The translations under genes were made by a program, and so were the position numbers. From the IMG/VR virus record IMGVR_UViG_3300035180_000859, positions 1 through 54,931 of that record: a stretch of 54,931 bases of DNA. One strand, 5' to 3'. A model generated the notes under the pieces. The model was given only the letters and a program-made list of their open reading frames with translations, was not told the DNA's origin and made no database searches. The DNA comes from a virus. Shown here piece after piece: positions 1-54,931 of the stretch (its first letter is position 1; each line of letters starts with the position of its first letter).

Positions 1-724
1 CGGGGTACTTGACAACGACGAACTGGTCGGCTTCGGGGTCTCCGGCCATGGCCACCTGCAGCCGTCCAGCCAAGTCGTCATCGTGCCACCACGTCTGCAC
101 GACAAGTACGCCACCGCCAGGAGCCAGGCGCGTGTACGCAGTTGAGCCGTACCAGTCCCAGAGCTTTTCTCGTGTGTCAGCACTGTCGGCCTCCTCGGCA
201 TTCTTCAGCGGGTCGTCAATGATCAGCAGGTGGGCACCCTTGCCGGTGATACCACCGCCCACGCCCGCTGCGACGTAGCCGCCAGAGTGGTTGCGGTCGA
301 TGGAGCGGTCCAGGGCCCACTCTTCGGCGCTCTGGTTGTTGGGGTCGAGGCGGATGTCGAATACTGGGTGGTACACCGGGTCCTGCAGCAGCTCTTTGAC
401 CTTCTTGCTGAAGGTCATGGCCAGACTGACGTTGTACGAGCAGGCGATGATCTCGTGGTTCGGATTACGCCCCAGGTGCCAGGATGGGAAGGACCGGCTG
501 CACAGCTCTGACTTACCACTCCGCGGAGGCATGAGGAGCATCAAACGCGGGGACAGGCCGGCGGCTACGTCGTTGCTGAACTTTTCGAGGCGGCGGCAGA
601 TGTCCCGGTGGACCCAGCCGGCCTGGTACCGAGTGTTGACCCGCTGCACGAATGGCAGGAGTGACCTGCGGGACAGGATGCGGGAGGCGAGCTCGACTTC
701 AGCTGGGGTCGGTATCTTGGACAT
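1..724 (-). CDS. terL: terminase large subunit (partial, N-terminal 241 residues)
   Basis: This is the ATPase half of the DNA-packaging motor, which works with the small terminase at the portal. Seen in the translation: a Walker A-like stretch PPRSGKSEL (about residues 66-74) and a Walker B stretch LLIIDDPLKNA with acidic residues D170 and D171, both typical of phage large terminases. The start ATG at 724 overlaps the end of the small terminase gene by 26 bases. The gene runs off the left edge of the window, so the C-terminal nuclease domain is not visible. Being next to the small terminase on the same strand supports the call. Confidence 0.93.
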   Translation of the reverse strand, partial: MSKIPTPAEVELASRILSRRSLLPFVQRVNTRYQAGWVHRDICRRLEKFSNDVAAGLSPRLMLLMPPRSGKSELCSRSFPSWHLGRNPNHEIIACSYNVSLAMTFSKKVKELLQDPVYHPVFDIRLDPNNQSAEEWALDRSIDRNHSGGYVAAGVGGGITGKGAHLLIIDDPLKNAEEADSADTREKLWDWYGSTAYTRLAPGGGVLVVQTWWHDDDLAGRLQVAMAGDPEADQFVVVKYP

Positions 725-1307
725 GGGTCAGTGCTTGTTGGGTGCCGCCGGTGATGATCTTGAGCAGTTCGGCGTCGGACATCGAGTTAAGTTTGTCAAT
801 GACGACGTTCCCAGTGACGTCAACTTTCACGCGAGTCTCGACAGGGGCGTAGTAGCCGCAGATTTTTCCGATTTCTCTCCAGCCGGCGATCATGGAGCTC
901 GGTTCGGCCATCAATTTGGCCATCTCGATGCTCTCGAGCATGCCGTCCATCACCCGTTTGCGCGACATCTGGTTTTCTTCGGCCCACTCGGCCTCGTATT
1001 TGGCCTTGAGGGCCAGGATGTTGGGCATCTTGACCATGCGGTAGGCGATGGATGCACCACTACCATTGTTGGCATACCCAGCGCGTATGGCAGCGGATGA
1101 GATCGACTCGCCTTGGGCCCAGAACCTCACAAAATCTTTCTGCTTATCGGTGAGAGGCTTGTCGGGGCTGATGACCTCGGCCATCTCTGCGGCGCTTAGG
1201 TTGCTCGTATCCGTGCCTCGGGCTCGGGCGGAGAGTCCCTGGCCCTTGTTCATGCCGCGCTTTGACTTGGGGGCGCGTAGAGGTAAGGTATCTTGACGTG
1301 TGGTCAT
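699..1307 (-). CDS. terS: terminase small subunit
   Basis: A 202-residue protein with the pattern of the Terminase_2 family: LTDKQKDFVRFWAQG, then AAIRAGYA, near residues 52-78, the N-terminal DNA-binding helix-turn-helix. A helical middle and a beta-like tail (VETRVKVDVTG) follow. It recognises viral DNA and hands it to the large subunit. It is the first gene of the leftward operon in this window and overlaps the large terminase gene. No clear Shine-Dalgarno sequence precedes the ATG at 1307; a second ATG at residue 19 is an alternative start. Confidence 0.88.
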   Translation of the reverse strand: MTTRQDTLPLRAPKSKRGMNKGQGLSARARGTDTSNLSAAEMAEVISPDKPLTDKQKDFVRFWAQGESISSAAIRAGYANNGSGASIAYRMVKMPNILALKAKYEAEWAEENQMSRKRVMDGMLESIEMAKLMAEPSSMIAGWREIGKICGYYAPVETRVKVDVTGNVVIDKLNSMSDAELLKIITGGTQQALTHVQDTDPS

Positions 1308-1510
1308 GGGGTGATTCTAAATTAAATAGCAGAAATATTTTTTGCTAAAAAATTTGGAGATTTGGCTGCGTGGGTCCCTCCCCTGGGGGTCAAAAAGCCG
1401 TACCCCAGTTCGGATTCGCCTCGTGATCCTCCGGATAGGGGTCCCAGCCTCGTACCTCAGCTGTATCGGTCATCTCTTGTGGTTCATTCACTTCACCTCA
1501 AGGATACATC
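1308..1510. promoter_or_regulatory. divergent intergenic region between leftward late and rightward early genes
   Basis: This 203-base gap separates the leftward terminase genes from the rightward membrane-protein module, so promoters for one or both directions are expected here. The left third is AT-rich, with a small dyad TAGCA/TGCTA (about 1328-1344). On the minus strand TAGAAT lies about 10 bases before the small terminase ATG, but I see no good -35 partner. The right part holds a G/C-run segment (near 1379-1408) and the first copy of a stem-loop leader. No promoter can be fixed with confidence. Confidence 0.45.
1445..1473 (+). repeat. stem-loop leader element, copy 1
   Basis: First of three copies of a 29-nt element that begins CAGCCTCGTACCTC, continues with a GCTG arm and ends GTCAT. 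The CAGC and GCTG arms can pair over a short loop. It lies 37 bases before the ATG at 1511. It matches copy 2 at 25 of 29 positions. Confidence 0.65.
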
Positions 1511-1816
1511 ATGTCTACATCTACAACCGAGTACAACAACGTCGACGACTTGGCCCTAGGCCACAAGGTCATCAACTATGCGCTCAAGCTCTTGGCTTGG
1601 GGTACAGCCGCTGCTGTTGCATGGTCATGCAGCACGCTGCTCATGGGCATTGTGATGTTCATCATCATGTCCATCGTCATGCTCTTGCTGACCACGATCA
1701 TTCACCTGGTCATCATGTTCAAGGTGCCCACCACCACCGTCGAAGGCCTCGGCCGCACAGTAGGCGGGTTCGCTGGCCGTGTGTCTAACTTGTTCGCACG
1801 CAAGGTGGCTGTATGA
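1511..1816 (+). CDS. small membrane protein
   Basis: A 101-residue protein with two close hydrophobic stretches (about residues 27-70) rich in Met, Ile, Leu and Val, and a short amphipathic tail ending in NLFARKVAV. AAGGAT stands before the ATG as a ribosome site. The tail resembles that of the membrane protein at 2563 (TV-E/D near the start of the tail and V-x-x-LF-x-x-K-V near the end), which suggests a distant duplicate. Function is not recognised. The next gene overlaps by four bases (ATGA). Confidence 0.75.
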   Translation: MSTSTTEYNNVDDLALGHKVINYALKLLAWGTAAAVAWSCSTLLMGIVMFIIMSIVMLLLTTIIHLVIMFKVPTTTVEGLGRTVGGFAGRVSNLFARKVAV

Positions 1817-1995
1817 GCGGCTACCTCACAGCTCGTGACCTCGCTGCTGCATATTACGCACGCCTTGCAACTCGGCGTGAGCAGGACGACGCTTGCGACG
1901 TGCTGCCCGACCTCAACGACCTCGGCCCTACAGACGAGGAACTCGAAGCGTACTACGCCGACCAGGACGCTCAAGTCCTCGCATATCGCAGTTAG
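1813..1995 (+). CDS. small acidic protein, unknown function
   Basis: A 60-residue protein that starts in the ATGA overlap with the preceding membrane protein, so it is probably translationally coupled. It has an Ala/Tyr/Arg-rich N-terminus and an acidic C-terminal half with many Asp and Glu. No known domain is recognised. Confidence 0.6.
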   Translation: MSGYLTARDLAAAYYARLATRREQDDACDVLPDLNDLGPTDEELEAYYADQDAQVLAYRS

Positions 1996-2006
1996 GCCCC
2001 GTGGCT

Positions 2007-2035
2007 CAGCCTCGTACCTCGGCTGAGTCAGTCAT
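2007..2035 (+). repeat. stem-loop leader element, copy 2
   Basis: Second copy of the 29-nt element. TCAGCC (2006-2011) pairs with GGCTGA (2021-2026) across a 9-nt loop, followed by TCAGTCAT. It sits 35 bases before the ATG at 2071. It matches copy 3 at 27 of 29 positions. Confidence 0.7.
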
Positions 2036-2070
2036 CCTCTTTGTTCTTCAATCTAACTTAGGAGCCCATC

Positions 2071-2370
2071 ATGGCTAAATCCAAAGCACTCATCGCAGCT
2101 GAAGCACGTATCGCTGCACTCGAACTCGAACTCAATGCTGCAGCAAATCACACTGCCGCGCTTGAGGCCCGCATCTCTATGGCAACGGTTGTGTACCACG
2201 GCTTGAAAGGCCGCATTCATGAACTTGAGTCCGTGGTCTACACGCGTGGCGTCGTCGCAACTGCTGCTGAATCCGTAACACCGATCGTCACACGTTACAC
2301 CAAGGCTGATGGTTCAGTCTGGGAAAAGACACGTGTGGGTAACCGCGCTTCTTCGTACCAAATCAATTAA
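2071..2370 (+). CDS. coiled-coil protein, unknown function
   Basis: A 99-residue protein. Residues about 5-55 show heptad-like Ala/Leu/Glu spacing consistent with a coiled coil; the C-terminus is polar. TAGGAG precedes the ATG. It is headed by the conserved stem-loop leader and followed 11 bases later by a tiny membrane-protein gene. Function unknown. Confidence 0.65.
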   Translation: MAKSKALIAAEARIAALELELNAAANHTAALEARISMATVVYHGLKGRIHELESVVYTRGVVATAAESVTPIVTRYTKADGSVWEKTRVGNRASSYQIN

Positions 2371-2381
2371 GGAGCATCACC

Positions 2382-2486
2382 ATGAGTCGCAATCAACTCA
2401 AAGACCTCGCTGAAGACTTGTTCTACGGCGTACTCACTCTTATCACCTACGCCAGCATCGGCATCTTGCTCGCTTGGCGTGGCTAA
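2382..2486 (+). CDS. 34-residue single-span membrane peptide
   Basis: A short frame with a strong AAGGAG site seven bases before the ATG. The product has a charged N-terminus (MSRNQLKDLAEDLFYG) and one hydrophobic span (VLTLITYASIGILLAW) ending in RG. It is small but fits the membrane theme of its neighbours. Function unknown. Confidence 0.55.
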   Translation: MSRNQLKDLAEDLFYGVLTLITYASIGILLAWRG

Positions 2487-2562
2487 GCTCTTCGCCTCTG
2501 GGTCACGTGCGGCCCAGCACGAAGCACTTCGCTTCAACACACTACCTAACTAAGGAATCATC

Positions 2563-2979
2563 ATGGCCACTCGTACACGCAAACAAACTATCCCAGCTAC
2601 TCCGTTCGTGGAAACTGTTCACCCTGAAGCAGAGTTCACTATGCCCAAGGTTGACTGGGCTCATATCATCAAGGGCGAGGCCTCTTGGAAACGCTGGGGC
2701 ATTGCAGTGGTTGCATCGCTACTCGCCTCGGCGACTATTGGCCAAGTCGGAGGTGTAGTGCTTGGCTATTTGATGGTAGGTGCCATCGTACTCACTGGCT
2801 CAGCGTTTATCACTACTCTAATATATGTGCTCGGTATCCTGCTTGCTATGTATGCTGGGTACCGCGCATCGATGTTCACATACATCAATGTCATCGACAA
2901 AACAGTCGATGCCAAATGCTCAGCCGCTTGGGGCTGGGTCACTTCATTGTTTGGCTCTAAGAAAGTGTGCGCATCATGA
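2563..2979 (+). CDS. multi-span membrane protein
   Basis: A 138-residue protein with a soluble N-terminus of about 44 residues and hydrophobic spans over about residues 45-105. Its polar tail ends in SLFGSKKVCAS, which resembles the tail of the protein at 1511. AAGGAATCATC precedes the ATG, the usual initiation context of this module. The 76-base gap before it has a CTGGG/CCCAG hairpin. No family is recognised. Confidence 0.7.
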   Translation: MATRTRKQTIPATPFVETVHPEAEFTMPKVDWAHIIKGEASWKRWGIAVVASLLASATIGQVGGVVLGYLMVGAIVLTGSAFITTLIYVLGILLAMYAGYRASMFTYINVIDKTVDAKCSAAWGWVTSLFGSKKVCAS

Positions 2980-3260
2980 TTGAAATGGGCATCGTCGTAG
3001 GCATGGGTTTACTCATCAGCCTAGTCAAAATGAACTGGAAGTGGCGCATGCACTTATTATCAAATCCTCTAACAATGGATATTCTTATATTCATTTCGTT
3101 ATGTCTGATCCACTGGGGCACGTATAGCGGCGTGATGGTTGCCACAGTCGGCGCCATGACGTGCTCACTGGTGCTATCAGGAGCCCGCTGGCTGTACGGA
3201 CACGTCGAGGATGGTACCTATGTACCAGGCTACTTCGATATTGGCTCTAAGCTCGTTTAA
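2976..3260 (+). CDS. small membrane protein
   Basis: I place the start at 2976, where ATGA overlaps the stop of the preceding gene; an in-frame ATG at 2967 is possible. The 94-residue product has about three hydrophobic segments (GIVVGMGLLISLV, ILIFISLCLIHW, and VMVATVGAMTCSLVL). Coupling to the preceding membrane protein suggests they act together. Function unknown. Confidence 0.65.
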   Translation: MIEMGIVVGMGLLISLVKMNWKWRMHLLSNPLTMDILIFISLCLIHWGTYSGVMVATVGAMTCSLVLSGARWLYGHVEDGTYVPGYFDIGSKLV

Positions 3261-3296
3261 AGACGTCGCTTAGAACTGTCTCATTTACACCACACA

Positions 3297-3348
3297 GGCC
3301 GGCTCTGTCCGGCCACGTTCAGCCTCGTTCCTCGGCTGAATCAGTCAT
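3297..3348 (+). repeat. GC hairpin plus stem-loop leader element, copy 3
   Basis: GGCCGG (3297-3302) pairs with CCGGCC (3309-3314). It is followed directly by the third copy of the 29-nt element (3320-3348). In this copy the stem is TTCAGCC/GGCTGAA, seven pairs, the strongest of the three. It lies 32 bases before the ATG at 3381. Confidence 0.65.
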
Positions 3349-3380
3349 TTCTTTTGTCTTTAACTCTTTAGGTATTCATC

Positions 3381-3566
3381 ATGTCCATGCACCCACGCCT
3401 CTGCGAAGAAGTTCGCTTCTCGCTTCAGTTCGATGACGATCTGATCATCACCAACACCGTCCGCTCCGAGTTCTCATGGGGTGAAGACCCTATGGACGCA
3501 CTCATGCTCAAACAAGAGCTCGAACGTGAGGAGCTCATGGCTTATCTCACTGAACACATGCACTGA
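3381..3566 (+). CDS. small acidic protein, unknown function
   Basis: A 61-residue acidic protein headed by the third stem-loop leader, with a weak TAGGTATTCATC initiation context. It is likely alpha-helical at its C-terminus (ALMLKQELEREELMAYL). No family recognised. The following gap (3567-3650) contains a hairpin, CTGGGTGTTGC with GCAGCACTCAG, before the next start. Confidence 0.55.
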   Translation: MSMHPRLCEEVRFSLQFDDDLIITNTVRSEFSWGEDPMDALMLKQELEREELMAYLTEHMH

Positions 3567-3650
3567 TAACTCTTCTTGCTGGGTGTTGCATGCAGCACTC
3601 AGTGAGAAGCGCAACTGCGTCTTCATTACTCAACCACAAAGGAAATCATC

Positions 3651-4724
3651 ATGACCACATCCGTCGCACAAGCTCTGAACACTGCTGGCGTCTCCACAAC
3701 TAAACGCGTTCGTAAGATTGCTCCTGTCATCACCACTCCAAAGGAAACTCAAATGAAATCAGCTCGCGTCGTTCCCCCTGGCACCATGGCTGCACTCGCT
3801 GTAGCCTCGTCATCCGGCTCGACATTTTTTGACCCGATCGACTTACTTGAAGACAAGCTTGGCCATCAAGCAGCTCTGCACTCTCGGGTTATGGAGTCTA
3901 TGGCTTGGATGCTGGGCGCGTCTTGCATCGGTCAAGCACGCTCTGTGCTATTCACTCGCTATCAAGAACAAGAGACTGAACACACTAACACAGTCTCATT
4001 CAACGATTTCTGCCAAGGTGTCGCTGAAACCATCGACCATCCGTCTATATATGGGCGCAACAGTGATAACACCACCGACCTCGAAGCAAGCGAAGGTGCA
4101 CATGAAAGCCCCGAGGCTGTTTTGGCCATCCTGCTGGCTGTGTATGAACAATGGCACGATGCTGCTGCTCGTGCTGCAGCTGCTGATAACCGCGACTATA
4201 AATCCAAGTCATGGCGTGAGCAAATGGAATCTGAAAAAGTCAAAGCTCCTGACATCGGCACACGTGTCAACTACCGCAAGATCGCTGACCTCGAAGCACG
4301 CGGTGACACAGCCAAAGCTGAACGTCTGTACGCTTCATACATGGAAGCTAATGCCTTGGCTGCCGCATCACGTGTCGATAACAACAAGTCCTTAATGCCT
4401 ACTATCCTTGAAATTTTGCGCACCGCCGGGCGCTACGCATTGGAATCCTCACGTTTCGATGAACTGCCTCTACTCAAACAACGGCAGCTCACCACTTTCG
4501 CCATCGGGGCGATAGATCGTTCACGTAATGATTTGGCCAGTCGCATGAGCAAACAGCCCATTGCATTCGGCCACATTGCCGAGGCTGCCTTCCAGGCCAC
4601 TGAAGCTCTCAACAAAGTTGTGATGCAGAAGTTCAACGACGTTGGCGAGCTCGAGAATGTACGCTCACAAGTCAGCATCAACATGGAACGTGGCGCCAAA
4701 CGTGTCGCTTGTTCCATCGACTGA
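3651..4724 (+). CDS. hypothetical 357-residue protein
   Basis: The largest protein of the first rightward module. It is largely helical and soluble, with an Ala-rich middle and a C-terminal region rich in helix-forming residues. AAGGAAATCATC precedes the ATG. I recognise no domain or catalytic motif. It is the last gene before a hairpin terminator, so the module 1511-4724 is probably one transcription unit. Confidence 0.7.
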   Translation: MTTSVAQALNTAGVSTTKRVRKIAPVITTPKETQMKSARVVPPGTMAALAVASSSGSTFFDPIDLLEDKLGHQAALHSRVMESMAWMLGASCIGQARSVLFTRYQEQETEHTNTVSFNDFCQGVAETIDHPSIYGRNSDNTTDLEASEGAHESPEAVLAILLAVYEQWHDAAARAAAADNRDYKSKSWREQMESEKVKAPDIGTRVNYRKIADLEARGDTAKAERLYASYMEANALAAASRVDNNKSLMPTILEILRTAGRYALESSRFDELPLLKQRQLTTFAIGAIDRSRNDLASRMSKQPIAFGHIAEAAFQATEALNKVVMQKFNDVGELENVRSQVSINMERGAKRVACSID

Positions 4725-4735
4725 TAGTTAACAGG

Positions 4736-4765
4736 AAGGCAAGGGTCACATAATCCTTGCCTTTT
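4736..4765 (+). terminator. intrinsic terminator after the 357-residue protein gene
   Basis: AAGGCAAGG (4736-4744) pairs perfectly with CCTTGCCTT (4755-4763) over a 10-nt loop, ending in a short T run. It closes the membrane-protein module, so the next operon must have its own promoter within or near the adjacent repeat. Confidence 0.7.
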
Positions 4766-4794
4766 CTAGCCCTCAAAAACGGACTTACGCAATC

Positions 4795-4952
4795 ACGTTA
4801 CACAAGTTTTAAAACTCCTCTCTATAAAACTCTACTACTCCTTTATTACACTATATATTTCTTAATCTTAATTTAAAGAGTGTAAAGTGTAATATATGTA
4901 ATAAGTAGGGATAGAAGGCTTGTAGAGCGACTTTTTGATTACACTAATTACG
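4795..4952 (+). repeat. 158-bp inverted repeat, left copy
   Basis: This AT-rich block is repeated in reverse complement at 30970-31127 with only two differences (4810 T/C and 4929 G/A) and no gaps. It contains five TTACAC/GTGTAA cores at 4798, 4846, 4880, 4887 and 4939, plus the palindrome AGTTTTAAAACT. It lies between a terminator and the primase-helicase gene, so it probably carries that gene's promoter, the replication origin, or both. No coding frame of note. Confidence 0.95.
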
Positions 4953-5010
4953 CCAAATCCGCGGTCTAAAATAGACTTCCATCTGTTTAAGCCCTACAGG
5001 ACATGAAGCC

Positions 5011-7419
5011 ATGAAATTGACCTTTTTACAAGCCAGCGTTCCGTTAACCAAGTCGTACACGAAGCTGTCCGGCGGCACCATTGAAAAGTCTTCATACCCC
5101 AACGTATGGGAAGTCAGCTCGATCGATGAAGACATCACCACCCTGAAAGAATTTGAAGCCGCCATCGTCAAACACGCAGCCACCGGGCACTGTTTACTCA
5201 AAGGCAACGTGATGAAACCACTGGTGTCCGAGTCTCGCAAGGGCAGCACGGACAGCAACGCCACAACAAATTGGCTTTGCCTTGACATCGATGGTATCAA
5301 CCCTACCTTCACCACCATCGTGTCACGACCCAACCCAGTCACTGGGCAGATGGAAGAAGTACAGTCCGTGATCAATGTGACCATCGACACCCTCATGGAG
5401 TCACTCGGTCTTAAGGACGTCAGCTACATCCTTCAGTGGTCAGGCTCCATGGGCATCGGGGGCAACACCTTGCGCTGCCACATCTTCATCATGCTGACCA
5501 AAGCTATCAGCGCTCCACTCATCAAACAGTGGCTCATCCAGAAGAACCACGAGGTTGCCATTCTGCGTGAACACCAGGCACTGACAAAAACCGGTAGCTC
5601 GTTGACATGGGGCCTGGACATCACAGCCTGCCAAGCAGATAAGCTGATCTACATTGCACCACCCACACTCAAAGGCATCAAGAACCCACTCGGGCGTACC
5701 CCGCGCATCTCGCTCGTCACCAAAATCCAAGCAACTTATGACCTCACCGGCAAGATCAATTCGACTGATCAGAATCGTGCGCTTACAGACGCCAGGGTGC
5801 TTGAACTACGCGAACGCGACGGACTGCCTAAGCGCAAACTTGTTTACAAACATGTGGGCGGGCATGAAATTATGGCCAAGCCCGGTGAATGCATCGCCAC
5901 AGAGACTAAAGTTGATCGGGGGTTTGTCTACTTCAACCTCAACGGTGGAGATTCCTGGGCCTACTTTCATCCTGAAAACAACCCTGACTACATCTTCAAC
6001 TTTAAGGGTGAACCCGTCTACCTGACCAAGGAACTATTACCTAGCTACTGGGAATCCCTGAACCAGCAAGCCTATCGTGAAGCCTCCAATGGCCTCACCT
6101 ATCTGGCATTCCTGGACAGGGCCACCTCTACCTATTACCGAGGCACTTATGACGCAGCCAATGACCTCCTGGACATCTATCCCGCGAAGAACGAGTCGAT
6201 GGTTAGACAGTTTGCTGACGCCAACGGACTACGTCTCGGCCCCAATATCCCAGAATGGGACATGGAATTCAATCCGCTCAATGGCGTACGCGTCGACATC
6301 CCCAACCGCACCATCAACACCTTCGAGCGTACTGTCTATATGAAGGCACCAGTCAAGAAGGTTACCAAGATTCCACCCATGTGCAACAAAATCATCAGCC
6401 ACATCTTGTCCAACGACACAGGCACCAAGGAGCACTTCATGAACTGGCTGGCTTGTATCGCTCAGAACCTGGACCGCACGCGTACAGCCTGGGTATTTCA
6501 GGGCGTACCTGGAACAGGGAAAGGACTGCTGTTCAACAAGATTCTCCAACCCCTGTTTGGTAAAGACCAGGCAGTCATCAAACGTGCTGGCGAGCTGACT
6601 GAAAAATGGACAGACTTTGTGCAGGGCAAGTTCATCGTCTTCATCGACGAAATTCAAACTTCAGCCCTCAAAGACGAAGCCGGTGTGATCGCCAACATGA
6701 AGAACTTGATCACTGAGCCTACAGCAATGATCCGCATGATGAACCGCAACAGCTTCGCAGTACCCAACTACACAAACTGGATATTCGCCTCCAACAAACC
6801 AGACCCCGTGGCTGTGGACAAAAACGACCGGCGTTTCAACGTGGCACCTTACCAGGGCACCGAGTTCCCACGCCCCACGGATGAAGAGATCGACGCGATC
6901 GAAGGCGAGTTGCAGGCGTTCTATCACTACCTGCTGAACTACAGCGTCGACAAGCTCGTAGCCTCCACACCACTGCAGAGTGATGCACGTAACACACTCA
7001 TTACCCTGAGCCAGAGCACCAGTGAGAGCACCGCCGATGCTGTGCGTGAGGGCAATATGGAGTTCTTCCTGGACCAGCTGCCCAACACCGACGCTTATAA
7101 GCTCGACAACAAGCTGCTGCCTATCGTCGAATCCTACCGCCGCGCACTGTGCGACATCTTGTGCCGCGCCAGGCCAGGTGTACCATGCAACGTGCGCCGA
7201 GACGAGCTGTTTGCCATGTTCAACTTCACAGTGGGTGGCATGTCCCAGAGCCCAGCGACATTCACCCGGTTCTTAGGCCACCGCCAACTGACCATCAAAC
7301 CCGTGGCCATATCCGGTGGCAAAACAGAGCGTGGGCTCGCCACAGTATGGGAGAACGCTGCATCATTCCAAGACATCCTGAAAACACATTTCGCAGACAT
7401 GACAAAGGTGAAATCATGA
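5011..7419 (+). CDS. PrimPol-SF3 helicase replication protein
   Basis: An 802-residue fusion. The N-terminal half looks like an archaeo-eukaryotic primase (PrimPol): WLCLDID with D92 and D94, then TLRCH with H157. The C-terminal half is an SF3 helicase of the D5/phage type: Walker A GVPGTGKG (498-505), Walker B FIVFIDEIQ (D546, E547), a sensor stretch NWIFASNK and arginines in DRRFNVAP. Such proteins open the origin, unwind DNA and prime synthesis. It is first in the long operon and directly follows the left repeat copy, a natural place for an origin. It overlaps the next gene by four bases. Confidence 0.9.
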   Translation: MKLTFLQASVPLTKSYTKLSGGTIEKSSYPNVWEVSSIDEDITTLKEFEAAIVKHAATGHCLLKGNVMKPLVSESRKGSTDSNATTNWLCLDIDGINPTFTTIVSRPNPVTGQMEEVQSVINVTIDTLMESLGLKDVSYILQWSGSMGIGGNTLRCHIFIMLTKAISAPLIKQWLIQKNHEVAILREHQALTKTGSSLTWGLDITACQADKLIYIAPPTLKGIKNPLGRTPRISLVTKIQATYDLTGKINSTDQNRALTDARVLELRERDGLPKRKLVYKHVGGHEIMAKPGECIATETKVDRGFVYFNLNGGDSWAYFHPENNPDYIFNFKGEPVYLTKELLPSYWESLNQQAYREASNGLTYLAFLDRATSTYYRGTYDAANDLLDIYPAKNESMVRQFADANGLRLGPNIPEWDMEFNPLNGVRVDIPNRTINTFERTVYMKAPVKKVTKIPPMCNKIISHILSNDTGTKEHFMNWLACIAQNLDRTRTAWVFQGVPGTGKGLLFNKILQPLFGKDQAVIKRAGELTEKWTDFVQGKFIVFIDEIQTSALKDEAGVIANMKNLITEPTAMIRMMNRNSFAVPNYTNWIFASNKPDPVAVDKNDRRFNVAPYQGTEFPRPTDEEIDAIEGELQAFYHYLLNYSVDKLVASTPLQSDARNTLITLSQSTSESTADAVREGNMEFFLDQLPNTDAYKLDNKLLPIVESYRRALCDILCRARPGVPCNVRRDELFAMFNFTVGGMSQSPATFTRFLGHRQLTIKPVAISGGKTERGLATVWENAASFQDILKTHFADMTKVKS

Positions 7420-7598
7420 AGAGCAGTTATACCGAAGACGAACTGTGCGAATTCAACAAACTGAGAGCGCAAGGCTGTGCGGTCTGCGTATTCCTGCCCT
7501 CAGAGCTTGGTTCAATGTCAGCAGATGACGCCGAAGAAATTATGTGTATGTCAGTCAATGACCGAGTGGAGACTACTGATGAACTGTCCGACCTGTAA
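7416..7598 (+). CDS. small acidic protein, unknown function
   Basis: A 60-residue protein starting in the ATGA overlap with the helicase gene, so it is probably coupled to it. It is acidic and contains three Cys. No family recognised. Confidence 0.6.
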   Translation: MKSSYTEDELCEFNKLRAQGCAVCVFLPSELGSMSADDAEEIMCMSVNDRVETTDELSDL

Positions 7599-7782
7599 TG
7601 CACCCATGAAGGTCATGATGACGACGCAGCTCTCTTTACAGGTCAACCGAATCAGGCGGTGTGAGAACGGCCACACATTCTCAACATGCGAGTCTTTCGA
7701 CAGCTCTATCGAAGAAGACAAGCGCAGATATAACTCCGGCCGTGGAAACGATTCGACACCAACAGAAGAAAGGCTGACATGA
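7579..7782 (+). CDS. NrdR-like zinc-ribbon protein
   Basis: From the ATG at 7579 the product (67 residues) begins MNCPTC and has C3, C6, C28 and H32 in the spacing of a zinc ribbon, with basic RIRR before the third ligand. This resembles the N-terminal zinc ribbon of NrdR repressors, without the ATP-cone domain. It is probably a small DNA-binding or transcription factor. The start overlaps the previous gene by 20 bases; an in-frame ATG lies upstream. Confidence 0.6.
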   Translation: MNCPTCNAPMKVMMTTQLSLQVNRIRRCENGHTFSTCESFDSSIEEDKRRYNSGRGNDSTPTEERLT

Positions 7783-7958
7783 GCACAAAGCGCATTACCG
7801 TAAATGTGAGCCAGGACGTTGACCTGATCCGGGAGCGTCTGGTGGCCGACACGGGGATACGCATGAGCTACATCCAGATTTTCAATTACCTGATCCACTT
7901 CTACATAAAGCACGCCGCGGAACCTCGGACGCGATGGGCCTCAGGAGAAACAAAATGA
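7779..7958 (+). CDS. ribbon-helix-helix-like small DNA-binding protein
   Basis: A 59-residue protein in an ATGA overlap on both sides. It begins with a basic beta-strand-like stretch (KRITVNVSQDVD) followed by two helices, the shape of a ribbon-helix-helix regulator. The family is inferred from pattern only. It may regulate the operon. Confidence 0.5.
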   Translation: MSTKRITVNVSQDVDLIRERLVADTGIRMSYIQIFNYLIHFYIKHAAEPRTRWASGETK

Positions 7959-8263
7959 AAGCATTACACACGCCGGGACCGTGGTTTGTTGGAAACAAAT
8001 TCACTATAGCTACATGCAGCAATAATGATGATCAAACCTTCGGCATGTTGATTCCTATTGCAGATGTTTATGGCGAAAATCGGGTGGAGGATGCCCGTCT
8101 TATAGCAGCCGCACCTGATTTGCTTTCCTCTGCCGTTGAGTTTCTTGCAGCCTCTGAGTTCAGCGCGCCGATCGTCGATCATGATGAAGCAATGCCCCGC
8201 TACAAAGAGGCAGACCGTGCGCTAAGAGAAGCCATAGCCAGAGCAAAAGGAGTCACAAAATGA
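7955..8263 (+). CDS. phage protein of the HTPGPW...LIAAAPDLL family
   Basis: A 102-residue product from the ATG at 7955 (ATGA overlap). It contains HTPGPWFV near the start and DARLIAAAPDLL in the middle, hallmarks of a very common small phage family of unknown function. Typical length and position among early genes. Confidence 0.7.
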   Translation: MKALHTPGPWFVGNKFTIATCSNNDDQTFGMLIPIADVYGENRVEDARLIAAAPDLLSSAVEFLAASEFSAPIVDHDEAMPRYKEADRALREAIARAKGVTK

Positions 8264-8424
8264 ATAACTGGGACGATAGATACTTGAACAGGAAGATGCC
8301 CGATGCGGCTGTCGAAAACACAGCGGTTGAGCAGGTTGATAGCCTCTTTAAATGGCTTGGGCGTGTCGTTGGCTTGGTCATAATCTTAGCCGCTGTAGGC
8401 TATGTCATCGGCGGGCTGTTATGA
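8260..8424 (+). CDS. small single-span membrane protein
   Basis: A 54-residue product with a polar N-terminus and one C-terminal hydrophobic span ([19 protein letters not shown]). It is coupled on both sides by ATGA overlaps. Function unknown. Confidence 0.6.
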   Translation: MNNWDDRYLNRKMPDAAVENTAVEQVDSLFKWLGRVVGLVIILAAVGYVIGGLL

Positions 8425-8609
8425 GCTTGAGCAACGACACCGCCCGGTGTATGGGCCACTTCGCCGCAGCGGAATACAAATCTGTGCTGCCCCCAATATG
8501 CATCGATTGCAAAAGACGCACAGCAAAAAGGCTTGAACCATATCAATGGTGGATGCGCGGCGAGGTTGTGGACGACAAGTGCAATCACAAGATCAAGGAT
8601 GAATCATGA
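8421..8609 (+). CDS. small Cys-containing protein, unknown function
   Basis: A 62-residue product starting in the ATGA overlap. It has a CIDC pair near the middle plus further Cys, suggestive of metal binding, and a Trp-rich stretch (YQWWMRGE). Not recognised. Confidence 0.55.
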
Positions 8610-9184
8610 CAAAAGCTATTCAAATCAAACACCGCTGGACTGGTGACGTCCTATTTGAGGGTAACAGCGGCACAACCATAAGGGCTACGCTCGAAAAGGC
8701 GACAGCAGCAAAAACCTACTTGCGCGACGCCGACCTGAGTGGTGCCGACCTGAGTGGTGCCGACCTGAGTGGTGCTAACTTACGCGGTGCTGACCTGCGC
8801 GGTGCTGACCTGCGCGGTGCCGACCTGCGTGGTGCCAACCTGCGCGACGTCGACCTAAGTGGTGCCAACCTGCGCGGAGCCGACCTACGCGGTGCCGACT
8901 TGTGGGGTAGAAAGCTCGTCGGCAAGCGCCCGTTTTTAACCATCGGCCCCATTGGCTCGCGCTGCGATTACATGCAAGCGTGGATCACCGACACAGGCGT
9001 GATGGTGCAAGCCGGGTGCTTTTTTGACACTCGTGACAAGTTTGAGTTGGCGCTTAATGCAGAGCATGGCGATAGCGATAGCGACCACGGCCAGGAATAC
9101 CGCGCTGCGCTGGCGCTGATTGACAAGCACGCCGAACTGTGGACACCTGCTGTTGCGCCGCAAGATGCTGAAGAAGATATTTAA
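8606..9184 (+). CDS. pentapeptide-repeat protein
   Basis: A 192-residue protein with about 13 tandem pentapeptides of the form A(D/N)LxG from about residue 42 to 104, expected to fold as a right-handed quadrilateral beta-helix. A 35-residue N-terminal part and an ~88-residue C-terminal domain ([10 protein letters not shown], then QAGCFFDT) flank it; this C-terminal domain recurs in phage pentapeptide proteins. Some family members mimic DNA and protect or inhibit gyrase, but nothing here proves that role. The DNA of the repeat is also nearly tandem. Confidence 0.85.
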
Positions 9185-9205
9185 CACTCAACGTATGGAG
9201 ACATC

Positions 9206-9628
9206 ATGACAAAAGAACTTGTAGTTGAGCTACGTTTTGCAGCAGACGATTACAGCCTATTTGATAAGAGCATAGGTAGAGATGCCGCCGACACAATCGA
9301 ACGACTGGGGAATGAACTACTTGCAGCCACGATCCGCATTGACAACGACGCCCGGACGATTGAGAGCCTGACACAAGAGCGTGACGCTGCAATCGCTGAG
9401 TCACTAGAGCAGGCACGCCTGCTTGATATAAACAGCGAACGTGGGGCTGCTTTGCTTAGTAGGGCAGACGATATGCAAGCCCGAATCGACGTACTGATGG
9501 CAGGATTTTCAAAAGCCACAGATGAACTGTTCGCTCTGTCGCAGGACGATGGCAAGGTCGAACGCGCACTAGACAGAGCTAATGCAGAAATTGCAAGACT
9601 CAAAGATTCATTAGGGGAAACCAAATGA
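9206..9628 (+). CDS. coiled-coil protein, unknown function
   Basis: A 140-residue protein, mainly long helices with heptad-like Leu/Ala/Ile spacing (residues about 30-135), acidic and Arg-rich. GGAG-like sequence (TATGGAGACATC) precedes the ATG. It resembles helical phage accessory proteins, with no specific family recognised. Confidence 0.65.
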   Translation: MTKELVVELRFAADDYSLFDKSIGRDAADTIERLGNELLAATIRIDNDARTIESLTQERDAAIAESLEQARLLDINSERGAALLSRADDMQARIDVLMAGFSKATDELFALSQDDGKVERALDRANAEIARLKDSLGETK

Positions 9629-9663
9629 TTAAGCCCTTAGCTGGGCTGAATCTGGAGTGAATT

Positions 9664-9871
9664 TTGAGTAAAGAAACTGTAGAAAACTGACGCACGAAAT
9701 CTACAAACTGTGTGTCGGGCAGGATGTTGCAGCAGTCGTAGGCGCAGGGCTGAATATCGTTTTACCGCGCTTGATTCTGTTGATTCGCAAGAAATAAGGG
9801 CCCACTTCGCGCGCTCTTTGCGCGACATGGCTACACAGATTGAAAGCCATATAAAAGAAAGTGTGCACTGA
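9664..9871 (+). pseudogene. possible decayed or frameshifted small gene
   Basis: A gap of 244 bases lies between two genes. A TTG at 9664 with GGAG upstream opens a short frame ending at 9690. A protein-like stretch (THEIYKLCVGQDVAAVVGAG) continues in another frame, then another (AEYRFTALDSVDSQ through IKESVH) in the third frame, ending at 9869-9871. Read together they look like one gene broken by two frame changes near 9687 and 9748. It could also be non-coding. A hairpin AGCCC/GGGCT (about 9632-9647) precedes it. Confidence 0.3.
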
Positions 9872-9872
9872 C

Positions 9873-10199
9873 ATGGGCGAAAGAGCTGCATTTGAAAAGT
9901 GGTACATGAGCGGTGATCTGAATATCAAATCCATTCACAGCTTTGACTCAACGTATTACACGTCCCCAACGACACGAATTGCATGGGTAGCTTGGCAAGC
10001 CTCCCGCAGAGATGCGCTCGAAGAATCTGCTGACGCGCAGCAACATACATGCACATGGACGCTTGACGATGATGAGTTAGGCACTTGGGCATCATCATGC
10101 GGTGAGCTTTGGAGCTTTATCGACGGTGGGCCGGATGAAAACCGGATGTCGTATTGCCATCGTTGCGGTGGCAAGGTCGTCAAAGGGGAATCAGAATGA
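9873..10199 (+). CDS. small phage protein with C-terminal zinc-ribbon-like end
   Basis: A 108-residue protein beginning GERAAFEKWY and containing AWVAWQA, the pattern of a common phage family that has FE-x-W and AWxAW. The end has CHRCGGKV, half of a possible zinc ribbon with the earlier C-x-W pair. An in-frame ATG lies four codons upstream. Function unknown. Confidence 0.65.
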   Translation: MGERAAFEKWYMSGDLNIKSIHSFDSTYYTSPTTRIAWVAWQASRRDALEESADAQQHTCTWTLDDDELGTWASSCGELWSFIDGGPDENRMSYCHRCGGKVVKGESE

Positions 10200-10297
10200 C
10201 ATACATAGGATTCCTCTACGAGGAATTACGCAGAGCTACTGATGGTGGCAACGAATCGATGACGCATGAGGAAGCGCTGAAGCAAATCAAATACTAG
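10196..10297 (+). CDS. 33-residue peptide, unknown
   Basis: A short frame in ATGA overlap with the preceding gene. The product is polar and helical (MTYIGFLYEELRRATDG). Coupling makes translation plausible; nothing else supports it. Confidence 0.4.
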   Translation: MTYIGFLYEELRRATDGGNESMTHEEALKQIKY

Positions 10298-10306
10298 CGG
10301 AATGCC

Positions 10307-10843
10307 ATGAATACGATACCTTACGAATGGATGGCGTCAAGCGTACCTACTGCAACGCGTGATGCACTGGCAGAGGACACCCTACAACAGTATACGGCGG
10401 CATACCAGGGGATAAAGCAGCCTGACCTAGTCGTGGAAGCGCAGACGACGATAGACACCTTCATTACCGACCAAGGGCCTCTTGGGCTTACGAGTGAGCA
10501 AATGAACATGCTGGTATTTGGGGAAGCGAAGTCACCAATGGACGCAACACCCCAGCCAGCTATCCCTGCGGGGTGGCAACCGATTGAGACGGCACCGGAC
10601 GACTTTGTGCTTGTACACGAAGATGGCGCGATGCGTGCGCTTGTACACACAAACGGCAAGTGGAAAAATCCCAGCTACCCGGCGCTCGTTTCGCTTGCTT
10701 GGGGTGATGTACTGGTAGGCGATGATGCCAATCACGTGCTTGCGCCGCTTGGCTACAGGCTTGAGTTGCGAGACGGATGCTGTGAAAACCCTACAGAATG
10801 GATGCCCCTCCCAGAAGTACCAAATCCTGAAAGTAAATCATGA
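10307..10843 (+). CDS. DUF551-containing protein
   Basis: A 178-residue protein. The C-terminal part begins GWQPIETAPDD and ends TEWMPLPEVP, the pattern of the DUF551 domain common in phages. The N-terminal part contains DALAEDTLQQYTAAYQ, closely repeated in the next gene (EALTEDTLQQHATSYQ), so a segment of about 50 bases has been duplicated or exchanged. It overlaps the next gene by four bases. Function unknown. Confidence 0.65.
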   Translation: MNTIPYEWMASSVPTATRDALAEDTLQQYTAAYQGIKQPDLVVEAQTTIDTFITDQGPLGLTSEQMNMLVFGEAKSPMDATPQPAIPAGWQPIETAPDDFVLVHEDGAMRALVHTNGKWKNPSYPALVSLAWGDVLVGDDANHVLAPLGYRLELRDGCCENPTEWMPLPEVPNPESKS

Positions 10844-11247
10844 GCCGAATTAAAGCAATGCAACAGGCGCTTGATGCGCTTTTGTCACATGTAAGCGCGT
10901 ACCCACACATGGATAAGGGTTACATGGTTGATGCGCGTGAAGCCTTGCGTGAAGCACTGACAGAGGACACCCTACAGCAGCATGCGACGTCATACCAGGA
11001 GATGGAGCAGTCTGACCCAACAGACGAACGAACCAAGTTGATCAGTCGGTTGCGTCTAGGTGCGTCAATATTACGTGACCGCGGGATTAATGAAGACTTT
11101 GCGGCTATTGCCGACGACGCGGCCGACATGCTAGGGGCTGATGCTGCTTGGTATGCAAAGGGCGACAGACTTATGAATGCCAGCTTCAGCCCCTTGTTCA
11201 GTGCAGGGCAATGGTGGGCAGATCGCCCTTGGGGAAAGAAAACATGA
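10840..11247 (+). CDS. hypothetical helical protein
   Basis: A 135-residue, mostly helical protein. Residues about 37-56 repeat a segment of the preceding gene. The second half (DERTKLISRLR, then AAIADDAADML) resembles a small helical phage module. ATGA overlaps on both sides. Function unknown. Confidence 0.6.
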   Translation: MSRIKAMQQALDALLSHVSAYPHMDKGYMVDAREALREALTEDTLQQHATSYQEMEQSDPTDERTKLISRLRLGASILRDRGINEDFAAIADDAADMLGADAAWYAKGDRLMNASFSPLFSAGQWWADRPWGKKT

Positions 11248-11387
11248 CGCCTGAAAACAAACGCGCCAGAGAAGCATATCGCACCGTCGCTAGATGTGAG
11301 GTCTGCCGCTGGCCGCTCAGTGCACAAAACTGCTTGCATTGCCGCATTGGACATAGACAGAATCAATTGACTCTCTTCGTTTTTTAA
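11244..11387 (+). CDS. small zinc-finger-like protein
   Basis: A 47-residue protein starting in the ATGA overlap. C18, C21, C30 and C33 form a CxxC-x8-CxxC array, a compact zinc-binding pattern. Probably nucleic-acid or protein binding; not otherwise recognised. Confidence 0.5.
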   Translation: MTPENKRAREAYRTVARCEVCRWPLSAQNCLHCRIGHRQNQLTLFVF

Positions 11388-11397
11388 TCTGACATCT

Positions 11398-11529
11398 ATG
11401 AACAACCTAACCACTCACGCCGCTGAACTTTTCCCTAATCACCCAGCCTATCAGACAGCTTGGCTCCGAATGATTAAGCTCCTCGGCCCCAAGTGGCTGC
11501 TGGCTACCCCCGTCAGGAGAACAGCATGA
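11398..11529 (+). CDS. small protein, unknown function
   Basis: A 43-residue product with a helical, aromatic-rich sequence (HPAYQTAWLRMIKLLGPKW). It ends in the ATGA overlap with the next gene; no strong ribosome site precedes it. Confidence 0.45.
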   Translation: MNNLTTHAAELFPNHPAYQTAWLRMIKLLGPKWLLATPVRRTA

Positions 11530-11873
11530 CAGGCGAAGAATGGAAAGAGAAATACTACCCAGTCGAGGCGAGTGACTGCCCTAAAGACGAAGCCATCGCT
11601 CACAGCATCCGCAAGTGGGAAGGCGTTGCCTGGGCTGTCCAAAACCATATAGCTGTACCAATCCGAGTTGACGCGTCGACCTGTACGCTGTGCATCTACT
11701 TCTACGGCACCAGTGCCGAAGGTGAAAGTCGCTGCCTCAGGTGCCCGCTGGCCATCAGCTTGGGATACAGATGTGATGAAGGTACCGACAACGAAGAATC
11801 CCCTTGGGGAGCTTACTACAACAACAAAGACCCGTTCCCTATGCTCAAGGCCCTGCACGCTATCAAACCATGA
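11526..11873 (+). CDS. Cys-rich small protein, unknown function
   Basis: A 115-residue protein starting in ATGA overlap with AGGAG nearby (CAGGAGAACAGC). The middle carries CTLC, then CLRCP and a further C, a plausible zinc-binding set. No family named. Confidence 0.6.
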   Translation: MTGEEWKEKYYPVEASDCPKDEAIAHSIRKWEGVAWAVQNHIAVPIRVDASTCTLCIYFYGTSAEGESRCLRCPLAISLGYRCDEGTDNEESPWGAYYNNKDPFPMLKALHAIKP

Positions 11874-12040
11874 AACCTACCACAACATTTGGACGCGAGC
11901 AGCCAACGCGCTACCGTCCTCCCCTTCCCATCCCTGCTGGCGAGCGCAGCTACTACCTCCCCGGCGACGGCGACGTGAAGGCTATACGTCGTCCTGGATC
12001 AGACCACTCCCACATTAAGTCACGAGGGCAACTATGCTGA
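11870..12040 (+). CDS. small basic Pro-rich protein, unknown
   Basis: A 56-residue, Pro- and Arg-rich product in ATGA overlap with the previous gene, predicted mostly disordered. Its end overlaps the next short frame by seven bases. Confidence 0.45.
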   Translation: MKPTTTFGREQPTRYRPPLPIPAGERSYYLPGDGDVKAIRRPGSDHSHIKSRGQLC

Positions 12041-12126
12041 GCAATGAAGTCGAACTCTCCGGTCTGGGTTACATCTGGGCCGAAACACAAAAGATTCTCA
12101 ACGCCAAATGCGACGCTGAAGAATAG
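12034..12126 (+). CDS. 30-residue peptide, unknown
   Basis: A short frame (begins MLSNEVELSGLGYIW) with CGAGGGCA upstream as a possible ribosome site. Overlap with the preceding gene is the main support. Confidence 0.35.
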   Translation: MLSNEVELSGLGYIWAETQKILNAKCDAEE

Positions 12127-12156
12127 CCCAACCACAACCTTTGGAGCTTATAAGCC

Positions 12157-12315
12157 ATGAAGAAGATTACCCATACCCCCAAGCAACAAGCGCGGCGCAC
12201 TCGCGCGTTAGCCCGTTTCACGGTTGACCCTGGACGACTTGATGATACCGAATATGTAGCTCGTAAAGAGCAGGAACGTACGGCACTCAAAGCACGTTTA
12301 GGGGCACAAGCATGA
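12157..12315 (+). CDS. small basic protein, unknown function
   Basis: A 52-residue, Arg/Lys-rich helical protein with TTGGAGCTTATAAGCC before the ATG. It ends in ATGA overlap with the MoxR-like ATPase gene, so the two are probably co-translated. It may bind nucleic acid; not proven. Confidence 0.5.
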   Translation: MKKITHTPKQQARRTRALARFTVDPGRLDDTEYVARKEQERTALKARLGAQA

Positions 12316-13298
12316 AACCATCATCCATTCGCACGACACTCAAGCACTTGATCACCAAGAAACGCCCGCCGTTCATCTGGGGTGCACCAGGCGTTGGCAA
12401 GTCTGACGTGGTCCGTCAGGTCGCAGACGACATGAAGTTCGAGCTGCGTGACGTTCGACTGTCTTTGCTAGACCCGATCGATCTCAAGGGCTTTCCTACC
12501 ATCGACGCAACCAAAAAGCTCATGAAGTGGTTGCCAGCTGACTTCTTACCCACCAAAGGCAAAGGCATCCTGTTCTTGGATGAAATGAACAGCGCTCCCC
12601 AATCCGTCCAAGCTGCTGCTTACCAGTTGGTACTCAACCGTAAGATTGGCGACTACGAGCTACCAACCGGCTGGGCCGTAGTTGCTGCGGGCAACCGGGC
12701 CTCTGACCGTTCAGTGGTTCATGCCATGCCCGCTGCGCTGGCCAACCGTTTCGTTCACCTGGACTTCGATGTCAACGTCGAAGATTGGAGCTACTGGGCT
12801 ATGAACAACGAGATTCATCTCGACATTCGTGCCTTCATTCGCTTTCGTCCGAATCTTCTCCATTCGTTCGACGTCAACACCAACCCGCGTGCCTTCCCAA
12901 CACCGCGTAGCTGGGTGTTTGTGGACGACATCTACAAAAACAACCTGCCAGCTGACGATGAGTTTGAACTGATCAAAGGCACCGTTGGCGAGGGTGCAGC
13001 GGCTGAGTTCTCAGGCTTCGTACGCCAGATCAAGGACCTACCGACCATTGATCAGGTGCTGCTGGACCCGGATGGCACGAAACTGCCAAGCAATCCAAGC
13101 GCTCAATACGCCATGGTGACTGCCCTGGACAGCAAGGCCACCACCGGCAACCTGGCGCGAATCATGAAGTACGTTGAGCGTATGCCAGTGGAGTTCCAGA
13201 CAGTGTTCGTGCGCAGCGCAATTCGCCGTGACTCGAAGCTGACTGGTACGAAGTCCTATGTGGACTGGGGGCTGAAAAATAGTGCGGTGCTGGCGTGA
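12312..13298 (+). CDS. MoxR-type AAA+ ATPase
   Basis: A 328-residue AAA+ protein: Walker A GAPGVGKS (24-31) and Walker B GILFLDEMN with D90 and E91, followed by the AAA+ arginine and sensor region. The context (LSLLDPIDLKGFP, and AAAYQLVLNRKIGDYELPTGW) is the MoxR/CobS branch. MoxR ATPases work with VWA-domain proteins as chaperone-like remodelling pairs; here the VWA partner is at 16012. The GTG of the next small gene overlaps the stop. Substrate unknown. Confidence 0.85.
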   Translation: MKPSSIRTTLKHLITKKRPPFIWGAPGVGKSDVVRQVADDMKFELRDVRLSLLDPIDLKGFPTIDATKKLMKWLPADFLPTKGKGILFLDEMNSAPQSVQAAAYQLVLNRKIGDYELPTGWAVVAAGNRASDRSVVHAMPAALANRFVHLDFDVNVEDWSYWAMNNEIHLDIRAFIRFRPNLLHSFDVNTNPRAFPTPRSWVFVDDIYKNNLPADDEFELIKGTVGEGAAAEFSGFVRQIKDLPTIDQVLLDPDGTKLPSNPSAQYAMVTALDSKATTGNLARIMKYVERMPVEFQTVFVRSAIRRDSKLTGTKSYVDWGLKNSAVLA

Positions 13299-13432
13299 AC
13301 CTTGTCGAACACCTTAACCCGTTCGTCCGGTGGCCAGCACGCATAGTCGTGCTACCGATCATGTTGATGGTCAGTGCCGTGTGCATCCTGGGCCTGATGC
13401 TCAGAGACTTAATCCGACTAAGCCGCAAGTGA
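13295..13432 (+). CDS. small single-span membrane protein
   Basis: A 45-residue product with a GTG start in a GTGA overlap with the MoxR gene. One hydrophobic span (IVVLPIMLMVSAVCILGLML) is flanked by basic residues. It could tether the ATPase or its partner to the membrane; this is inference from position. Confidence 0.5.
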   Translation: MNLVEHLNPFVRWPARIVVLPIMLMVSAVCILGLMLRDLIRLSRK

Positions 13433-13438
13433 ACAGCA

Positions 13439-13479
13439 CCTGACTGTGTGAAATCCTGAGACGGCTTCACACAGTCAGG
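13439..13479 (+). promoter_or_regulatory. 14-bp perfect hairpin between MoxR and DUF3150-like genes
   Basis: The arm at 13439-13452 (CCTGACTGTGTGAA) pairs perfectly with 13466-13479 over a 13-nt loop. No T run follows, so it is not a classic terminator. It may set relative expression by RNA processing or attenuation. The rest of the 154-base gap has no clear promoter; AGAGAGC precedes the next ATG. Confidence 0.55.
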
Positions 13480-13586
13480 CTCGTTCACGCCCGACTGCTC
13501 GGATGCGAAGAAACCCACCTGCAGAAGGAACCAACACAATTCAACATATATTGACTACAAGTGAAAATTAACCAGAGAGCAAAACG

Positions 13587-14420
13587 ATGACCAATCCATT
13601 ACAAACTAAAGCAATGTTGGTGCAATTGTCTATTTCGCAGTGGACCGGCAGAAAGGCTGACAAGAAAGTCACCAGTGAAGTTGAGCAGGTTCATGGCGCT
13701 CACGATTCTGGTAAGTTCAACAAGATTCTGGTAGCCAAAGAACTACTCGACCCAATCGCCAAAATTGCCGGTAGAGCCCGCGACTATCACTACCACCTGA
13801 CGCTGGCCTGGTCAGACTCCGGCCCGCGCATTCTACCCAGTGCCCTGTTCGCTGAGTACACCACGACATTTCGCGGGCTCAAGGCTGAGTTCGAGAAAGC
13901 CGTGAACACGATGGTGGCGTCTTACCCGGTCGAAGTCCAAGCAGCGCGTAACCGCCTGGGCACCATGTACGAGCCAGACGACTATCCAGACCCTGGCGAC
14001 ATGTACATGAAGTTTAACCTGAAGACTGAGTTCATGCCAGTGCCGGACGGGGACGACTTTCGTGTATCTGTTGGGGAGGATGATCGACAACTACTGGCTG
14101 ATTCCGTCCGAGAGTCCGTCAACACGCGTCTTGCTGCTGCAGTCACTGCGACGTACTCGCGTATTCGAGATGTTGTCTCCAAAATCGAAGAAAGACTTTC
14201 TGTACCAGGTGCGATTTTTAGGGACAGCCTGATCACCAACGCCATCGAGCTGTGCCAGGTGCTTGACGGGCTCAACATCACAGATGACCCAGTCATCACA
14301 GACATCTGCAAAGACATTAGAGATCACTTACTCATGCCACCAAGCTTAGTGCGCACCAACTCGAGCACGCGTCAAGCTACCGCCGAGCAGGCCACCCGCA
14401 TCCTGGCGAAACTGCCGTGA
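13587..14420 (+). CDS. DUF3150-like protein
   Basis: A 277-residue protein beginning with LVQLSISQWTGRK, the start pattern of DUF3150 proteins, which accompany MoxR ATPases and VWA proteins in phages and mobile elements. Long helices dominate the rest. No catalytic motif is seen. Position between the MoxR ATPase and the VWA protein supports a role in that complex. The family call is by pattern only. Confidence 0.6.
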   Translation: MTNPLQTKAMLVQLSISQWTGRKADKKVTSEVEQVHGAHDSGKFNKILVAKELLDPIAKIAGRARDYHYHLTLAWSDSGPRILPSALFAEYTTTFRGLKAEFEKAVNTMVASYPVEVQAARNRLGTMYEPDDYPDPGDMYMKFNLKTEFMPVPDGDDFRVSVGEDDRQLLADSVRESVNTRLAAAVTATYSRIRDVVSKIEERLSVPGAIFRDSLITNAIELCQVLDGLNITDDPVITDICKDIRDHLLMPPSLVRTNSSTRQATAEQATRILAKLP

Positions 14421-14836
14421 ACGCCTGGTCTAAATTACCTAATGCAGCACATATTGATGCCGTACTTGCACACTTAAGACTGCACCCTGATCGTTGGAGC
14501 GCAGCCAGGGGCGTAGCCTGGGACACAGCCATAGATGCAGCCTGGAACGCAGCCGGAGACGCAGTCGGAGACGCAGCCAGAGGCATAGTCTGGGACACAG
14601 CCGGAGACGCAGCCGAAGATGCAGTCTGGAGCGCTGCCAAAAGCGCAGTCTGGAGCGCTGCCAAAAGCGCAGCCCGGGGTGCAGCCAGAGGTGCAGTCCT
14701 AGCCCTGATCGCCTATGACGACTGTGCACATTTTTTAGCTCAACCTGTAGAATCTGTACGGGTGTCATCTCGATTAGGTGTACCCAGCGCACTTTTGTTG
14801 CTCCCTGCATGTATCGCAATGGGAGGCGAGTCGTGA
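14417..14836 (+). CDS. Ala-rich tandem-repeat protein
   Basis: A 139-residue protein. Residues about 28-95 are low-complexity, with Ala every few residues in a roughly four-residue period (AAWNAAGDAVGDAARG, then WSAAKSAVWSAAKSAA), periodically broken by Trp, Asp and Arg. The DNA is also repetitive (GCAGCCGGAGACGCA-like units). The ends are ordinary sequence. Similar repeat proteins occur in phages; function unknown. ATGA overlap with the DUF3150-like gene. Confidence 0.6.
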   Translation: MNAWSKLPNAAHIDAVLAHLRLHPDRWSAARGVAWDTAIDAAWNAAGDAVGDAARGIVWDTAGDAAEDAVWSAAKSAVWSAAKSAARGAARGAVLALIAYDDCAHFLAQPVESVRVSSRLGVPSALLLLPACIAMGGES

Positions 14837-15063
14837 CCCCTGAATATGAGGATGAAGTAGCTGAGACGTGGGACGTGCAGCGAGCGTTAGTCACGCTTCA
14901 TCACATCGATCCAATCTGGTTCAGCAATCTCGCCACCTTCGAGCGCATGAACCCACGCACCCGTATTCTCTGGTGGCGCGGAGCAAGAAAACAAGCTCAG
15001 CTCGGCGTACCCGCTATGCAGACGCTACTACTGAAAGTTATCGAAATACGACTCACGGAGTAA
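14833..15063 (+). CDS. small helical protein, unknown function
   Basis: I choose the GTG at 14833 because GGGAGG stands about six bases upstream and GTGA overlaps the preceding stop. An ATG at 14809 is also in frame. The 76-residue product is helical and basic toward the C-terminus. Not recognised. Confidence 0.55.
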   Translation: MTPEYEDEVAETWDVQRALVTLHHIDPIWFSNLATFERMNPRTRILWWRGARKQAQLGVPAMQTLLLKVIEIRLTE

Positions 15064-15068
15064 ACATC

Positions 15069-15797
15069 ATGGGGTATTCAATATCCACCCGCAACCTGAA
15101 GTGCATCAGCAACTTCGCCGAAGCTGAAGCCTTCTGGGCCGCAGCTAAGCCTTGGCGCAACAGACCTGCGTCCTGGCGCCCATTGGGTGAACGTCGAGCT
15201 AGGCATAAGCGCATCGTGCGCATCAACGACGGTGGCGGCTATCAGTTGGTGCTGCATCAGACATCTATCGTCACTTATTTCAAAAATGGCGACATCAGCT
15301 TGCAGACCTACAGCAGCGCCTCAACACAAGACTTCGCTTGGTACATGAAGCCAACGGGCATGAAGCCTCACTCTGTGAGAGGCGTGATGTACTGGGAATT
15401 TCCCAGCCAGGAAGGCCCACGTTTTGTGCGCCAGAGTAACGACCCCCTATTTCTGACTTATGTCGGAACCGGTCAGTACCACCTAACCACTGAGCCCGCC
15501 GTCGATTACGAGTGGGTACTGGACCGCAAGAAAGCAGCCGCTACGCGCAAACAGCTTAGCCACTACAAACGCTGGTACGACATGACCTCGCGGCTCATGG
15601 GCCACGACCTTCGCAGAGAAATCTCCGCTTCAGAAGTCGCAGCCCTCTTGCGCAACTCAGACAATCTGGACTTTTTCGTCGATACCGGCACCTATTGGGG
15701 TCCCGCTGAGGGTATGTATCCTAGAGCTTATGAACTCACTGGCGCCCGAACCCGGGTGCCAGTGCCTTACGATAGACTACCAAGGAAACAGAGATGA
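15069..15797 (+). CDS. hypothetical 242-residue protein
   Basis: Starts at the ATG at 15069 with an ACGGAGTAAACATC ribosome site. The product is soluble and aromatic-rich (WEFPSQEGPRFVRQ, then YKRWYDMTSRLMGHDL). No known domain is recognised. It overlaps the next gene by four bases, within the MoxR-VWA cluster. Confidence 0.6.
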   Translation: MGYSISTRNLKCISNFAEAEAFWAAAKPWRNRPASWRPLGERRARHKRIVRINDGGGYQLVLHQTSIVTYFKNGDISLQTYSSASTQDFAWYMKPTGMKPHSVRGVMYWEFPSQEGPRFVRQSNDPLFLTYVGTGQYHLTTEPAVDYEWVLDRKKAAATRKQLSHYKRWYDMTSRLMGHDLRREISASEVAALLRNSDNLDFFVDTGTYWGPAEGMYPRAYELTGARTRVPVPYDRLPRKQR

Positions 15798-16015
15798 GTC
15801 GTATATCCATCATTGTGTACCACGATAGCGCAACTGAAAAGATCGTAACTCACGCAGACAGCGCCAGTGACATCGAAATGCTCGACTATGCAATCAAAAC
15901 TTTCGGTCCGGCTCACAGAATTAAACGTGTCCATCTTTGCTCCGAAGACAGCGTCCACGTCAACGAAGCACCACTCGTTACCTGGCTTAAAACCGTCAAA
16001 AGGCTTACCAAATGA
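15794..16015 (+). CDS. small protein, unknown function
   Basis: A 73-residue product in ATGA overlap on both sides. It has alternating strands, then a C-terminal helix ending WLKTVKRLTK, similar to the ends of the small paralogs at 17612-18069 (LTERKLK, LTARMLK). Possibly a distant member of that set. Confidence 0.55.
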   Translation: MSRISIIVYHDSATEKIVTHADSASDIEMLDYAIKTFGPAHRIKRVHLCSEDSVHVNEAPLVTWLKTVKRLTK

Positions 16016-17103
16016 TTAATCAAGGCGTCGCAGACCAGCTCACTCGTGCCCGCACACAACTGATTCTGGATCATTCGTTCTTTGGCCAGCTCGCTCTGCG
16101 CCTGCCGCTGGTGGAAGATACCAGTACCAAAACACTATCGGTCAACGGCAAGCGCATCCGCTACAACCCGACGTTCGTTGAGACCTTGAGCGGCCCGCTG
16201 ACCAAAGCCGCCATCGCCCACGAAGTGATGCACTGCGTCTTTGACCACATCGGCCGGCGCCAGGACCGCAACCCGCGCAAGTGGAACCAGGCAGGTGACT
16301 ATGTCATCAACCTGGCGCTACAGGACTCAGGCTTCGAGATCGGTAAGTCCTGGCTGCTCAACACCGCGTTCGCCGGCATGGGCTCTGATGAGGTCTACAA
16401 CCTGCTGCCTGAACCTGACGACGAAGACGGTAAAGACCCACTCGATGAGTGTCAGGACGGTGACCCCAGCGACATTGAAGTCAATGCCACCGACTGGAAG
16501 ATCGCTACCATTCAGGCAGCCAACCAGGCCCGCGCCGAGGGCAAGTTGCCTGCCAGTCTGAGCCGCTTTATCGAAGAGCTGACCGAGACTAAGATCGATT
16601 GGCGTGCCATGCTACGCCGCTTCATCACTGAAACATCAAAGAATGACTACTCGTGGCAACGGCCTAACCGACACTTCATCGAACAAGGCTTCTTTCTACC
16701 TACCTTGTACAGCGAATCCATGGGCGAAATTGTCGTGGCCATCGATACCTCAGGTTCGATTAGTCAAGAGATGCTCAACACATTCGGCGGAGAGATCAAA
16801 GCCATCGTTCAGAGCAGTCGACCAAGCAAAACTCATGTCATATATTGTGACAGTCAGGTCAACCACGTTGATGAGTTTGGCCCCAATGATGACCTCAGCT
16901 TCGACATGCACGGCGGAGGCGGTACAGCGTTCAAGCCGGTGTTCGACTACGTGGCAGAGTGGGGCATCAAGCCGGTGTGTCTTGTCTACTTGACAGACCT
17001 GTATGGAGACGCCACATTCTCTCCGCCCGACTACCCGGTCATGTGGGGGTGCACTACCCATGAAGTTGCGCCGTGGGGTGAGACAGTGAGGATTGAGGAA
17101 TGA
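16012..17103 (+). CDS. VWA-domain protein with N-terminal HExxH metallopeptidase-like domain
   Basis: A 363-residue protein of the DUF2201 type. The N-terminal domain carries HEVMH (H70, E71, H74), a zinc-metallopeptidase signature, followed by WNQAGDYVINLAL. The C-terminal domain has the MIDAS pattern D245-T-S-G-S249 and GGGGT near residue 303, as in VWA domains. Such proteins pair with MoxR ATPases, here 12312-13298. The pair may remodel or mature a host or phage protein. Whether the peptidase is active is not known. Confidence 0.85.
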   Translation: MINQGVADQLTRARTQLILDHSFFGQLALRLPLVEDTSTKTLSVNGKRIRYNPTFVETLSGPLTKAAIAHEVMHCVFDHIGRRQDRNPRKWNQAGDYVINLALQDSGFEIGKSWLLNTAFAGMGSDEVYNLLPEPDDEDGKDPLDECQDGDPSDIEVNATDWKIATIQAANQARAEGKLPASLSRFIEELTETKIDWRAMLRRFITETSKNDYSWQRPNRHFIEQGFFLPTLYSESMGEIVVAIDTSGSISQEMLNTFGGEIKAIVQSSRPSKTHVIYCDSQVNHVDEFGPNDDLSFDMHGGGGTAFKPVFDYVAEWGIKPVCLVYLTDLYGDATFSPPDYPVMWGCTTHEVAPWGETVRIEE

Positions 17104-17615
17104 AGATCACCGAGATTGACGGCGAACTGTTCATCGACGAACAAGGCGCCGTCGGATACATCAACGTGATGGGCAATCATGCGATCTTCTCGTTCACGAC
17201 GCGATCGGTAAGCCTTACCGCAGAGCAACGGGCGGAAATATGTGCTTATGCTGTACCTCGGATTGACAAGATCAATACGTTGGCTCTGGTGACAATGCGG
17301 CTTGAAGGCGCGGACGACAGTAGGCTCAGACTACATCGTTCTCTGCTCGCCACTATCCCACCAGTCGCCCCTAAGCCTAGACCATACCTTAAGGTTACGT
17401 ACGATGAGCCCAGCACCGTGTTCGGACAAAAAATTGTGCGTGTCTTACTCGACGACCGTGTTGTCGGCCAGTTCAGCCTATTGTCTTCTGGCTGGAAATT
17501 TATGTGGATCGGTGACACCTGGGCGCGGGTATCGACCACAAAAATGGCCGAGATTCAACAGCTGATACACGATAAAAAATACATGCTGGACCTTACAACT
17601 CGGTTTACAAGGTGA
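17100..17615 (+). CDS. two-repeat protein of a local paralogous family
   Basis: A 171-residue protein that seems to hold two copies of a ~60-residue unit: strand (FIDEQGAVGYINV / LLDDRVVGQFSLL), an aromatic strand (HAIFSF / WKFMWI), then a helix ending with a basic tail (LTTRFTR). The same unit makes up most of each of the next two genes. No known family. ATGA overlap with the VWA gene. Confidence 0.6.
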   Translation: MKITEIDGELFIDEQGAVGYINVMGNHAIFSFTTRSVSLTAEQRAEICAYAVPRIDKINTLALVTMRLEGADDSRLRLHRSLLATIPPVAPKPRPYLKVTYDEPSTVFGQKIVRVLLDDRVVGQFSLLSSGWKFMWIGDTWARVSTTKMAEIQQLIHDKKYMLDLTTRFTR

Positions 17616-17845
17616 ACACCATGTTTTGGCGTAACCCTATCGTTAACAAAAGTCTTTGCTTGGTCTGGTACGAAACTGACGACATCAAGATATGCATCGG
17701 AGAAATCAGTGCTGATCACAACAAATGGAACTTCCACCACAATAATATTTCTGCAAACCTGAAGCCAAATAAGCTGCAGGAACTACGCAGCTGGGCGAAG
17801 GATCAGATTATTCTGATGAATCTTACTGAGAGGAAGCTGAAATGA
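17612..17845 (+). CDS. single-repeat paralog
   Basis: A 77-residue protein with a GTG start in GTGA overlap (an ATG three codons on is an alternative). It is one copy of the ~60-residue unit: ICIGEISADHNKWNFHH, a polar turn, and a helix ending LMNLTERKLK. Function unknown. Confidence 0.6.
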   Translation: MNTMFWRNPIVNKSLCLVWYETDDIKICIGEISADHNKWNFHHNNISANLKPNKLQELRSWAKDQIILMNLTERKLK

Positions 17846-18069
17846 GCATCAATGTCGCATTTGTGTATGTCGACAGCACCAAAAGATATTTTGCCTATGT
17901 GGAAGGCGCCTGTGTTGGGCAAGTAGCGCGCAGAGTTTACAGCAACTGGGCATTTTTCCCTGACCCAAGCGCAGAGAACATCTTCCCGCCGTCCCAGGTA
18001 GCCGAAATTCACCTATCTTGCATTGCCCGTGCCGCCCTGCTCAACCTAACCGCGAGAATGCTGAAGTGA
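17842..18069 (+). CDS. single-repeat paralog
   Basis: A 75-residue protein, a further copy of the unit: YFAYVEGACVGQVARRVYSN, WAFFPD, and a helix ending LLNLTARMLK. ATGA overlap upstream, GTGA overlap downstream. Function unknown. Confidence 0.6.
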   Translation: MSINVAFVYVDSTKRYFAYVEGACVGQVARRVYSNWAFFPDPSAENIFPPSQVAEIHLSCIARAALLNLTARMLK

Positions 18070-18731
18070 CCGAAGTTGAAGAGAAAACCGAATTCAAGTT
18101 CTCTGAGCTCAGCGCTAGCGCTAAAAAGGCTGCTCGTGACAAGTACCGTAGTGACGATCACCTAGGGTACGACTGGTGGGGCTACATCTACAAAGATGCG
18201 GTGCGCATGGGGGGAATGCTCGGCATTGAGATCAGCAAGACGTGGCACGCGCCCAACGACCCAAACCGCAAGGGTTACGAGACCATCGACATCTCCTTTT
18301 CTGGTTTCTGTAGTCAAGGTGATGGCGCCAGCTTTGAAGGGAATTACCGATATGCCCCAGAGGCCATCGCTAATGTCGTCTCAAAAACCACTGACGAAGA
18401 ACTGCTACGCATTGCCCAAGAGCTGACGCTGCTGCAGCTGACACGCCGGCTGCAAGGACTTGAATCATTCAGTGCGACGATCAGAACATCAGGAAACTAC
18501 AGTCACTCAGGAACGATGAACGTCGAAGTAAACTCTGAAGACGAGGATGACGAGCATATCAATGTGTCCGAAGACCTTGAAGACGATGTCACCCGGCTCA
18601 TGCGTAATTTTGCCGACTGGATATACAAATACCTTGAAGTCGAGTACGACTATCTGACGTCTGATAAGTATATCAATGAGCGCCTCAACGAGGGCGATGA
18701 CATGTTTGACGAAGATGGTGCAATAATCTAA
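18066..18731 (+). CDS. conserved phage protein with FSGFxSQGDGASFEG motif
   Basis: A 221-residue product from the GTG at 18066 (GTGA overlap). It begins with FSELSASAKKAARDKYR, then WWGYIYKDAVRMG, and has ISFSGFCSQGDGASFEG in the middle. I have seen this arrangement as a widespread phage family of unknown function. The C-terminal third is very acidic. The coordinated motif suggests a conserved fold, not a proven enzyme. Confidence 0.7.
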   Translation: MTEVEEKTEFKFSELSASAKKAARDKYRSDDHLGYDWWGYIYKDAVRMGGMLGIEISKTWHAPNDPNRKGYETIDISFSGFCSQGDGASFEGNYRYAPEAIANVVSKTTDEELLRIAQELTLLQLTRRLQGLESFSATIRTSGNYSHSGTMNVEVNSEDEDDEHINVSEDLEDDVTRLMRNFADWIYKYLEVEYDYLTSDKYINERLNEGDDMFDEDGAII

Positions 18732-18754
18732 GTTCTAAATACGAAAGCACTACG

Positions 18755-19462
18755 ATGGCAACTTCCTGGTCATTCAGCAAACTTGGTGATTTCACCAAGT
18801 GCAAAAAATATTTCTGGCTTAAACACGAGCAGAAAATTCCTGAGCCTGAGCGCCCCCTACCCAAAGGCAAAACAGAGCATGCCAACGATCGTGGTAGCCG
18901 CATCCATGACAATCTGGAGGGCTATGTTCGTGGCAACCACGACGATCTCTGCCCCGAAGCAGAGAAGTACTTTGGTGTTCACGCTGACTTTCTGCGCGTG
19001 ATGTTCGAAGAGGGCCTGGTCGAACTCGAGGGTGAGTGGGGCATGAACAAGGACTGGGAGATCGCTCCATGGGCCAATGCCTGGCTGCGCCTTAAGCTCG
19101 ACGTGCTGGTGCATGTGGGCACTGACGAGGCGATCGTAATCGACTACAAATCCGGTAAGAAGTGGGGCAATGAGGTTAAGCATGCCCAGCAGCTCCAGCT
19201 CTATGCCCTGGTCACCGCCCTACGCTACCCACATCTAGAGATGATTACCGCCGAGCTGTGGTACGTCGACATTGGCGAGACCACCAGCCAGACGTTCACA
19301 CGCGCCCAAGCGCTGCGTTTCAAGCGCGGGTTCGATGCCAACGGCACCGCGATCGTCAACTGCGTTGATTTTCCAAGCAACCCCAACAAGTGGAGTTGTC
19401 AATGGTGCATGTATGGGCCTCATCACTCTGGGCATTGCGCCGAAGGCGTAAGAAAAGCATAA
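18755..19462 (+). CDS. RecB/Cas4-like PD-(D/E)XK nuclease
   Basis: A 235-residue protein with the RecB nuclease pattern: SFSKLGDFTKCKKYFWL at the N-terminus, H51, LKLDVLV with D116, and VIDYKSGKK with D130 and K132, then a QLQLYALV helix. Cysteines C16, C215, C218 and C228 match the layout of iron-sulfur clusters in Cas4/AddB-type nucleases. It is likely a phage exonuclease for recombination or end processing. No CRISPR genes are present, so a Cas4 role in immunity is not suggested. Confidence 0.8.
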   Translation: MATSWSFSKLGDFTKCKKYFWLKHEQKIPEPERPLPKGKTEHANDRGSRIHDNLEGYVRGNHDDLCPEAEKYFGVHADFLRVMFEEGLVELEGEWGMNKDWEIAPWANAWLRLKLDVLVHVGTDEAIVIDYKSGKKWGNEVKHAQQLQLYALVTALRYPHLEMITAELWYVDIGETTSQTFTRAQALRFKRGFDANGTAIVNCVDFPSNPNKWSCQWCMYGPHHSGHCAEGVRKA

Positions 19463-19590
19463 ATGATCGTCACACGCAAAGGGTAGATAGCGTCGTTTCT
19501 GATCTGGCGGTGGGTGCGTCCTAAGCCGAATCAGCTGAGTAAAGTGGTCTTACCCGTCTCGCCCCACCTACTCGGACCTCCCCACCCTGC
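19463..19590. other. non-coding gap before a terminator
   Basis: No coding frame of note. It is part of a 335-base gap between the RecB-like nuclease gene and the next gene. There are several C-rich runs and no clear promoter. Confidence 0.5.
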
Positions 19591-19627
19591 CCCGACCAGG
19601 TAACGCACAAGTCGGGATTTTTTTTTT
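19591..19627 (+). terminator. intrinsic terminator, first of a duplicated pair
   Basis: CCCGAC (19591-19596) pairs with GTCGGG (19611-19616), followed by A and ten T. A 32-nt stretch of it (19593-19624) recurs at 19736-19767 with one difference. Confidence 0.75.
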
Positions 19628-19728
19628 GATGAGCAGGGTACGGCCGTCAGTCGGCATTCGCTATACGGGCTGTTTGATGCAGCTACGCAGCGTTAAGCGC
19701 AGGCATCTAGACATACCCTGCTCATCAA
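19626..19728 (+). ncRNA. structured element with 15-bp terminal inverted repeat (candidate RNA or mini-element)
   Basis: TTGATGAGCAGGGTA (19626-19640) is perfectly complementary to 19714-19728. Inside are a GCCG/CGGC hairpin (19643-19655) and a GATGC/GCATC arm (19676-19707), so the RNA could fold as a multi-branched structure closed by a 15-bp stem. A second terminator follows directly. The region has no coding frame of note. Alternatively it is a short insertion with inverted ends between duplicated flanks. Expression is untested. Confidence 0.45.
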
Positions 19729-19733
19729 AGAAC

Positions 19734-19767
19734 CTCGACCAGATAACGCACAAGTCGGGATTTTTTT
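19734..19767 (+). terminator. intrinsic terminator, second of a duplicated pair
   Basis: CTCGAC (19734-19739) pairs with GTCGGG (19754-19759; one G-T pair), followed by A and seven T. It is a near-exact copy of the terminator at 19591. Confidence 0.65.
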
Positions 19768-19797
19768 ATGTCGACAACTCCGGAGGACTTGACTGAA

Positions 19798-19992
19798 ATG
19801 GACACCGCCTTCCTTTGTGCGTCTTGCCGTAAATACAAGGCAAGTACAAGCCTCGCATCTATAAAGCTATTCAACAAGCTCGTTTGTCTCTCATGCCTCG
19901 ACAAGTACAACAGGCGTAGCACGCAAAAAAAGAAACGAACCACCGCCCGGTATACCGAAAGAGCCATAAACCATTTTGCGCATACACCATGA
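19798..19992 (+). CDS. small zinc-finger-like protein
   Basis: I choose the ATG at 19798 because GGAGG lies about 11 bases upstream; an ATG at 19768 is in frame but abuts the T run of the terminator. The 64-residue product has C7, C10, C30 and C33 (CxxC-x19-CxxC), then a basic tail. It is probably nucleic-acid binding. It overlaps the helicase gene by four bases. Confidence 0.55.
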   Translation: MDTAFLCASCRKYKASTSLASIKLFNKLVCLSCLDKYNRRSTQKKKRTTARYTERAINHFAHTP

Positions 19993-21407
19993 CTAAACCC
20001 AAACCCTTCGCGCACCAAAAGCAATCCATCAAACACAATGACACTACTTCCATCGTCTTTGATACCAGCGACCCGGGCACGGGCAAAACTTATGTCCGCA
20101 TTGCCGCCTTCGCTAAGCGCCGCGCAAAAGGCGGCGGAGCTCTACTCGTTCTTGCCCCACGATCTCTCCTGCGCAGCGTCTGGGTCAATGACACCAAAAA
20201 GTTTGCCCCGCACCTCACAGTTTCTGTGGCCGATGCAGCTAACCGTGCCGAGGCTTTCGCTGCCGATGCAGACGTTTACGTCACCAACGTAGATGCCGCC
20301 AAGTTTCTCGCTGATCAGAAACCGGCGTTCTTCAAACGATTTTCAGAGCTGGTGATTGACGAATCAACTGCCTTTAAACACCACACCAGCCAACGCTCTA
20401 AAGCCATGGCCAAGATCGCTAAATACTTCGAGTACCGGTGCTGCATGACGGGCACACCAAACAGCAATTCCATTACTGATGTTTGGCACCAGGTCTACAT
20501 TCTTGATGCAGGCAAACGCTTGGGGTTTAGTTTTTACAAATTCCGTGATGCTGTCTGCACACCCAACCAAGTGGGCCGCATGGCGCAGGCCATCAAGTGG
20601 GTAGACAAGGAAGGTTCCGAAGAGGCGGTCTTTGGCCTGCTATCCGACATCGTGATTCGGCATAGGTTCGAAGACTGCGTGGACATCCCACCCAACCACC
20701 AGTACAGCGTCGACTACGATCTGACGCCCAAGCAGATGCGTGCTTACCTTGAAATGGAAGAAACGCAAATGCTGACCTTCAAGGGCAAAGCGCCCAGCAT
20801 GATGGCGGTCAACGCCGCGGCGGTCGCCACCAAGCTGCAGCAAATCGCCTCGGGTGCGGTCTATGACGGCACCGGCGGTTACAAGACGATTGACGTCAGT
20901 CGCTACGAAATGTGTCTGGACCTGGTAGAGCAGCGCCAACACAGCCTGGTGATCTTCCAGTGGAAGCACCAGCGCGACGCCCTGGTCGAGGAGGCTACCA
21001 AGCGCGGTCTGACCTTCGCAGTGTTGGATGGCAAAACCACGGACAGAGAGCGCGACGAAATTGTGCAACGCTTTCAGGCTGGTCAGTACCGGGTGATCTT
21101 CGGCCACCCAAAGACTGTAGCCCATGGATTCACATTGACCAGAGGTACCGCCACGATCTGGGCCTCGCCGACGTACGATTTGGAGTGGTTCAAGCAGGGC
21201 AGCAAACGCATGCACCGGCTTGGCCAGACCCAGAAGACTGAGACTATCATCATCGTGGCTAAAGGCACAATCGACGAAAAGGTGTACGCCATGATGACAG
21301 AAAAAGACGAACGGATGACGAACTTGTTATCGTTGTTCGAGACACTGACACCGGTGGCAGTATCTGCGAAGAAAGTAGCTAAACGCAAATTATTGGAGAC
21401 AGCATGA
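19989..21407 (+). CDS. SNF2-like SF2 helicase
   Basis: A 472-residue helicase. It has a Q-motif-like FAHQKQSIK, Walker A DPGTGKT (28-34), motif II D124-E-S-T (ELVIDEST), CMTGTPN as motif III, and motif VI RMHRLGQTQK (407-416). The RMHRLGQ pattern is typical of SNF2 ATPases, which translocate on DNA. Phage members probably act in replication, recombination or anti-defence; the role here is not defined. Coupled to the small zinc-finger gene and to the next gene. Confidence 0.88.
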   Translation: MTKPKPFAHQKQSIKHNDTTSIVFDTSDPGTGKTYVRIAAFAKRRAKGGGALLVLAPRSLLRSVWVNDTKKFAPHLTVSVADAANRAEAFAADADVYVTNVDAAKFLADQKPAFFKRFSELVIDESTAFKHHTSQRSKAMAKIAKYFEYRCCMTGTPNSNSITDVWHQVYILDAGKRLGFSFYKFRDAVCTPNQVGRMAQAIKWVDKEGSEEAVFGLLSDIVIRHRFEDCVDIPPNHQYSVDYDLTPKQMRAYLEMEETQMLTFKGKAPSMMAVNAAAVATKLQQIASGAVYDGTGGYKTIDVSRYEMCLDLVEQRQHSLVIFQWKHQRDALVEEATKRGLTFAVLDGKTTDRERDEIVQRFQAGQYRVIFGHPKTVAHGFTLTRGTATIWASPTYDLEWFKQGSKRMHRLGQTQKTETIIIVAKGTIDEKVYAMMTEKDERMTNLLSLFETLTPVAVSAKKVAKRKLLETA

Positions 21408-21643
21408 CCCCTGAACTCATCAACCTCGCACGAGCCACCGTGATGACCAAGGCGGCTTTTTGGGACGCCCTACGCGCCCTTGAGACCGCTACGGCAAGTA
21501 ACCCCTACAACGATGGCGATTGGTCAGACCACATCAACGACAAGGTCATCCAGATGGTCAATTCCTTGGCCGCCTTTACTTCGGAGATTGAACCTATCGC
21601 CGACGAGGACTTGGTTGATCTCATCAGCCTCGCCCAATCATGA
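21404..21643 (+). CDS. small helical protein, unknown function
   Basis: A 79-residue, acidic, helical protein coupled by ATGA overlaps to both the helicase and the DNA polymerase genes. No family recognised. Position suggests a replication accessory role. Confidence 0.55.
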   Translation: MTPELINLARATVMTKAAFWDALRALETATASNPYNDGDWSDHINDKVIQMVNSLAAFTSEIEPIADEDLVDLISLAQS

Positions 21644-23805
21644 CCTGGACTACCGCACTCCGCAAACAGAAGGCCGTGGCCACGTCGACCTTGGGCTTCA
21701 GTCGTCCAGCCATCCCGCAACATACACCTGACTGGGCGCGCCTGGTCAGCCTCGATTTCGAGACGTACTACGACGTCGACTACACACTCAGCAAGCTGAG
21801 TACCTCTGAGTACGTGCGTGACCCGCGCTTCAAGGCGCAGATGGTCGGCATTAAAGTCGGCAATGGCAAAACAAGGATCATCCCCCATGCAAAAATCAAG
21901 ACCGAGCTGGCTAAGATCAATTGGTCGACACACAGCCTACTGTGCCACAACACGCAGTTTGATGGTTTTGTGCTTTCCCATCATTATGGTATCCACCCTG
22001 CTTTTTTGTATGACTCTCTTAGCATGGCACGCGGTTTGCATAGCAACGACATTGGTGCTGGGCTTGATGAGGTGTCTGTTTATTACGGCGGTCACGGCAA
22101 GCTCGAAGGTCTGGAAGCGACTAAAGGGGTTCTGAATTGGGACAAGAAACTGTTTGCCGCCACCGCCATCTATTGCGCCAATGACGTTGACGAGATGCTG
22201 CGCGTCTTCAAGTTAATGCTGCCGCAAGTGCCCGACGATGAGATTCACCTCATCGACCTGACCTGCCGAATGTTCTGTGACCCTGTACTGAAAGTCGACA
22301 TTCCGCGTGTCGAAAAGGAGCTCGAGCGCGAGCTGGCCCGGCGCGAGGTATTGATGTACGAGGCAGTTGATCCGACCGAGCACGATCTGAACGGCAGCCT
22401 GTACGACAAAGCCGTGCATGCCAAGCTACTCAAGGGCCCAGAGAAATTGCTCGAGGGCGTGCCCCGTGACATGCAGATCATCAAGCGCATCATTGGCTCC
22501 AATGAGATGTTCGCTGCGCTGCTGCGCACCGAGGGTGTCGAACCACCGGTCAAAATCAGTGATGCCTGGATCAAAAAGAAGCCAGAAGAACGCGATAAGG
22601 CAGTCGAACTACTGGCTGAAAAAAAGGGTATCAGCCTAAAGGATGCAGAGTACGAAATCAAGTGGACCTATGCGTTCGCTAAAGATGACGTGGCCTTCAC
22701 CGAGCTGCCCAATCAGGTCGACAACTGGGGGTTTGATTTGAATCTTCACAGCGACGTGGCCCTGATGGTCGCCAAGCAAGAGCGCCTACAGGCTCTGGTC
22801 GATGTGCGAATCGCAGTCAAGTCCACAACGAACATCACCCGGGCTGAGCGCTTCTTGACAGCAGGGGCTAATGGCATGAGCCTGCCAATAGGCTACGCCT
22901 ATTACCGCGCGCACACCGGGCGCTGGGGTGGGCAGAACAAGATGAATATGCAGAACTTGACCCGAGGTGGCGAGTTACGTTTATCAATTTTGGCTGCCAA
23001 AGGACACCAGATCGCGGTACAGGACAGTGGCCAAATCGAATGTCGTGTGAATGGCTGGCTCTGGGGCCAAGACGATTTGATGGATGCGTTCAGAGACGCT
23101 GACCGTGGTATTGGGCGTGATGCCTACTGCAACTTTGCTGATCACATCTACGGCCGTGAGATCACCAAGGCTGACAAGGTGGAGCGCTTCGTCGGTAAGG
23201 TATGCGTTCTGGGCCTCGGGTTTCAGATGGGCGCACCCAAGTTACAGACCACCTTTGCCAAAGGCGCCTTGGGTGGCCCGCCGGTGTACTTCGAGCTCGA
23301 CAAATGCAAGATGATTGTCAACACCTACCGCAACAAGAACTACAAAATTCAAGCTGGCTGGAAAATCTGCGAGCGCATCATTGAAGACATGGCTGCTGGG
23401 CGTACTGGTGGCTACGGCCCACTGAACTGGGAAGCGAACACTATCTGGCTACCCAACGGCATGGCCTTGAAGTATCCCGACTTGCGCAAAGCAACTGGCG
23501 AGAAGGGTTGGGATGAGTGGAGCTACCAGGGCGGCAAAATGCGCAAGAAGATTTATGGCGGCCTACTCTGCGAAAACATCGTCCAGGCCCTGGCACGAAT
23601 TATTGTGGCCTGGCAGATGCTCCAAATCAGCCGTAAATACCGCGTCGTCATGACCACGCACGACGAGGTGGTAGCCATGCCAAAGACAGCCCAGGCAAAA
23701 GCCTGTCTAGCATTTATGGCTAAATGGATGAGCACCGCGCCAGCATGGTGCTCAGACATCCCTCTAAACTGTGAAGGAGGATTCGATGTCAATTACAGTA
23801 AGTAA
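21640..23805 (+). CDS. DNA polymerase, family A
   Basis: A 721-residue polymerase with a 3'-5' exonuclease domain (SLDFETYYD, D39 and E41) and the three polymerase motifs: A around D462 (QDSGQIECR), B around R516 and K520 (RFVGKVCVLGLGFQMG), and C H674-D675-E676 (TTHDEVV). No 5'-3' exonuclease domain is present, as is usual for phage enzymes. Motif A reads D-S-G-Q-I-E-C-R rather than D-Y-S-Q-I-E-L-R. It is probably the replicative polymerase working with the PrimPol-helicase. Confidence 0.93.
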   Translation: MTWTTALRKQKAVATSTLGFSRPAIPQHTPDWARLVSLDFETYYDVDYTLSKLSTSEYVRDPRFKAQMVGIKVGNGKTRIIPHAKIKTELAKINWSTHSLLCHNTQFDGFVLSHHYGIHPAFLYDSLSMARGLHSNDIGAGLDEVSVYYGGHGKLEGLEATKGVLNWDKKLFAATAIYCANDVDEMLRVFKLMLPQVPDDEIHLIDLTCRMFCDPVLKVDIPRVEKELERELARREVLMYEAVDPTEHDLNGSLYDKAVHAKLLKGPEKLLEGVPRDMQIIKRIIGSNEMFAALLRTEGVEPPVKISDAWIKKKPEERDKAVELLAEKKGISLKDAEYEIKWTYAFAKDDVAFTELPNQVDNWGFDLNLHSDVALMVAKQERLQALVDVRIAVKSTTNITRAERFLTAGANGMSLPIGYAYYRAHTGRWGGQNKMNMQNLTRGGELRLSILAAKGHQIAVQDSGQIECRVNGWLWGQDDLMDAFRDADRGIGRDAYCNFADHIYGREITKADKVERFVGKVCVLGLGFQMGAPKLQTTFAKGALGGPPVYFELDKCKMIVNTYRNKNYKIQAGWKICERIIEDMAAGRTGGYGPLNWEANTIWLPNGMALKYPDLRKATGEKGWDEWSYQGGKMRKKIYGGLLCENIVQALARIIVAWQMLQISRKYRVVMTTHDEVVAMPKTAQAKACLAFMAKWMSTAPAWCSDIPLNCEGGFDVNYSK

Positions 23806-24046
23806 GCCCACTGGGCGTTCACCCGCTCTCGGGGTCATCGATGAATGGATAACAGGCAAAGACTGTATGTTCAACACTTACCCCTCCTACGGTGATTATG
23901 AGATAGTCAAGCTTGGCCGCAAAGAATACGGTTTTCGGCCATGCAACAAACAGCTGGGTGGCGTCGTCGTCAGCTACAAATGCAGCCACCTCGAAGCCCA
24001 GCGCCGATTCAAGCTGATGCTGGTCACCAGAAGGCTGATGAAGTAA
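23786..24046 (+). CDS. small protein, unknown function
   Basis: An 86-residue protein from the ATG at 23786, with AGGAGG eight bases upstream, inside the end of the polymerase gene. It ends VTRRLMK after a helix, like the small paralogs near 17.6-18 kb (LTARMLK). No known family. Confidence 0.55.
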   Translation: MSITVSKPTGRSPALGVIDEWITGKDCMFNTYPSYGDYEIVKLGRKEYGFRPCNKQLGGVVVSYKCSHLEAQRRFKLMLVTRRLMK

Positions 24047-24191
24047 AGGGGTCCGGCGACGACGGCAAAAGCGAGTTGAGCGTCCTTGCTCATTTCGTCT
24101 GCCGGGCCCCGCCCTGTGTCCAATTTGCCCACAAAGTGTGTGCAAATGTCAAACATCTAAGTTAGAATTCACCTACCCCAAAGGAGCCAAC
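24047..24191. other. intergenic region downstream of the polymerase block
   Basis: A 145-base gap with a GC-rich dyad (about 24098-24118) and a TTAGAATT box near 24162. AGGAGC precedes the next ATG. It may hold a promoter for the genes that follow, but no convincing -35/-10 pair is seen. Confidence 0.35.
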
Positions 24192-24641
24192 ATGACAGAA
24201 GCCCTCGAGAAACCCGCCCGTACCAAAGCTGCCAAAGCTGCAGTCATCGCCAAAGTTACCGCCCGCCTGGACCCTCCGTCCCTTGGTGCTATGACCGACA
24301 AAATGTGGGCCTTGCGTGAGCAGAAGCGTGGCCTAGACGCCCAAGTCAAGGCCGTCGAGGTCAGCATCAAGGAGCTTGAAGGTACCTTGTTTACGTTGCT
24401 CGACGCCCAGGATACCCGCAAGGCTGAGGGTAAGAAAGCCTCGGTCTCGATTGGCGAATCAGTAGTTGGCGCTGTTGAAAACTGGGATGCCACCTGGGCC
24501 TACATCGCCAAAAACAAATTCTTTCACCTAGTCCAGAAGCGTCTGAGCGACCCCGCTCTACGCGAACTGTGGGCGCTCGGCAAAGTCGTGCCAGGCGTTC
24601 AACCCTTCACAAAACGCACTCTCTCTGTTCGTTCACTTTAA
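24192..24641 (+). CDS. conserved helical phage protein
   Basis: A 149-residue protein from the ATG at 24192 (AAAGGAGCCAAC). An Ala/Lys-rich start is followed by a coiled-coil-like stretch (REQKRGLDAQVKAVEV) and a C-terminal part (NKFFHLVQKRLSDPALRELW, then VPGVQPFTKRTLSV) of a type I recognise from other phages. It lies next to the putative ssDNA-binding protein and may be a replication accessory protein. Confidence 0.65.
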   Translation: MTEALEKPARTKAAKAAVIAKVTARLDPPSLGAMTDKMWALREQKRGLDAQVKAVEVSIKELEGTLFTLLDAQDTRKAEGKKASVSIGESVVGAVENWDATWAYIAKNKFFHLVQKRLSDPALRELWALGKVVPGVQPFTKRTLSVRSL

Positions 24642-24667
24642 CGTCTAACATCTAAGAAAGACAAACC

Positions 24668-25423
24668 ATGGCTACTAAAAAACCTGTTACCTCCACCGCT
24701 GTTGCCGTCAAGAAGCCTAGTTCAGCCAACATCGTTTCAATCAAGGAAGCGCTGCAAGCTCAAGCAGCCGGAATGTCCGAGCGCGTGGCACCTGCTGGTG
24801 GCTCTGCCATTCGTGTCACTCAGGATAAACAGTTCCTGTTACCCGATGGCACCAAGACTCCAGGCCCTCTGGAACTGGTAATCGTGGACTTTACATCGAA
24901 GAACTCGTTCTACGAAGGCGCGTATGACCCTAAGAGCATCGTGCCTCCGGCTTGCTTCGCTATTGGCCAGAATCCGCTCAAGCTGGTGCCCTCAGCCAAC
25001 AGCCCACTGATTCAGTCAACTGAATGCAACGCCTGCCCGAATAATCAGTTTGGCTCCAATGGCAATGGCAAGGCTTGCAAGAACAGCCGCGTGCTGGCTG
25101 TGTTACCGCCTGATGCTGACGAGAACACCCCGTTGTGGACTTTGTCTACCAGCGCTACGGCCAACAAGGGTTTTGACGGTTTCGTATCCAGTGTGGCTCG
25201 CGTCTTTCAGATGCCACCAATTGGTGTGGTTGCCACAGTATCGTTCGATCCGAATGAAACCTATGCCAAGTTAGTGTTCTCTGATCCCCAGCCCAACCCC
25301 AACATTGGCGTTCACTTCGCCCGTCAGGAAGAAGCCAAGGCAATGTTGACTGTTGAACCCGATGTCAGCCAGTTCGTCAAAGCTGCGCCTGTCGGTCGTG
25401 GCAAGGCGCCGGCTCGCCGATAG
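24668..25423 (+). CDS. putative ssDNA-binding protein
   Basis: A 251-residue protein with a central Cys-rich motif (ECNACPNNQFGSNGNGKACK) that may bind zinc, beta-strand-rich flanks and a basic Ala/Lys C-terminus. Similar phage proteins are found beside replication genes and are thought to bind single-stranded DNA. This role is inferred from context and pattern only; no OB-fold signature can be proven by eye. Confidence 0.45.
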   Translation: MATKKPVTSTAVAVKKPSSANIVSIKEALQAQAAGMSERVAPAGGSAIRVTQDKQFLLPDGTKTPGPLELVIVDFTSKNSFYEGAYDPKSIVPPACFAIGQNPLKLVPSANSPLIQSTECNACPNNQFGSNGNGKACKNSRVLAVLPPDADENTPLWTLSTSATANKGFDGFVSSVARVFQMPPIGVVATVSFDPNETYAKLVFSDPQPNPNIGVHFARQEEAKAMLTVEPDVSQFVKAAPVGRGKAPARR

Positions 25424-25430
25424 TTTGCAA

Positions 25431-25450
25431 TATCCCCCATTTGGGGGATA
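25431..25450 (+). promoter_or_regulatory. hairpin after the putative ssDNA-binding protein gene
   Basis: TATCCCCC pairs with GGGGGATA over a four-base loop, just after the stop at 25423. No T run follows. It probably acts as a partial terminator or protects the 3' end of the upstream message. Confidence 0.55.
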
Positions 25451-25475
25451 GTTGAATATCTAAACACTATCTATC

Positions 25476-25685
25476 ATGCCCATCCGCAAATGGTTCATAA
25501 GCGAAGCGCTGGTTTCCTACCGGAGGCTTCTCACCGTTGTTGATGAGCTGACGGAAGAAGAAGTAGCCGCCTGTCTCGATCTCGAAGCAGGCACTCAACG
25601 CCGTCAGTCGATTACTGACAAACTCATCAAACGAGCAATCACGCTCTTCACAAACCGCCTACTGGAGAAATATCACCATGGCTAA
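25476..25685 (+). CDS. small helical protein, unknown function
   Basis: A 69-residue protein in the 254-base region between the ssDNA-binding-like gene and the next gene. Helical with conserved-looking Glu/Lys patterning. It overlaps the next gene by eight bases. Not recognised. Confidence 0.5.
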   Translation: MPIRKWFISEALVSYRRLLTVVDELTEEEVAACLDLEAGTQRRQSITDKLIKRAITLFTNRLLEKYHHG

Positions 25686-26073
25686 AGCACCTAAAACCAT
25701 CTCTGCTGCTGACAAAAAAGTTCAGCTTGCCAACCTCAAGGCTTTGCTCAAAGGCCAGGCTGTTGCAGCTAAGGCTGCCACTGCAGACCAAAAAGCGGCT
25801 GCTGCCGCCTTGGCGCTCGCCAAGAAAGCTGCAGACGCTGAAGTAAAAGAAGCTATGAAAGCAGCTGACGTGAAGCGCAAGGCTGCAGATGCTGCCATTG
25901 CTATGGCCCAAAAGGACTACGCAACAGCCGTGCTCAAAGCGGAAAAATCTGCCACTGCTATCGCCAAGGGGACTGAAAAGTTGACCACCCAGATGGCTGC
26001 TTTGGAGGCTATGCCTGTTGCTGCCCCGATCAAAGCTGTCAAAGCCCCAAAACCTGAACTCGAGGCTGCGTAA
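25678..26073 (+). CDS. Ala/Lys-rich histone-like protein
   Basis: A 131-residue protein of mostly Ala and Lys in long helices (AAKAATADQKAAAAALALAK), with TGGAGAAATATCACC at the start. Composition suggests DNA or RNA binding, like histone H1-type phage proteins. No specific domain. Confidence 0.55.
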   Translation: MAKAPKTISAADKKVQLANLKALLKGQAVAAKAATADQKAAAAALALAKKAADAEVKEAMKAADVKRKAADAAIAMAQKDYATAVLKAEKSATAIAKGTEKLTTQMAALEAMPVAAPIKAVKAPKPELEAA

Positions 26074-26079
26074 GCCAGT

Positions 26080-26103
26080 TGCCCTGTCCTTTTGGGTAGG
26101 GCA
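26080..26103 (+). promoter_or_regulatory. hairpin before the exonuclease gene
   Basis: TGCCCTGTCC pairs with GGGTAGGGCA (two G-T pairs) over TTTT. There is no T run behind it. It lies between two genes and may tune expression. Confidence 0.5.
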
Positions 26104-26127
26104 CATAAACCTAACGGCGAGAAACCT

Positions 26128-26682
26128 ATGAAGCATGTGATGATCGACACAGAGACCTTGGCCACGACTGCTGATGCTTGCATCCTGAGTATTGGGGCAG
26201 TTAAGTTTGATCTTGACTCCGAAGCCGTGGACGACAACGGCTTCTACGCCAGTATCTCGGTGGACTCGAACCTCGAGTTAAAGCGGCGCATCAGCGAGGA
26301 CACCCTCATCTGGTGGATGGCGCAGGGGCCTGCCGCGCAGGGTGTATTTCATGAGTCGAAGCAGACCCTGCGGACTGTACTCGAAGAGTTTGCTGACTGG
26401 TTGGCAGCCTCGGACATCCACGTGTGGAGTAATGGGGCTGACTTCGACTTGCCTATACTGGCTCACGCGTTTGTTCAGTGCGGTATGGATGTGCCTTGGA
26501 AGTTTTGGAATAGCCACTGTTTCAGGACCTACAAGAACCTGCCCGGCGCCAAAGCTATTCGCTCACCGGTAACCGGTGTCAAGCATAATGCCTTGTCAGA
26601 TGCCCACCAGCAGGTGGTCACCTTGCAGGCAATCCATAAGGCATTGTTCGTAGGCAAGCCCCACGCGATGGTGAAAACATGA
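26128..26682 (+). CDS. DnaQ-like 3'-5' exonuclease
   Basis: A 184-residue product from the ATG at 26128. It has MIDTE (D7, E9), WSNGADFDLPIL in the middle and HNALSDAHQQ near the end, the DEDDh-type active-site set. It resembles exonuclease VIII-like/Rv2179c-type phage nucleases. Likely involved in recombination or DNA processing. Overlaps the next gene by four bases. Confidence 0.8.
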   Translation: MKHVMIDTETLATTADACILSIGAVKFDLDSEAVDDNGFYASISVDSNLELKRRISEDTLIWWMAQGPAAQGVFHESKQTLRTVLEEFADWLAASDIHVWSNGADFDLPILAHAFVQCGMDVPWKFWNSHCFRTYKNLPGAKAIRSPVTGVKHNALSDAHQQVVTLQAIHKALFVGKPHAMVKT

Positions 26683-26783
26683 AGCCGGCCCAGGCCGACG
26701 ACAACCGCCGCAAACGCCGAGCCCTGGTAAAGGCGCTTGGCAAACGACAGTTCAAAAAACTTTACAGAAAGGCTCAAGTATGA
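26679..26783 (+). CDS. 34-residue basic peptide, unknown
   Basis: A short frame in ATGA overlap on both sides. The product is strongly basic (RRKRRALVKALGKRQFKKL). Possibly nucleic-acid binding. Confidence 0.4.
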   Translation: MKPAQADDNRRKRRALVKALGKRQFKKLYRKAQV

Positions 26784-26902
26784 GCGACTACGATGAAAAA
26801 CTATTCGCATTGGTTCTGGCAGCTGTGGCCTCCGGCCTAGCATCCCCCGAAGCAATCACCAAGGCTACCCGGCTTATGGAACTCTTAGGACACAAAAAAT
26901 GA
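26780..26902 (+). CDS. 40-residue peptide, unknown
   Basis: A short frame in ATGA overlap on both sides. It is helical (KLFALVLAAVASGLASPEAI). Nothing further is recognisable. Confidence 0.4.
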   Translation: MSDYDEKLFALVLAAVASGLASPEAITKATRLMELLGHKK

Positions 26903-27300
26903 CACAAACCATCGACCAAACCCTCGCCGAACGCGGCGCCCGCTACGGTGACTTTGAGGGACATGCCCAGATAACCCAGAGCATCAAAGTGGCGATGTAT
27001 GACAGCGACAGCTGGGATGCTCTGGATGACGACATCAAAGAATGTCTGGAGATGATTGCTCACAAGATCGGCCGAGTGCTGAACGGTGATCCCATGTATC
27101 CAGACAACTTCACAGACATCTGCGGGTATTCCAGACTGGTGGAAAAACGACTGTTGGCTCGAGAACAGATGATCAAAAGCGAAGCTGACAACGAACAGTC
27201 TGCACAACAAGCGGCGAACTTCGGGGAAGTTTCGGCAGCGCTCGGGGTGCTCCTACGGGCTGGTGTTATCAGGCAGACAGACGACGATGGCGACGCCTGA
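26899..27300 (+). CDS. DUF6378-like phage protein
   Basis: A 133-residue protein with ERGARYGDFEGHAQITQ, then CLEMIAHKIGRVLNGDP and DNFTDICGYSRLVEK. This is the pattern of a common phage domain (DUF6378), often beside nucleotide-metabolism or replication genes. The chemistry is unknown. The next gene overlaps by 14 bases. Confidence 0.7.
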   Translation: MTQTIDQTLAERGARYGDFEGHAQITQSIKVAMYDSDSWDALDDDIKECLEMIAHKIGRVLNGDPMYPDNFTDICGYSRLVEKRLLAREQMIKSEADNEQSAQQAANFGEVSAALGVLLRAGVIRQTDDDGDA

Positions 27301-27715
27301 AAACACGTTTATTCAGGGGGTCCACAGGTATCTGCCTGTGGACCTCTACCGAATGAAAAACCACAACCAGTTTAACGCCGGCATTGCCGACGTCTGGTAC
27401 AGCGGCAACGCTGCTGATCTCTGGGTTGAATACAAACACATCACTATTCCAAAACGTCCTGACACTCTGATCACTATAAACCTTTCAGAGCTTCAGAAAA
27501 ACTGGCTTCGCAGCCGACACGCTGAAGGCCGAAACGTCGGAGTAATTATTGGATGCAAAGAAGGTGGCGTCTACTTCGAGGGTGTGTCTTGGGATTCGAC
27601 TTTTACCGCCGAGCAGTTCCGTAAATCAATTTCGACACGTGCTGATCTGGCCGCGTTAATAACCCTACATTGCAATCTATGCCAGCCCTACTCACAGTCG
27701 AAGAAGATGCGATAG
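27287..27715 (+). CDS. VRR-NUC-like nuclease
   Basis: A 142-residue product from the ATG at 27287. It has NQFNAGIADVWY (D35) and LWVEYKHI (E48, K50), matching a PD-(D/E)XK core with a G-x-x-D motif. Likely a structure-specific nuclease, perhaps a Holliday-junction or flap enzyme. The family call is by motif. Confidence 0.65.
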   Translation: MATPENTFIQGVHRYLPVDLYRMKNHNQFNAGIADVWYSGNAADLWVEYKHITIPKRPDTLITINLSELQKNWLRSRHAEGRNVGVIIGCKEGGVYFEGVSWDSTFTAEQFRKSISTRADLAALITLHCNLCQPYSQSKKMR

Positions 27716-27897
27716 CCGCGGCCCAGGGCTGGAGTCTATGCCATGTTTATGACCTCGCCACTGAAAAGTGGCGAGTTCAGGTCTACGCACTGCCCAACTG
27801 TGAGCAAGCAGGTGCGTTCGTTGTCAACCAAGCGCGGATGGGCAACGCGATTTGTATAAAAGCATTACGGCTCATGCAAGCGAGCCATCAAGGATAA
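27679..27897 (+). CDS. small protein, unknown function
   Basis: A 72-residue protein that starts inside the end of the nuclease gene (ATG at 27679; another in-frame ATG at 27670). It has alternating strand and helix, with W and Y near the centre. Not recognised. Confidence 0.5.
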   Translation: MPALLTVEEDAIAAAQGWSLCHVYDLATEKWRVQVYALPNCEQAGAFVVNQARMGNAICIKALRLMQASHQG

Positions 27898-27899
27898 AT

Positions 27900-28562
27900 A
27901 TGAGACTGAATAACCTGGAAGGTCGGGTCATCGGACGACTATTGGTGCAGGACAGAGCGGCCGACTACATCCAGCCAAATGGCAGAAAGCGCGTTCAGTG
28001 GAATTGTATCTGTATATGCGGAGGGCAGGCGACCGTCGAAGCCGGGAACCTATCCACTGGCCATACCCAGTCTTGCGGGTGCCTTGTTGCGGATATGTGT
28101 GCAGCTACTGGTTCTAAATTCGCAACCCATAGACAAACAAAGACTCGCGAATGATACGCATGGGTGAGCGCGCAGGGTAGGTGCAATAACCCAAATACTT
28201 CATCGTACAAGTACTACGGAGCCCGAGGGGTAACTTTCTGTAAACGTTGGACGAAGTCGTTTGAGAACTTTTATTCTGATATGGGTGCGTGTGCCCCGGG
28301 GCTTTCGCTTGAGCGTAAGGATGTTAACCGCGGATATGAGCCCTCCAATTGCAGATGGGCGTCAACCAAGGATCAGGCCAGAAATAAGCGCAGCACCATT
28401 CGCGTTACCTACCAAGGCATAGAGACATCCCTTGCCGCGTTAGCCGAATCCATGGGGCTCGAGTACCGAATTACTTATGAACGCTACCAGCGTCAGGGCT
28501 GGAGCATTGAAAAGACTGTCAACACACCAACGAGGCCACGAAAATGTTCCGTCCCACATTAG
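27900..28562 (+). pseudogene. HNH endonuclease gene interrupted by one in-frame TGA
   Basis: The 84-residue first part (to 28154) has a zinc motif, CICICGG then SCGC. After the TGA at 28152-28154 the same frame continues to 28562 with RCNNPNTSSYKYYGARGV, FCKRW, SFENFYSDMG, SLERKDVNRGYEPSNCRWAS and NKR, then a C-terminal IETSLAALAESMGL...RQGWSIEKT repeat. Together they form one typical phage HNH homing-type endonuclease. A GTG at 28164 could restart translation. It is probably a broken gene, a sequencing error, or read-through. Confidence 0.75.
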
Positions 28563-29440
28563 CGGTTAATGCGAATCTTGAAAAAATTGATTGGAGCCGC
28601 GGCATGTATGCCAGCCCCAAACTCGACGGCATCCGTTGCAGCATCGTGGACGGCAAGGCTTTAAGCCGTACGCTTAAGCCGATTCCGAACAAGCATATCT
28701 ACGAACAGCTCAGCAACCATAAGTTGACGGGAATGGATGGTGAGTTGATTGTGGGCAGCCCAACCAGCAAAACTTGCTACACCGAGTCTGTGTCTAATGT
28801 CATGGCGTTTGACAAGGTGCCGGCCTACACGTACTACGTGTTTGACCTCCACACGCATGCACGGCCGTTCCGTGAACGCCGACAGGTCATGCTCGACTGT
28901 CTGGGTAATGGTCAATGGGGCAGGTACCCTCAAATCTGCCTACTCGAACAGAACCTCTTGGCCAACGAAGACGACATGCTGACCTACGAAGCAGCCAAGG
29001 TTGAAGAAGGTTACGAGGGCATCATCCTGCGCAGCCCCGACGCCCCCTACAAGCATGGGCGCAGCACGGTAAACGAAGGTTATTTGCTCAAGCTAAAAAG
29101 ATTTGAGGACAGCGAGGCCGAGATCATTGGCTTCGAGGAAGAGATGTTCAACGGGAACGAGGCGCAAACAAATGAACTGGGCAGAACAAAACGCAGCACA
29201 GCGCAGGCGGGTCTCGTGGGCAAAAACACATTGGGCGCGTTTCTTGTCAGAGACGTCCACACCGGAGTCGAGTTCTCAATTGGGACTGGGCTTACGGCCC
29301 TCGAGCGAGGAATCTTCTGGGCCCATCAAGATGAATATGTTGGCAAGCTCGTGCGCTATAAATTCTTCCCGGTTGGTGTCGTTAACAAACCTAGACACCC
29401 AGTCTTCACCGGTTTCAGGGACTTGAGAGACCTGTCATGA
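28544..29440 (+). CDS. ATP-dependent DNA ligase
   Basis: A 298-residue ligase. The active-site lysine is K26 in SPKLDGIR; GMDGELIVG, YYVFDLH and EGYEGIILRSPD with YLLKLKRF follow as nucleotidyltransferase motifs. The N-terminal DNA-binding domain is absent, as in small phage ligases. It seals nicks during replication and recombination. It overlaps the HNH gene by 19 bases. Confidence 0.9.
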   Translation: MFRPTLAVNANLEKIDWSRGMYASPKLDGIRCSIVDGKALSRTLKPIPNKHIYEQLSNHKLTGMDGELIVGSPTSKTCYTESVSNVMAFDKVPAYTYYVFDLHTHARPFRERRQVMLDCLGNGQWGRYPQICLLEQNLLANEDDMLTYEAAKVEEGYEGIILRSPDAPYKHGRSTVNEGYLLKLKRFEDSEAEIIGFEEEMFNGNEAQTNELGRTKRSTAQAGLVGKNTLGAFLVRDVHTGVEFSIGTGLTALERGIFWAHQDEYVGKLVRYKFFPVGVVNKPRHPVFTGFRDLRDLS

Positions 29441-29493
29441 CGTGCACTCACTACACCACATCATGGATGGAACAAACAAGGAAAACCCAATGA
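29437..29493 (+). CDS. 18-residue coupled peptide (uncertain)
   Basis: A tiny frame that starts in ATGA overlap with the ligase gene and ends in ATGA overlap with the next gene. It may only pass ribosomes from one to the other. AAGGAAAACCCA lies within it, ahead of the next start. Confidence 0.25.
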   Translation: MTCTHYTTSWMEQTRKTQ

Positions 29494-29837
29494 ACTTTGA
29501 CCAAGACGACTTCGCCATCCAGCTGGTGTACCTGGTGGCGGGCGCTGAACCTCGGATTGACATTCAACACATCACGAACCGCCTCATGGGCTCCGAGAGT
29601 GATCACCCGCTACACGCTGGCGGCGGGCACATCGGAATGGTGGAGGACCTCATCTCATACGCCAAGCAGGTGTCAGCTTATCTGCGCACCAGGCCCGATG
29701 GTCAGGAGTTTCCCGGGGTGTTCGAGTACGAAGTCACCGAGCCCCTTGGGGCTTGGTTGGCTGACAACTGGGAGACCGTGGGCCTATATTCTTTCAACAC
29801 CGAACTAGAGGCGCGGGCTGCTGCGTTTTTTGCCTAA
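29490..29837 (+). CDS. small acidic protein, unknown function
   Basis: A 115-residue product with strong AAGGAAAACCCA before the ATG. Acidic, with an amphipathic helix near residues 48-65 and a helical C-terminus. No family named. The next gene starts on its last base. Confidence 0.55.
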   Translation: MNFDQDDFAIQLVYLVAGAEPRIDIQHITNRLMGSESDHPLHAGGGHIGMVEDLISYAKQVSAYLRTRPDGQEFPGVFEYEVTEPLGAWLADNWETVGLYSFNTELEARAAAFFA

Positions 29838-30034
29838 TGACCCACAAACTTACCGCCGATGGTGCAGCTGTTGTCGCTCCCGACATTAACTGGCTACCCA
29901 TCGACAAAAACACACCGATTGGCGTCCGCATGATGCTGATTGAAAAATCTCAGGGTGTAACCTACGTACGCGCCCACTTCTCGGACGATGGCTTTGACCA
30001 TTGGTTTCCGCTCCCCACTTTTAAGAAAGACTGA
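29837..30034 (+). CDS. small DUF551-like protein
   Basis: A 65-residue protein with INWLPIDKNTPIGVRMMLIE and FDHWFPLPTF, similar to the W-x-P-I-x-x-x-x-P pattern of DUF551. Start by TAATG overlap. Function unknown. Confidence 0.5.
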   Translation: MTHKLTADGAAVVAPDINWLPIDKNTPIGVRMMLIEKSQGVTYVRAHFSDDGFDHWFPLPTFKKD

Positions 30035-30035
30035 T

Positions 30036-30338
30036 ATGAGCTATTCTGAAGTTGAAATGAAAGTCCTCCAGTGGGGCGAAGCTCGGGGCATCGTCAAGAA
30101 TGCCAAACCCCTAGGTCAGGCGATCAAGACTCTTGAAGAGACTACCGAGCTGTTGGACGCCATCAACCGTGGCCACCGGGACGACACAGTTGATGCTGTC
30201 GGTGACGTAGTAGTCACGCTCATCATGGTGTGCGCCACCCTTGACCTCGACCTGGTGGCGTGTCTACACTATGCCTATGACCAGATCAAAGATCGCAAGG
30301 GCTACCTGACGCCTCAGGGCGTGTTCGTCAAGCAATGA
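30036..30338 (+). CDS. MazG-like nucleotide pyrophosphohydrolase
   Basis: A 100-residue protein with TLEETTELLDAI (E34, E35, E38) and DAVGDVVVTL (D53, D57), the metal-binding acidic set of MazG-type enzymes, which hydrolyse nucleoside triphosphates and help control (p)ppGpp or damaged nucleotides. Phage MazG often modulates host starvation responses. Overlaps the next gene by four bases. Confidence 0.8.
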   Translation: MSYSEVEMKVLQWGEARGIVKNAKPLGQAIKTLEETTELLDAINRGHRDDTVDAVGDVVVTLIMVCATLDLDLVACLHYAYDQIKDRKGYLTPQGVFVKQ

Positions 30339-30445
30339 TCCCGGAGCCGCTGCCCAGGGGGCAGACGCTAAAAAGGCTCAGCAAATATTTTTCCACCAAC
30401 GGGCGCTTAGCCCACAACCTTGAGAGCAGCTATGCAAATTTATAA
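30335..30445 (+). CDS. 36-residue peptide, unknown
   Basis: A short basic frame in ATGA overlap with the MazG-like gene and overlapping the next gene by 14 bases. No further clue. Confidence 0.35.
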   Translation: MIPEPLPRGQTLKRLSKYFSTNGRLAHNLESSYANL

Positions 30446-30629
30446 GACATTCGCTACCAACACAGAAACAGGTGCCGTGGCCATCAGTTGGCAGGGCAGC
30501 CAGACAGAAGCCAGCAAGGCGCGATCTGGTGCCAAGGCCGTCGGGCGTAAGGCCGAGAGCCAAACTGTTAACATCCCGACCGCTAAAGGCCCTCTGATTG
30601 AGTGGCTCAACGAGAACGTCTCTGCATGA
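30432..30629 (+). CDS. small protein, unknown function
   Basis: A 65-residue protein with GAGAGC six or so bases before the ATG. Ser/Ala/Lys-rich (GSQTEASKARSGAKAVGRKA); basic in the middle. Not recognised. Confidence 0.5.
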   Translation: MQIYKTFATNTETGAVAISWQGSQTEASKARSGAKAVGRKAESQTVNIPTAKGPLIEWLNENVSA

Positions 30630-30778
30630 ATTTTCAGCCACTGTTCACCACCTCGCGTGTGGTAGTGGCTGTGTACCGCACGCTGTCGACCACCGTCTTG
30701 TTGTATTACCTGATGAAGCGCATGAAGAATGGCCGAGCGCCACGCGATCATCACCACGGCAGGTTCGGGACGGAGTAA
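30626..30778 (+). CDS. small protein with possible membrane span
   Basis: A 50-residue protein in ATGA overlap. One moderately hydrophobic stretch (VVVAVYRTLSTTVLLYYL) precedes a basic, His-rich tail. It is the last gene before the operon terminator. A holin role is conceivable but unsupported. Confidence 0.45.
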   Translation: MNFQPLFTTSRVVVAVYRTLSTTVLLYYLMKRMKNGRAPRDHHHGRFGTE

Positions 30779-30781
30779 CAC

Positions 30782-30820
30782 GTCGGGCCTTCTTAAGCGG
30801 AGGAGGCCCGACATGTTTTT
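30782..30820 (+). terminator. terminator of the long rightward operon
   Basis: GTCGGGCC (30782-30789) pairs perfectly with GGCCCGAC (30805-30812), followed by ATG and five T. It directly follows the last gene of the rightward operon. Confidence 0.75.
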
Positions 30821-30969
30821 CGATGACCGTAGGTGGACGCTCCACCCCTAGCAGGCTGCTTTACTGCCTGTGCGAATAGCCCCGAAATACACCTGTTCTC
30901 AGCAAATATTCGCCTTCATCCGCACAGCACGTCAAACAATCTACCTGCTGCGAAAATGCTGATTTTGTA
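30821..30969. other. non-coding stretch with hairpins between terminator and right inverted repeat
   Basis: No coding frame of note. It contains GGTGGA-CGC-TCCACC (30832-30846) and nested dyads, CTGTGCG with CGCACAG (30868/30921) and GCGAATA with TATTCGC (30872/30907). This is the zone where rightward and leftward transcription converge. No T-run for a leftward terminator is seen. Confidence 0.5.
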
Positions 30970-31127
30970 CGTAATTAGTGTAATCAAAAAGTTGCTCTAC
31001 AAGCCTTCTATCCCTACTTATTACATATATTACACTTTACACTCTTTAAATTAAGATTAAGAAATATATAGTGTAATAAAGGAGTAGTAGAGTTTTATAG
31101 AGAGGAGTTTTGAAACTTGTGTAACGT
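30970..31127 (-). repeat. 158-bp inverted repeat, right copy
   Basis: The exact partner of 4795-4952 in reverse orientation, 156 of 158 positions identical and no gaps. It lies between the two converging operons, ten bases before the stop codon of the giant virion protein gene. Any promoter in the copy that drives the primase-helicase would, here, point leftward into the 3' end of the early operon. Confidence 0.95.
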
Positions 31128-31136
31128 TATGTTTTC

Positions 31137-34100
31137 TCAGTCCGCAAACATAGGCCCTCCGTCCGACCCGCCACCGATCGATTCTTTGTACAACGCGTTC
31201 GCTGGCAGTGCATCCATCACTGTGCTACCCGCCGGCTTCTTGCCGCTCAGTGTCTGCAGCCCATCCACCAGCTGCTCGATCGTCGGGCCCGTCAGCGCCC
31301 CGACCCCAATGCCACCATGGTGGATGTCTGTGGCGACGTCGAGCCCGAACTGCCCGACCCCCAACAGCCCAGCTCGCTGTATGCCGTACCCGATGTAGTC
31401 AGACAGGTCCCAACCTTTCTTCCACTCGGGTGTGTCGCCACCACCTTGAATCAGACCCTTGGCTGTGTCGGCAGCGATCATGATGGGCACGTAGCTGGCC
31501 AGAGCGGCCATCGGCGCATAGTTGCCGTGACGCATCTCGTGCATGACCCGCCCGAGGATCACTTTCTGGAAGGCGAACACAAACTGTTTCAAGTGAGCGA
31601 TCAGCGCATAGTGCGGGTCATTCATCCAGATCGGCTTGTTGGCTGCATCGGGTCTCAGCACCGCCCCGTCAACCCATTGGTTGATAGCTGCATGAACCCT
31701 CGTCACTTGGGCGGATGTCAGCCCATCAGCTTCAGTCAGGGCAATGTGGTCGCCTACCTTGACAATATCCCCTTTACGCAGGCCCAACTCGCGCATCCAG
31801 CGCTTGCTGTGGGTTGAGTCACCCAGGCCCTCGAGTCCCCCCGCATGCCGCCCGAGGAACCTGACCGCCGCCTCAACCGCACCCACACGGAAGCTACGGT
31901 TCAGCCCTTCAACAAGGTTGTACTTGAAATAGGCATTGTTGATCTTCTGCGCGGTGCCACCAACCATACCCTGTGAAAATACATCCCCCATGACACTGCC
32001 CATCATGGAGCTGTCCACGGCGCCCACCAGCTCAGCCCACTTGGTACCCTGGTCGGCGGCCACACTACCCTCTTTGCTAAAGGTCTGCGTGACACCCTTC
32101 ATCCCCCGTCTAAATGCCCCCCAGGCGTCGTTGATCGTACCGCCGCGTACTACGAGGCCCATCGGGTCAATCAACATGCTGAAGGCCGCCATTGGCAGCA
32201 GCCGCACGTTCTGGTAGACGAGCATATTGCCCACCATTCGGCGCGCGGTAGGGTTCATGTCGTCGCCCAGCGTGCCGTCGACACCCTTCATGAAGTCTTC
32301 TGCCAGGTTCAGATGTTCTTTCGACGCACCCTGGCCCTTGGCATCTGCCAACAGCTGTTCAAGCTTGCCATTACCCAGTCGCCGGGTCCACTCAGCCTTG
32401 CGCGCGGCCTGGTTGATGTAGCTGCTCATGGTCGTGAAGAGATTCTTCTCCAGGAACTGTGCTGCATCAGCGGGGGTGATGAATGACAACAACCGCTCCT
32501 TGGTGTGTTGCATACCCGGCTGGTTTGTTTCGCGGCTATCAATCCCGAGCTCCGCCCCCCCATGGCTCGTCAGCCGGCTGATCAGGCTGTCGGCTGAACC
32601 CTTCATTGCGCCGCTACGGATGTAGGGCTCCAGCATATCCCTGAACGCCTGCTGGTTCTTGCTGATGTAGTGAGTGTCCCAGACACGCGGGAAGTAATCA
32701 GGCCCGAGGTTGCCGAGCTTGACTCCAGCCTGGGTCATGTACTTATGAGACTCAGCCAAGAACTGCTTGATGTTGCGCACTGCCAGTTGCGCCTCTGGGC
32801 TTGCCGCAGGCTTGTTACCCTGCAGCGCCTCCATGGTGTCGTGGGCCTGTTCATCGCTTAGACCGTGCAGCAGCTCGCCAAACTCGGTGCGCATCTTCGT
32901 CGCTTTGATGCGCGATGCCTGTATGAAACCTTGATCGCCGCCCTCGGTGGTAGAGTCCCGGTTGATGATGTCAGCCAGGTCTCTGAGCGCTGGGATACCG
33001 GTGTTGCGCAAGCGATCGCCCCCCATACCCACCAGCGCGTCGGCCAGCCTGCCCAACGGCTCAGTGAAGCTTCGGGCGGTGTCGAGAATTTGGCTCTTGT
33101 GGCTGTCCATCAGTACGTGACGTACAGCACTTGGGCTGCCCATGTCACGGGCGTACTGCCCCTCATGGAAGTAATTCATGATGTGCTGGGCACGCTCGTC
33201 GTTGGTCCAGGTGCCCATGACTTTGCGGATGAACGCAGCAATTCTCTGGAACGTGTTTCTGGCGTTGATCGACACTTTGAAGCCCTTAGGGTCAGCGGCC
33301 CACATCTGATACATGTAGGCAGCGCGCTCCTCCGGGTCTTTGAGCTGCTTGAGAACTTCTGGCTGGTTCTTAAAGAGCTCATTGAGCTGCTTGATCACGT
33401 GCTCACTGGACGCAGTTTTCGTCACCACGTTGATGATGTCGTGCGCGCCAGCGTCGCGCAGCTGCGCAAAGAAGGCGTGCAGGCTCTCGTGGTACGCCGT
33501 GCTCATGGGGTCAAGTGCGTGGATGCTCAGGCGGATGATGTCCCCGGTTCTCGCACGGGTAAATTCACCGGCGTGAGTGAACGAGGCCCATGCCAGCTTG
33601 ACAGATTTACCCAGGACCTTCTCGATGTGGTCCTTGATGTCGCTTGAGCTATAGGTCTTGGCGTTGTTGATGTTCGGGTCAGTGGACTCGGCGGATCGTT
33701 TGTCTTCACCAGACTTCGCGGCTGCCGCCGTCTTGGCGGCTTGGGCTTTTGGGTCGGGGGAGCCCTCGAAGTCTTTCAGGCTGCTGTCACCCTCAGCCAC
33801 AGACTTGGACTTTGCCAGCAGTGTCATCAGGTCCGCCTTGTAGTCACTGAGCTGGTCCTGCCGGTCAACGCTCGCTCCCTTCTCGTTTTTCTGCCGCTCC
33901 AGCACCCGGTCGAGCTGGGCCCTGGCCCACGAGGCGATGGCTGCGTTATCGGCGGGGGTGTAGCTGGCGGGCGGGTTGTTCAAGTACTCTTGGCGCTTGG
34001 CGATGGCGTTGGCCAGGATGTTGGGCTTGGGGGCGCTGATGGCCTCAGGCTTGGCGTTCTTACGACTAGCAATCTCGGTCTCGAGCGCGTCGAGCCTAGC

Positions 34101-37100
34101 ATTCATCATACCAGGATCATAGTTTTCGCCACCGCGTGACCCCGACTCCTCTCGGTGTGGGGCGATAGCGCGCTCCATTGCCGCTTCCTTCGTCAGCCAC
34201 GCCAGACTAGCGTTCTTGAACTCAGCGGTCTCGCGCTTAGCAAGAGTGAAAAAGTCCTCTTTCGGCACCGCCATGGGCGCGGAAGGAGCCTTCTTTCCAC
34301 GTGGCCCCACGACACTCTCAACGAGCTTGCCATACTTCTCTGCCAGTGGGTTGATGATCTCAGCGAGCTCTGAGGGCTTCTTAAGCACCGGCACACGGTC
34401 GAGTGATGCCCGGTCTTTGTCAGTCATGCGGATTAGAACCTCGGCGGGCAGCAGGCTCTTGAGCCTGTCACCTAGTGCTTGCTGCGCCTTGCTGGTCCTG
34501 GCCTTGAGCTCATTGGCTACGTTATCTAGAGCTTCGCGGGCGTCGGCACGATTGCTGATCCACTGGCCGGAGCCATCGAGGTTGGCACCTCGCCCAGGGG
34601 TTTCCCCGTTCATCGCAGTGGTAAGATGAATATTCTCGTCGCTGCCAATCTCCCTGCGTCCTTGGCCGAGGTCGTTGCCGGTGCGGTCAGCGTCGTGCAG
34701 CGAGCTGCTGCTCATTTTGCTCGGGCCATACTTCCCAAACATCCCGGTGTCTTCCATCTGGCGCGAAGGCACACGGCTGTAGAGCCCGCCATGTGCATCA
34801 CCAGCCAACAGCTGCATGGCTCCGGCCTTGGTCAACATACCATTGTCGTCGTACCGACCGTCTTTCAGTTCGTGTGGGCCTGACGGGAAGTTTACACGTG
34901 GTTTGCGGTCACCCTTCACGTTCATGACCTGGGTGTCGCGCAACTTCTCAGCATAGCGTGCAGCAGAAGTTTGCTCGTCGCCGCCTGCAGTCAGCTCTCG
35001 GTCCTTCTCGAAGTCTGCCAGCTTCTGAACTTCTTTGATGATCTCCGCCCTGTCTCGCCCCGACGCTGTTTTATAGTCTGCGCGCAGATCGGCGAGTTTC
35101 GCCTTACCTGTAGCGCTCATACGGTCCTCAGCCGTGTCGAAGCGCAGTTTCTTGGCCTCCCCCCAGGTCAGTGGCTTGCCACCGATACGCCCAATCACAG
35201 CATCGTTCGACACGTTGATTTTCTGTTTGAACTGTGCGCTCAACAGAGCAATACCCTGCTTGAACCCATCAATCAGACGCTGAGCCGATGTCGTAGGCAC
35301 GTCGCTCTGGAACTTGTCCTGCATCTTGTTGCGCATGAACTTGGCAACCTTAACCGCGTCGATGATGTGCAGGGGGCTCTTTTTGCCCCCGGTCGTAACT
35401 TTTGTGCCGATTTCAATGCGACTTGGGCTGTTTGAGTGCAGCTTGGCATCGAGTTTCATGCGATCCAGCTCGTCAGCGTTAAACTCGCCCGGGTTCTTGC
35501 GGTCCTCGACCACGATGTGGCCAAACTCTGAGCCCTCCATCTTCTCGAACCGGATGTCGTATCCGTTCTGTTCAGCGGTGCGCAGCAGGCGCGGCGGAAT
35601 CTTGTTTCCGTCTTTGTCGTATTTTTCCTCAGAGTATGTGCTGTACTTATCCTTGAGCGCTTGTAGGTATTTCTCAGCGTACTGGCTCTTCTCGTGCATC
35701 GCCGTGCCGTTGATGACGCTGCTCTGGTGGCCACTGATGTTTGGCTTGCTCAGGCCGAAGTAGGTCTTGTCCTGCTCCGCGTCCTGCAGCCGGTTGCCGT
35801 CCTCGTCGAAGTTGTCCTTGGCCCTGAGCTCGTCGCCGTGCTCGTTGGTGAGCACATCGTCGTTGTAATCAGCACCTCCGCCGCGCTCCATATTCGGGCT
35901 GCCTTCTTGGTCTGGTCCCCGTAACGGGCCAACACCGGCTTGCCTCAGTACATCATTAAAATTTCGAGTGTCTCCGGGAGTCTGACTCCGTTTAGCCTCC
36001 TGCTCGATGCGCTTGCTCACCGCGTCGGCATGTTCGCCAAAGTGCTCCTGCATCAGCTCAGCCATCTTCGAATTGATCGCCTTGGCTTCTTCGGGGGTGG
36101 AGTTTCTGGTCAGCTCGCCCCGGGCATGTCTCACCATCGTGTCGGCGAATTCGGGCAGCATGCCCTTGGCCAGGCTCGACTTGAACGACTCGTCTGTCAT
36201 TGACCGGGTAAGAAACTGTTGTAGGTCGCCTCGACTCTTTTGCGCGTCGTCGACCCGGTTGATGGCTTTGAAAATCCGGTCAGTCTGCGCCGGGTCGAGG
36301 TTCGCCCCAGCCAGCACACGACTTACGGTATTAATCACGTGGGGGGCATCTTTACCGAACACGTCCGCCATCTTGCTGACCACCTGCTCGCTTAACTTAC
36401 CTTTGACGGCTTGCTCGGCCACCACTCGTAGTGCATCGGCCATCGAGTTGATCGACTCGTCACTGCCGAACAGTTCAGGGCGCTTGGTGACGATACCTGA
36501 CTCCTGGATGGCCTTGGCCACCGCCGCGTTGGCACCGGAGTAGTCCTCAGATTTTTTGGACAGGGACTCGATGTAGGCCTGACGTGCCTCAGCGGGGTCC
36601 ATGCCCTCAGCTTCACGGGCGTCGAGAAAAGCTTTGCGTTCAGCGATGGTAGGCTTGGTGGCAGGTGGTGGGGTGTATCCCAGTTGCTCGGGCGCTGAGG
36701 TGGGTTCATCCACCGTACGCGCTTCGACATCCACATCGGCCCTCTCTGCGGCCGCCTTCGACTTGGCGTACTCATCTTTCACGGTGTCGACAAAGTCGTT
36801 GACCATCTGGCTACCAGCCTTGGCGGTGTCCCAGGTCTTCTTGAGCCCGGCCATCGCCATCTGACCTGTGCGGTCCTTGATGTTGCTCATGGCGTCCAGG
36901 ACATCAGCGCGTTTGGCAGCGTCCAGCCCAGCATCGTCGAGCATCTCTTTGCCCCACTTTGTGGCTGCCTTGACGTGCTCGTTGTCAGACAGCTCGATCA
37001 AGCGGCGCTTGGCTTCGTCGGTTGTGGCTCTGGCCCAGTCACCTGGGTTCACGCCCAGTTCTTCGCCGTTTAGAACCTTGTCGACGGTATCATCAAACTT

Positions 37101-38048
37101 TTCACGGCCCTTCTGTGCCAAATCTGACACGTTATCCCAGACTGACTTGACCTTCTCGCCCGTAGCGGTCTCACCTGCGGCATCGAGTTTTTCACCGGCT
37201 GTGTCTTTGGCTGCAGCCAGGCGCTCATTGATCGAGGTCTTCGCGGAGTTCACAGCATCGCCAATCGCTGCGCCATTACCCTTCAGGTAAGCACCGACGC
37301 CAGCCGGAACATGCGCGATGCCCATGGCCACTGCACCCCCGACGCCCACCTCGTTGGCGCGGCCATAGTCGAACGCGGCATTCGGGTCGACAGCCTGCTG
37401 GTTAATCAGCTCAGCCCCGCCCATGCCGCCGTAGCCTGTGGCGGCGCCCTCGCCGACATTCTTAACCAGCGCACGACCCAGCGACGTTTCACCACCCCGC
37501 AGGACGCCTTTACCCAGTACACCACCGATGGGTAGACTCATCAGTGCACCGCCTGCTACCCCGCCGAGCCCGGCGCGCAGCGCACGCTGGCTTACTGGCT
37601 CAGCAGCTACGTTCGGATCAGCCTGCTGGCGTTCGTCGATATCCCCAGCGCCGAGCGGGGCCATAGCCAGCGTGCCACCCACCAGCGGGTTGCCGGTCAG
37701 TAATGTACCGGCTGCTGCACCCCCGATGACTGGCAGCATCTCGCCCGCTTTACCCGCGCCCCAGCGCAGCGCCTGGCCGACGCCATGCACATCGTTCCAG
37801 GTAGGGGCCTCGGCCGCAAACTGCTGGGCAGCCGCGGCCTCACGCAGGCCCTGGGCGCTACCCCGTAGGGCCTTTGCAGCGCCCGGAAATCCCAGGGCCT
37901 CGGCTCCAAGGCCTCCAGCCTGCTCTAGGCTGGCACCAGCCCCGCGCACCCCCCTACTGAGGCCCTTGGAGGCCTCGCCAAGGAGGGTTGGGTCATCTGG
38001 AATCTGCGCCGGGTCGGTTTGGCGTGCGAGGTCAGCGATCAGCCCCAT
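31137..38048 (-). CDS. giant virion polyvalent protein (2303 residues)
   Basis: A very long protein of the phage internal/ejected type. The N-terminus is Ala/Gly-rich with amphipathic helices (GALGVRGAG-like stretches, many GxxxG). Central region has H1520-E-S-L-H1524 (YHESLHAFF), a zinc-metallopeptidase-type HExxH site. The C-terminal part (LPMAAFSMLIDPMGLVVRGG, HYALIAHLKQFVFAFQKVIL) matches the kind of tail end seen in podophage ejected proteins. It overlaps the preceding gene by one base. It is probably delivered into the host at infection. Domain calls other than HExxH are inferred. Confidence 0.75.
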   Translation of the reverse strand: MGLIADLARQTDPAQIPDDPTLLGEASKGLSRGVRGAGASLEQAGGLGAEALGFPGAAKALRGSAQGLREAAAAQQFAAEAPTWNDVHGVGQALRWGAGKAGEMLPVIGGAAAGTLLTGNPLVGGTLAMAPLGAGDIDERQQADPNVAAEPVSQRALRAGLGGVAGGALMSLPIGGVLGKGVLRGGETSLGRALVKNVGEGAATGYGGMGGAELINQQAVDPNAAFDYGRANEVGVGGAVAMGIAHVPAGVGAYLKGNGAAIGDAVNSAKTSINERLAAAKDTAGEKLDAAGETATGEKVKSVWDNVSDLAQKGREKFDDTVDKVLNGEELGVNPGDWARATTDEAKRRLIELSDNEHVKAATKWGKEMLDDAGLDAAKRADVLDAMSNIKDRTGQMAMAGLKKTWDTAKAGSQMVNDFVDTVKDEYAKSKAAAERADVDVEARTVDEPTSAPEQLGYTPPPATKPTIAERKAFLDAREAEGMDPAEARQAYIESLSKKSEDYSGANAAVAKAIQESGIVTKRPELFGSDESINSMADALRVVAEQAVKGKLSEQVVSKMADVFGKDAPHVINTVSRVLAGANLDPAQTDRIFKAINRVDDAQKSRGDLQQFLTRSMTDESFKSSLAKGMLPEFADTMVRHARGELTRNSTPEEAKAINSKMAELMQEHFGEHADAVSKRIEQEAKRSQTPGDTRNFNDVLRQAGVGPLRGPDQEGSPNMERGGGADYNDDVLTNEHGDELRAKDNFDEDGNRLQDAEQDKTYFGLSKPNISGHQSSVINGTAMHEKSQYAEKYLQALKDKYSTYSEEKYDKDGNKIPPRLLRTAEQNGYDIRFEKMEGSEFGHIVVEDRKNPGEFNADELDRMKLDAKLHSNSPSRIEIGTKVTTGGKKSPLHIIDAVKVAKFMRNKMQDKFQSDVPTTSAQRLIDGFKQGIALLSAQFKQKINVSNDAVIGRIGGKPLTWGEAKKLRFDTAEDRMSATGKAKLADLRADYKTASGRDRAEIIKEVQKLADFEKDRELTAGGDEQTSAARYAEKLRDTQVMNVKGDRKPRVNFPSGPHELKDGRYDDNGMLTKAGAMQLLAGDAHGGLYSRVPSRQMEDTGMFGKYGPSKMSSSSLHDADRTGNDLGQGRREIGSDENIHLTTAMNGETPGRGANLDGSGQWISNRADAREALDNVANELKARTSKAQQALGDRLKSLLPAEVLIRMTDKDRASLDRVPVLKKPSELAEIINPLAEKYGKLVESVVGPRGKKAPSAPMAVPKEDFFTLAKRETAEFKNASLAWLTKEAAMERAIAPHREESGSRGGENYDPGMMNARLDALETEIASRKNAKPEAISAPKPNILANAIAKRQEYLNNPPASYTPADNAAIASWARAQLDRVLERQKNEKGASVDRQDQLSDYKADLMTLLAKSKSVAEGDSSLKDFEGSPDPKAQAAKTAAAAKSGEDKRSAESTDPNINNAKTYSSSDIKDHIEKVLGKSVKLAWASFTHAGEFTRARTGDIIRLSIHALDPMSTAYHESLHAFFAQLRDAGAHDIINVVTKTASSEHVIKQLNELFKNQPEVLKQLKDPEERAAYMYQMWAADPKGFKVSINARNTFQRIAAFIRKVMGTWTNDERAQHIMNYFHEGQYARDMGSPSAVRHVLMDSHKSQILDTARSFTEPLGRLADALVGMGGDRLRNTGIPALRDLADIINRDSTTEGGDQGFIQASRIKATKMRTEFGELLHGLSDEQAHDTMEALQGNKPAASPEAQLAVRNIKQFLAESHKYMTQAGVKLGNLGPDYFPRVWDTHYISKNQQAFRDMLEPYIRSGAMKGSADSLISRLTSHGGAELGIDSRETNQPGMQHTKERLLSFITPADAAQFLEKNLFTTMSSYINQAARKAEWTRRLGNGKLEQLLADAKGQGASKEHLNLAEDFMKGVDGTLGDDMNPTARRMVGNMLVYQNVRLLPMAAFSMLIDPMGLVVRGGTINDAWGAFRRGMKGVTQTFSKEGSVAADQGTKWAELVGAVDSSMMGSVMGDVFSQGMVGGTAQKINNAYFKYNLVEGLNRSFRVGAVEAAVRFLGRHAGGLEGLGDSTHSKRWMRELGLRKGDIVKVGDHIALTEADGLTSAQVTRVHAAINQWVDGAVLRPDAANKPIWMNDPHYALIAHLKQFVFAFQKVILGRVMHEMRHGNYAPMAALASYVPIMIAADTAKGLIQGGGDTPEWKKGWDLSDYIGYGIQRAGLLGVGQFGLDVATDIHHGGIGVGALTGPTIEQLVDGLQTLSGKKPAGSTVMDALPANALYKESIGGGSDGGPMFAD

Positions 38049-41000
38049 TATTTAGCTCCTAGATAGTTCGATCCGCTGCCCCAGTTGGGCAGGAAGTGAT
38101 TGGCCTCGGCGCCGTAGCGAAGGTTGGACTCTGGGATTTGCTGCCCTCCGACCAGTCTGCGTCGCTGCTGCAAACCAGTGCTGGTCTCAGCGTTTCCGGG
38201 GGCATCCGCATAGTCGAGTAGATTCCTGGAAGTACCCCCACCAGAGGAAAACGGCCCAGCACCGATGGTATTCGCATGGAGCTGTTGGCGCTCAAACAGC
38301 ATCGGTAGCACGGCACGGTCAGCGGCGTCCAAAGCAGCCGGCCCACGCTGATTGAGGTCACGCGCATAGGCACGATCCTGCGGGTTCGGGCTGTTTGAAT
38401 ATTTCTGGATGATGTGACCAATGGTGTCCGACACCGACGAGGTGTAGGCAGCGGCTTTCTGTGTGTCTGGCACGACCTTACCGTCTTTGTCTTTTGTCTG
38501 GAACAAGCTGTTCGCTTGCTCGGTGAAGGCCTTATCCCCGGCTTCGCGCTGGCTGAACTGGTCATTACTGACGTTGCGGTTGTAGTCGCGCTGGTTGTTG
38601 CCCTGCTCAATACCAAATTTGTAGTTGTTGAACGCGTTGGTCATTTTGTTGCTCATGAGTGAGGCATTATTGTTCATGGCCGTTGTACGCAGGCTGGTGT
38701 CGTCGTTCATGCCAGTGGTGCGCAGGTTGGTGTTTGCCTGGAGCTGAGCCTGGGCCATCTGGGACGCTGCCTGCGCATCTGCCACGCGCAGGGCGGCAGC
38801 AGTTTTGATTGGTAACCCAGCGTACCGGTCACCAGCGTTCTGCGCTCCGAAGTAGGCGTTCTGACGGTCCAAGTCAGCTCGGTGCTGAATGGCGTTATTA
38901 GTCTGCTCCTGCTTCCAGTCGTCTGCCTCGCGTAGACGTCGTGCCTTGGCTTCTGGGGTCGACACTGTGGTCCAGCCAGGCTTGTCACTGTTCGCCCTGG
39001 TGAACACATCCATGGTGCCCGCTTCATTGTCGATGTTGCGTGTATCGTTGAGTTTGGCGAGTCCGGTTGGGTTTTCGGCAGCAAAGGCATCCATCTTGGC
39101 CTTGTTAGCGGCGTCGAAGTTTTGCGGCTGGGCTGCGCCCGGGGCGCTCACGCCTGTGGGCGCAACAGCTTTTGGCCCAAGCGTATTGGCGACCGCCGCG
39201 TCTCTGTCCTTCATAAAGTAGTCGGACACTACCGGGGCCAGCGCCTTGGCACCTTCGTAGGCACCACGCAGACCGAGATAACCGGCAGCGAGCGGCGCAG
39301 CAGGCGTGCCTAGGGCAGCACCCGCAGCCATGTCGCCCGCGCCCTTGGCCATCTTCCAGCCATCGCCCTCGTCCATGCCGGTGGCAAGATTGTAGGCACC
39401 TGACAGCACAGGGACGGCACGCCCCATGGTGCCGCGCAGCGCGCCAGCAAGTTTTTGGCCTGTACGGTAACCACCAGGAGCGTTCGGTGGACCGGAGTTC
39501 GGAGGAGCTACGGGCCCACGCGGCCCTGCAGCCCCGGGGGAGGCAGCTTGTTGGCCCAGAGGTTCGCCCATGTCGTCGTAGAAGTCGCCGAAGGCATTGA
39601 CTGCACGCAGCCCCTTGCCACCCACCGCCTTGGCATCTGCCATCGCAGGTGTCATGCCCTTGTTGGCCAACACTTCTGCACGCAACTCACGCAAGTGGCC
39701 ACGTAGCGCAGGCTGAGCATTCAGCATGTCGTTGGACACCACGAACTCGCCCGGCTCATACTTCGCTGGAATCTTGTCGCCGGTACCGGTGCCTGGCACG
39801 ACTCCGCCCTGCCCGGTGCGGAGGCCGCCGCCATTGCGCAGACCGGCTTTGGGGTCATTGTCTTGGGCGCCGAGGTTCCACCCGACTACACCCCGGGCAT
39901 TCTTTACGCTCTGCACGATAGAGCCTGCGCCGGCCTTTGCCAAGGACCCCGCCGTGGACATCTGCGGAGGGACACTAGGGTGGTTGAGAGGGTAGAAAGG
40001 GTTATCGGCGTACTGTCCGATCATCCCCTCGGTAACTGGTGATGGTGCGGCCTGGCGTGCAGCCATCAAGGCCCGTGCCTCCTTAACAGCCTGTATGCCA
40101 GCCCGTGCTCCTTGTCCAAGCAGTAACTCAGGGTGTGAGCCTTCGAGCGCCTGGTGCTGCTCCAGGTACGCACGATAGGCCGGGTTCGCCATGTCCGGCA
40201 CCCGATCCATCACGCTGACATAGCCGTCCGCGGCGTGGATTTCACCGCCGTGTTTCATACTGAAGTTGTTCATGGGGGCCTTGCCCCCGGGGATCGGGGC
40301 GAGCCCAGACGCCGCACCCGAGTAGTTCGGCATGGATGACTGGGCCGGTGTGACCAGCGAGCCGCTGGAGCGCACCTGCGCCAGCTTTGCGGCATCGCGT
40401 TGAGCGAAGCCGTCGGCAGCGCCCATGTCCTGGGCGTTCGGCTGACCATTGCTGCGCCCAGGGGCAGACCACTCCTGCATGGAGACGTTGCCGTGGTTCG
40501 ATCGAGCCGGGTTGAACGAGCTGTTGAAGCTGGTGTTATCGCCAAAAGCGTTGGCGCGCAGAGACGGGGTGGCTGGAGCTGCTGGCTGAGCAGGCACAGC
40601 GGGGGTAGCGCCGAACCCCTGATGCTGACCGTAGTTTGTAGTTGGGGCAGCAGGGCTGGGTGCCGACGGGTGATAGCCCTGGTGCTGCGAGTAACCTGTC
40701 GACGGGGCGATTTGCGCTGGTGCTGCAGGTTGCGCCATCGTCACGCGGGGTGGTGAGTAACTGATGGGCGCACCGCTCGACCAGGTAGTGGGCACACCAG
40801 GAACAAGCTCAGGAGTCGTGATGCCCCAGTCGTCGAGCGCGCTCCCCATAGTGTCGAACAGCCCCCGATGGCCACCTATATCCGGTCCGCCCGACTGGAG
40901 GTGGAGTTCACCCCCATCACGTAGCTGCAGTCCAGTAGGCATAGCCATGTTAAACCCACCTGTAGACATGCCGCGCGCAGTGGCCTTTCGGTCAGCGCTG

Positions 41001-41188
41001 AACGCCCCGGTGGTAGGCGCTACGGGCATATCAGCCACCTGACCCGAGCCGACCTGGTCCTGTATGCGTGTGCCCATCGACTCCAGTCCATCCTCTGCGC
41101 GGATTACCGGCTGATTCTTGGCGAATCGGTTCATCAGCTCCACGCCGTTGGAGGCCCGCAGGCTCTTCGCTTTTGGTTTACAGCTCAT
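38048..41188 (-). CDS. internal virion protein
   Basis: A 1046-residue protein with a Pro/Gly/Ala-rich N-terminal half (low complexity, repeated YxQHQG), the motif KYEPGEFVVSNDML near the middle as found in other large phage virion proteins, and a polar, Gln/Asn-rich helical C-terminal third. It is immediately upstream of, and coupled to, the giant protein gene (TAATG). Probably part of the ejected core. The exact role is unknown. Confidence 0.65.
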   Translation of the reverse strand: MSCKPKAKSLRASNGVELMNRFAKNQPVIRAEDGLESMGTRIQDQVGSGQVADMPVAPTTGAFSADRKATARGMSTGGFNMAMPTGLQLRDGGELHLQSGGPDIGGHRGLFDTMGSALDDWGITTPELVPGVPTTWSSGAPISYSPPRVTMAQPAAPAQIAPSTGYSQHQGYHPSAPSPAAPTTNYGQHQGFGATPAVPAQPAAPATPSLRANAFGDNTSFNSSFNPARSNHGNVSMQEWSAPGRSNGQPNAQDMGAADGFAQRDAAKLAQVRSSGSLVTPAQSSMPNYSGAASGLAPIPGGKAPMNNFSMKHGGEIHAADGYVSVMDRVPDMANPAYRAYLEQHQALEGSHPELLLGQGARAGIQAVKEARALMAARQAAPSPVTEGMIGQYADNPFYPLNHPSVPPQMSTAGSLAKAGAGSIVQSVKNARGVVGWNLGAQDNDPKAGLRNGGGLRTGQGGVVPGTGTGDKIPAKYEPGEFVVSNDMLNAQPALRGHLRELRAEVLANKGMTPAMADAKAVGGKGLRAVNAFGDFYDDMGEPLGQQAASPGAAGPRGPVAPPNSGPPNAPGGYRTGQKLAGALRGTMGRAVPVLSGAYNLATGMDEGDGWKMAKGAGDMAAGAALGTPAAPLAAGYLGLRGAYEGAKALAPVVSDYFMKDRDAAVANTLGPKAVAPTGVSAPGAAQPQNFDAANKAKMDAFAAENPTGLAKLNDTRNIDNEAGTMDVFTRANSDKPGWTTVSTPEAKARRLREADDWKQEQTNNAIQHRADLDRQNAYFGAQNAGDRYAGLPIKTAAALRVADAQAASQMAQAQLQANTNLRTTGMNDDTSLRTTAMNNNASLMSNKMTNAFNNYKFGIEQGNNQRDYNRNVSNDQFSQREAGDKAFTEQANSLFQTKDKDGKVVPDTQKAAAYTSSVSDTIGHIIQKYSNSPNPQDRAYARDLNQRGPAALDAADRAVLPMLFERQQLHANTIGAGPFSSGGGTSRNLLDYADAPGNAETSTGLQQRRRLVGGQQIPESNLRYGAEANHFLPNWGSGSNYLGAK

Positions 41189-41226
41189 GGTCTATTCCTT
41201 ATCTTGTTTAGATTATCGACGATTTA

Positions 41227-43113
41227 TTACGTCGCCGACTCGACCGCGAGGGAATTCATCCCGGCCATAGCCGCGCCGGCCAAGTTTGCGTGTACCGTGG
41301 CGTTCGCCGTGTGGAGCTGGGCGATGGTCTTGCCGTAGTTCTGGGTCAGCTCTGCTGACTTCAGCATCGCCTCAACGCTGAGCTGACCGTTCTTGATGGC
41401 AACATCCGAGGTGGCCCTGTAAAATTCGGTCTTCGTCTGGGCTTGGGCCACCGCAGCGGACACCTCAGCCTGAAACGCCACAACCTGCTGGCGCTGGTTC
41501 TCCAGCTGAGTGCGGGCCACTTCGCCCTTAGCCTGCACAACGGTCTTGTAGCCGTCCATGGTAGCCGTGTACTGCTTGGCCCGGGCGTCGTTGGTGGTGG
41601 CTGCAGCCTGCGCCACCGCGGCTTGGGCGTCAATTGAAGACTTGTACCCGAGGACCCGAGAGTTGTAGGCCTGTGCCTGCACGCCATAGGCCTGAACCTT
41701 AGCGGTGTCGCCAGCAATTTGGGCGGTATAACCCTGCCATTCAGCGGTCTTGGCGCTCACCTGAGCGCTGTAGGCCTGGACCTGGGCCTGAAACACATCG
41801 ACCTTGATTCGCTCCAGCGATGCTTTCGACACTGCAGCCTCGACCTGGGTGCGGTACATGGAAGTCTGAGCGGTCAACACATCAATGCGCGCGCGGTAGA
41901 CGTTCACTTTGGCCATGTCCACCTGGGTCAGTGCCTGCAGCGCTTGAATTTCGGCCTTGTAGACCTCGATGCTCGCAAGCGCCGCTTGAATCAGTGTCTG
42001 GAATACGCCAGCCTCAGTCCTGTAGCCATCCAGCCGCGCAGAATACGCCCGCACCGTGGCATTGTAGGTCTCCACCAGCGCATTGACCACGCTCTGCGCG
42101 TAGGCGGACGCCTGACCGTTCAGGCTGATCAGGTTCTGCATATAGCTCATCGTGGCGCCGACCATGGCAGTGCGCAGCCCGGTGCTGGTAGTCACGGCGA
42201 ACTGCAGGTTTTTCTGCTCCATCTCAGCCTGCATCACGACGATCTCGCTGGCAGCCCTGGCGTTGTTGTCTGCCCCACCTTGACGAGCCTGCTGGGTGGC
42301 CGAGAACAGCGCACCGGTGGGCATAGTGAACCCGCGTGTGGCTGCGTCGGTCAGGCTCTGATCGCGTACGCGCAGGGCCTCAGCGTTGTTCTTGCTGCGG
42401 GCGCGGGCGTAGATGGCGTCTTCGACTGCCATGTTCAGCCCTGTGCCGCCAGCTAGGTAGGTGCTGAGCTGCGCCTCAATCTTTCCCATCTGGCTGTGGA
42501 ACTCGGGGTTGAGCTTGGTCAGTTCCGCATCCACGTAGCCGTTGACCATGGTGACAAACTCAGGCGCGGCTGTGTGGTAGGCGGTGTCCAGCGTGGCGGA
42601 CAGGTCGCCGGGGGCATTGCCTATGTCTGTAGGTTTCACACCGCCGAATGACGGCATCACTGTGGCCGGTGCGGTCGGGATGACGTAGTCCATCATCGTA
42701 GGTGCTTCAGGGGTGATCAAGCTCGGGGCGGTAGGAAACGCTGCGCTCAGGTCGACGGTAGGTAGCGACGCGGTGAACTCCGCCAGCTGGCTCGGTGTGC
42801 TGAACGACCCGGGCGTAGGGGCCACGGCGGTGAACTCGGGCGTCGTACCGGTGATGATGGCCGGGATGTCCTGGAACGTCAATGTGGTGGTCGGCTGCGT
42901 TGGCAGGTCGAGCGTCACACCGACGAGGGTCGGGGCGGTCATCAGCGGCAGCGTGCCCGGCTGGGCAGGCAAAGCCAGCGGGTTGAATGTGACGTTATAG
43001 TAGCCAATCTGCTGAACTGCATCGATAGCTGCAGACACTGCAGAATCCGCGTCCGTAAGCATAGTCCCTGCATAGCCCCTAGCCTCGGTGATGAGGGTTG
43101 TTGCTTGTGTCAT
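41227..43113 (-). CDS. coiled-coil virion protein
   Basis: A 628-residue protein. After a Pro/Thr-rich first ~190 residues, residues about 190-600 form long helices rich in Ala, Gln and Val with coiled-coil periodicity (AQVQAYSAQVSAKTAEWQ). Likely a tail or internal structural protein. The gene ends 38 bases before the next one, with no clear terminator between. Confidence 0.65.
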   Translation of the reverse strand: MTQATTLITEARGYAGTMLTDADSAVSAAIDAVQQIGYYNVTFNPLALPAQPGTLPLMTAPTLVGVTLDLPTQPTTTLTFQDIPAIITGTTPEFTAVAPTPGSFSTPSQLAEFTASLPTVDLSAAFPTAPSLITPEAPTMMDYVIPTAPATVMPSFGGVKPTDIGNAPGDLSATLDTAYHTAAPEFVTMVNGYVDAELTKLNPEFHSQMGKIEAQLSTYLAGGTGLNMAVEDAIYARARSKNNAEALRVRDQSLTDAATRGFTMPTGALFSATQQARQGGADNNARAASEIVVMQAEMEQKNLQFAVTTSTGLRTAMVGATMSYMQNLISLNGQASAYAQSVVNALVETYNATVRAYSARLDGYRTEAGVFQTLIQAALASIEVYKAEIQALQALTQVDMAKVNVYRARIDVLTAQTSMYRTQVEAAVSKASLERIKVDVFQAQVQAYSAQVSAKTAEWQGYTAQIAGDTAKVQAYGVQAQAYNSRVLGYKSSIDAQAAVAQAAATTNDARAKQYTATMDGYKTVVQAKGEVARTQLENQRQQVVAFQAEVSAAVAQAQTKTEFYRATSDVAIKNGQLSVEAMLKSAELTQNYGKTIAQLHTANATVHANLAGAAMAGMNSLAVESAT

Positions 43114-43116
43114 GGT

Positions 43117-44988
43117 TTAAATCCTTCGTGTCAGGTTGTGAACATCGAGCTCGACGGCGTCGATCTCGCAAGTGCCGGTGCCCGAGGCGGCCAGCGCGTA
43201 GTAGCGGGCTTTGAGCCCTCGGCCGAAAGACTGCCGATGATTCTGCGCCAGCGCACCGCGCGGGGTTGTGAAGCTGTAGGCCACCGGCGCTTTCTCCCCG
43301 GCGCTCAGGGTGATGTTCGATGCCGGCCCGAACCGGCCGCTGAAGTACGCGCTGGCGAGGGTCTTCAGGTTGGGGTTCTTGAAGTCGGTCATCGCAGTCT
43401 CCACTGCCCATGGGATCGGCGTGGTGTCATCGGTCGTGCCTTCCAGGAGATAGAGCCCCGTCGAGTTCGCACCGTAGTAGCTGTTCTTGTAGCGCACGAC
43501 ATGGGTGAACGGGAAGTTCGTGTAGTGGGTCATCTCGTCGATGGGTTCAACCCCCGGGCGCGGCGTGTGGTTCAGGTTGACCGCATAGGCCTCGTAGGTC
43601 GCCACGACGGTCGCCGTGCCGATGGCGGTGAGCGTCGCCATCGGGGCGATCAGCCAGGCCTGCGCCGTAGCGCCAAGCTGGGCCGCCGGGGCCAGCAGAT
43701 TCGCGGAGCCATGGTTCTCGGCGGTGGCACTGGCAGAGAGCTGGAACAGGGGGCAGGTGATCTGCGCACCCCCGATGCCACCAGCGGTACCGCTCGCCTG
43801 CAGTGTCGGGCTGCCGGTCAGGGTAATGCTACACACTGCGCCACTGTAGCCAATCAAGTTCGGGCTGGGGGCGGATAGGTACGCCCTCGCCATGGCCGAG
43901 ACGGCGCCGGATGCAGCGAGCACAGGGTTAGGGGCGGTGAGATCAGCTTGACCCCAGATTGTCACAGTGCCGGCGGCTGAGAGCGTCGAGCTGGGCGCTG
44001 ATGCTCTGGCGTTCGCGCCGGTCGTTATGGTGAGCAGCGGGGGTGGGGCGGTCAGGAACGCAGCCTGTTCTCCGTAGGAGTAATGGGCGGTTGAGTAGAG
44101 GGTCGGAGACGGAGCAGAGAGGGCTGAATTGGCCCCACCGTAGCCAGAGACCCGCGCAGCGGGGGCGGTGAGCGATGAGCTAGCTCCGCCATAGCCGGCG
44201 ACCTGCGCAGCGGGGGCTACAAGCCGGACAACCACGCTCGGCCTCCCAACGCCGTAGGCGGCGGCGGAAGGGGCTGTGAGCGTGGCCGTCGCCCCGCCGA
44301 AGGCTACAAGCGTTGCGGATGGGCTGACGATGGCGGGGGGTATGATGGCGTTGGCTAGACCGGTTGTGTGCGGCTCGTCGACAATGATGGTGCCACCGAT
44401 TACCATCTCGATCGAGGACATCCCATACGCGCTGTATAGCGGGTTGTACGCGCCATAGACTGTGTTCCCACCGCCTATAGTGGTGGTCCCAGCTCCGTTA
44501 AGCAGCGTAGCGACCTGCTGTCCATTATCGACCAGGATGCGGAGCTCATATAGCGTGTTGGCGGTCAGCGCTATCGGAGCAATGTCAGATACTGCCTCGA
44601 ACAAGGCTTCAGTCTTCAGGGTCCAGACTCCTGAAGTGTCGCCAGCGAGCGTAAACCTGAACAGTCGACCGCCCGAGCTTATCGTTACAGTCAATCCTTT
44701 GTGACCTGCTGCGCAGGCACCCACATTAGGGCCAGTCGTGAACAGTAGAGTAGTCGTTCCACGGATCGGACCACCATAGCTGACGCTATCGAGCCCGTAC
44801 TTGGCTGTGCCAAACGAGCCGGTGTTCACCTGGGCAGCGCTCATGGCGCCGTTCGAGACGATATTGACGTCGCTGGTCACCCACCCTAGCCCGCCATAGG
44901 GGGTGTCGGGGATATGCCCGTTCAGCGTACCGTTCGCCGCCGTGAAGTAGTCATACAGGAATGTGGGGTCTGAGGGTGGAGCGAACAT
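43117..44988 (-). CDS. repeat-containing tail protein with LamG-like N-terminus
   Basis: A 623-residue protein. The N-terminal ~200 residues resemble a concanavalin/LamG lectin fold (FDYFTAANGTLNGHIPD-like opening, ELRILVDNGQ). The middle is a run of short repeats of about 20 residues ending in TAPSP/SAPSP-type steps, suggesting a beta-rich fibre. The C-terminal part is less repetitive. Likely receptor-binding or tail-fibre related; not proven. Confidence 0.6.
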   Translation of the reverse strand: MFAPPSDPTFLYDYFTAANGTLNGHIPDTPYGGLGWVTSDVNIVSNGAMSAAQVNTGSFGTAKYGLDSVSYGGPIRGTTTLLFTTGPNVGACAAGHKGLTVTISSGGRLFRFTLAGDTSGVWTLKTEALFEAVSDIAPIALTANTLYELRILVDNGQQVATLLNGAGTTTIGGGNTVYGAYNPLYSAYGMSSIEMVIGGTIIVDEPHTTGLANAIIPPAIVSPSATLVAFGGATATLTAPSAAAYGVGRPSVVVRLVAPAAQVAGYGGASSSLTAPAARVSGYGGANSALSAPSPTLYSTAHYSYGEQAAFLTAPPPLLTITTGANARASAPSSTLSAAGTVTIWGQADLTAPNPVLAASGAVSAMARAYLSAPSPNLIGYSGAVCSITLTGSPTLQASGTAGGIGGAQITCPLFQLSASATAENHGSANLLAPAAQLGATAQAWLIAPMATLTAIGTATVVATYEAYAVNLNHTPRPGVEPIDEMTHYTNFPFTHVVRYKNSYYGANSTGLYLLEGTTDDTTPIPWAVETAMTDFKNPNLKTLASAYFSGRFGPASNITLSAGEKAPVAYSFTTPRGALAQNHRQSFGRGLKARYYALAASGTGTCEIDAVELDVHNLTRRI

Positions 44989-47142
44989 TTAGATGTGCCC
45001 TATGAATGAGTATTTCTCGGTGTGGGGATTAGCCTCTCCGGACAGCAACGCGCCTGGGCGTTCGGTGGTTACGTTGTGGGTTGGTACGCCGTCGATCAGC
45101 TCTGTGTTGAGTATGCTGACTGCCTCAGAACTTCCGAGCATACTGCACGCGACCCTGAACGGGTCAGTGGGCCATATGGGGAAGTTACGCCAGTATTTGC
45201 CTTCATTCACAATCAACGTGCTATCCAGGCCGGGGTAAGTGTACTCCTGAGTAGGGCTATTGGGCGCCGCTGTCAGAACCTTGTTCTGGTAGTAAGCGTC
45301 GGCAACGTAGCGCGTATACCCCCACTGGCCATCTGCCCCCCACTCAAAGGGGCGATACGTAAGGGAGGCGTGTGCATTGAAGAGTATGGGGCTGATGTGG
45401 GCGAAGCCGTCAAGATCGAATTTACCTACGAGGAGCGCGGACAACTCAGGGAAGAGCCCATTGTGCACGGTAGTGCCTGCATGATAGTAGTCCATGTCGT
45501 AAGCATATACCGTGTCGGGTTGACCGGGGGCATTCGGGTCATATGAGTTTTCGACCACCCCGCAGTGGTATATGTATACGTACGTCTCGAAGTCCTGGTA
45601 AGCCGCACCCTCCCTGAATTGGACATACCCGTCGCGCATCCCGTCAGCCCAGACGGCGCTGCTCAGCCCCACGTCTTGTGTTTTGTCGGACACGCCGACA
45701 TACTCGAAGGTGTTTACTGTGGTGGTGACATTAGACGGCGTGCCGCTCGGGCGCATGGTGCCGTAGTTTACGTCGGTGAACCCGCTCGCAATTGATACAG
45801 ATGGCAGCAACGTCCGCTGCGTCACTGTATAGCCATACCGCATCTCGGTAAGGTTTCCTGTGGCCACATATCTTTCCGCCCCGTTTGCATAAGTAGGGGA
45901 GATGTTATATGGAGGGGCTCCGCCAACAGCGCCAGTGGTGCCGGCGGCGTCTGACCTTATTCGCACAGTGTCCAGTACGCCATTTATATGGCACACCAAG
46001 ATCGGCGTCGTCAGCGCTGTGCTGGCAAGGTGTGCGGGTTCGGAAGTCGCTATTACCTTACCCGGCATTGGAGCCATCAGGCTGGTGGTCGGATCGAAAA
46101 AAGCAAAGGGTATATCGCGCGCCACGCCACCATCACCCCACCACCACAGTGGACCGCTCTCCACCAGTACCAACGCGGCTGACCCGGTTGCGATGGGTGA
46201 GTCTGGCAGGCGGGGCAGGTTCGTCATACCTATGAGAATGTCAATCCGGTAATGGTATCCCGTTACCTCACCGGCGCCGTCCGTCGCATAGCAGGTGTTG
46301 TGTGCTTCGCTCCCGGTGTCGTTGAACGACCAACCGAGCGCGGAGCTGTAGCCGCTCTTCGTGAAGTAGGGGCTCATCTCAGCCGCTGTCTTGAGCTGGA
46401 GCACGTCGCCGCTGGTGATGGCGGCGGTCAGCGCATCCCCGGTAGGGAAGGTTGCCCCGGTAGGGGCACCACCGAATGTCTCTCCTGCGACCCTGATCAC
46501 GTCCTGCGGGCTTGCGACCATTTTCGCTTTTGTGAGCTGCGCGCTGAGCGGGAGTGGCATTGCGATCACGCCGTTCGTGCTGCTGATCTCCAGCAGCCAG
46601 ATGCGCCCATCAGCCGCCGTCACGGCTCCGTGGCACCGCGCCCAGTGGAAGTCGTAGACAACCTGAACGCCCCGGCCATATCCGAGGACGAACTGCACGA
46701 CTTTTGCCATCATTCCTGAGTACATGGACGAGACGACATGGGTGTATTGCGAGCCTGTACCTACGCTTAGCGAGGGGGCGGCCTCCACCACCAGACGGCC
46801 CATGTCGTGGAACGCCGTCGCACTGCCGCCACTGGCGTACTTGCTTGCCTGCGCGGTCGCCTTGAAGTCCCGCAGGACCCTCACCGGTAGCGTGTCTGGC
46901 GGCGAACCATCCGGCACAGGGGGTTCGAATATCTGGCCGCCTCTGATGGCACCACTTAGGACTGACACCCTGTCCTCAATCCTGATGTACTCGTGCCCCG
47001 GCTGGATGCGCACCTTGATCGACACGCCATCGACCTCATACGATTGATCCGCGTAGGGTAGCCCCAGCTTCTTGAGCTTGGTTACGCAACTACGGGCGAA
47101 GGGCAAGAACCGCTCTCCGCCCAGGATCAGTCGATGCCCCAT
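44989..47142 (-). CDS. structural protein, unknown
   Basis: A 717-residue protein, beta-rich, with no recognised family. It sits between the repeat-containing tail gene and a small structural gene in the leftward late operon, and its stop abuts the next start. Probably part of the tail. Confidence 0.6.
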   Translation of the reverse strand: MGHRLILGGERFLPFARSCVTKLKKLGLPYADQSYEVDGVSIKVRIQPGHEYIRIEDRVSVLSGAIRGGQIFEPPVPDGSPPDTLPVRVLRDFKATAQASKYASGGSATAFHDMGRLVVEAAPSLSVGTGSQYTHVVSSMYSGMMAKVVQFVLGYGRGVQVVYDFHWARCHGAVTAADGRIWLLEISSTNGVIAMPLPLSAQLTKAKMVASPQDVIRVAGETFGGAPTGATFPTGDALTAAITSGDVLQLKTAAEMSPYFTKSGYSSALGWSFNDTGSEAHNTCYATDGAGEVTGYHYRIDILIGMTNLPRLPDSPIATGSAALVLVESGPLWWWGDGGVARDIPFAFFDPTTSLMAPMPGKVIATSEPAHLASTALTTPILVCHINGVLDTVRIRSDAAGTTGAVGGAPPYNISPTYANGAERYVATGNLTEMRYGYTVTQRTLLPSVSIASGFTDVNYGTMRPSGTPSNVTTTVNTFEYVGVSDKTQDVGLSSAVWADGMRDGYVQFREGAAYQDFETYVYIYHCGVVENSYDPNAPGQPDTVYAYDMDYYHAGTTVHNGLFPELSALLVGKFDLDGFAHISPILFNAHASLTYRPFEWGADGQWGYTRYVADAYYQNKVLTAAPNSPTQEYTYPGLDSTLIVNEGKYWRNFPIWPTDPFRVACSMLGSSEAVSILNTELIDGVPTHNVTTERPGALLSGEANPHTEKYSFIGHI

Positions 47143-47150
47143 TTAGGAGC

Positions 47151-47606
47151 TTACTGCGCAGGGATAGTGAACGTAAAACTATCCAAGGTGGTCGGCGCAC
47201 CAACAGCGATCGAAATATTCGACAGGTTCAGGTCCGCACCAGACACGGCAATGGAACCGTCCAGACGTGGTAGTGTGGTTGTGGCCAAGCCCGTATCAGC
47301 AGCATTGCCCCTAAATCGGAACCAGCCAGCCGTTCCGGCAGCAATGCCGTTAAAGCTCCACACACCAGACTTCGATACCGAGCCGGATGAAGCTGCGGCA
47401 AAAGTCAGACCGTTGGTGGCAACACCGTCGGTAAACGCGCCGGAGTTCAGCGTTACGATGCCCAGCAGCGTGCCGGTCACGGCATCGTCCGCCGTGGCCG
47501 GTTGGGTGCCGCTGTAGATGTCGATGACGCCGTTGGCGAAGGTGGCGGCAAACCCCGTGCCGCCGGCGAGGTTTGTGCGCAGCTGGGTACTGAGTCGTAC
47601 AGTCAT
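47151..47606 (-). CDS. small virion protein
   Basis: A 151-residue, beta-rich, Gly/Ala/Thr-rich protein (IYSGTQPATADDAVTGTLL, WFRFRGNAADTG). The pattern recurs in phage structural clusters. Likely a decoration or tail component. Function unknown. Confidence 0.6.
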   Translation of the reverse strand: MTVRLSTQLRTNLAGGTGFAATFANGVIDIYSGTQPATADDAVTGTLLGIVTLNSGAFTDGVATNGLTFAAASSGSVSKSGVWSFNGIAAGTAGWFRFRGNAADTGLATTTLPRLDGSIAVSGADLNLSNISIAVGAPTTLDSFTFTIPAQ

Positions 47607-47615
47607 GATGGTTCC

Positions 47616-48764
47616 TTATATAGAGTTGAATGCCGACCCACCCTGCTGAATCACAGAGAGGTAGCGTTTTTGTCCGCCTGTGCGGATCACACAACCTCCG
47701 GCGCGAACACCGGGGGCGACACTGACCTGTTTTTCGGTCAAGTTCGTGAAGGGCAACGCCGCGCACAAGCCGCGGAGTGTCCAGAAAAGTAAGCGCTCGC
47801 CGTCGCGGCTCCAGTGTTGCCCTGGTATCACGCCATAGTCAGCCATCTGGTCGAGCTTGGTGCCGTCGTAGGCGTAGACCCGCGACTCTGTGCCAATCAG
47901 CAGCGCACTGTCGTGCGGGGCCAGCATATGAACGTGGCCTGGCACGATAATGAAGTTGCTATTGAGGTTGAACAGGTGAAAACCCAGCGCTTCGGTAAAC
48001 CACAGCACGGTCTGGTCTTCAGGTGCCATATATTGGGCGGCGTAAACCCGCCCCCGCCACGCCTGGATCACATCAGTGCCAGGTGGCAGGGGGTCGAGAA
48101 AAGCATTGAGCAGGTCGCGCCCGAGGGTGTCGGGACTGGTGTTGAAGGTCAGGGCCGTGGCGCGGGTGTTGGCAAAGAGCTGGAACACCTCGCTGTTGGC
48201 TGGGGCAATGTAGATGTTGGTTCGTGCGCCTGCCACACTAGGGGTGGCACTGATCTGCAGCGCCTGGCCTTCGGTCAGTGTGATCTCAGCTGCACCGCCC
48301 GTACCGGTCTCACGCCCGTCATCGAGTACATAAGTGCAGCGCACCTGGTAGACACCCACGGGCAAAGAGCCCGTGACCGCGGTGACCGCGGGGGCGCTCG
48401 GCGTCGGCCAGGCCCAAGGCAGCACGGTGTCGTCGGGCATGATCACGCCGCTGTCGGTGCCATTACTGAAAAACACCTGTTTGTTGACCTCGCACCAGGA
48501 CATGGGCGCAGTCGAACTTAGAGCCGCGATGATCTTGCCAGCGAAGTCCTGAATATTGGCGGCCGTGGCCAGGTATATGCGGCTGAAGTCGAGGGTGCTG
48601 TAGGCGCTAGCAAACCCACCTGCGCGGCTCAGGGCGTAGCCACTGCGCTTGGCAATGCCGCCGGTGTCAGTGATGTTGATGTTGTCCGCTTGGACGAGCC
48701 AGGACATGTCCAACCGCATGGGGTCAGATACACTGTTCAAACCTTTAAACGCCTTGATGTCCAT
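47616..48764 (-). CDS. P22 gp10-like tail hub/nozzle protein
   Basis: A 382-residue protein starting MDIKAFKGLNSVSDPMRLD and followed by LVQADNINITDTGGIAKRSGY, the opening pattern of the P22 gp10-like tail-hub family in short-tailed phages. The rest is beta-propeller-like with many Gly, Asp and Trp. It would form the tail tube end. This is the main reason to suspect a podovirus. The call is by pattern. Confidence 0.7.
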   Translation of the reverse strand: MDIKAFKGLNSVSDPMRLDMSWLVQADNINITDTGGIAKRSGYALSRAGGFASAYSTLDFSRIYLATAANIQDFAGKIIAALSSTAPMSWCEVNKQVFFSNGTDSGVIMPDDTVLPWAWPTPSAPAVTAVTGSLPVGVYQVRCTYVLDDGRETGTGGAAEITLTEGQALQISATPSVAGARTNIYIAPANSEVFQLFANTRATALTFNTSPDTLGRDLLNAFLDPLPPGTDVIQAWRGRVYAAQYMAPEDQTVLWFTEALGFHLFNLNSNFIIVPGHVHMLAPHDSALLIGTESRVYAYDGTKLDQMADYGVIPGQHWSRDGERLLFWTLRGLCAALPFTNLTEKQVSVAPGVRAGGCVIRTGGQKRYLSVIQQGGSAFNSI

Positions 48765-48792
48765 AGCCTCATTCTATCTTAGATATTAGATG

Positions 48793-48844
48793 CCGGGAGG
48801 TTGGTTTCCCAGGCACTACTCTGGTCACGGTCCGCACCTCCCGG
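48793..48844 (-). promoter_or_regulatory. structured intergenic dyad in late operon
   Basis: CCGGGAGGT (48793-48801) and ACCTCCCGG (48836-48844) are complementary over 34 bases. The gap between the 111-residue gene and the tail-hub gene is 116 bases. No T run is seen on either side. It may be an attenuator or RNA-processing site. Confidence 0.45.
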
Positions 48845-48880
48845 TGGCGTTCAGGTACAACCCTGAGACCTGATGTTTGC

Positions 48881-49216
48881 TTACTTCGACACGTCCTGCG
48901 TGAAGATGTACTTGTCCTTGCCAAGGGTCTCGATGGTGCCCGCAGCGTCAGTGAACTGGATGTCGAAGAAATAGGTGTCGGGCACCTGGTCGGCCTGCGT
49001 GGCCGTCGGAGTGAACGAGACTTTCCCTGCTACCGGGTCGAGGATGACTCCAGTCAGGCTGAACAGGTTGTTAGCAGCAGATACCGGGTTTTCCTCCGGG
49101 TCCACGGTTAGCTTGAAGGTACCGCCGGTCACGTCTACCGCTGTCTTGGTGGACTTGTTGATGACGTTGATAATATCGGCCCGGGTGTCGCCCCGGAAGC
49201 GGGTGATGGTGGTCAT
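48881..49216 (-). CDS. small structural protein
   Basis: A 111-residue beta-rich protein beginning MTTITRFRGDTRADI, similar to short phage tail/baseplate proteins with Ig-like or BppU-like folds. Its start overlaps the preceding repeat-protein gene by four bases. Probably a tail adaptor. Confidence 0.55.
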   Translation of the reverse strand: MTTITRFRGDTRADIINVINKSTKTAVDVTGGTFKLTVDPEENPVSAANNLFSLTGVILDPVAGKVSFTPTATQADQVPDTYFFDIQFTDAAGTIETLGKDKYIFTQDVSK

Positions 49217-51372
49217 GTGATCGAAACTCCTGTCGTTGGCGGTGAAGTGTTGAAGGTGCGCTCGTCGTCGTCTCTCACGAACGCCCTTGTCATCAAAGAT
49301 AGAGTGTAGACGTATAGCAGGTCCTGCATCACGGCCATGCGTTGGTTGTAGTCGAGGGTGTAGCTATGCTGGTTGTCCAGTAGGTCAAAGCCCAACTCGT
49401 TGGCCACCAGACCATAACCGTGTGGCTGCAGCCCTAGTCCAGTACCACTGAAGAACAAGCCACTATCGTTTCCGGTCTCAGTCGCTGCGAACATGCCGAG
49501 TACGCGGGCTTCACCTGAGAACACTGCGGAATCGCTGCCTGTCTCTGTGCCAGCCAGCGTGCCGGTCGAGAGCGGCATCGAGGCGTAGGCGTAGAAAGTA
49601 TCAGAACCGGACTCGGTGGCGGCCGTGGACCCAGAGACAGGTACCTTACCAGCGACGTCGCAGATGTCAGCAACTGATTCGACGCCAGCCAGCGCACCCT
49701 GCACGACTGTGAAGCCAGGGACAGCGAGCACGTCGGTGCCGGACTCTGTGGCGATGAGGTCGCCGGTCGACTTGACCATCCCGCCTGAGGCAGTAAAGGT
49801 GTCAGCCTGATCGGTCGCGGCCAGCGTGCCGGCAACGACCGCGACACCCGAAGTAGCGAGTGAGTCTGTGGTGGGCTCAGTGACGTTCAGCGTGCCTTGG
49901 GCGACGGCGATGCCAGAGGAGATAAAGGTGTCGGTACCTGTCTCGGGGGTGATCAGTGTACCGGTGGACAGAGGCGTGATGCCTGAAGCCGCGAGCCCAT
50001 CGAGGCCAGGTTCAGTGCCAGCCAGCGCACCTTGGGCCAGGTTTGTAGCCGCAGCAACAATGGTATCAACGCCCGCCTCGGTAACATCCAGCGCGCCTGC
50101 AGCAGGGGCCGCGCCTGATGCAGCATAGAACGTATCGGCCCCGGCCTCAGCCGCCGCCAACATACCCTGAATCAGCACTTGGGCTGCCGCGGTCAACGTA
50201 TCGGCCCCCGGCTCGGTTGTTGCCAAGGTAGCCTGGGCCAGCGCAGCTGCGCCCCCGATGAAGCTGTCAGTGCCGATCTCGGTGACAGCCAGAACGCCCT
50301 GGGAGAGGACCGCTGTACTGGCGGTGAAGTTGTCAGTTCCAGACTCTACGGCACTCAGGTCACCAGATGCGGTCTGACCTGCGGCGGCGTAGAACGCGTC
50401 AGTACCAGACTCAATCACAACCAGCGAACCCTGGGCCAGTGCATAAGCAGAACTGCTGAAGTCGTCGGGTGTGTCCGTCGCCGCCAGCGAACCCTGAGAG
50501 AGCGCAGAGGCTGAAGCAGCTAGCGTGTCAGAACCAGACTCTGACGCCGCCAAGTTGCCGGATGCTGTCAGACCAGCGGATGCCGTGAGAGTGTCAGCGC
50601 CTGACTCTGTAACGGTCAGCGAACCCTGCGTCAGTGCCGATACGGATGACACCAGTGAGTCGGCGCCGGGCTCCGTCGCTGCCAGTGACCCAGATACCGC
50701 ACTCGAGCCGGCGGCCGTATCGAACTGGAGCCAAGTGACCTTGGCGTCGATAGCACCTGTGCTGCTGCCCGCAGAGGCCAGTGCGTCGGGACCTGACTCG
50801 GTGACGACCAATGTGCCCTGTACTAGGACTGCCCCCGGGGCCACCGCTGTATCAACGCTGAGTTCTGTAACGACTAAGTTGCCCTGTACGAACACCGAAG
50901 TGTCCACCGTGGACACATCGCTGCCCGACTCCGTAGCAGATAGGTCGCCCTGTGCGGTTAGCGCAGCAGATACAACGAATGTGTCTGTACCGGATTCCGA
51001 GGTCGATAATGTGCCTGATGACACTTGCCCTGCAGTCGCGTAGAGCGTATCTGAACCGGGCTCCGTGGCTGTCAGGCTGCCCTGCGTGGGTACAACACCC
51101 GAGACAGCAGCGATGTCGGTACCCGCCTCGGTTACTGAGAGCTGGCCCTGTGCCAGGTTTGCCGCAGATGAACCGAAGGTATCGAATATGGCTGTCTCGG
51201 TAACAGCCATGGCACCCTGGGCCAGACCGGCCGCTGCACCTACAAAACTGTCGTTGCCTGACTCAGTGGCAGCTAAAGTACCAGACGCGCTCGTGCCCGC
51301 CACTGCGGTGTCGAACTGGAGCCATGTGACTTTAGCGTCAGCCGCACCAGCCAGCGCGAGCAGCAGCGCCAT
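49213..51372 (-). CDS. tandem-repeat tail protein (27 units of about 22 residues)
   Basis: A 719-residue protein made almost wholly of a repeat of roughly QGTLAxTESGxDTFxAxAxxLA. I count about 27 units, in two blocks that each begin near DAKVTWLQFDTA (about residues 12 and 208). The end (about 640-719) is unique sequence. Such repeats suggest a long beta-helical or beta-solenoid fibre. Probably surface-exposed and host-facing. Repeats may vary in copy number between isolates. Confidence 0.75.
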   Translation of the reverse strand: MALLLALAGAADAKVTWLQFDTAVAGTSASGTLAATESGNDSFVGAAAGLAQGAMAVTETAIFDTFGSSAANLAQGQLSVTEAGTDIAAVSGVVPTQGSLTATEPGSDTLYATAGQVSSGTLSTSESGTDTFVVSAALTAQGDLSATESGSDVSTVDTSVFVQGNLVVTELSVDTAVAPGAVLVQGTLVVTESGPDALASAGSSTGAIDAKVTWLQFDTAAGSSAVSGSLAATEPGADSLVSSVSALTQGSLTVTESGADTLTASAGLTASGNLAASESGSDTLAASASALSQGSLAATDTPDDFSSSAYALAQGSLVVIESGTDAFYAAAGQTASGDLSAVESGTDNFTASTAVLSQGVLAVTEIGTDSFIGGAAALAQATLATTEPGADTLTAAAQVLIQGMLAAAEAGADTFYAASGAAPAAGALDVTEAGVDTIVAAATNLAQGALAGTEPGLDGLAASGITPLSTGTLITPETGTDTFISSGIAVAQGTLNVTEPTTDSLATSGVAVVAGTLAATDQADTFTASGGMVKSTGDLIATESGTDVLAVPGFTVVQGALAGVESVADICDVAGKVPVSGSTAATESGSDTFYAYASMPLSTGTLAGTETGSDSAVFSGEARVLGMFAATETGNDSGLFFSGTGLGLQPHGYGLVANELGFDLLDNQHSYTLDYNQRMAVMQDLLYVYTLSLMTRAFVRDDDERTFNTSPPTTGVSIT

Positions 51373-51376
51373 CTAC

Positions 51377-52795
51377 TTACTCCCAGTAAGCGTTCACGCC
51401 TACTTGCCCCCTAAACAGCTCAGTCGACGTAGCCGTACCGTAAGGCATACGCAAGATAATGTGAAGGTAAGTCCCAGGTTCTACGGTCAGTGGGGCATCT
51501 AGACCCATGTCCACACGGGGTGCTTGGGCGCCCGCCAGTGCGCCCACTACAAAAGTCTGCACGCCCAAGGCAATGCGCTTGGGGAGCCGGGTTGCGGCTG
51601 CATCCGTGGTCAGCAGAGTGACCGACGTCGAGCCTACTGCTGCGCTCCACTCCAGTACGGTCGGTGTGGTCGCCACTGCGACAACCGCATTGTATGTGTC
51701 GATCCAGATGTCCCGGATCACCAAGTTGCGCCCTGTGATGCCTGTTGTCGGGGTGGGGTTGAGGAACGCAAATAGCGCATAGTCGGTTTCTGCACCCGCC
51801 ACGGCGGCGAACACAAATTTGCCTCCGAGGGTGGCGTACCCCGCTGTTGCGTTGGCCAGTGTAGCCGCTGACGGGGCGGTGTTATTCACATTGTTGGCCG
51901 TCATGCCCGCTGCGCCGCCTGATGGGTACTGTACACCAGAGAGCCCCTGTCCTGCCATGTTGCTGGCCCACAGCCGCACATTGTCCATGTCAGCCATGCT
52001 CACCGCGTAGTTAGCGAACTTGGCATTGATGACGGCACTGGTTGTCCCTACGTGGTGGTGGCGTACTGCCCATGGTACTGATCCTGCGTACACGGTGCTG
52101 CCCACTGCAGTTGACCTCGCCTTGAGGCCATACAGCACGTCATCAATCCAGAATTCGACATTGCTATCGGTCAGCGTGATGTTGTATTTGTAAACCTGAT
52201 TGATGGCTGGGGCGAACGCAAAGACCGCCGTGGTAGATTCGGTGCCGTTGACATTGACCACGCCAAAGACCCCGGTGCTGTTGATGCGGAAGTACACGCC
52301 ATCCAGCGGGATCGAGGTCGAGCCGGCAGCAGGCAGAAAGCCACCGAAATCCAGCGTCCAGTTGGTGACTGGTGTGTTAGAAAGGGACATAGCCTGCTCG
52401 AAATACACCCCGCCTGCACCCTGAATCGGAAAATGCCGGTAGGTCTGAATCTGGCACCCAACACCAGTCGTTGTGACATTGCCCGAGTTGGTGTTCAGGA
52501 ACCCCGAGGCCCACGACATCGTGAGTGTGTTTGACGTGTACTTGTGTTTGTTGTAGTTCTGAGTCGTGTAGTTGAAGTTTTCGTCATCCCATACACTGTC
52601 GACACCCGCCCGCAGGCGGTAGTCTGGTGAGGTTTCAGGTGAGCGCAATGTGGGGGTTCCAAGCACCGCGCCGGGGTCGTTTTCAGACATGATGCGTACT
52701 GCGCCCACATAAGCCGAGACATTGGTCAGTGCTGTTCTGATATTGCCGCCAGCGTCGAGGTTCGCACCAACGACATTTACATCCATTCCGCTCAT
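51377..52795 (-). CDS. tail fibre/structural protein with lectin-like features
   Basis: A 472-residue protein with a beta-rich middle (GGVYFEQAMSLSNTPV, YKYNITLTDSNVEFWIDDVL) consistent with a LamG/concanavalin-like carbohydrate-binding fold. Proposed to contact the cell surface. No catalytic residues are apparent. Confidence 0.55.
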   Translation of the reverse strand: MSGMDVNVVGANLDAGGNIRTALTNVSAYVGAVRIMSENDPGAVLGTPTLRSPETSPDYRLRAGVDSVWDDENFNYTTQNYNKHKYTSNTLTMSWASGFLNTNSGNVTTTGVGCQIQTYRHFPIQGAGGVYFEQAMSLSNTPVTNWTLDFGGFLPAAGSTSIPLDGVYFRINSTGVFGVVNVNGTESTTAVFAFAPAINQVYKYNITLTDSNVEFWIDDVLYGLKARSTAVGSTVYAGSVPWAVRHHHVGTTSAVINAKFANYAVSMADMDNVRLWASNMAGQGLSGVQYPSGGAAGMTANNVNNTAPSAATLANATAGYATLGGKFVFAAVAGAETDYALFAFLNPTPTTGITGRNLVIRDIWIDTYNAVVAVATTPTVLEWSAAVGSTSVTLLTTDAAATRLPKRIALGVQTFVVGALAGAQAPRVDMGLDAPLTVEPGTYLHIILRMPYGTATSTELFRGQVGVNAYWE

Positions 52796-52807
52796 AAGTA
52801 TCTCCGG

Positions 52808-53095
52808 TTAGTCCACCCATACCCAGCGCACTTGAAACGTGCCTGTCAGGTCATGGGTTGAGGTTGCATAAATCGTAAAGCCTGTAGCCGCCGTGGGCGT
52901 GCCGCAGGTCAGCCCTGTAAGGGCTGCAAAGAATCGGTGGTCACTGGCGCTGTGGCTGGCGGTCGAATCGTCGGCCATCACCCATGAGTCGCATTTGCTC
53001 GTGGCCAGAATGCTGGCTTGCCCGGTAACAGCAACACTGGCCTCATTCGAGCCCGTACCAAAGTCGAGAGTAGCTACGCCAGTTGCACTGCTCAT
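52808..53095 (-). CDS. small beta-rich virion protein
   Basis: A 95-residue protein, beta-rich with Gly, Thr and Ser. It overlaps the preceding gene by four bases. Probably structural; no family recognised. Confidence 0.5.
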   Translation of the reverse strand: MSSATGVATLDFGTGSNEASVAVTGQASILATSKCDSWVMADDSTASHSASDHRFFAALTGLTCGTPTAATGFTIYATSTHDLTGTFQVRWVWVD

Positions 53096-54240
53096 GATGT
53101 CTCCAATTGTACGGACATAGCACCAGATGTCAGCGCGGCAATCTGCGGTGCGGTTAGGGTCTGTTGATAAAGCGTGTCGGAGGTGGTCAGCGGGTGCGTC
53201 CAGCTAGCCACCGTCGCACCACTCTGACGTAGGCGCACAGTCAGAGTTGAACCTGCAGTGCTGGATGCCCAGTAGCTCAGTACCTGGGTCGCTCCGCCAG
53301 GGTATGCTGTTGTGTCGAGAGCCAGCTCGCACATGCTGGCCGAGGCTACGCTGATGTACTCAGCAGCGCTGTGCACGGTTTCGTTGATAGCGCCCGGAAG
53401 TCCGCCTGTGCCACCTGTGGCTGTCCAAGCGCCTGGTGTGATAGTGCTGAGAGGTCTGCCGATGGTGGGAAGAGTGACGCTGACTGCATCAGGTATCCAG
53501 ATCAGGCGCTCTTCAGGTTCAAAGATTTGCCATGGATTTTTTGCCCATGACATTGCACTATCTGGAGACAGCTCATTCTTCCACGCAACTTGAAGATATG
53601 CGCTGCCGTAAAACAGTGAGGAGGTATCATCCCTCCCCCCGGTATTGAATGTCGCCCCACTATTGCTTGCTGCTCCTGTACCTGTACCTGAATATATAGC
53701 TGTGGCCGCCCCAGTTGCGCCTTTGCTTGTATAGAAATTTGGAGCGTTTTGAATTCCACCTGCTTGTGTTCCTACAACTGCGTCCACTCTACCGACTGCC
53801 ATCACAGAGGATGGAGATGCCCACACTTTGTATGACGCACTATTTGCCCGGCCAAATTTCAACGCCCCAGTGGTACTGTAGGTGCCAAATTCAATCGGCG
53901 TATGGGTGCCACTATTGGAATTCCCATAACCGATCACAGCCATATCAGCAGGCAGAGAATCTGGTGCAAGCACAGCACCTACGGATAAGTCCCCCAACCA
54001 ATCGCTAGCATTAACAGGGTTTGTCCACACGGCTTTGACGCCGGAATATTTCGTGGACTTTCCTAATATCCCTACAGATTCACGCGATGCAGATGATGCG
54101 TTTCGGCTGCCGAGTAAATCAATTAGTTTGTCTCCGACTTGCACAAAAATTAGAGTTTTGGTAAGCGGATTGTCCCAATCAATCCCCACCAGCTCCTGCG
54201 GCTGGCTGGTGCGCGGAACCCTGACTTTGACAAAAGCCAT
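53092..54240 (-). CDS. tail protein with NPWQIF motif
   Basis: A 382-residue protein. Residues about 1-240 are LamG-like; the segment AKNPWQIFEPEERLIWIP near residue 232 is a motif I associate with phage receptor-binding proteins. The C-terminal part (about 250-382) is a different beta-rich domain. The gene starts one base after the stop of the preceding gene. Probably receptor-binding. Confidence 0.55.
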   Translation of the reverse strand: MAFVKVRVPRTSQPQELVGIDWDNPLTKTLIFVQVGDKLIDLLGSRNASSASRESVGILGKSTKYSGVKAVWTNPVNASDWLGDLSVGAVLAPDSLPADMAVIGYGNSNSGTHTPIEFGTYSTTGALKFGRANSASYKVWASPSSVMAVGRVDAVVGTQAGGIQNAPNFYTSKGATGAATAIYSGTGTGAASNSGATFNTGGRDDTSSLFYGSAYLQVAWKNELSPDSAMSWAKNPWQIFEPEERLIWIPDAVSVTLPTIGRPLSTITPGAWTATGGTGGLPGAINETVHSAAEYISVASASMCELALDTTAYPGGATQVLSYWASSTAGSTLTVRLRQSGATVASWTHPLTTSDTLYQQTLTAPQIAALTSGAMSVQLETS

Positions 54241-54657
54241 TTAGACGCTCGATGCAGATGTGATAACGGTGGCAAAGGCTTCGCAGACAACTGTGTTTGT
54301 CGCAGATGCTGTAAATTCCAAACACACATAACCGCCTGTCGGTGGTCGGAAATTCCAAGGGTTCTTGGTGTTCGCAACGATTCCACTGCCTACAGAGTAA
54401 AGATTTTTCCAGCCTGTTGCGCCGGTGCTTGCTGCCGCTGCCGAGGGAGGTGTTGCACTGGTGGTATGGTAGTGCAAGACGTTCACTTGGCACTGAGTTG
54501 TTGGTGCAGACGCGCCGACGTTGGCCGAAAACGTGAGCAGCGCACTCAGTGCAGAGCGCAGGTCTAAAACGCCGCTGAATACGGATGCCGATGTGCTGTT
54601 AGCCGATCCCGATGGGGACAGGTCAAAGACTGCTGGTACTTGGGTGGTGGTTGTCAT
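54241..54657 (-). CDS. small structural protein
   Basis: A 138-residue beta-rich protein (FDLSPSGSANSTSASVFSG, then TKNPWNFRPPTGGYVCLEF). It is coupled to the next gene in the leftward operon. Likely virion decoration or fibre. Confidence 0.5.
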   Translation of the reverse strand: MTTTTQVPAVFDLSPSGSANSTSASVFSGVLDLRSALSALLTFSANVGASAPTTQCQVNVLHYHTTSATPPSAAAASTGATGWKNLYSVGSGIVANTKNPWNFRPPTGGYVCLEFTASATNTVVCEAFATVITSASSV

Positions 54658-54803
54658 TTAGCTGACCCTTTGAAAATCTGCCACGGGTTTGATTTAAAGG
54701 AGACGGCTTGGTTAGCAGTCATGCGACCGACGCACCAAATATGAGGCCCATCCGGTCGAACATTCACGAGGTTTCTTGCCTTGGATAATTTCTTTGCATT
54801 CAT
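54654..54803 (-). CDS. 49-residue protein with NPWQIF end
   Basis: A short product that begins MNAKKLSKARNLVNV and ends with SNPWQIFKGSAK, the same motif as the tail protein at 53092. It could be a truncated paralog or a small adaptor. ATGA overlap with the 138-residue gene. Confidence 0.4.
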   Translation of the reverse strand: MNAKKLSKARNLVNVRPDGPHIWCVGRMTANQAVSFKSNPWQIFKGSAK

Positions 54804-54931
54804 CTAAATTCTCCAAACACCTTGGTCGTCTTGTACGCAGACGGTGATGTCGTAGGCGCTCACCGGGTCAGGCACTTCAGCCGTTGCTTTGAGCGCAGCG
54901 CCCAGCGGTGCAGCAATGGCACCTTGCGCCA
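54804..54931 (-). CDS. partial structural protein (C-terminal end)
   Basis: The 41 visible C-terminal residues (AQGAIAAPLGAALKAT through VCVQDDQGVWRI) end at a TAG at 54804-54806. The rest of the gene is outside the window. Too little to name. Confidence 0.4.
   Translation of the reverse strand, partial: AQGAIAAPLGAALKATAEVPDPVSAYDITVCVQDDQGVWRI

Follow-up and report, generated by a model that had tools for sequence, protein, structure and literature searches.

The gap between an exonuclease gene and a helicase gene in an uncultivated phage contains two nearly identical copies of a short sequence on either side of an inverted repeat, which raises the question of what kind of element is located there. 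The stretch analysed, hereafter referred to as the window, is a virus record of 54,931 bases with one copy of the inverted-repeat unit. An earlier note on this DNA had described the locus as a structured element bracketed by duplicated terminators, perhaps a small RNA or else a mini-element that had been inserted together with a flank duplication.

Gene neighbourhood and repeats

The gap follows a gene encoding a PD-(D/E)XK (RecB-like) exonuclease (18755–19462, + strand; PHROG 69, E = 5e-16; PF12705, E = 8e-19) and is succeeded on the same strand by a small 74-amino-acid ORF without a family match (19768–19992) and by a gene encoding an SNF2-like helicase (19989–21407; PHROG 62, E = 3e-106; PF00176), after which comes the gene for a family A DNA polymerase. 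The exonuclease, SNF2-like helicase and DNA polymerase genes (window 18755–23805) are found in the same order in Pseudomonas phage KPP25 (Kochitakasuvirus), with about 40% protein identity, and from these sequences the window phage seems to be an uncultivated and distant relative. Although the KPP25-like Pseudomonas phages have this gene order in common with the window, their gap holds a 303-nt ORF. Elsewhere in the window, at 13439–13479, a 14-bp perfect inverted repeat with a 13-nt loop forms a strong hairpin (CCTGACTGTGTGAA).

The 32-nt segment that had been reported to occur at 19593–19624 and 19736–19767 with one change is present as claimed, and extends to a direct repeat of 35 nt with two differences (19590–19624 and 19733–19767). 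The inverted repeat between the two copies, given as 15 bp, proved to be longer, with 16 perfectly matched base pairs (19625–19640 with 19714–19729) that extend to 19 nt at 95%; no longer one within 200 nt occurs anywhere in the window, the chance expectation for a perfect 16-mer at such a distance being about 0.003 in 55 kb. The unit that it closes is predicted to fold far more stably than shuffled sequence, with z scores of −5.1 and −7.4 for the + and − strands, respectively. The idea of a structured RNA at this locus stood as to its existence and had to be corrected as to its place: the RNA consists of the segment first read as the upstream terminator and about 90 nt upstream of it, and not mainly of the region between the repeats, and the conserved structure reaches back to about 19499, beyond the span that had been outlined.

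Fold and covariation of the pseudoknotted RNA

The conserved RNA occupies about 118 nt of the + strand (19499–19616). Its 5′ part begins with the hairpin P0 (CTGAT, 19499–19503, with ATCAG, 19530–19534), which is weak in the window copy alone and carries strand A (GTGCGT, 19514–19519) in its loop, followed by the variable hairpin P3 (CTGAGTA, 19535–19541, with TACTCGG, 19569–19575), at the position of which the members have stems of 5–12 bp. The 3′ part is a core of 32 nt composed of the strands B, C, B′, A′ and C′. In this core, B and B′ form a stem (CCCTG, 19585–19589, with CAGGT, 19597–19601), the outermost pair of which is mismatched in the window; C, which is located in the loop of this stem, pairs with C′ (CCCGAC, 19591–19596, with GTCGGG, 19611–19616) across B′ and A′; and A′ (ACGCAC, 19603–19608) is the partner of A in 15/15 members. 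The spacing of the core shows zero length variation, with B (5 nt), 1 nt, C (6 nt), B′ (5 nt), 1 nt, A′ (6 nt), 2 nt and C′ (6 nt) in succession. In the window phage, C′ is followed by a terminator-like run of ten T residues (19618–19627), and the first of the two supposed terminators therefore corresponds to C, B′, A′ and C′ plus this T-run.

A mechanical search for the pairing pattern arrived at this strand arrangement in every member. The resulting fold, a kissing hairpin (the 6-nt loop strand A with A′) joined to an H-type pseudoknot, is well supported by the sequence comparison; in the pseudoknot, the B/B′ stem has 5 bp, loop 1 has 1 nt, the C/C′ stem has 6 bp and A′ is placed inside loop 3. 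A P0-type stem of 4–12 bp is found in 15/15 members with no sequence kinship between them, and P0 and P3 recur in nearly all members, each beating shuffles in about half. Pairing of the 3′ tail (ACC) with the GGGT before A, which would add a fourth helix and seemed plausible by eye, was rejected because its covariation does not exceed that of shuffles.

Standard pairs fill 99.2% of the 255 pair cells of the 15 distinct sequences, and 11 of the 17 pairs have changed on both sides, with the changes spread over all three helices. They affect three of the six pairs of A/A′, for which the variants GTGCGT/ACGCAC, GTGAGT/ACTCAC, GTACGT/ACGTAC and GTGCAT/ATGCAC were found, three of the five pairs of B/B′ (97% of cells paired) and five of the six pairs of C/C′ (100% of cells paired). 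None of 500 shuffles, a control that ignores the relatedness of the sequences, matched the observed pairing and both-side changes; controls with slid partners, which allow for relatedness, gave 21–42% pairing and 0–2 pairs changed on both sides, a very large contrast. Covariation was also computed on 13 sequences. Some of the pairs are G–U on the coding strand, as expected if RNA of that strand is what folds, and a few unpaired bases are nearly invariant (G3, C21, A33, A40 and A48 of alignment A5).

Distribution and gene contexts

Exonuclease-encoding loci were taken from viral contigs, and a shared motif was read in the exonuclease–helicase gap of many of them. The RNA was found in at least 15 uncultivated phages, as 15 distinct sequences from at least two phage lineages; it is thus neither confined to this locus nor devoid of covariation, the combination that the earlier note had named among the signs against its element. 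The core was turned into a 39-nt model, R1, with which the members score 51–63 bits and the first copy in the window 54.4 bits. In each of the records searched, one full copy was found and no more. Searches with DNA patterns yielded a further lineage (L109 and L120/L121), in which the RNA follows a GATase-like gene that neighbours an amidoligase gene, whereas the exonuclease of these phages is a distant relative encoded some 6–9 kb away.

The RNA is intercistronic and on the coding strand in every member. Its two upstream contexts, the exonuclease gene on the one hand and the GATase-like gene beside the amidoligase gene on the other, are unrelated, and what lies downstream, the helicase gene or unrelated small ORFs, varies between members. 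The distance from the end of C′ to the next start codon, counted on sequence tails that begin with the last base of C′, is 18–27 nt in 12 of the 13 uninterrupted cases and 39 nt in the other. On a 37-tip exonuclease tree, presence and absence of the RNA entail eight changes, at least five of which are forced by well-supported branches; on this phylogenetic evidence, the RNA is often gained, lost or exchanged among phages. In relatives without the RNA, the exonuclease gene and the next gene nearly abut or are separated by another insert. The same gene gap of L055 contains a possible decayed core copy (3135–3172, 15.6 bits), and this phage may keep a remnant of the RNA. The exonuclease genes of L093 and L094 are followed by GC-rich spacers with possible structure (e.g. 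GGTTAGTCCCGAGGGACATCCC) unlike the pseudoknotted RNA.

The covariance models of the 4227 families of Rfam 15 gave no match at gathering score, and a relaxed search with three members (E up to 10) returned chance hits only. Neither the window region nor the RNAs of two relatives gave a meaningful BLAST match in 50,697 phage records. When 84,980 genomes of bacteria and archaea were scanned for the pattern, six hits emerged, none of which was counted, strand A being absent in all; viral-contig pattern hits lacking strand A were likewise rejected, as was L105, which has one short match but lacks the C/C′ spacing. No description of the RNA was found in literature searches, which covered few subscription journals. 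As far as can be tested, with neither an Rfam match nor a description found, the RNA family is new.

The second core copy and the inverted-repeat unit

The second core copy of the window is partial (19733–19767, + strand) and reaches 23.7 bits with R1. It comprises C (19734–19739), CAGAT at the position of B′, A′ (19746–19751), C′ (19754–19759) and a run of seven T residues, and has no B strand; from its sequence, this copy is probably a relic and probably cannot adopt the whole fold. A duplication of the whole RNA including its 5′ half was rejected by alignment, in which 887 of 1000 shuffles scored as high. The supposed duplicated terminators are hence the 3′ core of a full copy of the conserved pseudoknotted RNA and a partial duplicate of it, and not primarily terminators. 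The insertion of a mini-element with a target duplication has little in its favour: one of the two 'duplicates' is part of a larger RNA, the flank repeat is homologous to the RNA core instead of being a neutral target, a length of 35 nt is unusual for a target duplication, and no transposase was noticed.

The inverted-repeat unit itself measures 105 nt (19625–19729, + strand), its arms closing 73 nt, and has its closest counterpart in the same gene gap of L025/L004, the helicase sequence of which is close to that of the window phage. In L025, at 4710–4804 and 8 nt past the end of the exonuclease match, a 14-bp inverted repeat closes 67 nt; its arms differ in sequence from those of the window unit, its fold z score is −4.8 and its similarity to the window unit is weak, with two of 500 shuffles as good. 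L025 lacks the pseudoknotted RNA, and these two sequences hint that the inverted-repeat unit may be a second, independent structured element. A search for the 103-nt unit as originally delimited found it only here, save for this weakly similar unit of L025.

Directly behind the pseudoknotted RNA of L007 there is a tRNA-like gene (6781–6878; Rfam tRNA, 32 bits, gathering score 29), which is not called by ARAGORN and which L016, a close relative, does not have. Other RNA units are thus accommodated in the space that follows the RNA, namely the inverted-repeat unit in the window and the tRNA in L007. Between two genes of L071 (2070–2176), a perfect 19-bp inverted repeat closes 69 nt (z = −8.7 as RNA); its size is like that of the window unit, to which no clear sequence similarity was found. 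A hairpin of similar size in L038 was set aside as lying inside a DNA polymerase gene.

Possible roles of the RNA

The reading favoured here, with a confidence that is evenly balanced, is that the element comprises one complete copy of a conserved structured RNA together with an incomplete duplicate of its 3′ part, and that this RNA acts in cis between the cistrons of an operon mRNA. The RNA would be transcribed within this mRNA and would act as a pre-folded barrier or protein-binding site, controlling how the flanking cistrons, whichever genes these may be, are translated, processed or degraded; in the window phage, the 3′ core would have been duplicated around the inverted-repeat unit. Since there are two upstream contexts and several unrelated downstream ORFs, the effect would be independent of gene identity, and a specific autoregulatory operator is disfavoured because the downstream gene is not constant. 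On the other hand, the short spacers may reflect genome compaction only, the tRNA in the L007 slot hints at a cluster of RNA genes, and the patchy presence also fits an accessory RNA acting in trans.

Such a noncoding RNA, cut from the operon transcript and acting, for example, on a host or defence protein as its decoy or modulator, would also suit the two unrelated gene contexts with no fixed neighbour and the adjoining RNA units, but it is considered unlikely: most members have no U-run or promoter at the ends of the RNA, a promoter scan of the window stayed at chance level, and there is no conserved single-stranded antisense seed, A′, C and C′ changing with their partners. A self-cleaving ribozyme in the intercistronic spacer is an improbable alternative. 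The compact double-pseudoknot topology (A B C B′ A′ C′), in outline like twister, and the few nearly invariant unpaired bases recall a ribozyme. In type P1 twister ribozymes, an outer stem, an inner hairpin and a loop-to-3′ pseudoknot follow one another, which is the order of pairing strands observed here; however, there is no recognisable twister core, no ribozyme model of Rfam was matched at gathering score, nor by the three members that were searched with E values up to 10, the P0 hairpin around A has no known counterpart in twister, and the conserved unpaired bases are few for a catalytic core. That the RNA represents a new phage-carried functional class, self-cleaving or host-manipulating in trans, and moves between operons as a module that shares its spacers with other RNA units is a further proposal and a doubtful one.

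The duplicated intrinsic terminators of the earlier note have in their favour the GC-rich C/C′ pairing followed by T-runs in the window phage, and by a shorter T-run in L053. This explanation is nevertheless very unlikely, as 13 of the 15 members have no T-run after C′, the hairpin loop would measure 14 nt, the segment was not called by a terminator scan, and the conserved A/A′ and B/B′ pairings are left unexplained. The absence of the U-run from most relatives argues that the RNA is not primarily a terminator, a reading that applies at most to the window phage and L053. The RNA units of type III toxin–antitoxin systems (ToxI) are pseudoknotted repeats of about 36 nt, which the tandem partial repeat of about 35 nt in the window resembles; in contrast to ToxI, the other members have a single copy, the fold includes a hairpin upstream, and the RNA of the window precedes the 74-amino-acid ORF and then the helicase gene. 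No toxin match (Pfam/PHROGs), as would accompany a type III antitoxin, was found among the downstream genes checked.

Pseudoknotted elements in phage mRNAs are, as a kind, not without precedent, and T4-type phages provide the nearest documented parallel, by analogy, in their gene 32 pseudoknot. With a 5-bp stem, a 1-nt loop 1 and a 6–7-bp stem, the gene 32 pseudoknot has a geometry close to that of the core described here, and both are phage H-type pseudoknots upstream of a ribosome-binding site. The autoregulatory pseudoknot of T4 gene 32 is found in a region 67 nt ahead of the start codon (PMC3014915), whereas the RNA described here is intercistronic and ends 18–27 nt before a start codon. 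It further differs in the extra kissing hairpin that pairs with loop 3 and in being followed by a helicase gene or varying, unrelated small ORFs, and not, as a leader would be, by the gene for a single-strand binding protein to which it responds. The put RNAs of phage HK022, of about 70 nt with two stem-loops downstream of early promoters (PMC9378689), are likewise structured phage RNAs within an operon, and a put-like antiterminator, which would modify RNA polymerase so that it reads through a long operon, would be cis-acting, independent of context and at home in phage operons. This too is highly improbable, since a put RNA has only two simple stem-loops and is found close to an early promoter, while the RNA described here has about 118 nt, lies in mid-operon and is pseudoknotted, no pseudoknot having been reported for put.

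Conclusions

With its helices known from covariation and a 39-nt search model in place, the RNA lends itself to the direct design of assays of folding and cleavage in vitro and of reporter assays. The locus brings to light a small, rigidly spaced and strongly covarying pseudoknot family, present in two or more lineages of phages and as many gene contexts.
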